IMG/VR virus record: IMGVR_UViG_3300008267_001396
Coordinates: 1 to 22,371 of that record
DNA from: a virus
Length of the DNA: 22,371 bases
Reading direction: 5' to 3' (one strand)
The position numbers were made by a program, and so were the translations under genes. Below, piece by piece: positions 1 to 22,371 of the stretch (positions are counted from its first letter, which is position 1; each line of letters begins with the position of its first letter). The notes beneath the pieces were generated by a model. That model made no database searches and was not told where the DNA came from. It was given only the letters and a program-made list of their open reading frames with translations.

Positions 1-116
1 GTGAAGTCTAGTTCTTCTTTAGTGAAATCTTTACCTGTTTTAATGATAACAGAACATCCACTACATAAAAGTGCTAGATTACCGCCATTAAATTTAATAA
101 TAGCTTTTTCTTCCAT
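1..116 (-). CDS. Small Cys-containing protein, cut by window edge
   Basis: Only the first 38 codons are in the window; the gene continues past position 1. It starts MEEKAIIKFNGGNL and then has a CSGC pair (Cys-x-x-Cys) followed by a lysine-rich stretch, GKDFTKEEL. The pair could be half of a zinc ribbon, but the second half is not visible. The start ATG shares one base with the TAA stop of the upstream HNH-like gene (TAATG), a sign of translational coupling. I do not recognise the family. Confidence 0.6.
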   Translation of the reverse strand, partial: MEEKAIIKFNGGNLALLCSGCSVIIKTGKDFTKEELDF

Positions 117-505
117 TAGTCAAGTCTTGATTGTGATAGTCCTAAATCTTTAGCTTCCCCAGGGTGAAGCTCTATATGAGAATGACATGCTCTACATACA
201 GCTAACCATGTACCTATTTTAAGATAGTTGTCACCCACTCTACCTTTGGTATGGTGCACCTCAGTACTTTTACCTGTACAACCTACTAAGTGAGCTTCAC
301 ACATGGGTTTTGCTACTAAAAAAGCTTCCCTTAATACAGAATATTTGTCCATCTCCACCCGTCTCTTCTTAGAGACAGGGGAGATAGACTTAGGTTTTTC
401 TATAGAATACCAGCAAGCTTGACAATACTTGTCCTTGCCGTGTGACTTCCAAATGTGTTTGAGTTCATTACACCCAGCACATTTTTTAAGTTTAGGTGTT
501 ATCAT
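116..505 (-). CDS. HNH-type zinc-binding nuclease-like protein
   Basis: This 129-aa protein has two cysteine/histidine modules. The N-terminal one is C9-x2-C12 with C28-x2-C31, a zinc-ribbon arrangement. The C-terminal one runs from C69 and C76 through the His pair H84-H85 (TEVHHTKGR) to C104-x2-C107-H108 (VCRACHSHIEL), as in HNH endonucleases of phages. HNH proteins nick or cut DNA and in phages serve in packaging, recombination or homing; no specific role can be chosen here. It is not next to the terminase genes, so a packaging role is less likely. The start overlaps the stop of the 62-aa gene upstream as ATGA. The HNH fold is well supported by the motif; catalytic activity is inferred. Confidence 0.75.
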   Translation of the reverse strand: MITPKLKKCAGCNELKHIWKSHGKDKYCQACWYSIEKPKSISPVSKKRRVEMDKYSVLREAFLVAKPMCEAHLVGCTGKSTEVHHTKGRVGDNYLKIGTWLAVCRACHSHIELHPGEAKDLGLSQSRLD

Positions 506-690
506 CTTTGTACAGGTCTAATGATTAAACTATCTTGTACTGATTTATCCAATATACCTATTGGATGTGGATGATATGTCACCTCTAAAGGTCCTTGTTC
601 TATAAGTTTTAAAAGCATTTGTCTGTCGCTTTCATTTTTAGGTGTAATCACAAGCTGCGTAACACCATTGGCAATAAATATGTTTTCCAT
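502..690 (-). CDS. Hypothetical protein, 62 aa
   Basis: A short soluble protein (MENIFIANGVTQLVI...) with no family I recognise. Its start shares one base with the TAA stop of the 104-aa gene upstream (TAATG), and its TGA stop overlaps the start of the HNH-like gene (ATGA). This coupling on both sides is the main support for it being real. Confidence 0.65.
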   Translation of the reverse strand: MENIFIANGVTQLVITPKNESDRQMLLKLIEQGPLEVTYHPHPIGILDKSVQDSLIIRPVQR

Positions 691-1004
691 TATTCTTCTT
701 TTTTAAAATGAAATAGTGCATCTATAGACGCTACCATGTCTGGTTCAACATCTTTGATGATTTCTACTAAGGGTTTGAGTTTATTTGCAATTTCTTTCAT
801 TAAGAGATAGTGTTTGCTTTCTAATATTTCATCTATTAAATCTTCTGGAAGATCTGTTTTGATTTCAAGAACCACACCATTGTCTGTAGAAATTGATTGA
901 GTAATAGACCCATCATCAAATGTTTCATCATACTGTATTGTAACAGATATTGCTACATAGTATAAAAACACTATTTCTTCGTTGGTTAAATTGTAATAAC
1001 TCAT
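690..1004 (-). CDS. Hypothetical protein, 104 aa
   Basis: An acidic, mostly helical-looking soluble protein (MSYYNLTNEEIVFLYYV...). The N-terminal segment NEEIVFLYYVAISV is hydrophobic but interrupted, so I do not call a membrane segment. It starts two bases after the stop of the 173-aa gene upstream and overlaps the next gene by one base. No recognised family. Confidence 0.65.
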   Translation of the reverse strand: MSYYNLTNEEIVFLYYVAISVTIQYDETFDDGSITQSISTDNGVVLEIKTDLPEDLIDEILESKHYLLMKEIANKLKPLVEIIKDVEPDMVASIDALFHFKKEE

Positions 1005-1006
1005 GA

Positions 1007-1528
1007 TTAAAATTTTGGGAACAATCCTTTCTCTGCAAGATACTCAGCAATTTGCTTTTCTGTAGCAATATTGTGAATACTTACACTATTATTATACACA
1101 TTTTCTCTACCATCATACTCTACAGATACCATTTGTTTAACAATAGGTGAGTTAGGAAATAAAGATAGCAGTAAACTGTCTACTTTTTTAGATACAATCT
1201 CATTTCTCCATTCAGATAACACCTGCTCCACTTTTTTGGACAGTACAGTCACTCTATACTTCTTTTCACGTGGTAAGGTTTCAATCTCTGACTTGGTCAT
1301 TCTTTTTCTAGCATAAACTAAATCATCAAACATTTCTCTCAGTTTAGGAGTTAGAAAGTCACTCTTAATTTCAGAAGATTTTACTCCTTTGAATTCTTTA
1401 CCAAACAGTTTAATGTCCCTGTTAGGGTCTCCTTTCTGAATGAAATAAGTGTAATGCTTGGATGTGTCGTGGTAATTAACAGTGATCTTATCTTTACTCA
1501 CTGTTATTGATTTGTTGTCTTTTTTCAT
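1007..1528 (-). CDS. Hypothetical protein, 173 aa
   Basis: A basic soluble protein (MKKDNKSITVSKDKITVNY...). The first 50 residues look beta-rich, followed by a helical, Lys/Arg-rich middle (ARKRMTKSEIETLPREKKYRV) and a helical C-terminus. I do not recognise the family. It is the first gene after the terminator at 1551-1580 and heads a run of five coupled genes leading off the window edge, so its promoter should lie in or before that short gap. Confidence 0.65.
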   Translation of the reverse strand: MKKDNKSITVSKDKITVNYHDTSKHYTYFIQKGDPNRDIKLFGKEFKGVKSSEIKSDFLTPKLREMFDDLVYARKRMTKSEIETLPREKKYRVTVLSKKVEQVLSEWRNEIVSKKVDSLLLSLFPNSPIVKQMVSVEYDGRENVYNNSVSIHNIATEKQIAEYLAEKGLFPKF

Positions 1529-1550
1529 GGTGTATGAAATTATGGGTTAA

Positions 1551-1580
1551 ACAAAAAAGGGGTGAACAATGTCACCCCTT
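1551..1580 (-). terminator. Rho-independent terminator
   Basis: On the minus strand a 9-bp stem (AAGGGGTGA pairing with TCACCCCTT, 6-base loop) runs straight into TTTTGTTT. It sits just after the stop of the 85-aa gene and before the 173-aa gene, so it separates two transcription units. Confidence 0.85.
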
Positions 1581-1615
1581 ACATTTATAAAGGTAAATAA
1601 ACTATAAAAACTGAA

Positions 1616-1873
1616 TTATTCTTCTTCAGGTGCAAAGTCTATTGAATCATCTAAATCTTCTATTGGAAAAGAAGATGGTGGTTCAACAACATCTAGAGAA
1701 GGTGGTATGTATTCAACTGTATTAGGTTTTTCCAGTATTGATCCAAAGAAAGGATTCTCCACTGCATCACCATAGTTGATTGAAATAAGATATTCCAACT
1801 CTTCATCTGTTAAATCTAGATATTGTTCTACAGATAGTTCAATAACTTTACCTGTTGGTAAGCTATATAACAT
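1616..1873 (-). CDS. Acidic hypothetical protein, 85 aa
   Basis: A strongly acidic small protein (MLYSLPTGKVIELSVEQYLDLTDEELEYL then a Pro/Glu/Asp-rich tail ending APEEE). The tail looks disordered. No family recognised. Phage proteins of this composition are often DNA mimics or inhibitors, but nothing here demonstrates that. It follows an 80-base AT-rich spacer that carries the 15-base element shared with the portal-scaffold spacer, so it may have its own promoter. It is followed by a strong terminator, which would make it a single-gene unit. Confidence 0.65.
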   Translation of the reverse strand: MLYSLPTGKVIELSVEQYLDLTDEELEYLISINYGDAVENPFFGSILEKPNTVEYIPPSLDVVEPPSSFPIEDLDDSIDFAPEEE

Positions 1874-1939
1874 ATTAACAATTTCTACGAATATAAGTAG
1901 ATATTATTAATAATCAATCAGTTATACAATAAAAGTTTG

Positions 1940-1954
1940 TAGTATACAGCTATA
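1940..1954 (-). promoter_or_regulatory. 15-base shared intergenic element, copy A
   Basis: On the minus strand this reads TATAGCTGTATACTA and overlaps the TAG stop of the 59-aa gene. An exact copy lies at 20941-20955 just after the portal gene, and a variant at 10111-10124. All three are outside or at the very end of genes. Function unknown; a promoter, operator or RNA-processing element is possible. Confidence 0.35.
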
Positions 1955-2129
1955 CCTCTGAATCTTTCTTCTTTTTACCAGCTTTTGCAGCGTGAAGTTT
2001 CTTCTTCCAGTATGCATTTGTCTGGTTTATCACTTCTTGTTTCTCACTAAGCTTTGTTTTAAGAATCTCAATCTCTTTTACTAGTTCTTCATTCTTATTA
2101 CAGAACAAACTTTTAATCCATTTAATCAT
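1950..2129 (-). CDS. Small coiled-coil, Lys-rich protein, 59 aa
   Basis: The reading frame MIKWIKSLFCNKNEELVKEIEILK continues with heptad-like spacing (LVKEIEILKTKLSEKQEVI) and ends in a lysine-rich tail (KAGKKKKDSEV). The first residues, MIKWIKSLFC, form a short amphipathic segment that could touch the membrane. The ATG overlaps the TGA stop of the 115-aa gene upstream as ATGA, the coupling used throughout this arm, which is the best evidence that it is expressed. No family recognised. Confidence 0.6.
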   Translation of the reverse strand: MIKWIKSLFCNKNEELVKEIEILKTKLSEKQEVINQTNAYWKKKLHAAKAGKKKKDSEV

Positions 2130-2473
2130 ATCTCGTATGTTTTATGTTCATCAATTTCCTCTGCAACCCCTTGGTAGAGAGGCATTCTTTCAGTTTTGTT
2201 TAAAAATGCTAGTACAATGTACAATTCTGCAAATCTATCATATCCCACTGTATTTGCAAATTCTTTTTTAGGAAATCTTACATCATCTCCTGTGTCTATA
2301 AAACTAAACAGTTCTTCACCTCTGTTATCTTCAGACCAGACATCATCGTTACTTCTATACAATGTTGTTACTTCATGTCCTTCATCATTCACTGTTTGTG
2401 TGATTGTATACTCATGAACAATCTTGTTCTCACTCTTGTAATCAAGAGTGTTACTTACTCTGTACTTTTTCAT
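2126..2473 (-). CDS. Hypothetical protein, 115 aa
   Basis: An acidic soluble protein (MKKYRVSNTLDYKSENKIVHEY...) with an apparent beta-rich first half and a helical second half (YDRFAELYIVLAFLNKTERMPLYQGVAEEIDEH). No recognised family. It is the first gene downstream of the tmRNA terminator, and its stop overlaps the start of the 59-aa coiled-coil protein. Confidence 0.65.
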   Translation of the reverse strand: MKKYRVSNTLDYKSENKIVHEYTITQTVNDEGHEVTTLYRSNDDVWSEDNRGEELFSFIDTGDDVRFPKKEFANTVGYDRFAELYIVLAFLNKTERMPLYQGVAEEIDEHKTYEI

Positions 2474-2490
2474 ATTTATGATTTTAAAAG

Positions 2491-2524
2491 ATTAAAAAAA
2501 AGGAGCTAGTAGAAACCAGCTCCG
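2491..2524 (-). terminator. Rho-independent terminator after the tmRNA
   Basis: On the minus strand GGAGCTGG pairs with CTAGCTCC (one G-T pair, 6-base loop), followed by eight T residues. It lies about 40 bases past the mature 3' end of the tmRNA and is the natural end of that transcript. Confidence 0.88.
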
Positions 2525-2565
2525 TCTCCCTCAAGATATTTCTTGTCCTATTGGTCAAAAAATAG

Positions 2566-2995
2566 TGGAGGTGGTGGGATTCGAACCCACGTCCATACAG
2601 ATCATCTGTAATACCATTCTTACATGCTTAGTACTGTGTTACCACTGCACCGTAAAGGGAACTAACCAGTGAACAAGAGTCTTGTCACCAGCTCCACCAC
2701 CTAGTTTATGAACTAGGAAACTAACTTTCTTTTTACATCATATAGTCTTGGATGGTCAGTGTCACAGGATGTCCTATGTCTTTACATTTGTCATTTTCTG
2801 TTGCAAAGTATGACTACTCCTCTGATTAAGCTAATTCAAGCTCAGCACCAGACAATTCTGCAAGCAGACTGTCGATAGTGTACTCAGAAAGTTCAACTGT
2901 ATTGTTGTCCTTTAATTTTAATCAGTTTGTTTGACCACTGACTAGGTCTTGCATGTGATACTACCTACTTTCTGCTGTCAAATCCAGGCACCCCC
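2566..2995 (-). ncRNA. ssrA: tmRNA (transfer-messenger RNA), phage-encoded
   Basis: The two ends form a tRNA-like domain. GGGGGTG at the 5' end pairs over 7 bp with CACCTCC at the 3' end, leaving an A discriminator. The third pair is G-U, the alanine identity element. The 5' side continues CCTGGATTTGAC, the tmRNA D-loop signature. The 3' side has the conserved CTAAGCATGTA motif and a T arm GTGGG-TTCGAAT-CCCAC. CCA is not encoded. The mRNA-like part has an open frame of about 27 codons ending at TAA 2826-2828. It begins near DNNTVELSEY and ends SGAELELA, and is acidic with no basic residue. A 7-bp hairpin (CCTAGTT/AACTAGG) and others follow, as in the pseudoknot region. tmRNA rescues stalled ribosomes and tags the product for degradation. 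The exact resume codon is inferred; the gene itself is near certain. Confidence 0.93.
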
Positions 2996-3098
2996 ATAAA
3001 AATGTCAGTGTTGGTTCCCCAATAAAAAGACCAAAACTTACACAACTCAAAGTTATGTGTTTATGATTAATTATACCCAACACTGACAATATTTTTAT
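2996..3098 (-). repeat. Long inverted repeat next to the tmRNA 5' end
   Basis: A perfect 12-bp inverted repeat (TGTCAGTGTTGG at 3003-3014, CCAACACTGACA at 3077-3088) is extended by ATAAAAA/TTTTTAT at the outer ends with a 3-base bulge. It encloses 62 bases holding a smaller hairpin (ACACA/TGTGT). In the minus-strand RNA the stem follows the stop of the 116-aa gene and ends in TTTTTAT directly before the first base of the tmRNA. It may be a terminator, a processing stem for the tmRNA precursor, or both. Confidence 0.6.
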
Positions 3099-3445
3099 AA
3101 ATCTTGTGGTATTTCCTCATCACACACCCATCCATCAGGCATGGGATCATCATCCACAGGTTCTTTTAGTTTTATATAATAAGTATCACTAGATTCAATA
3201 TTTCCTGTTTTTGTATTGATTCTTACTTGCCAGCTGTACTCATATCCTAAACGATGAGGACTTTCAGCACCGTCATATTCATTTTGACAAATATAACAAA
3301 GTACACTGTCTTCATCACGACTTGATTCATCTACATACAATTTAGCATTTTCTATAAGAACAGCTTCATCACTACAGGTAATTTCAGCAATTATACAGTC
3401 GCCAGTGTGAACCTCAGTACCGTTTTTAAGTTTTATACTATTCAT
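3095..3445 (-). CDS. Hypothetical protein, 116 aa
   Basis: An acidic soluble protein, apparently beta-rich, with a CYIC pair in its middle (SVLCYICQNEYDG) and a Trp/Cys near the C-terminus (GWVCDEEIPQDL). Three ATGs in a row lie at 3451, 3448 and 3445; I chose the last (MNSIKLKNGTEV), which overlaps the upstream stop by 8 bases. A longer frame reaching 3484 would overlap the upstream gene by 47 bases and is less likely. No family recognised. It is the last gene before the tmRNA. Confidence 0.6.
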   Translation of the reverse strand: MNSIKLKNGTEVHTGDCIIAEITCSDEAVLIENAKLYVDESSRDEDSVLCYICQNEYDGAESPHRLGYEYSWQVRINTKTGNIESSDTYYIKLKEPVDDDPMPDGWVCDEEIPQDL

Positions 3446-3860
3446 CATCATCGTGGGAGTTAAAAAAGTTACTTCTTGCTTCACCTAGTCCTTTTGAAAG
3501 TCTGTCACAAAACTTATCATAGTCTCTGTTTACAAAAGAATATGTTATTGCAGCTAATGACATAAGTCCTATAAACTGATGTGTGTTCTTTTTATCTCTC
3601 TTTAGCATCTCCATTTTTGCAAACTCCCAAACTGTATAAAGTTTTTCTGCTGCACCTGATGCTTTGTTTATGCATGCTTCTAATGCACCACTTGTTGTTG
3701 TTAACTCTAGAGGAGCATCATCCTCATCATCAAACAGATTTTCCATTTGATATTGTCTGTTAATAAATTCATACAGAATTGTAGCAGTGATTCTATTCTG
3801 AATATTGTCAGAAAGATTAAACGCATCACCTAGTGATTTTGCTTCATGATTAAGTTTCAT
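3438..3860 (-). CDS. Hypothetical helical protein, 140 aa
   Basis: A mainly helical protein (MKLNHEAKSLGDAFNLSDNIQNRI...) with an acidic patch (FDDEDDAPLE) after residue 40 and an acidic C-terminus ending HDDDE. The stretch FIGLMSLAAITYSFV is hydrophobic but short and probably buried. It lies in a set of three closely packed small genes between the VWA-like gene's terminator and the tmRNA. No family recognised. Confidence 0.65.
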   Translation of the reverse strand: MKLNHEAKSLGDAFNLSDNIQNRITATILYEFINRQYQMENLFDDEDDAPLELTTTSGALEACINKASGAAEKLYTVWEFAKMEMLKRDKKNTHQFIGLMSLAAITYSFVNRDYDKFCDRLSKGLGEARSNFFNSHDDDE

Positions 3861-3871
3861 GTTGTTTGTTT

Positions 3872-4183
3872 TTATTGGTTTTTAATGTTGTTTACTAAAT
3901 TCAAAGCTCTTTGATGCCCTTCTACAGCATCTTGATGAGAAGTATATCTTTCTTGATAGTCATTGTATTCTCCACCAAATATCATAGTTTCCCATAACAC
4001 TGGTTTATCATTGGAACTTTTATCCCATCTATGGTCTAGACCAAGAAATACAGTGGAAACAAAGACATCATTAGAAAGTTTATCCTGCTGAACAATTTTC
4101 ATATCAGGATTTTCATACAGTTTTATACTCTCTTCTATGCTAACCTCGTAAGGTTGTTTATTTTCGTCTAATAAATAAAACAT
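3872..4183 (-). CDS. Conserved phage hypothetical protein, 103 aa
   Basis: The core VSTVFLGLDHRWD...PVLWETMIFGG...QERYTSHQDAVEGHQRAL resembles a small protein found in many unrelated phages, with the pattern STVFLGLDH, then (L/W)ETM(I/V)FG, then RY.....A..GH. I know that pattern from memory, and its function is unknown. It has no membrane segment. It starts just after the terminator at 4196-4216, so it needs a promoter close by or read-through from the VWA-like gene. Confidence 0.7.
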   Translation of the reverse strand: MFYLLDENKQPYEVSIEESIKLYENPDMKIVQQDKLSNDVFVSTVFLGLDHRWDKSSNDKPVLWETMIFGGEYNDYQERYTSHQDAVEGHQRALNLVNNIKNQ

Positions 4184-4195
4184 AAAATAAAAAGT

Positions 4196-4216
4196 AGGAG
4201 TGTGGTTAGCACTCCT
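4196..4216 (-). terminator. Rho-independent terminator at the end of the VWA-like gene
   Basis: On the minus strand AGGAGTG pairs with CACTCCT (7 bp, 7-base loop that includes the TAA stop), followed by ACTTTTTATTTT. The stem overlaps the last codons of the VWA-like gene. Confidence 0.85.
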
Positions 4217-5060
4217 TTTTACCTATTTTCTCAAAAATTTGGTTAACTGTTTGTACTGGTCCTACAGCATTAAGTCCTATTACAGATGTATATCCATAAT
4301 TATCTTTTCTTCTTATGTCTCCATCTTTCATAGGACATCCTAAACCACCATCAGTTAATTCTTCACTGTTTATCCAAGATAAAAAGATACTTTCTCTGTA
4401 TGAACCCAAACAAAATACAGGTGCAAACGTGGTCCAATTAAATCTCTCTCTTGCAGATTTAATCTTAACATGTGTAGCACTATAATCTGCAGTGTCAGGA
4501 TGTGTACGTTCTGCAAAAGCAGTGTAATAAACTTCTGTAGCAATACCTGCTGTTTCTAATGCATAGATTGTTGGTATTGCTGTTTCTGCAACCCTTCTAA
4601 ATGCATCTTGATCTACAGAAGCACTACCACAAATGTTAATTGCAATCTTTACAATAGGCTTTCTAGCATTCTTGTACACACTAAAATATCTATCCTCTCC
4701 AGATATTGCTTTAGATACATTCAGTCTAAAACCATGGTCTTGAAAGTTTATTCTTTTCTTGTATGTAAGAGCCTGTCTAATAAGCTTTTTGTAAGATGGA
4801 TCTGCCATTGTTTTCTTTACAGCATCTTGACAAATTTTTTTACCTTTTGATGGGTCAAATCTTGCTTCAATAAATTTATCTCTGTTTCCTTCATCACCAT
4901 ATCTCCATGATCTAGCACCTCTATCAGAAATATCTCTATGTTGAGACTGGTTTCTTTTATTCATATCTGGAGATGGTTTAGAAGGATCAGTTTGTGTAAA
5001 GAACTCGTTGAGATCTTCATAGACGATATGATATGTATCGTCTTTTATAAACTTTTTCAT
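4206..5060 (-). CDS. VWA-like protein, partner of the MoxR-like ATPase
   Basis: A 284-aa protein with a disordered polar N-terminus (about 1-60). Then comes a helical basic segment, and from about residue 134 a Rossmann-like fold typical of VWA domains: KPIVKIAINICGSAS, then a long helix (FRRVAETAIPTIYALETAGI) and a strand (ATEVYYTAF). The first strand has N-x-C-x-S-x-S where classical VWA domains have D-x-S-x-S, so metal binding may be altered. VWA proteins beside MoxR-type ATPases act as substrate adaptors that recruit or remodel a target. Its place directly downstream of the AAA+ gene matches that pairing. The VWA call rests on topology and neighbourhood. The target is unknown. Confidence 0.62.
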   Translation of the reverse strand: MKKFIKDDTYHIVYEDLNEFFTQTDPSKPSPDMNKRNQSQHRDISDRGARSWRYGDEGNRDKFIEARFDPSKGKKICQDAVKKTMADPSYKKLIRQALTYKKRINFQDHGFRLNVSKAISGEDRYFSVYKNARKPIVKIAINICGSASVDQDAFRRVAETAIPTIYALETAGIATEVYYTAFAERTHPDTADYSATHVKIKSARERFNWTTFAPVFCLGSYRESIFLSWINSEELTDGGLGCPMKDGDIRRKDNYGYTSVIGLNAVGPVQTVNQIFEKIGKKEC

Positions 5061-5087
5061 TTATAGTTTTTTAAATGATTGAATAAT

Positions 5088-5128
5088 ATGTGTAGAGTGC
5101 ACCCTTGTTAGAATGCACTCATACACAT
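5088..5128 (-). terminator. Long hairpin, probable terminator after the AAA+ gene
   Basis: ATGTGTA and GAGTGCA (broken by one unpaired base) pair with TGCACTC and TACACAT around a 12-base loop, giving 14 bp. The tail on the minus strand is ATTATTC, weak in T, so full termination is uncertain. It may attenuate transcription between the AAA+ and VWA-like genes. Confidence 0.6.
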
Positions 5129-5139
5129 TTGTCTGACAA

Positions 5140-6147
5140 CTAAACACCTACATTTCTAATCATTTTGTTCTTAAGTTCTACATCCCAGTGAGCACCAATC
5201 ATGTTAAGAACATCTGCTTTGGTAAAACTGTTAGCAAGAAGCATAGAAGCATCATACATAGACCTTGTAGAGAATTTCTCTGATTCTACATTTGTGTCTA
5301 TATATGTTCTAATCTTCTTAAACCAATCATAATGTTCACCAGAGATGCTTTTCTCTATGTTCTCATCATACCCAATGAAGATGCGACACATCTTGAATCT
5401 GTCTAGAAATGCCATGTCCTGCATCTCTCTACCTTGATACTCTACAGAACCAGAACCCCATGTGTTACCTGCAAGAATACAATAGAAATTCTCATGCTTC
5501 TTAGCAATTGGATTTTCTTGTCTGTTAGGTACACTGATTTGTCCTGTTCTGTCAAAGGCAGCGTTCAACACTACAGCAATACTAGGACTCATAGCGTCAT
5601 ACTCATCTACTAAGAATACACCACCATTTTCATAGAAGTCTAAGAATTGACTGGTGACATACCCATTAAGATTAGCAAAACCTACAAGCTCTGACTTACT
5701 TGCTTCCATGTTACAAGAGAATGAACCATATCTCAAGTTCATAGCTTTAGCAGCCTGCTTAGCTAGTGTGCTCTTACCTGAACCAGTGGGACCTACAATC
5801 ATTGCTTGCTTAAACATGTTCAAGAAACTAACAAGTTTAGGCATTTCAACGTGTTCTGTACCCTCTGTTTCATACTTCAGTTCTGTGTTAAGGAAAATCT
5901 GTGTCTTTTTGCTCTCCAAATAGGAGTTGATAATTCTTTCTTTGACACCAAGAAAGTCTTCTGTCACTTGCTTTACGCAGTGTTCTTTTAGATCTTCAGT
6001 GATTTTTATTCTCTGTTGACCTATTACATCGCTCAAGATTCCCTGTAGCTTGTCATGTCTCAATTTGTACATTACAAGTTTGTCTACTCTTTCTTGAATT
6101 GCTGTTTCAGGAATAAGGACCTGAAATCCTTGTGAAGTGTTGCTCAT
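5140..6147 (-). CDS. MoxR-like AAA+ ATPase
   Basis: A 335-aa protein. The first 100 residues are helical. The ATPase core has a P-loop GPTGSGKST (119-127), Walker B GVFLVDE (176-182), a sensor-1 Asn in CILAGNTW (N228) and a candidate arginine finger in FLDRFKM (about R250). The insert before Walker B (SELVGFANLNGYVTSQFLDFYENGG) is typical of the MoxR/CbbQ/dynein-like clade. These ATPases work with VWA proteins to remodel protein complexes, and the VWA-like gene follows directly. The phage target is unknown; roles in activating or disassembling a host or phage complex are possible. ATPase activity is well supported by motifs. Confidence 0.88.
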   Translation of the reverse strand: MSNTSQGFQVLIPETAIQERVDKLVMYKLRHDKLQGILSDVIGQQRIKITEDLKEHCVKQVTEDFLGVKERIINSYLESKKTQIFLNTELKYETEGTEHVEMPKLVSFLNMFKQAMIVGPTGSGKSTLAKQAAKAMNLRYGSFSCNMEASKSELVGFANLNGYVTSQFLDFYENGGVFLVDEYDAMSPSIAVVLNAAFDRTGQISVPNRQENPIAKKHENFYCILAGNTWGSGSVEYQGREMQDMAFLDRFKMCRIFIGYDENIEKSISGEHYDWFKKIRTYIDTNVESEKFSTRSMYDASMLLANSFTKADVLNMIGAHWDVELKNKMIRNVGV

Positions 6148-6174
6148 CTTCTTTTTTTTGTTTTTGTTAGGAAT

Positions 6175-6483
6175 TTAATTATAGTTAAAAAGTTGTTTTG
6201 TGTCGTTTGTCACCATACCTCTAAGGTCATTGATTAGTTCAGAGACTTTGAAGTCAAATAGATATGTTTTGTTACTATACTGCAAAAGGTCTATCATTCT
6301 ACCTTTTATATCCATTATCATTTCAATATCATCAAATAAATTCGCTAATCTTAGTAATAATAAGGTTCTGATGCTTGATTTTACTTCCATTGGTGCATCA
6401 CTACCAACATTTTTGATTACATCTTCAAGAAGACTAACTGTTTTTAACAGCATTTCATTTCTTGATTCTAGTGCATTTTTCAT
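6175..6483 (-). CDS. Hypothetical helical protein, 102 aa
   Basis: A helical protein, MKNALESRNEMLLKTVSLLEDV onward, with no recognised family. A longer frame opens at 6534, but that ATG lies inside a strong hairpin (6511-6541). The ATG at 6483 is preceded by TTAAATTCATTT, the same 12 bases found just before the start of the PhoH-like gene, so I take 6483 as the true start. It lies 27 bases upstream of the AAA+ gene and could be cotranscribed with it. Confidence 0.6.
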   Translation of the reverse strand: MKNALESRNEMLLKTVSLLEDVIKNVGSDAPMEVKSSIRTLLLLRLANLFDDIEMIMDIKGRMIDLLQYSNKTYLFDFKVSELINDLRGMVTNDTKQLFNYN

Positions 6484-6510
6484 TTTAAATGAATTTAATG
6501 ATGAGAAAAT

Positions 6511-6541
6511 GGGACTAACAGAATTACACTCCATTAGTCCC
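6511..6541 (-). terminator. Hairpin upstream of the 102-aa gene
   Basis: GGGACTAA pairs with TTAGTCCC over 8 bp with a 15-base loop; the minus-strand tail is ATTTTCTC. It may end the tRNA transcript or regulate the gene that follows. Confidence 0.5.
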
Positions 6542-6556
6542 GTTAATTTTAGTTTA

Positions 6557-6581
6557 ACACAGGGTTATTTACGTCCTGTGT
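6557..6581 (-). other. Hairpin between tRNA-Thr and the 102-aa gene
   Basis: ACACAGG pairs with CCTGTGT around an 11-base loop, about 35 bases past the tRNA 3' end. It has no T-run, so it is more likely a trailer or processing structure than a terminator. Confidence 0.45.
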
Positions 6582-6616
6582 GGGGAAGTGCTAGTCACAC
6601 TAACATTCTTTCCTTG

Positions 6617-6687
6617 AAACTACAATGAGAATCGAACTCATGTCTCCTGGTTACAATCCAAGGCTTTACCATCTAAGCTATGTAGTT
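6617..6687 (-). tRNA. tRNA-Thr, anticodon UGU
   Basis: A full cloverleaf of 71 bases can be folded. The acceptor is AACTACA/TGTAGTT with a T discriminator. The D stem is GCTT/AAGC with loop AGATGGTA. The anticodon stem is CTTGG/CCAGG with loop ATTGTAA, so the anticodon is TGT and it reads ACA. The T arm is ATGAG-TTCGATT-CTCAT. CCA is not encoded, so it must be added. One base between the D and anticodon stems is missing or shared, a small oddity. The phage coding sequence uses ACA freely, which would explain carrying this tRNA. Confidence 0.9.
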
Positions 6688-6789
6688 TACCAACCCTAAC
6701 ACACAAAATATTTTTACCAGATAAGCTGGGGTGGTTTATAGATTACACACCAAACTGCTGTTGTTGTTGAAGTCAAAACAGTCAAAACC

Positions 6790-7908
6790 CTATCCAATAT
6801 GTTCAAACTCTTGCTTTCTTATGAGCATGTTAGCTCTTGCGAATGAGTTCAATAGTACAATCATATGTTCTAAACTGGTCTTTAATGAAGCACTTACAGA
6901 AGAATTACCCACACTATAACACTGGTTGTACACTATCTTACCATCATGAATGTTAAGTCCTAGTGTTGCTCTTTCACCATCTTGTTCTACAGCATAGGCT
7001 AAATAGTTGCCATACTTTATAGAATTCCAATAGTTGGTGTAGACGCAGTGTTTCATCAGTTTACCCTCAAAGTACACTTCTTTTTGGGTCTTTAGAAGTT
7101 TAAACCCTGGATAGTTAAACTTATCATATGGCAAAAGAGATTCTACAACAACATCTTCCATATGTTCACCTTCTATATCCATTATGATTTTAGTCCACTG
7201 ATTGTGTTCTTCTGTTAGTCTTTTCTCACTCCACTTAAAGTCTATCTTTTTATCAAGTGTGAGCGCTTGCTGTATCATATCAAATACAAGATATTCTTGT
7301 TGTGAACTAATGATTGATTGACCTGAATACTTGTTAGTTTGCACATTAATCATCCATTCAAAGAAGTGGTTTACATCTTTAGCAACACTCATTGCTCTTA
7401 ACAGGTTTTGTTTGTTCTGGGTGTTATTACCAGTAAGCACATCTAAAAAGAGTTTAGGGCTTGCATCTTTAAATCTCATCACTTTAAGATAGGCTTTACA
7501 CACTTCTGTGTTGTTTGTAATCTTACCTATAAAAATCTTTTCAGCAATAGATTTAGTGATGTATGGTATAAGACCTGCGTGTAACCAGTTGCATTTGAAA
7601 TGGTCTAATACTAGTCTAATACTCTGTAACTCAAAGATGTTTTTACCAAACCATATAGAAAGCTTGTTATTCTTTATGGTGAAACCTTCTTTCTTTACAG
7701 CCTGCCTGTAATACCCTGACTTGCTTTTCTTTACAGCATATGTGGTGTATGCGTAATGTACAGAATCATCTTTATAGAGTATTTCTGCTTCTGATGCGTG
7801 TCTACTCATAAAGTTTCTGTAATAGAGCACATTCTTGTAGAGAGAGTTGGGCATTTTGAGGAAGTCTACTACCTCATCTTGCATTTTAAGGAGTTGTATT
7901 TTTTCCAT
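6790..7908 (-). CDS. PcfJ-like protein
   Basis: A 372-aa protein starting MEKIQLLKMQDEVVDFLKMPN. The first 250 residues are helical and basic. The C-terminal part has the PcfJ-like signature: EGKLMKHCVYTNYW, then IKYGNYLAYAVEQDGERATLGLNIHDGKIVYNQCYSVGN. That is the HC pair, the (Y/I)-x-(L/V) strand with charged EQDGERATL, and the Q-C-x-x-x-G-N ending. PcfJ-like proteins are known from conjugative plasmids and many phages; their biochemical function is not established. The frame is open a further 59 codons upstream to 8085, but that part reads unlike a protein and overlaps hairpin-rich sequence, so I prefer 7908. Confidence 0.72.
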   Translation of the reverse strand: MEKIQLLKMQDEVVDFLKMPNSLYKNVLYYRNFMSRHASEAEILYKDDSVHYAYTTYAVKKSKSGYYRQAVKKEGFTIKNNKLSIWFGKNIFELQSIRLVLDHFKCNWLHAGLIPYITKSIAEKIFIGKITNNTEVCKAYLKVMRFKDASPKLFLDVLTGNNTQNKQNLLRAMSVAKDVNHFFEWMINVQTNKYSGQSIISSQQEYLVFDMIQQALTLDKKIDFKWSEKRLTEEHNQWTKIIMDIEGEHMEDVVVESLLPYDKFNYPGFKLLKTQKEVYFEGKLMKHCVYTNYWNSIKYGNYLAYAVEQDGERATLGLNIHDGKIVYNQCYSVGNSSVSASLKTSLEHMIVLLNSFARANMLIRKQEFEHIG

Positions 7909-8056
7909 TAGGAATAAATTGAGGGGATTATAAAATATGACAGTCTGTTTTATCCAACTACAACTGTCGTGGCTGTCCCTGAGCAGTCCTCTTTTCTGGA
8001 CTATGTCCAATTTAGATTTCTGTTTTATAGTTACACTATACAGGTTAGGAATAAAT
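7908..8056 (-). repeat. 12-base direct repeat bracketing the PcfJ-like leader
   Basis: TTAGGAATAAAT occurs at 7908-7919 (touching the start codon of the PcfJ-like gene) and again at 8045-8056, 137 bases apart. The copies bracket a GC-richer stretch of 125 bases. They could be chance, a protein-binding pair, or the edges of an inserted or duplicated segment. Confidence 0.4.
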
Positions 8057-8180
8057 CGTTTAGAGACCAGCTCTAGGGTGATCAACCCTACCCTTTACGC
8101 TACTCTCAGGGTGAACAGACCAATGTGACTGCTACATCACTTCTCATCATCTAATGGCGAGACTAGACAGAGCTTACCTG
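7909..8180 (-). other. Gene-free, hairpin-rich leader of the PcfJ-like gene
   Basis: No convincing gene lies in these 272 bases. In the minus-strand RNA there are successive possible stems. GACAG/CTGTC lies at the far end, just after the 31-aa frame. ACCCT/AGGGT competes with or precedes TAGGGT/ACCCTA. Next come TATAGT/ACTATA with a GTA loop, AGTCC/GGACT and GACAGT/ACTGTC. The tract is visibly richer in G and C than its neighbours. It may be a structured leader or a small RNA; a 59-codon N-terminal extension of the PcfJ-like protein is the alternative. Confidence 0.45.
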
Positions 8181-8276
8181 TCACGTATCTTTACTAATAA
8201 GTGCTGACACTATTGCTCCTGCTATGAGAAACAATAGTATCAACACCTGTTTAAGCAACTCTTTTCTATCTGACAC
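8181..8276 (-). CDS. Possible single-pass membrane peptide, 31 aa, GTG start
   Basis: The frame reads VSDRKELLKQVLILLFLIAGAIVSALISKDT: a charged N-terminus, then about 19 hydrophobic residues (VLILLFLIAGAIVSALI), then a short polar tail. The GTG overlaps the last codons of the 116-aa membrane protein. Supported by composition and by being the fourth in a run of overlapping membrane frames; short length and a GTG start make it uncertain. Confidence 0.4.
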   Translation of the reverse strand: MSDRKELLKQVLILLFLIAGAIVSALISKDT

Positions 8277-8616
8277 GAGTCATGCATTTAGATCTGCCAT
8301 TGCAACCATATCCTGTGGGTGCACAGCTGTTCATTAGTACAACCATTGCTACAGCACATGCTATTAGGAATATAGACAATAGTCCTTGGTTCATAACTCT
8401 ATCGTCATGTCTTCTCTGGAACTCTGTGTTCCTTGGGCGTGGCTCTGTCATGATGAACATAAGTATGGATACAGCAGATAACACCATATAAGTGCACAGT
8501 TGTCCTAGTGATGTGTTACCAGACATTGTGCAAAATAGGTATACAAATGCAATAGTTGTGATTAGGGCAAATATGCCAATTGAGATGTGAAATGCTTTTT
8601 TCATTTGTTTAGACAT
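8266..8616 (-). CDS. Small membrane protein, three predicted segments, 116 aa
   Basis: After a basic start (MSKQMKKAF) come three hydrophobic segments: ISIGIFALITTIAFVYLF, TYMVLSAVSILMFIM and LLSIFLIACAVAMVVLM. A polar basic loop (EPRPRNTEFQRRHDDR) lies between the second and third. The tail is short, cysteine-containing and basic (SCAPTGYGCNGRSKC...). No family recognised. The size and three-segment plan are compatible with a class I holin, but no endolysin or spanin is in the window, and superinfection exclusion is an equal possibility. The start overlaps the upstream frame by 16 bases. Confidence 0.6.
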   Translation of the reverse strand: MSKQMKKAFHISIGIFALITTIAFVYLFCTMSGNTSLGQLCTYMVLSAVSILMFIMTEPRPRNTEFQRRHDDRVMNQGLLSIFLIACAVAMVVLMNSCAPTGYGCNGRSKCMTRVR

Positions 8617-8780
8617 TTTAGTTTTTGACGTTGGTTTACAATTATTATGAGCATAGCTAAGAAGACTATTGGTTCTATTATACAGAATACGAGTACATTG
8701 ATTTCAATATATCCCATACCTGTAACTTTTGCCATTATCTTCATGACTTGCACGCAGAAGTAGTAGATGAGTTCAATCAT
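8601..8780 (-). CDS. Small membrane protein, 59 aa
   Basis: The frame MIELIYYFCVQVMKIMAKVTG continues into a strong hydrophobic segment (INVLVFCIIEPIVFLAMLIIIV) and a basic tail (NQRQKLKCLNK), giving one clear and one weak membrane segment. The ATG overlaps the upstream TGA (ATGATTGA) and the stop overlaps the next gene by 16 bases. No family recognised. Confidence 0.55.
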   Translation of the reverse strand: MIELIYYFCVQVMKIMAKVTGMGYIEINVLVFCIIEPIVFLAMLIIIVNQRQKLKCLNK

Positions 8781-8946
8781 CGTTTAAGTTTTTAAGGTTT
8801 TGAAATGTTGTTAATACACCTATGACAGATAGTAGATAAATCCATGCTAGTATCATGTAGAATGCGTGTCTGCTGTGTATGTTAAAGGATATAAAAAGTG
8901 TTAGCAATCCTAATAAGACTGCTAACACATTAATTATCTTTCTCAT
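8773..8946 (-). CDS. Small membrane protein, two predicted segments, 57 aa
   Basis: The frame begins MRKIINVLAVLLGLLTLFISF, a positively charged start and hydrophobic helix. After a His/Arg turn (NIHSRHAF) comes a second helix (YMILAWIYLLSVIGVLTTF) and an acidic tail (LNDD), so both ends probably face the cytoplasm. Its ATG overlaps the TGA of the MYG1-like gene (ATGA). It is the first of four overlapping membrane frames. Small two-helix phage proteins include holins and antiholins, but function is not shown here. Confidence 0.55.
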   Translation of the reverse strand: MRKIINVLAVLLGLLTLFISFNIHSRHAFYMILAWIYLLSVIGVLTTFQNLKNLNDD

Positions 8947-9692
8947 ACTCTTGATATTATAGAAGACACTCTAGCACAGGCTATAGCATCTTCTTTGTTA
9001 TCAAATACAGCTAAGAACTTGTTAGAGTGGATGAAATTCTCTTTACCAATGGAAACAAGATGATGATTTACACTATCTCTAGTGAGGAGATTCCATTTAC
9101 CAGCTTGAGGGTAAACGAGGAACATTTCTTCTTCATATCTTTTCCAATGAGAAGGGAAGGCGTTGCACACTACTATGTCATCACCTTTTCTTTCACCACT
9201 ATCCCAGATTTCTCTAGATAGAGTAGCTCTTTCTACGTTCTCTTTACAAGACTGGATGTAGTTACGACATACCCATACAGCTTTATCAAACCCATCTTCA
9301 AGGTTGTTAAAGCTTTTGATAAGGGTGTTAAACTGGAAACCATTCTTATCTTGGGGTCCGTTGCAGTCTATGTCACTAATCTCTAGGAGTGTATCTATTA
9401 ACTCATCATATATGTCACCATCAATATAACTTTTGTTATAGAGATGTTTGAAGAGTAGTACACAGGCAGAGTGGAGATTGCTGTCTTGGTGGTGGTCAAA
9501 GTTGTTAAGCTCTTTATTATATAGACCTCCTACATCAACAATCCAGATGTCTGGGTTGGTGAATTCATCTGCAGCAATGTTCCTAGTTCTTTCTACAGGA
9601 AGGGTTGGTCTAATAAACTCTAATAAGAGAGCAACAGACATAACATCATCAGCATGGAAGATGCTATCGTGGGTGATTACTTTACTAATCAT
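8943..9692 (-). CDS. MYG1-family (UPF0160) DHH-like metal hydrolase
   Basis: A 249-aa protein from MISKVITHDSIFHADD. It has the family's metal motifs: THDSIFHADD (7-16, with His and Asp pairs), IVDVGG (51-56) and NFDHHQ (64-69, the DHH triad). These are followed by a helical middle and a C-terminal domain with the SIGKENFIHSNKFLAVFDNKEDAI ending. The family is distantly related to DHH phosphoesterases; human MYG1 is reported as a 3'-5' RNA exonuclease. In this phage a role in RNA turnover is a reasonable guess. The frame opens further upstream to 9773, but family proteins start just before THD, and the extension overlaps the upstream gene, so 9692 is the likely start. The N-terminal motifs make the family call strong. 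Confidence 0.82.
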   Translation of the reverse strand: MISKVITHDSIFHADDVMSVALLLEFIRPTLPVERTRNIAADEFTNPDIWIVDVGGLYNKELNNFDHHQDSNLHSACVLLFKHLYNKSYIDGDIYDELIDTLLEISDIDCNGPQDKNGFQFNTLIKSFNNLEDGFDKAVWVCRNYIQSCKENVERATLSREIWDSGERKGDDIVVCNAFPSHWKRYEEEMFLVYPQAGKWNLLTRDSVNHHLVSIGKENFIHSNKFLAVFDNKEDAIACARVSSIISRV

Positions 9693-9726
9693 GGGATTTA
9701 TAGTTTTTGTGGTGAATAATACAGGT

Positions 9727-9954
9727 TTAATTAATCTTAGTGTAGTATATAATAGACTCCTGCTCATCTTCATTTATTATATCAAACAATCTTTTACTAC
9801 TGATAAAGTTTTCAGTGTGTCCAGAAGGGTAGACAATAACAATTTGGGTGTCAGGTTTGTAGGATTTTGGGCTGTCCTCTTTGTCTTTTCTATTCTTCAT
9901 CTTACTAATATCATCATAAGAGAAGTTACTACTTTTAATTACTAATGTATCCAT
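9727..9954 (-). CDS. Hypothetical protein, 75 aa
   Basis: A small soluble protein (MDTLVIKSSNFSYDDISKMKNRKDKED...) with a charged middle and a short strand-rich core (TQIVIVYPSGHTENFISS), then an acidic tail. No family recognised. It lies 34 bases upstream of the MYG1-like gene and directly downstream of the structured gene-free tract, so it is likely the first gene of that operon. Confidence 0.6.
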   Translation of the reverse strand: MDTLVIKSSNFSYDDISKMKNRKDKEDSPKSYKPDTQIVIVYPSGHTENFISSKRLFDIINEDEQESIIYYTKIN

Positions 9955-10250
9955 CTTATTTATATTTGGGGTTTATATTAGAAGGAATAAGAGAAGACTA
10001 TAACATAATCTTCTCCATCCTTCTGTAGTTATTCTGTTATACATCAATAGGACGAGACTACATACCTTCCTAATGACAACTTTCAATACCCTCTAGAAGG
10101 GTTGTACCTATATAGCTATATACTCGCGCAAAATTCAGTAACACTACTATGCATAACATATTAGTGTATTAGTGAGAGGTTTCCTGCCACACAAAGAGAG
10201 AGACCAACTAACATTTTATAACATGTTAGTCAGTCTTCTTGTGGGTTATG
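9955..10250. other. Gene-free, highly structured tract
   Basis: There is no convincing gene on either strand. The region holds four clear hairpins. One at 9980-10024 has two 7-bp stems in line (AGAAGGA/TCCTTCT outside GAGAAGA/TCTTCTC). One at 10089-10110 is built on CCCT/AGGG. One at 10141-10167 pairs ACACTA/TAGTGT. One at 10187-10244 is a long imperfect stem, from CCACA/TGTGG to a terminal CTAACAT/ATGTTAG. The spacer also has the TATAGCTATATACT element. It could be a non-coding RNA locus, an operon leader or a replication origin. Confidence 0.5.
10111..10138 (+). promoter_or_regulatory. Shared intergenic element, variant copy C
   Basis: TATAGCTATATACT followed by GCAAAATT after two extra bases. 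The portal-scaffold copy has TATAGCTGTATACT then GCAAAATT after one base. The match across two unrelated spacers suggests a common site. Confidence 0.35.
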
Positions 10251-10275
10251 ATAAAAAACCCCCCGAAGGGGGTCT
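10251..10275 (-). terminator. UUCG-loop terminator of the 135-aa gene
   Basis: On the minus strand ACCCCC-TTCG-GGGGGT forms a very stable tetraloop hairpin followed by TTTTT. It lies 10 bases past the TAA-side end of the 135-aa gene, which is thus a single-gene unit. Confidence 0.92.
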
Positions 10276-10284
10276 TAAAGTCCT

Positions 10285-10692
10285 TTAGGACTTTGCACCA
10301 GCACGCCTGCGTGTAGGTGCTACAGGTGCATCATCTTTAGATGTGTCACCTAGTATTGCAGACTCGAGCTTTTCAAGATCGATGTCTGCATACAGACGTG
10401 TAGACTTCCTGGGTTCAGGAAGGTCTTTACCATGTCTGTCCTGGGTGTAGTAGACTGGTTCATCAGTCTGCACATCCCAGTCAATCTTATCGCCTACTGA
10501 GAGGGACTCGAAGTAGGTGTTGATTGCATCGATGATGTCATCAGATACTTCTGATGCATCAGCGAGGTACTTCAAAGATGGTACATGGTACACTGTACCT
10601 GACCATCTTTTAAGACCTAATTTCTTAGACTCTCTAGGAGCATTTGGAGTTACCAATAGTGATCCTCCCTTGTTAATTCTTTTGATATACAT
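10285..10692 (-). CDS. Hypothetical protein, 135 aa, basic Ala/Pro tail
   Basis: A soluble protein (MYIKRINKGGSLLVTPNAPRE...) with a mixed alpha/beta body to about residue 100, an acidic helix (DIDLEKLESAILG) and a disordered basic tail (APVAPTRRRAGAKS). Its codon use is visibly GC-richer than its neighbours, which with a private terminator suggests high or separate expression. It is the first minus-strand gene of the divergence region. No family recognised; the basic tail could bind nucleic acid. Confidence 0.68.
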   Translation of the reverse strand: MYIKRINKGGSLLVTPNAPRESKKLGLKRWSGTVYHVPSLKYLADASEVSDDIIDAINTYFESLSVGDKIDWDVQTDEPVYYTQDRHGKDLPEPRKSTRLYADIDLEKLESAILGDTSKDDAPVAPTRRRAGAKS

Positions 10693-10807
10693 ATTGTATG
10701 ATTTTATGACAGGGGGTCATTCCCCTGCCAAATAAAGGTGGGGGAGTTGTTGGTTAGGACCCATTACACCATCTAACACAGACCAAAAATTTTGGGGATA
10801 AAAAAAA

Positions 10808-10846
10808 TTTGGATTACACCAAAATGATTCTATAATTTTGTATATT
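10808..10846 (+). promoter_or_regulatory. Bacteroidetes-type -33/-7 promoter
   Basis: TTTG at 10808-10811 and TAATTTTG at 10833-10840 match the Bacteroidetes -33 TTTG and -7 TAnnTTTG consensus at a plausible 21-base spacing. The -7 box overlaps a copy of the phage's repeated ATTTTGTATATT motif. A 6-bp hairpin starts a few bases past the expected start site, so the leader of about 190 bases to the next gene would begin with a stable stem. Confidence 0.5.
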
Positions 10847-11029
10847 ATTAGTGTATCTCCTGTATACCACAGGAATCACCCTTGAAGGTCTCAAAAGATA
10901 TATAGAGGGTCAGACGTTGGATGGTAGGTGTAAATAACACTGAGATTTCTCCGACAGATACATCTTAAATAAAAACATTTATTAATATGTACAAAGTTTC
11001 CTAGGGGAGAGGTGTATCTTCTCATGAAA

Positions 11030-11041
11030 ATTTTGTATATT
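11030..11041 (+). promoter_or_regulatory. Repeated ATTTTGTATATT motif before the 99-aa gene
   Basis: An exact 12-base match to 10835-10846 and 21003-21014. It ends only 8 bases before the ATG at 11050, so if it is a promoter the transcript would have almost no leader. Confidence 0.45.
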
Positions 11042-11049
11042 GTATTGTA

Positions 11050-11349
11050 ATGAGATACTTTGTTAAGTTAGATAAAAATCAACATCCTGTACCAGGGTCA
11101 TTAGTGTATAACACCACTATTCCTAAAAAGGGTAAATGGTTTGAGATAATTAAACCCTGTCTAGATGAAGATAGTCATTGCATACAGTCTCCTAAGCCTG
11201 AGGGCTATTTCCAGAAATTAAAATTCTACTATCTCACTGACTGTGACTGCCAGCCTATAGCTGGGTCTAATGTGTCTGCCTATTGTAAACCTACAACGGG
11301 TAATTACATAGAATACTTTCCTACATGCTTAATAAAACCCTGTGAATAA
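11050..11349 (+). CDS. Cys-containing hypothetical protein, 99 aa
   Basis: A small protein (MRYFVKLDKNQHPVPGSLVYNT...) with seven cysteines, mostly toward the C-terminus (CDCQPIAG, YCKP, TCLIKPCE). It looks beta-rich, without a signal peptide or membrane segment. The cysteines could bind metal, but spacing does not match a standard zinc finger. It is the first plus-strand gene and is followed 16 bases later by the PhoH-like gene. No family recognised. Confidence 0.65.
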   Translation: MRYFVKLDKNQHPVPGSLVYNTTIPKKGKWFEIIKPCLDEDSHCIQSPKPEGYFQKLKFYYLTDCDCQPIAGSNVSAYCKPTTGNYIEYFPTCLIKPCE

Positions 11350-11365
11350 TGCTTAAATTCATTTT

Positions 11366-12019
11366 ATGAAAGAACCAAACAGAGAGCGTAAGAATGATAT
11401 TAAATATAAAGTGACGCTCAATGATGAGCAGAAAGAAGTGAAGAGGTTGATAAGAGAAAACCAAATTGTTGTTATAACAGGAAGAGCAGGATGTGGTAAG
11501 AGCTTAGTGTCAGCCCAGACAGCTTTAGACTTCCTATTTAAAAAAGAATATGAACACATCTATGTTACACGTGCAGCTGTGGAAGTTGGTCATTCTCTTG
11601 GGTTTCTCCCTGGTAGCCTATCTGAGAAGTTTGATCCCTACCTTGAGGCCTTTCAAGAAAACCTTACAAAATGTTATGATGAAGCTAAAATACAATCTCT
11701 TATTAATGATGAAAAAATTAAATCCCTTCCAGTACAGTTTATTAGAGGAAAAACTATTGATGATATCCTTGTGGTGGAAGAAGCACAAAATCTCACAAAA
11801 CCTGAAATCCTTGCTATACTCACTAGGCTCGGGAAAAATGGTAAGATAGTTGTCAATGGTGACAATGAACAGAAAGATATTAAAGATCCTTACAATGGCC
11901 TATCCTACATAATAGAACTCTCTAAGAAAATACCAGAGATCAAATGGGTGAAACTCAAACACAACCATCGATCAGATCTGGTGGGGAAAATACTAGACTA
12001 TGAATACAAGGGGAGCTAA
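11366..12019 (+). CDS. phoH: PhoH-like ATPase
   Basis: A 217-aa protein with the PhoH pattern: LNDEQKEVKRLIRENQIVVITGRAGCGKS with the P-loop at 39-46. Then come TRAAVEVGHSLGFLPGSLSEKFDPYL, the RG(K/R)T segment FIRGKTIDD, Walker B ILVVEEAQNLT (134-144), and a final GDNEQKDI with HNHRSDLVGKIL. PhoH-like proteins are cytoplasmic ATPases common in large phages; some relatives act on RNA, but the phage role is not settled. It lacks the KH domain of bacterial PhoH and matches the short phage form. It ends at its own terminator, so it is separated from the operon that follows. Confidence 0.92.
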   Translation: MKEPNRERKNDIKYKVTLNDEQKEVKRLIRENQIVVITGRAGCGKSLVSAQTALDFLFKKEYEHIYVTRAAVEVGHSLGFLPGSLSEKFDPYLEAFQENLTKCYDEAKIQSLINDEKIKSLPVQFIRGKTIDDILVVEEAQNLTKPEILAILTRLGKNGKIVVNGDNEQKDIKDPYNGLSYIIELSKKIPEIKWVKLKHNHRSDLVGKILDYEYKGS

Positions 12020-12032
12020 GCTCTCCTTTTTT
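12010..12032 (+). terminator. Rho-independent terminator after PhoH-like gene
   Basis: GGGGAGC pairs with GCTCTCC (7 bp, one G-T pair) around the TAA stop codon itself as loop, followed by six T residues. Confidence 0.88.
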
Positions 12033-12123
12033 ATTTACACACACTCTGTTAATAAATAAATATTAAATATTAAATATTTAGTTTTAAATTTGGAAAGTTT
12101 AAATATTTAAAGTATATTATATT
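12033..12123 (+). promoter_or_regulatory. AT-rich promoter region of the packaging operon
   Basis: The 91 bases are almost all A/T with repeated AAATATT units. TTTGGA at 12089 lies 19 bases before AGTATATTATATT, which ends right before the ATG at 12124. GTATATT is shared with the ATTTTGTATATT motif upstream of the 99-aa and scaffold genes. A transcript starting here would have a very short leader. Confidence 0.5.
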
Positions 12124-12360
12124 ATGAAAGGAAAGAAAAACTACAGAGTGGAGCTTATTGAAGAAGGCAAGCTTTCACATTACAGAGTGACAACAAACCA
12201 GTATGGTGAAGAAATTAGAGTGCCTGTTATTGATGCCAGAGATGGTATTGTTGAAAGGATTATTGCAATGGGTGTAATTAAAAGATCTAGGGGTAGTAAG
12301 TATATTGCTTACAATGAATACCACAGGTCACATAAGACTAAAAAGAATTTGTCAATTTAA
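12124..12360 (+). CDS. Basic hypothetical protein, 78 aa
   Basis: A basic protein (MKGKKNYRVELIEEGKLSHYRV...) with a small beta-rich body, then RIIAMGVIKRSRGSKYIAYNEYHRSHKTKKNL. The charge suggests nucleic-acid binding, which is inference only. First gene of the operon leading to the terminase; no family recognised. Confidence 0.65.
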   Translation: MKGKKNYRVELIEEGKLSHYRVTTNQYGEEIRVPVIDARDGIVERIIAMGVIKRSRGSKYIAYNEYHRSHKTKKNLSI

Positions 12361-12371
12361 AACCAATAAAT

Positions 12372-12689
12372 ATGTCAGAAGAAACAAAACAACCAACCAA
12401 AGAAGAGGTTATAGAATTTCTTAATGAGAGTATTGAAATCTCTAAACTAAGAGCTGATCTTCAAGACTACAACACTAGGATTGCTGTAGGTAGAGCTGAA
12501 GAATTAAAAGCTTTAGCATTTATTGCTAACCTTACAAATCCTAAAGGAGATGAGCAAGTGACGCACACTGTCACTCAGGAAGACTATGAAGCTAACCCTC
12601 AGTTGGCAGAGATGGGTATTTCTGTAGGTGATGAGGTGATGATTCCTAAAGAACAAGCTAGAAAATTAAAAAGAAAAACTGAAGAATAA
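12372..12689 (+). CDS. Hypothetical helical protein, 105 aa
   Basis: A soluble, acidic protein. The first half is helical (KEEVIEFLNESIEISKLRADLQDYNTRIAVGRAEEL), likely a coiled coil. The second half is a more extended segment with VGDEVMIPKEQARKLKRKTEE at the end. It starts 11 bases after the previous gene with the A-rich leader seen at most starts here, and ends 3 bases before the next ATG. No recognised family. Confidence 0.65.
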   Translation: MSEETKQPTKEEVIEFLNESIEISKLRADLQDYNTRIAVGRAEELKALAFIANLTNPKGDEQVTHTVTQEDYEANPQLAEMGISVGDEVMIPKEQARKLKRKTEE

Positions 12690-12692
12690 ACC

Positions 12693-13064
12693 ATGGCTGT
12701 TGTAAATCAAGTTGAGAAAAAAGCTAAAATGGACAAGTTTTCCATTGTTCAATATCAGATAGTGACACATTGTTTTCTATCTGGAATTATGCTAAGTAGT
12801 GCAGAACTATCCTGTCTATCCATGTTAGCTTTAGAAGGAGAGCAGGAGCTAAACTCTTTTTGTCAAAAGATGTTTGGTAATTCTATTTTTAAATCTCCTC
12901 AAACTGTAAGAAATACAATAGCTAAAGCAGAGAAAAATAGTTTGGTGATAAAGGAGGGGAAGAGTAAGAAAAAGATTTACATCAACCCCTCCCTTAAAAT
13001 ACAAACTGATGGTAACATATTTCTAAACTATAAATTCTTATCAGTTGCGCCCACAGAAAGTTAA
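12693..13064 (+). CDS. Winged-helix-like protein, 123 aa
   Basis: The order of secondary structure fits a winged helix: FSIVQYQIVTHCFLSGIMLSSAELSCLSMLALEGE, then SIFKSPQTVRNTIAKAEKNSLVIKEGKSKKKIYINPSL. The latter holds a recognition-helix-like segment (SPQTVRNTIAKAEK) and a beta hairpin (LVIKEGKSKKKIYI). Such proteins bind DNA as regulators or replication/packaging factors. It sits next to an HU/IHF-like gene, and their frames overlap by 20 bases. The fold call comes from sequence pattern alone. Confidence 0.6.
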   Translation: MAVVNQVEKKAKMDKFSIVQYQIVTHCFLSGIMLSSAELSCLSMLALEGEQELNSFCQKMFGNSIFKSPQTVRNTIAKAEKNSLVIKEGKSKKKIYINPSLKIQTDGNIFLNYKFLSVAPTES

Positions 13065-13422
13065 AGATATTATTCCAAGTTTTGCTATGGAGATGGAAAG
13101 ACCTGTAGAGGAAGTGCAGGCAGTGGTGTCTTTTTACTATAAAAGAGTGAGACAAGTGTTGTCAAATCTTAATTCTCCAACAGTGCATATAGAAAATCTT
13201 GGAAACTTTTACATAAAAGAAAAAGCATTAGATGCTTATATAGAAAAGTGTGAAGGGCATGTAGATGCTCTCAATAATAATATATTTAAAGAGTATGATA
13301 GTAAGGTGAGTTATAGGACTAAGCTAGAGATGACTAAGAATATGAAAACCCTTCTTAATGAAGAAAGAGGAAGAAGGAAAGAAGTAATTGATAAAAGATT
13401 TAACAATGAGTCTGAAAAATAA
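13045..13422 (+). CDS. HU/IHF-like DNA-binding protein
   Basis: A 125-aa protein. The first 70 residues fit the HU/IHF fold: VKDIIPSFAMEMERPVEEVQAVVSFYYKRVRQVL makes two helices, then PTVHIENLGNFYIKEKAL gives the beta strand and GxF turn typical of the family. The usual DNA-binding arm is replaced by a charged helical C-terminus (TKLEMTKNMKTLLNEERGRRKEVIDKRF). HU/IHF proteins bend DNA; in phages they support replication, recombination or packaging. There is no ATG at a suitable place, so the start is probably the TTG at 13045, inside the previous gene. An IHF-like protein is a recurrent gene of crAss-like phages. Confidence 0.72.
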   Translation: MRPQKVKDIIPSFAMEMERPVEEVQAVVSFYYKRVRQVLSNLNSPTVHIENLGNFYIKEKALDAYIEKCEGHVDALNNNIFKEYDSKVSYRTKLEMTKNMKTLLNEERGRRKEVIDKRFNNESEK

Positions 13423-13741
13423 TATTATACAAATCTGGAAAAATAAGGGGCAGATACTAGAAGGTATCACTAATAGTATTTTTAAGAAAGAGGATATTGA
13501 AGAGATTGCTCATAGTAGAATGCTTACATGTACACGATGTAATCTTTATGACGAGAGTGGTAAAGGATGTATGGTTTCAGGAACACAACCTTGTTGTGAT
13601 GAAAGATTTGGAGGTTGTGGGTGCTCTTTAAATTTTAAGACACGTAGTCTTTCTTCAGAGTGTCCTTTAGGTAAATGGAAAGCTGAGCTTACAGAACATG
13701 AAGAAGGATTGTTAAAAGAAAAATTAGGAATTAATGAGTGA
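13406..13741 (+). CDS. Zinc-ribbon-like protein, 111 aa
   Basis: Begins MSLKNNIIQIWKNKGQILEG with a helix. A cysteine cluster follows from about residue 42: CTRC, GC, PCC, CGC and a last SECPLG, eight cysteines within about 50 residues. This could bind one or two zinc ions. The ATG at 13406 is preferred over an in-frame TTG 18 bases earlier. It overlaps the HU/IHF-like gene by 17 bases and the nuclease gene by 8, so translation is coupled. I recall similar small zinc proteins next to the PD-(D/E)XK nuclease in crAss-like phages; function unknown. Confidence 0.7.
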   Translation: MSLKNNIIQIWKNKGQILEGITNSIFKKEDIEEIAHSRMLTCTRCNLYDESGKGCMVSGTQPCCDERFGGCGCSLNFKTRSLSSECPLGKWKAELTEHEEGLLKEKLGINE

Positions 13742-14543
13742 TTTAATATTCAAACCAGAGAAACACGAATACTCTTCAGCAGAAGATATTAAGTGGACAA
13801 GTGTTACAAGCTTTATATCAAAACTTAAAAAACCTTTTGATGCAGATACAATTGCTGTAAGGTCATCAAAGAGTAAGAAGAGTAAGTGGTATGGAATGAC
13901 ACCTGATGAAATTAAAACTGCATGGAAGGCTGAAGCTGATAGAGCTACAACACTAGGTACATGGTATCACAATCAAAGAGAAGCTGACATATGTGGACTC
14001 TCTACAATAGAGAGAGAAGGAGTGGTAATACCTATATTTAAGCCTATTGAAATTGATGGTATTAAACATGCTCCAGATCAAAAACTTTCTGATGGAGTCT
14101 ATCCTGAACATATGGTGTATTTAAAATCTGCAGGACTTTGTGGTCAGTCTGATTTAGTAGAGGTGGTAAATGGTAAGGTGAACATCACTGATTATAAAAC
14201 AAACAAAGAAATTAAAACAGAGGGGTACACTAGTTGGGAAGGAGTTACACAAAAGATGTTAGCACCAGTTGGTCATTTAGATGATTGTCATTTAATGCAC
14301 TATGCTTTACAGCTAAGCATGTATATGTACATCATTATTAAACACAATCCAAGGCTATCTCCAGGTAAATTAACCATCCATCATATTCTTTTTAAGGAAG
14401 CTGGTAGAGATAAGTTTGACAACCCTATAGCTGAATTAGATTCACATGGTAATCCTATTGTTTTAGATATTATTCCTTATGACCTACCTTACTTAAAACA
14501 AGAGGTCATCACTCTAATTAATTGGTGGAAAGATAATAATTAA
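13734..14543 (+). CDS. PD-(D/E)XK nuclease of the RecB/Cas4-like type
   Basis: A 269-aa protein with the full motif series of this nuclease superfamily. GTWYHNQRE (75-83) carries the metal-binding His. GLCGQSDLVEVVNGKVNITDYKT holds D140, D153 and K155, the PD-(D/E)XK core. ALQLSMYMYI (191-200) is the Q-x3-Y motif. The residues needed for Mg-dependent DNA cleavage are all present. There is no helicase domain, and it is near the length of a single nuclease domain. Likely roles are DNA repair, recombination or processing during replication or packaging; its place before the terminase favours the last, as inference. Confidence 0.88.
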   Translation: MSDLIFKPEKHEYSSAEDIKWTSVTSFISKLKKPFDADTIAVRSSKSKKSKWYGMTPDEIKTAWKAEADRATTLGTWYHNQREADICGLSTIEREGVVIPIFKPIEIDGIKHAPDQKLSDGVYPEHMVYLKSAGLCGQSDLVEVVNGKVNITDYKTNKEIKTEGYTSWEGVTQKMLAPVGHLDDCHLMHYALQLSMYMYIIIKHNPRLSPGKLTIHHILFKEAGRDKFDNPIAELDSHGNPIVLDIIPYDLPYLKQEVITLINWWKDNN

Positions 14544-14545
14544 AT

Positions 14546-14740
14546 ATGACAGACAACACTGTTTATACAATACCAGAACTTATTGAGCTCTATAAAAATA
14601 ACGAGCTTCCTGATAATGTAAAAGTATTTAGATATAAATCTGCTAAAGGAGAATATTGGATACATCTTGATGAATTAAAACAAGAAGTGGTATTAGCAGG
14701 ATCCTATCTTCACAGTAGTAAGGATAAAAAGAAAATATGA
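14546..14740 (+). CDS. Hypothetical protein, 64 aa
   Basis: A small charged protein (MTDNTVYTIPELIELYKNNELPDNV...), helical then strand-rich. It starts 2 bases after the nuclease gene and overlaps the next by 4 (ATGA). No family recognised; the tight spacing supports it. Confidence 0.65.
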   Translation: MTDNTVYTIPELIELYKNNELPDNVKVFRYKSAKGEYWIHLDELKQEVVLAGSYLHSSKDKKKI

Positions 14741-15024
14741 TATTACAATTAAATCCAACTATTGAAGTGCACACACCATTAGGTGATGGTGAAGCAATGT
14801 TTATTATAGATTATGGTGTCAATGTAAACACCGTGTGGGTGGTTAGATTTAAAAAAGGAGTGGTAAAACATTTTTATTCAGATGATATAAGAGTGTGGGG
14901 TAATCCTATGAATGGTAAAGGGTGGGATGTAGAAAAACTAGATGAGGTGATTACAAAGATTCCACCTACAGCAAAACGTAATATGGACTTTTTAAAAGTG
15001 GAAAAAAATGATAAGACTATTTGA
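14737..15024 (+). CDS. SH3-like small protein, 95 aa
   Basis: Beta-rich first 60 residues (IEVHTPLGDGEAMFIIDYGVNVNTVWVVRFKKGVVKHFYSDDIRVW) have the strand-turn pattern of an SH3-like barrel; the rest is helical and basic. Starts as ATGA over the previous stop and overlaps the next gene by 17 bases. Fold is inferred from pattern; function unknown. Confidence 0.6.
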   Translation: MILQLNPTIEVHTPLGDGEAMFIIDYGVNVNTVWVVRFKKGVVKHFYSDDIRVWGNPMNGKGWDVEKLDEVITKIPPTAKRNMDFLKVEKNDKTI

Positions 15025-15520
15025 TGTACAGAACGGTAAGGTGATTCCTAGTGAGCATTGTTACACACTTAAGTTTCTTAAAGATATAATGGATGAGTAT
15101 CCTAACGAATATTTGCGTATCTATGCGTATCTATTTTATATGACTTGTCCAAACCCTGATCTTAATCCTTTCTTTGATATTCCAGAAGAAGACAAAGAAG
15201 AGATGATACTTAAAGAGATAGAAGCAGATTTTAGTACAGATGACACTACAATATTTAAAGCACTTAAGACTTGTGAAAAAATGTATCAAACCCCTACATA
15301 TAGGGCATACCAAGGTATTAAAATATTCTTGGATAATATGGCAAAAAGTATGGCCACAGAACAACTTACATTTGGTAGAGATGGGTCTAGTCCTGCTCTT
15401 TTAAGAATGGCAGAGAAGTATGACCAAGTGAGACAATCCTTTAAAGGTGTATATAGAGACTTAATGGAAGAACAACAAAGTTCTGTGAGAGGTGGGCAAA
15501 ACTTAGCTTATGATCAATAA
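15008..15520 (+). CDS. Conserved pre-terminase protein, 170 aa
   Basis: A helical acidic protein (MIRLFDVQNGKVIPSEHCYTL...). The N-terminal part resembles a helical bundle (LKFLKDIMDEYPNEYLRIYAYLFYMTC). The C-terminal half is a long helix (AYQGIKIFLDNMAKSM...RMAEKYDQVRQSFKGVYRDLMEEQQ). It lies two genes before the large terminase. Small terminase subunits are helical, of this size, and lie just upstream of the large one, so this is a candidate; no HTH motif is obvious, so I rate that modestly. Confidence 0.6.
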   Translation: MIRLFDVQNGKVIPSEHCYTLKFLKDIMDEYPNEYLRIYAYLFYMTCPNPDLNPFFDIPEEDKEEMILKEIEADFSTDDTTIFKALKTCEKMYQTPTYRAYQGIKIFLDNMAKSMATEQLTFGRDGSSPALLRMAEKYDQVRQSFKGVYRDLMEEQQSSVRGGQNLAYDQ

Positions 15521-15530
15521 AAATAAATCT

Positions 15531-15797
15531 ATGGCAAAGAAACAAGAAGTGTATCAGGATGTAGAACCTGGTTACAAAAATGAAGATGACTTTATGAATG
15601 ATTGGGTGTTTCATTATAACACTTACTCTAAACAGTGGGCAGCTATTCCTAGAGATTATTACAATGAGTATTGGAATAATTTTAAGCATCCTGAAGTGTT
15701 AAGAAGTAAGCACATGAATACTTTACTATCTCTGTTGTATAAAGCTAAAGGAAATAAGGACATCATAGAAGACATTGCTAGTGGAGAAATCAAATAA
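15531..15797 (+). CDS. Hypothetical pre-terminase protein, 88 aa
   Basis: A small protein (MAKKQEVYQDVEPGYKNEDDFMNDW...) rich in aromatic residues, with a helical C-terminus (HMNTLLSLLYKAKGNKDIIEDIASGEIK). The ATG at 15531 has the A-rich leader typical of this genome; an ATG at 15510 would overlap the previous gene. The 3' end overlaps the terminase frame by about 20 bases. No family recognised. Confidence 0.6.
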   Translation: MAKKQEVYQDVEPGYKNEDDFMNDWVFHYNTYSKQWAAIPRDYYNEYWNNFKHPEVLRSKHMNTLLSLLYKAKGNKDIIEDIASGEIK

Positions 15798-17988
15798 TTA
15801 TATAGAAATACCCACCTATTCTAATGGAGAATGGAGTGTCACTGAGTTTGCTACAAGAGAAGACTTCAGAGACTTTCTATTACCATTATTTAAAGAACCA
15901 GGTCAGTATGGATTTAATGATGACTCTTTTATATTTAATGCTGAGGGTAGAAAGTTTCAGAAACAAGGGTTTTATTGTGCAGCCCCTGTTAAATCCAAAG
16001 ACTTTATAACTTACTGGGATGATCAAAAAGATAAATGTCGTAAAGGAATTATTGTTCATAGTGGCGAGCATACTTGGTATCTTACTCGTGATTATTATAT
16101 GTGGCTTAATTTTCTTCCCATCTATGATAAAGAAGAAAAAAAGTTCACATTTGCAAAAGTGAGGGATGCTCAATATCACATGGCACTCTATGAAATACTA
16201 GGTGAGCTTCATTGGAAGCATGCTATTATTCTAAAGAAACGTCAGATAGCATCCTCCTATTTTCATATGGCTAAACTTATCAACCAGTATTGGTTTGAAG
16301 CAGGTGCTGTATTAAAGATAGGAGCTAGTTTAAAAGATTATATCAATGAAAAAGGTTCATGGAAGTTTCTTAATGAATATAAAAACTTCTTGAATGAACA
16401 CACTGCATGGTATAGACCAGCTGAACCAGACAAGGTGGGGGCATGGCAACAGCAGATTAAAGTGAGACAGAATAATCGTGACACTTATAAAGGACTTAAA
16501 TCTACAATCAACTCCTACTCTTTTGAAAAAGATCCTACAAATGGTGTCGGTGGTCCTGTAACTTACTTCTTTCATGAGGAAGCAGGTATTGCTCCTAAAA
16601 TGGATGACACTTATGGGTTCATGAAACCAGCATTAAAGTCTGGTCACATTATTACAGGTCAGTTTATAGCAGCTGGATCAGTGGGTGATCTTGATCAGTG
16701 TGAACCTATGAAAGATTATATAATGAATCCTGAGGAGAATGGGTTCTATGGTGTCACTACTAACTTAATTGATTCTGATGGTACTATTGGTGTCACTGGT
16801 TTATTTATTCCTGAGCAGTGGAGCATGCCTCCTTATATAGATAACTATGGTAACTCTAAAGTGGAAGAAGCTTTAGCAGCTCTAGAGATAGAGTTTGCTA
16901 AGATGAAAAAAGAAATGGAACCAGCTGCCTATCAGCTTACTGTTTCTCAGCAACCACGTAATATTGAAGAAGCATTTGCTACTAGAAAGGTGAGTGTGTT
17001 TCCTACACATCTTGTCACTAAACAGATGCAAAGGATATCAGAAAAGAACTATGCTGTAGAGTATTTAGATCTATCTAGAAATGCTGAAGGTAAGATTGTA
17101 GCTAAAGAATCTAGAAAACTTCCTATAATGGAGTTTCCTATTTCTAAGAAGACAGAGGATAAAGAAGGAGTGATATGTATTTATGAAAGACCTTGCAAAG
17201 ATCCTACATTTGGTATGTACTATGCTTCTATAGATCCAGTGGGTGAAGGTAAAACTACAACATCAGAATCATTATGCTCCATCTATGTATATAAGAATCC
17301 TGTAGAAGTTATTATAGATGAGGGTGACGGCAAGGTGAGAAATACTATTGAAAGAGATAAGATAGTAGCATCATGGTGTGGTAGGTTTGATGATCTTAAC
17401 AAAACCCATGAGAGACTAGAGATAATTATAGAATGGTACAACGCATGGACATTAGTGGAGAATAACGTAGCTCTTTTTATACAGTATATTATTTCTAAAA
17501 AGAAGCAGCGATATTTGGTACCTAAGGATATGATATTATTTTTAAAAGACATAGGTGCAAACAGAAATGTCTTTCAGGAGTATGGATGGAAGAACGTAGG
17601 TACACTATTTAAAGGAACTATTCTATCATATGGTATTGAGTTTCTTAAAGAGGAGCTTGATTATGAGACAGACCCTGATGGAACTATTACCAAAACTATA
17701 TATGGGGTGGAGAGAATACCTGATCCTATGTTGCTAAAAGAGATGCAATCATATAGAGAAGGACTTAACGTGGATAGACTAGTAGCATTCTGCTCTTTAG
17801 TAGCATTTGCAAAGGTGCAACAATCTAACAGAGGAATCTCTAAAAGAGTGGAGTATAGTGAGAAAAAATTGGAAAATTCAGAAAAAAGTTATAAATTAAA
17901 AGTGAGCCCATTTAGACATATGGGTAAACCATCTACTCTGAGGAAGCAGTTTACTATTCAGAAAAACCCATTTAAAAATATTAGATAA
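15775..17988 (+). CDS. terL: Terminase large subunit
   Basis: A 737-aa protein with both terminase domains. The ATPase has a degenerate P-loop, ILKKRQIASSYF (about 153-164), of the K-x-R-Q type in which Arg replaces the usual GK(S/T). Walker B is VTYFFHEEAG (E268/E269), followed by the coupling segment ITGQFIAAGSVGDL. The nuclease domain starts with YYASIDPVGEGK (D487), then VENNVALFIQYI and a C-terminal RIPDPMLLKEMQSY, as in RNase H-like terminase nucleases. It packages DNA into proheads through the portal encoded two genes downstream. No ATG is available near the start; TTG 15775 or GTG 15781, both inside the upstream gene, are the candidates. Its stop overlaps the next ATG (TAATG). Confidence 0.93.
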   Translation: MLVEKSNNYIEIPTYSNGEWSVTEFATREDFRDFLLPLFKEPGQYGFNDDSFIFNAEGRKFQKQGFYCAAPVKSKDFITYWDDQKDKCRKGIIVHSGEHTWYLTRDYYMWLNFLPIYDKEEKKFTFAKVRDAQYHMALYEILGELHWKHAIILKKRQIASSYFHMAKLINQYWFEAGAVLKIGASLKDYINEKGSWKFLNEYKNFLNEHTAWYRPAEPDKVGAWQQQIKVRQNNRDTYKGLKSTINSYSFEKDPTNGVGGPVTYFFHEEAGIAPKMDDTYGFMKPALKSGHIITGQFIAAGSVGDLDQCEPMKDYIMNPEENGFYGVTTNLIDSDGTIGVTGLFIPEQWSMPPYIDNYGNSKVEEALAALEIEFAKMKKEMEPAAYQLTVSQQPRNIEEAFATRKVSVFPTHLVTKQMQRISEKNYAVEYLDLSRNAEGKIVAKESRKLPIMEFPISKKTEDKEGVICIYERPCKDPTFGMYYASIDPVGEGKTTTSESLCSIYVYKNPVEVIIDEGDGKVRNTIERDKIVASWCGRFDDLNKTHERLEIIIEWYNAWTLVENNVALFIQYIISKKKQRYLVPKDMILFLKDIGANRNVFQEYGWKNVGTLFKGTILSYGIEFLKEELDYETDPDGTITKTIYGVERIPDPMLLKEMQSYREGLNVDRLVAFCSLVAFAKVQQSNRGISKRVEYSEKKLENSEKSYKLKVSPFRHMGKPSTLRKQFTIQKNPFKNIR

Positions 17989-18200
17989 TGTATTATATAG
18001 TATCTTCTGATAATATTTCACTTGTAGCTGGCGAAGTATCATCTCCTAAAAAAAGACTGGTTCAAGATCTTTTAAAGGATGAAGTTATCAGTATGGATGA
18101 AGCTTTATTGCTTCTAGATGGAGAAAGTCCTATTGAAGAATCTTATAATCGTTGGACAACAACTACTACAGAAGATTCTGATTACACTATAACTTATTAA
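17988..18200 (+). CDS. Hypothetical protein between terminase and portal, 70 aa
   Basis: An acidic small protein (MYYIVSSDNISLVAGEVSSPKKRLV...) with a helical centre (VQDLLKDEVISMDEALLLLDGE) and a Thr/Ser-rich tail. Coupled to the terminase by TAATG and 5 bases before the portal ATG. Placement suggests a head-assembly role, but no family is recognised. Confidence 0.65.
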   Translation: MYYIVSSDNISLVAGEVSSPKKRLVQDLLKDEVISMDEALLLLDGESPIEESYNRWTTTTTEDSDYTITY

Positions 18201-18205
18201 TAATC

Positions 18206-20938
18206 ATGCAAGTATATAACGCCTTAGACCTTAAAGCAGGTAAAAAGACCCAGTATAATAAGATGGGTACTCTCACCCAACCTATTCAGTTTTTACCAAA
18301 AGCTGAGAAGGATGGAGAATGGGGTGCGTGGAATATGGACTGGTTAGAATGGCAGGGTATAAAACAGATTAGACGTAACTCTAGAAAACTATTAAAGAAT
18401 TACAAACTTGCTAAAGGTATTATTGATCGTACAGATTACATTATAGAAGATGATAATGAGTATGCTGATTTAATCGAAACTCTTACTAAAGAAGATCAAT
18501 CTGCATTAGAGCTTAAGTTCTATCCTATCATTCCTAATGTTATAAATGTACTAACAGGGGAGTTTTCTAAGCGCACTTCTAAAATAATGTTTAGAGCTGT
18601 GGATGACATCTCTTACAATGAGATGATGGAAGAAAAAAGAGCTATGATAGAGCAAACTCTTTTAGCTGAGGCTGAGCAGAAGACTATAATAAATCTGATA
18701 AATATGGGTATGGACCCTAACTCAGAAGAAGCACAGCAAGCTCTTAATCCTCAACAATTAAAGTCACTACCTGAAATAGAAGCATTCTTTAAAAAAGACT
18801 ATAGATCTTTAGTAGAAGAGTGGGCTACCCATCAACAAAAAGTAGATGAGGAAAGATTCCACATGTATGAACTAGAGAACATGGCCTTTAGAGATATGCT
18901 CATCACTGATAGAGAGTTCTGGCATTTTAGAATGATGGAGGATGATTATGAAGTAGAACTTTGGAATCCTCTACTAACTTTCTATCATAAATCACCAAGC
19001 TCACGTTATGTTTCTCAGGGTAACTGGGTAGGTAAGATAGAAATTCTCACTGTAGCTGATATTATTGATAAGTATGGATATATGATGGATCAGGATCAAT
19101 TGGAAGCTTTAGAAGCTATCTATCCTGTTCGTTCAGCTGGTCTTCCTATTCAAGGATTGCAGAATGATGGATCATACTATGATGCTACAAGATCTCATGC
19201 TTATAATGTTGAGGGTCCATCTTTAGCATATCGTCAGTTTCTATCTACATATGAGAACATGCCTTATAATGGTGATATTGTTCAGTGGATATTATCTGAA
19301 GGTGAAGACTTTTTAGACTATGGTCCTACGCACATGTTGCGTGCTACTACATGTTATTGGAAAAGTCAGCGTAAAGTGGGTCATCTTACTAGAGTGACAG
19401 AAGAAGGTGAAATTATACAGGATATTGTAGATGAAAGCTATATCATCACTGAAAAACCAGTGTATAATACAAAAGTTACAAAAGATAAAACTAAAGATAC
19501 TCTTTTAGTTGGAGAGCATGTAGAGTGGATATGGATAAATGAAACCTGGGGTGGTATTAAGATTGGTCCTAATAGACCCTCATTTTGGGGTATGAATAAT
19601 CCTGGAGGACTAGCTCCAATGTATATTAATGTAGGTAAACTGCCATTCCAATTTAAAGGAGATAGTACAATATACGGTTGTAAACTTCCTGTAGAAGGTT
19701 CTGTTTTCTCAGATAGAAATACTAGGTCTGTAAGTCTTGTAGACTTGATGAAACCTTACCAAATAGGCTATAATATTGTGAATAACCAAATAGCAGACAT
19801 CTTAGTAGATGAACTGGGTACGGTTATCATGCTAGACCAGAATGCTTTACCACGTCACTCATTGGGAGAAGACTGGGGTAAAAATAATCTGGCTAAAGCC
19901 TATGTTGCTATGAAGAACTTCCAGATGCTACCATTGGATACTTCTATCACTAATACAGAGAATGCTCTTAACTTTCAACACTACCAAGTGTTAAATCTAG
20001 AACAAACTCAACGTCTACTATCTAGGATTCAACTAGCAGGGTATTTTAAAAACACTGCATTTGAAAGTATAGGAATTAGCCCTCAGCGTATGGGATCTAT
20101 AACAGGACAGCAAACAGCTACTGGTATAGAACAAGCTGTTGTGAATTCATATGCTCAGACAGAACACTATTTTGTACAGCATTGTGACTATCTAATGCCT
20201 AGAGTGCACCAAATGAGAACTGACTTAGCTCAGTATTACCATTCTAAAAATCCAAGTTTAAGACTTCAATATATAACATCTACTGATGAGAAGGTTAACT
20301 TTAAGATGAATGGTGTAGACTTGCTATCAAGAGATTTAAATGTATTTGCTACAACAAAGAGCAACCACAGGGCTGTGCTAGATCAGCTTAAGCAATTAGC
20401 TCTTACTAATAATACAGCTGGAGCTTCTATATATGATCTTGGTAACATTGTTAAATCTGAGTCTATTGCTGAGTTAACAAGTGTTCTTAAAGCTGCTGAA
20501 GAGAAAGCTAATGTTATTAGACAAGAGCAAGCACAGCAACAACAGCAGATGCAAGAGCAAGAACTACAAGCTAGACAACAAGAAGCTCAGATGAAGATGG
20601 AGTTTGAAGCTCAAGAGAATGAAAAAAATAGACAATCTCAAATTATACAAGCTCAAATAAGATCTGCTGGGTATGGGTCTACTGTAGATATTAACCAAAA
20701 CTTGCAGTCAGATTATCTTGATGCAATGGAAAAAATACAGAAGCAAGATAATTACAAAGAGAGTATGAACTTTGAGAGAGAAAAAGAACTTAATAAAACA
20801 GCATCTCAAAGAGAGCTTAATGCAATTAAAGAAAAAGAGATACAAGCTAGAGAAGCTATAGCAAATAAACAACTAGAAATAGCACGTACTAATAAGAATA
20901 AGTATGATGCAAAATCTTCTGATAAGAAGAAAAAATAA
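18206..20938 (+). CDS. Portal protein
   Basis: A 910-aa protein directly after the terminase. The N-terminal part has the pattern KLAKGIIDRTDYIIEDDNEYADL and FYPIIPNVINVLTGEFSKRTSKIMF seen in large portal proteins of crAss-like phages. The middle contains typical stem/wing segments. From about residue 770 there is a long Gln/Glu-rich coiled coil (EEKANVIRQEQAQQQQQM...) ending in a lysine tail (SSDKKKK). The portal ring forms the DNA gate at one prohead vertex, docks the terminase and the neck, and this size is large for portals in general. A promoter-like spacer follows, so the next genes may be regulated separately. Confidence 0.9.
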   Translation: MQVYNALDLKAGKKTQYNKMGTLTQPIQFLPKAEKDGEWGAWNMDWLEWQGIKQIRRNSRKLLKNYKLAKGIIDRTDYIIEDDNEYADLIETLTKEDQSALELKFYPIIPNVINVLTGEFSKRTSKIMFRAVDDISYNEMMEEKRAMIEQTLLAEAEQKTIINLINMGMDPNSEEAQQALNPQQLKSLPEIEAFFKKDYRSLVEEWATHQQKVDEERFHMYELENMAFRDMLITDREFWHFRMMEDDYEVELWNPLLTFYHKSPSSRYVSQGNWVGKIEILTVADIIDKYGYMMDQDQLEALEAIYPVRSAGLPIQGLQNDGSYYDATRSHAYNVEGPSLAYRQFLSTYENMPYNGDIVQWILSEGEDFLDYGPTHMLRATTCYWKSQRKVGHLTRVTEEGEIIQDIVDESYIITEKPVYNTKVTKDKTKDTLLVGEHVEWIWINETWGGIKIGPNRPSFWGMNNPGGLAPMYINVGKLPFQFKGDSTIYGCKLPVEGSVFSDRNTRSVSLVDLMKPYQIGYNIVNNQIADILVDELGTVIMLDQNALPRHSLGEDWGKNNLAKAYVAMKNFQMLPLDTSITNTENALNFQHYQVLNLEQTQRLLSRIQLAGYFKNTAFESIGISPQRMGSITGQQTATGIEQAVVNSYAQTEHYFVQHCDYLMPRVHQMRTDLAQYYHSKNPSLRLQYITSTDEKVNFKMNGVDLLSRDLNVFATTKSNHRAVLDQLKQLALTNNTAGASIYDLGNIVKSESIAELTSVLKAAEEKANVIRQEQAQQQQQMQEQELQARQQEAQMKMEFEAQENEKNRQSQIIQAQIRSAGYGSTVDINQNLQSDYLDAMEKIQKQDNYKESMNFEREKELNKTASQRELNAIKEKEIQAREAIANKQLEIARTNKNKYDAKSSDKKKK

Positions 20939-21039
20939 TCTATAGCTGTATACTAGCAAAATTGATTTTTTCCAGATACATTTTTAATGTTTATACAATT
21001 ATATTTTGTATATTAATAATGTAGACAAAAACCAACAAT
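20939..21039 (+). promoter_or_regulatory. Promoter-like spacer before the scaffold gene
   Basis: The only sizeable spacer in the structural block. It holds TATAGCTGTATACTA (20941-20955, exact match to 1940-1954 on the other strand) and ATTTTGTATATT (21003-21014, exact match to two sites in the divergence region), followed by AATAATG. The ATG lies about 25 bases further. This is a good candidate for a phage late promoter. Confidence 0.5.
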
Positions 21040-22299
21040 ATGAATACACAAACCAATAGTGCACAGACAGTTGTGCAACAAGTAGACTTTGACATAGATT
21101 CTCTTTTTGATGGAGCACCTGGGGCTGATAGTATTGTAACTCCTGTTGATGGAGCAGCAAACTTAAATGAAAAAAAACCAAATGTGTTTAGCACTGGTAA
21201 AGTAGATTTAAGTTTTTTAGATCCTGGAGCTGAAAAAGAAGAAGAGAAAAAAGAAGAGGATAGTTCAGATGATAAAAAGGTTTCACATGAAACAGTAACT
21301 AAAGATGACATAGATGACATCTTAAATACTGCAGATGATGAAAATACTGAAGATAAAAACTCAAGTGGAAGACCAAGATTAGATAAGTCTGGTTTGGTTG
21401 ACACGATGAGTAAGTTAATAGACGAAGGACTACTTATTCCATTTGATGATGAGAAACCAATGGATGAGTATTCTGTAAAAGATTGGAAGGAGCTTTTAGA
21501 AGCAAACTTTCTAGAGAAAGAAAAAGGTGTAAGACAACAAACACACCAAGAGTTATTTGAATCACTACCAGTAGAGTTGCAATATGCAGCTAAATATGTA
21601 GAAGATGGTGGTCAGGATATGAAAGGTTTATTTAGAGCACTTGCTCAAGTTGAGGAAGTAAGAGAAATGAACCCATCTGATCCTAATGACCAAGAATACA
21701 TTGTTAGACAGTATATGCAAGCTAAGGGTATTAACAGTGCTACAATTGATGAGGATATTGAGACCTGGAAAGATCTTGGTAAACTAGAACAAAAAGCAAA
21801 GCAGTACAAACCTGAACTAGATCAAATGCAAGAACAGGTTGTTATGCAACAGTTAGCAGTTCAGGAGCAAATGAAACAACAACAGCAAGAAGCAGCTGAT
21901 GCTTATGTTGAGAATGTTTATGAAGCTTTAAAAACAGCTGACTTAAATGGTGTAAAACTTGATAAAAAAACACAAGCGCAACTTTACACTGGACTAGTTC
22001 AACCACAATATCCTTCAATTAGTGGACGTCCTACTAACTTATTAGGGCATCTATTAGAGAAGTATCAGTTTGTAGAACCTAACTACCCACTTATAGCTGA
22101 AGCTCTTTGGTTACTTTCTGATCCTGATGCATATAGACAAAACCTTATGAAACAGGGTAAGAATGAAGCTGTTACTCAAACTGTTAGACAACTTAAAACA
22201 GAACAGGCTAATAAGATAGCTAGTTCAGTTCAAGATGATGATGGTGATACAAGACAACAAAGAAAAATAGCAAGACCAACAAATATTTTTAAAAGATAA
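21040..22299 (+). CDS. Acidic scaffold-like protein upstream of the capsid gene
   Basis: A 419-aa protein. The first 110 residues are disordered and very acidic (EKEEEKKEEDSSDDKK, DDIDDILNTADDENTED). A folded or helical part follows (about 125-240), then a Gln-rich coiled coil (DQMQEQVVMQQLAVQEQMKQQQQEAADAY) and a basic C-terminus (RQQRKIARPTNIFKR). Acidic, coiled proteins with a basic C-terminal end between portal and capsid genes are typical scaffolds, which line the prohead and bind the capsid protein by the basic tail. Identification is by composition and position; a minor head protein is the alternative. Confidence 0.65.
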   Translation: MNTQTNSAQTVVQQVDFDIDSLFDGAPGADSIVTPVDGAANLNEKKPNVFSTGKVDLSFLDPGAEKEEEKKEEDSSDDKKVSHETVTKDDIDDILNTADDENTEDKNSSGRPRLDKSGLVDTMSKLIDEGLLIPFDDEKPMDEYSVKDWKELLEANFLEKEKGVRQQTHQELFESLPVELQYAAKYVEDGGQDMKGLFRALAQVEEVREMNPSDPNDQEYIVRQYMQAKGINSATIDEDIETWKDLGKLEQKAKQYKPELDQMQEQVVMQQLAVQEQMKQQQQEAADAYVENVYEALKTADLNGVKLDKKTQAQLYTGLVQPQYPSISGRPTNLLGHLLEKYQFVEPNYPLIAEALWLLSDPDAYRQNLMKQGKNEAVTQTVRQLKTEQANKIASSVQDDDGDTRQQRKIARPTNIFKR

Positions 22300-22327
22300 C
22301 TTATTAACAATTAAACAATAAAATCCT

Positions 22328-22371
22328 ATGGCAACTCCAGTTTTAAACAATGGTATATTTCTACGTGATAC
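22328..22371 (+). CDS. Start of putative major capsid protein (cut by window edge)
   Basis: An ATG 28 bases after the scaffold-like gene opens the frame MATPVLNNGIFLRD, running off the window. Its place after portal and scaffold is the usual one for the major capsid protein, but 14 residues are too few for a sequence-based call. Confidence 0.5.
   Translation, partial: MATPVLNNGIFLRD

Follow-up and report, generated by a model that had tools for sequence, protein, structure and literature searches.

A tmRNA gene in a crAss-like phage with a long acidic tag and an altered C-terminal end

The window considered here is a stretch of viral DNA of 22,371 nucleotides (IMG/VR record IMGVR_UViG_3300008267_001396) which harbours a genuine tmRNA (ssrA) gene on its minus strand at 2566-2995. 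A first-pass annotation had described a 430-base tmRNA at this position, and this is borne out both by ARAGORN (2565-2995, minus strand) and by a full-length match to Rfam family RF00023 (2995-2563, minus strand; 78.6 bits, E 2.8e-29; gathering score 47). The 5' end lies at 2995 and the discriminator base is the A at 2566, which is followed by CTA, so that CCA is not encoded in the gene. Read directly from the sequence, the acceptor stem GGGGGUG/CACCUCC includes the G3-U70 pair, a mark of alanine acceptance, and the T arm reads GTGGG-TTCGAAT-CCCAC, with CTAAGCATGTA as a further element. PK1 (2920-2948, minus strand), also read from the sequence, is an H-type pseudoknot with GACC/GGUC as stem 1 and AGUCAGU/ACUGAUU as stem 2. 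The G3-U70 pair is invariant in the window tmRNA and in all 13 relatives checked. Acceptor and T-stem pairing is likewise intact throughout this set although acceptor positions 4-7 vary, and the acceptor pairs 4-7 and the T-stem pairs covary; in two relatives (L190 and L139) a reading by eye finds both PK1 stems preserved with different bases. Downstream of the gene lies a likely intrinsic terminator (2494-2523, minus strand) composed of the hairpin GGAGCTGGTTTCTACTAGCTCC and a run of T8; a terminator consensus scan found one such element where 0.3 would be expected.

The phage is crAss-like (Crassvirales), as judged from its large terminase (15775-17988, plus strand; PHROG 6681, E 9.4e-63) and its portal protein (18206-20938, plus strand; PHROG 6547, E 4.2e-91). 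In tblastn the terminase matches Flavobacterium phage FPSV-D18 with an E value of 2e-36 as well as cr130_1 and cr1_1, and over most of its length it shares about 25% identity with Flavobacterium, Bacteroides and uncultured crAss-like phages. Because the phage is crAss-like, its host probably belongs to the Bacteroidota. The window also contains a tRNA-Thr (TGT) gene at 6616-6687 (minus strand), at a distance of 3.6 kb from the tmRNA gene, and a reading frame at 8943-9773 in which a match to the MYG1/UPF0160-like exonuclease domain is confined to residues 31-98 (Pfam E 5.6e-14).

The tag reading frame, DNNTVELSEYTIDSLLAELSGAELELA, occupies 2829-2909 on the minus strand and ends at a TAA stop codon (2826-2828, minus strand). 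Its resume codon, GAC at 2909-2907, lies 10 nucleotides 3' of PK1 at the position given by the Rfam alignment and corresponds to a gene offset of 87; ARAGORN itself calls an offset of 86-87 in four relatives (L009, L190, L242 and L235). For the window ARAGORN proposes a 22-residue tag starting at offset 102, which would begin five codons late and lose DNNTV; the Rfam alignment and the offsets in the relatives contradict this start. The tag thus read has 27 residues, seven acidic and none basic, and terminates in ELELA, in agreement with the composition and length of about 27 codons first proposed, and fixing the ends and the resume codon with Infernal and Rfam upheld the long tag instead of uncovering a short peptide of the ALAA type. 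ELELA lacks the LAA-like end of the canonical ClpXP ssrA degron. The computed probability that a random frame with a fixed start shows no stop over 27 codons is about 0.14, and the length of the frame by itself is therefore weak evidence; at the level of comparative sequence analysis the tag is established by its conservation in relatives and by the ratio of nonsynonymous to synonymous change (see below).

As regards the structure of the tag, a hydrophobic-moment test for an amphipathic helix in its interior gave values no better than those of shuffled tags, and AlphaFold, applied to an isolated 31-residue peptide, predicts one short helix at tag residues 12-21 with modest confidence (mean pLDDT 68). 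Compared with the other proteins of the window or of the related phage G003, the tag shows no similarity beyond the scores of shuffled tags. The N-terminal stretch TVVQQVDFDIDSLFDGAPGAD of the window reading frame at 21040-22299 is similar to the tag interior, with a score inside the shuffled-tag range. A tblastn search of phages with the tag returned no match, but this negative carries no information, as a query so short also missed the mycobacteriophage ET08 tag that is present; an initial scan of viral contigs with a tag motif, which was too strict, returned none either.

A search of viral contigs with a 3' tmRNA pattern yielded 35 loci and, combined with the other searches, about 30 related phage tmRNAs with tags of 23-27 residues, several of them at the same genomic locus. 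Seven of the eight long-tag loci scanned reach the gathering score of RF00023; the remaining one, L130, scores 42.3 bits, with acceptor and tag intact. Matches to the phage 3' pattern in genome contigs held no tmRNA according to ARAGORN, and three inspected sequences were devoid of tmRNA features. Long tags are not a property of phage tmRNAs at large: of 47 distinct tags taken from a generic sample, 22 have at most 12 residues and 20 have at least 18, a few ARAGORN start errors included.

The window tag belongs to family A, which has eight members (the window, L123, L247, L130, L139, L190, L164 and L009) and the consensus [DG]N..V[ED]LS.YT.[DE]SL.AEL with the terminus [LV]A. All eight end in ELELA, ELEVA, LALA or AVLA and never in LAA, and all retain the terminal alanine. 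Five intermediate tags (L242, L186, L226, L246 and L030) have AA ends, and the family B tags, of which VKSQSERVEEGASIIAMAFASELALAA is an example, have retained theirs as well, three of them ending exactly in EYALAA. One family B tmRNA, L232, shares its contig with L098, the terminase of which has 79% identity to that of the window, and the genes flanking the tmRNA are common to family A members and to the family B loci L232, L233 and L244; the tags of both families therefore occupy one orthologous locus, despite which their sequences are strongly divergent. The same-locus siblings outside the window's subclade end in EYALAA, ALAA, AVAA or AIAA and are equally long, and across the tags compared only the window's subclade of eight has lost the AA end.

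Several further features of the related tmRNAs may be mentioned. The stop codon of the tag frame is TAG in L247, L130, L235, L239 and others, and read-through would extend the tag; TAG is reassigned in some crAss-like phages. Three loci of other large phages (L166, L177 and L185, on contigs of up to 204 kb) encode tags of 30-31 residues with a common [VL]xEADA motif and LLAA or ALAA ends, for example AKSEFDFAPSVAEADAFLKAAGFVDAELLAA, in a style like that of family B and of mycobacteriophage tags. At L151 (2422-2822) the tag called by ARAGORN is seemingly too short, and the frame from an upstream start reads ANKVVAEYSVSFETVAEYDYSFEDAVAEV, with an internal repeat.

Selection on the tag codons was assessed in eight disjoint pairs, in which 23 synonymous and 22 nonsynonymous changes give a pN/pS of 0.31 (binomial p = 1e-4); when the pair L130/L139 is left out the ratio becomes 0.42 (p 0.01-0.02), the sample being small with 45 changes. 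The tag thus appears to be under purifying selection at the amino-acid level, which would imply that the peptide and not the RNA alone is constrained. This bears on the idea that the gene is a decaying or an inhibitory tmRNA, such as a decoy that titrates SmpB and has no translated tag. A precedent is mycobacteriophage DS6A, which has nothing but a tmRNA-like domain; a molecule of this kind is capable of inhibiting tmRNA (PMC4131195). Here, however, the full-length structure, PK1, the resume region, the open frame and its stop are all intact, the stems covary and selection acts at the level of the tag, which makes a decoy very improbable.

It is also conceivable that ClpXP reads the long tag as an ordinary degron with an inert spacer, and that constraint on the interior is only weak and stems, for instance, from RNA structure or from the speed of translation. 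A five-residue YALAA tail is indeed sufficient for the degradation of GFP by ClpXP (PMC7652416), a frame of this length is open by chance with P about 0.14, and the tags of families A and B are very different in sequence at one locus. Against this stand the purifying selection on the amino acids, the length, which stays at 23-27 residues across diverged tags, and the absence of any tag so long among the host tags of 60 genomes, and an inert interior is accordingly regarded as unlikely.

The comparison of the tag with those of Bacteroidota and related phages, suggested at the outset, separates the long phage tags from the host tags by length. RF00023 matches in 61/61 Bacteroidota genomes, above the cut-off in 60, and the tags of these 60 all have 9-10 residues and an AA end (58 taken from ARAGORN, and two, NDEYSYSLAA and DNTSFALAA, read by eye after a miscall). 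Like the phage gene, the chromosomal gene encodes a one-piece tmRNA, and its tag starts GE, DN and GN resemble some phage tag starts; it differs in that the phage tag is about three times longer. Matches to ClpP and to a Lon domain are present in 61/61 Bacteroidota genomes, although the Lon_C match is weak in some and possibly reflects another Lon-domain protein. No match to SmpB, ClpP, Lon or SspB was detected in 14 long-tag phage contigs (79-204 kb and possibly incomplete; two of them, G015 and G016, outside the crAss-like set), so host SmpB would be required.

Phage tmRNAs are known, one survey of 18,146 phage genomes having recorded them in 402 (PMC9004378), and long acidic phage tags as such are already annotated in mycobacteriophages. 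The tmRNA of mycobacteriophage ET08 encodes the acidic 25-residue tag ATDTDATVTDAEIEAFFAEEAAALV, which 195 phage records match, and ET08 and its relatives (Bixzunavirus) share with the window a one-piece tmRNA, a long acidic tag and a non-ALAA end. ET08 nevertheless belongs to an unrelated phage group with a host of another phylum, and its tag ends in ALV and has no evident homology to that of the window. Similar in length is the ssrA tag of the Mollicute Mesoplasma florum, which has about 27 residues and is recognised by Lon and not by ClpXP (PMC9382460, PMC3439342). That tmRNA is cellular, however, its tag ends in NYAFA, and active ClpXP is missing from the cell, whereas ClpP is retained in the presumed host phylum of the window phage (61/61); the phage tag is hence not a case of a long tag in a cell lacking ClpXP. 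The Crassvirales members cr7_1 and cr124_1 are likewise crAss-like phages with an annotated tmRNA, but ARAGORN calls it as permuted, with the 3' part first, and with a 13-residue tag, DNVNNIVDYTNVA or GNVNNIVDYTNVA. At these two loci (L322 and L323, 2945-3301) the acceptor halves GGGCGTG/CACGTCC pair with G3-U70 present, and for gut crAss-like phages a tmRNA in two pieces is seemingly unusual. A literature search of partial coverage found no paper on long tags in crAss-like phages. What is new here is a crAss-like tmRNA family whose tags are conserved, have 23-27 residues, fall into two families at a single locus and are under selection, as opposed to uniformly short host tags, together with a subclade in which the AA end is lost.

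The reading towards which we lean, by a modest degree, is that the phage tmRNA performs ordinary trans-translation and that its tag is a lengthened degron in which the interior plays a further part in recognition. In the course of infection the phage tmRNA would replace or supplement that of the host. With G3-U70 retained it would be charged with alanine by the host alanyl-tRNA synthetase, bind host SmpB and enter stalled ribosomes, where alanine and the 27-residue tag would be appended to the nascent protein. The tag would then act as a two-part degradation signal comprising the C-terminal end (ELELA, or YALAA-like in siblings) and a conserved interior of 10-16 residues, the latter possibly offering a protease or adaptor of the host a second site of recognition, and the handling of tagged proteins, or the protease used, would be shifted relative to the host's short tag. 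Since the siblings outside the window's subclade all have AA ends, degradation is the likely default, and since the long tags at the same locus carry such ends, the long interior arose in tags that kept a ClpX-type end; within the subclade alone this end was changed.

A different suggestion, made in the first-pass annotation, is that the subclade tag does not serve degradation, so that ribosomes are freed while the tagged protein remains stable or is given a functional acidic tail. The replacement of LAA by ELELA, ELEVA, LALA or AVLA in 8/8 subclade members would fit this idea, as would the acidic character of the tag with its lack of basic residues and the importance of the penultimate and ultimate ssrA alanines for the KM of ClpXP (PMC7652416). 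The non-ALAA end is thus upheld, but the proposed bypass or tail sits poorly with same-locus siblings of the same overall length that end in YALAA, AVAA or AIAA, with the terminal alanine and free carboxylate kept in the subclade and with the finding that no other G003 protein is tag-like beyond chance. A tag that spares its proteins is consequently judged improbable.

ClpXP makes contact with the final ssrA residues and the carboxylate; when the two terminal alanines are replaced, KM increases and Vmax is little affected (PMC7652416). As such substitutions mainly alter KM, ELELA may be weakened as a ClpXP signal without being inactive. Recognition by Lon involves several sequence elements as well as hydrophobic stretches (PMC11986505), and Lon reads the long Mollicute tag (PMC9382460). 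For the phage tag, a change of reader to Lon or to an adaptor would be plausible. The earlier proposal that the tag is read poorly or by another protease is possible, with Lon in Mollicutes as its precedent, although the presumed host phylum keeps ClpP. A more far-reaching and doubtful version holds that the lineage-specific long tag binds a protease or adaptor of the host through its interior and so diverts rescue products from the host ssrA pathway, the loss of the ClpX end in the window's subclade completing a protease switch in a ClpXP-bearing host.

The phage tmRNAs are not mere copies of those of their hosts: the tags retained in this whole phage lineage are about three times as long as the host's, and their amino acids appear to be under selection. 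What phages gain from a tmRNA of their own thereby becomes a testable question, and the natural degron series formed by ELELA, AVAA and YALAA ends on long interiors may be used to probe which protease reads them.
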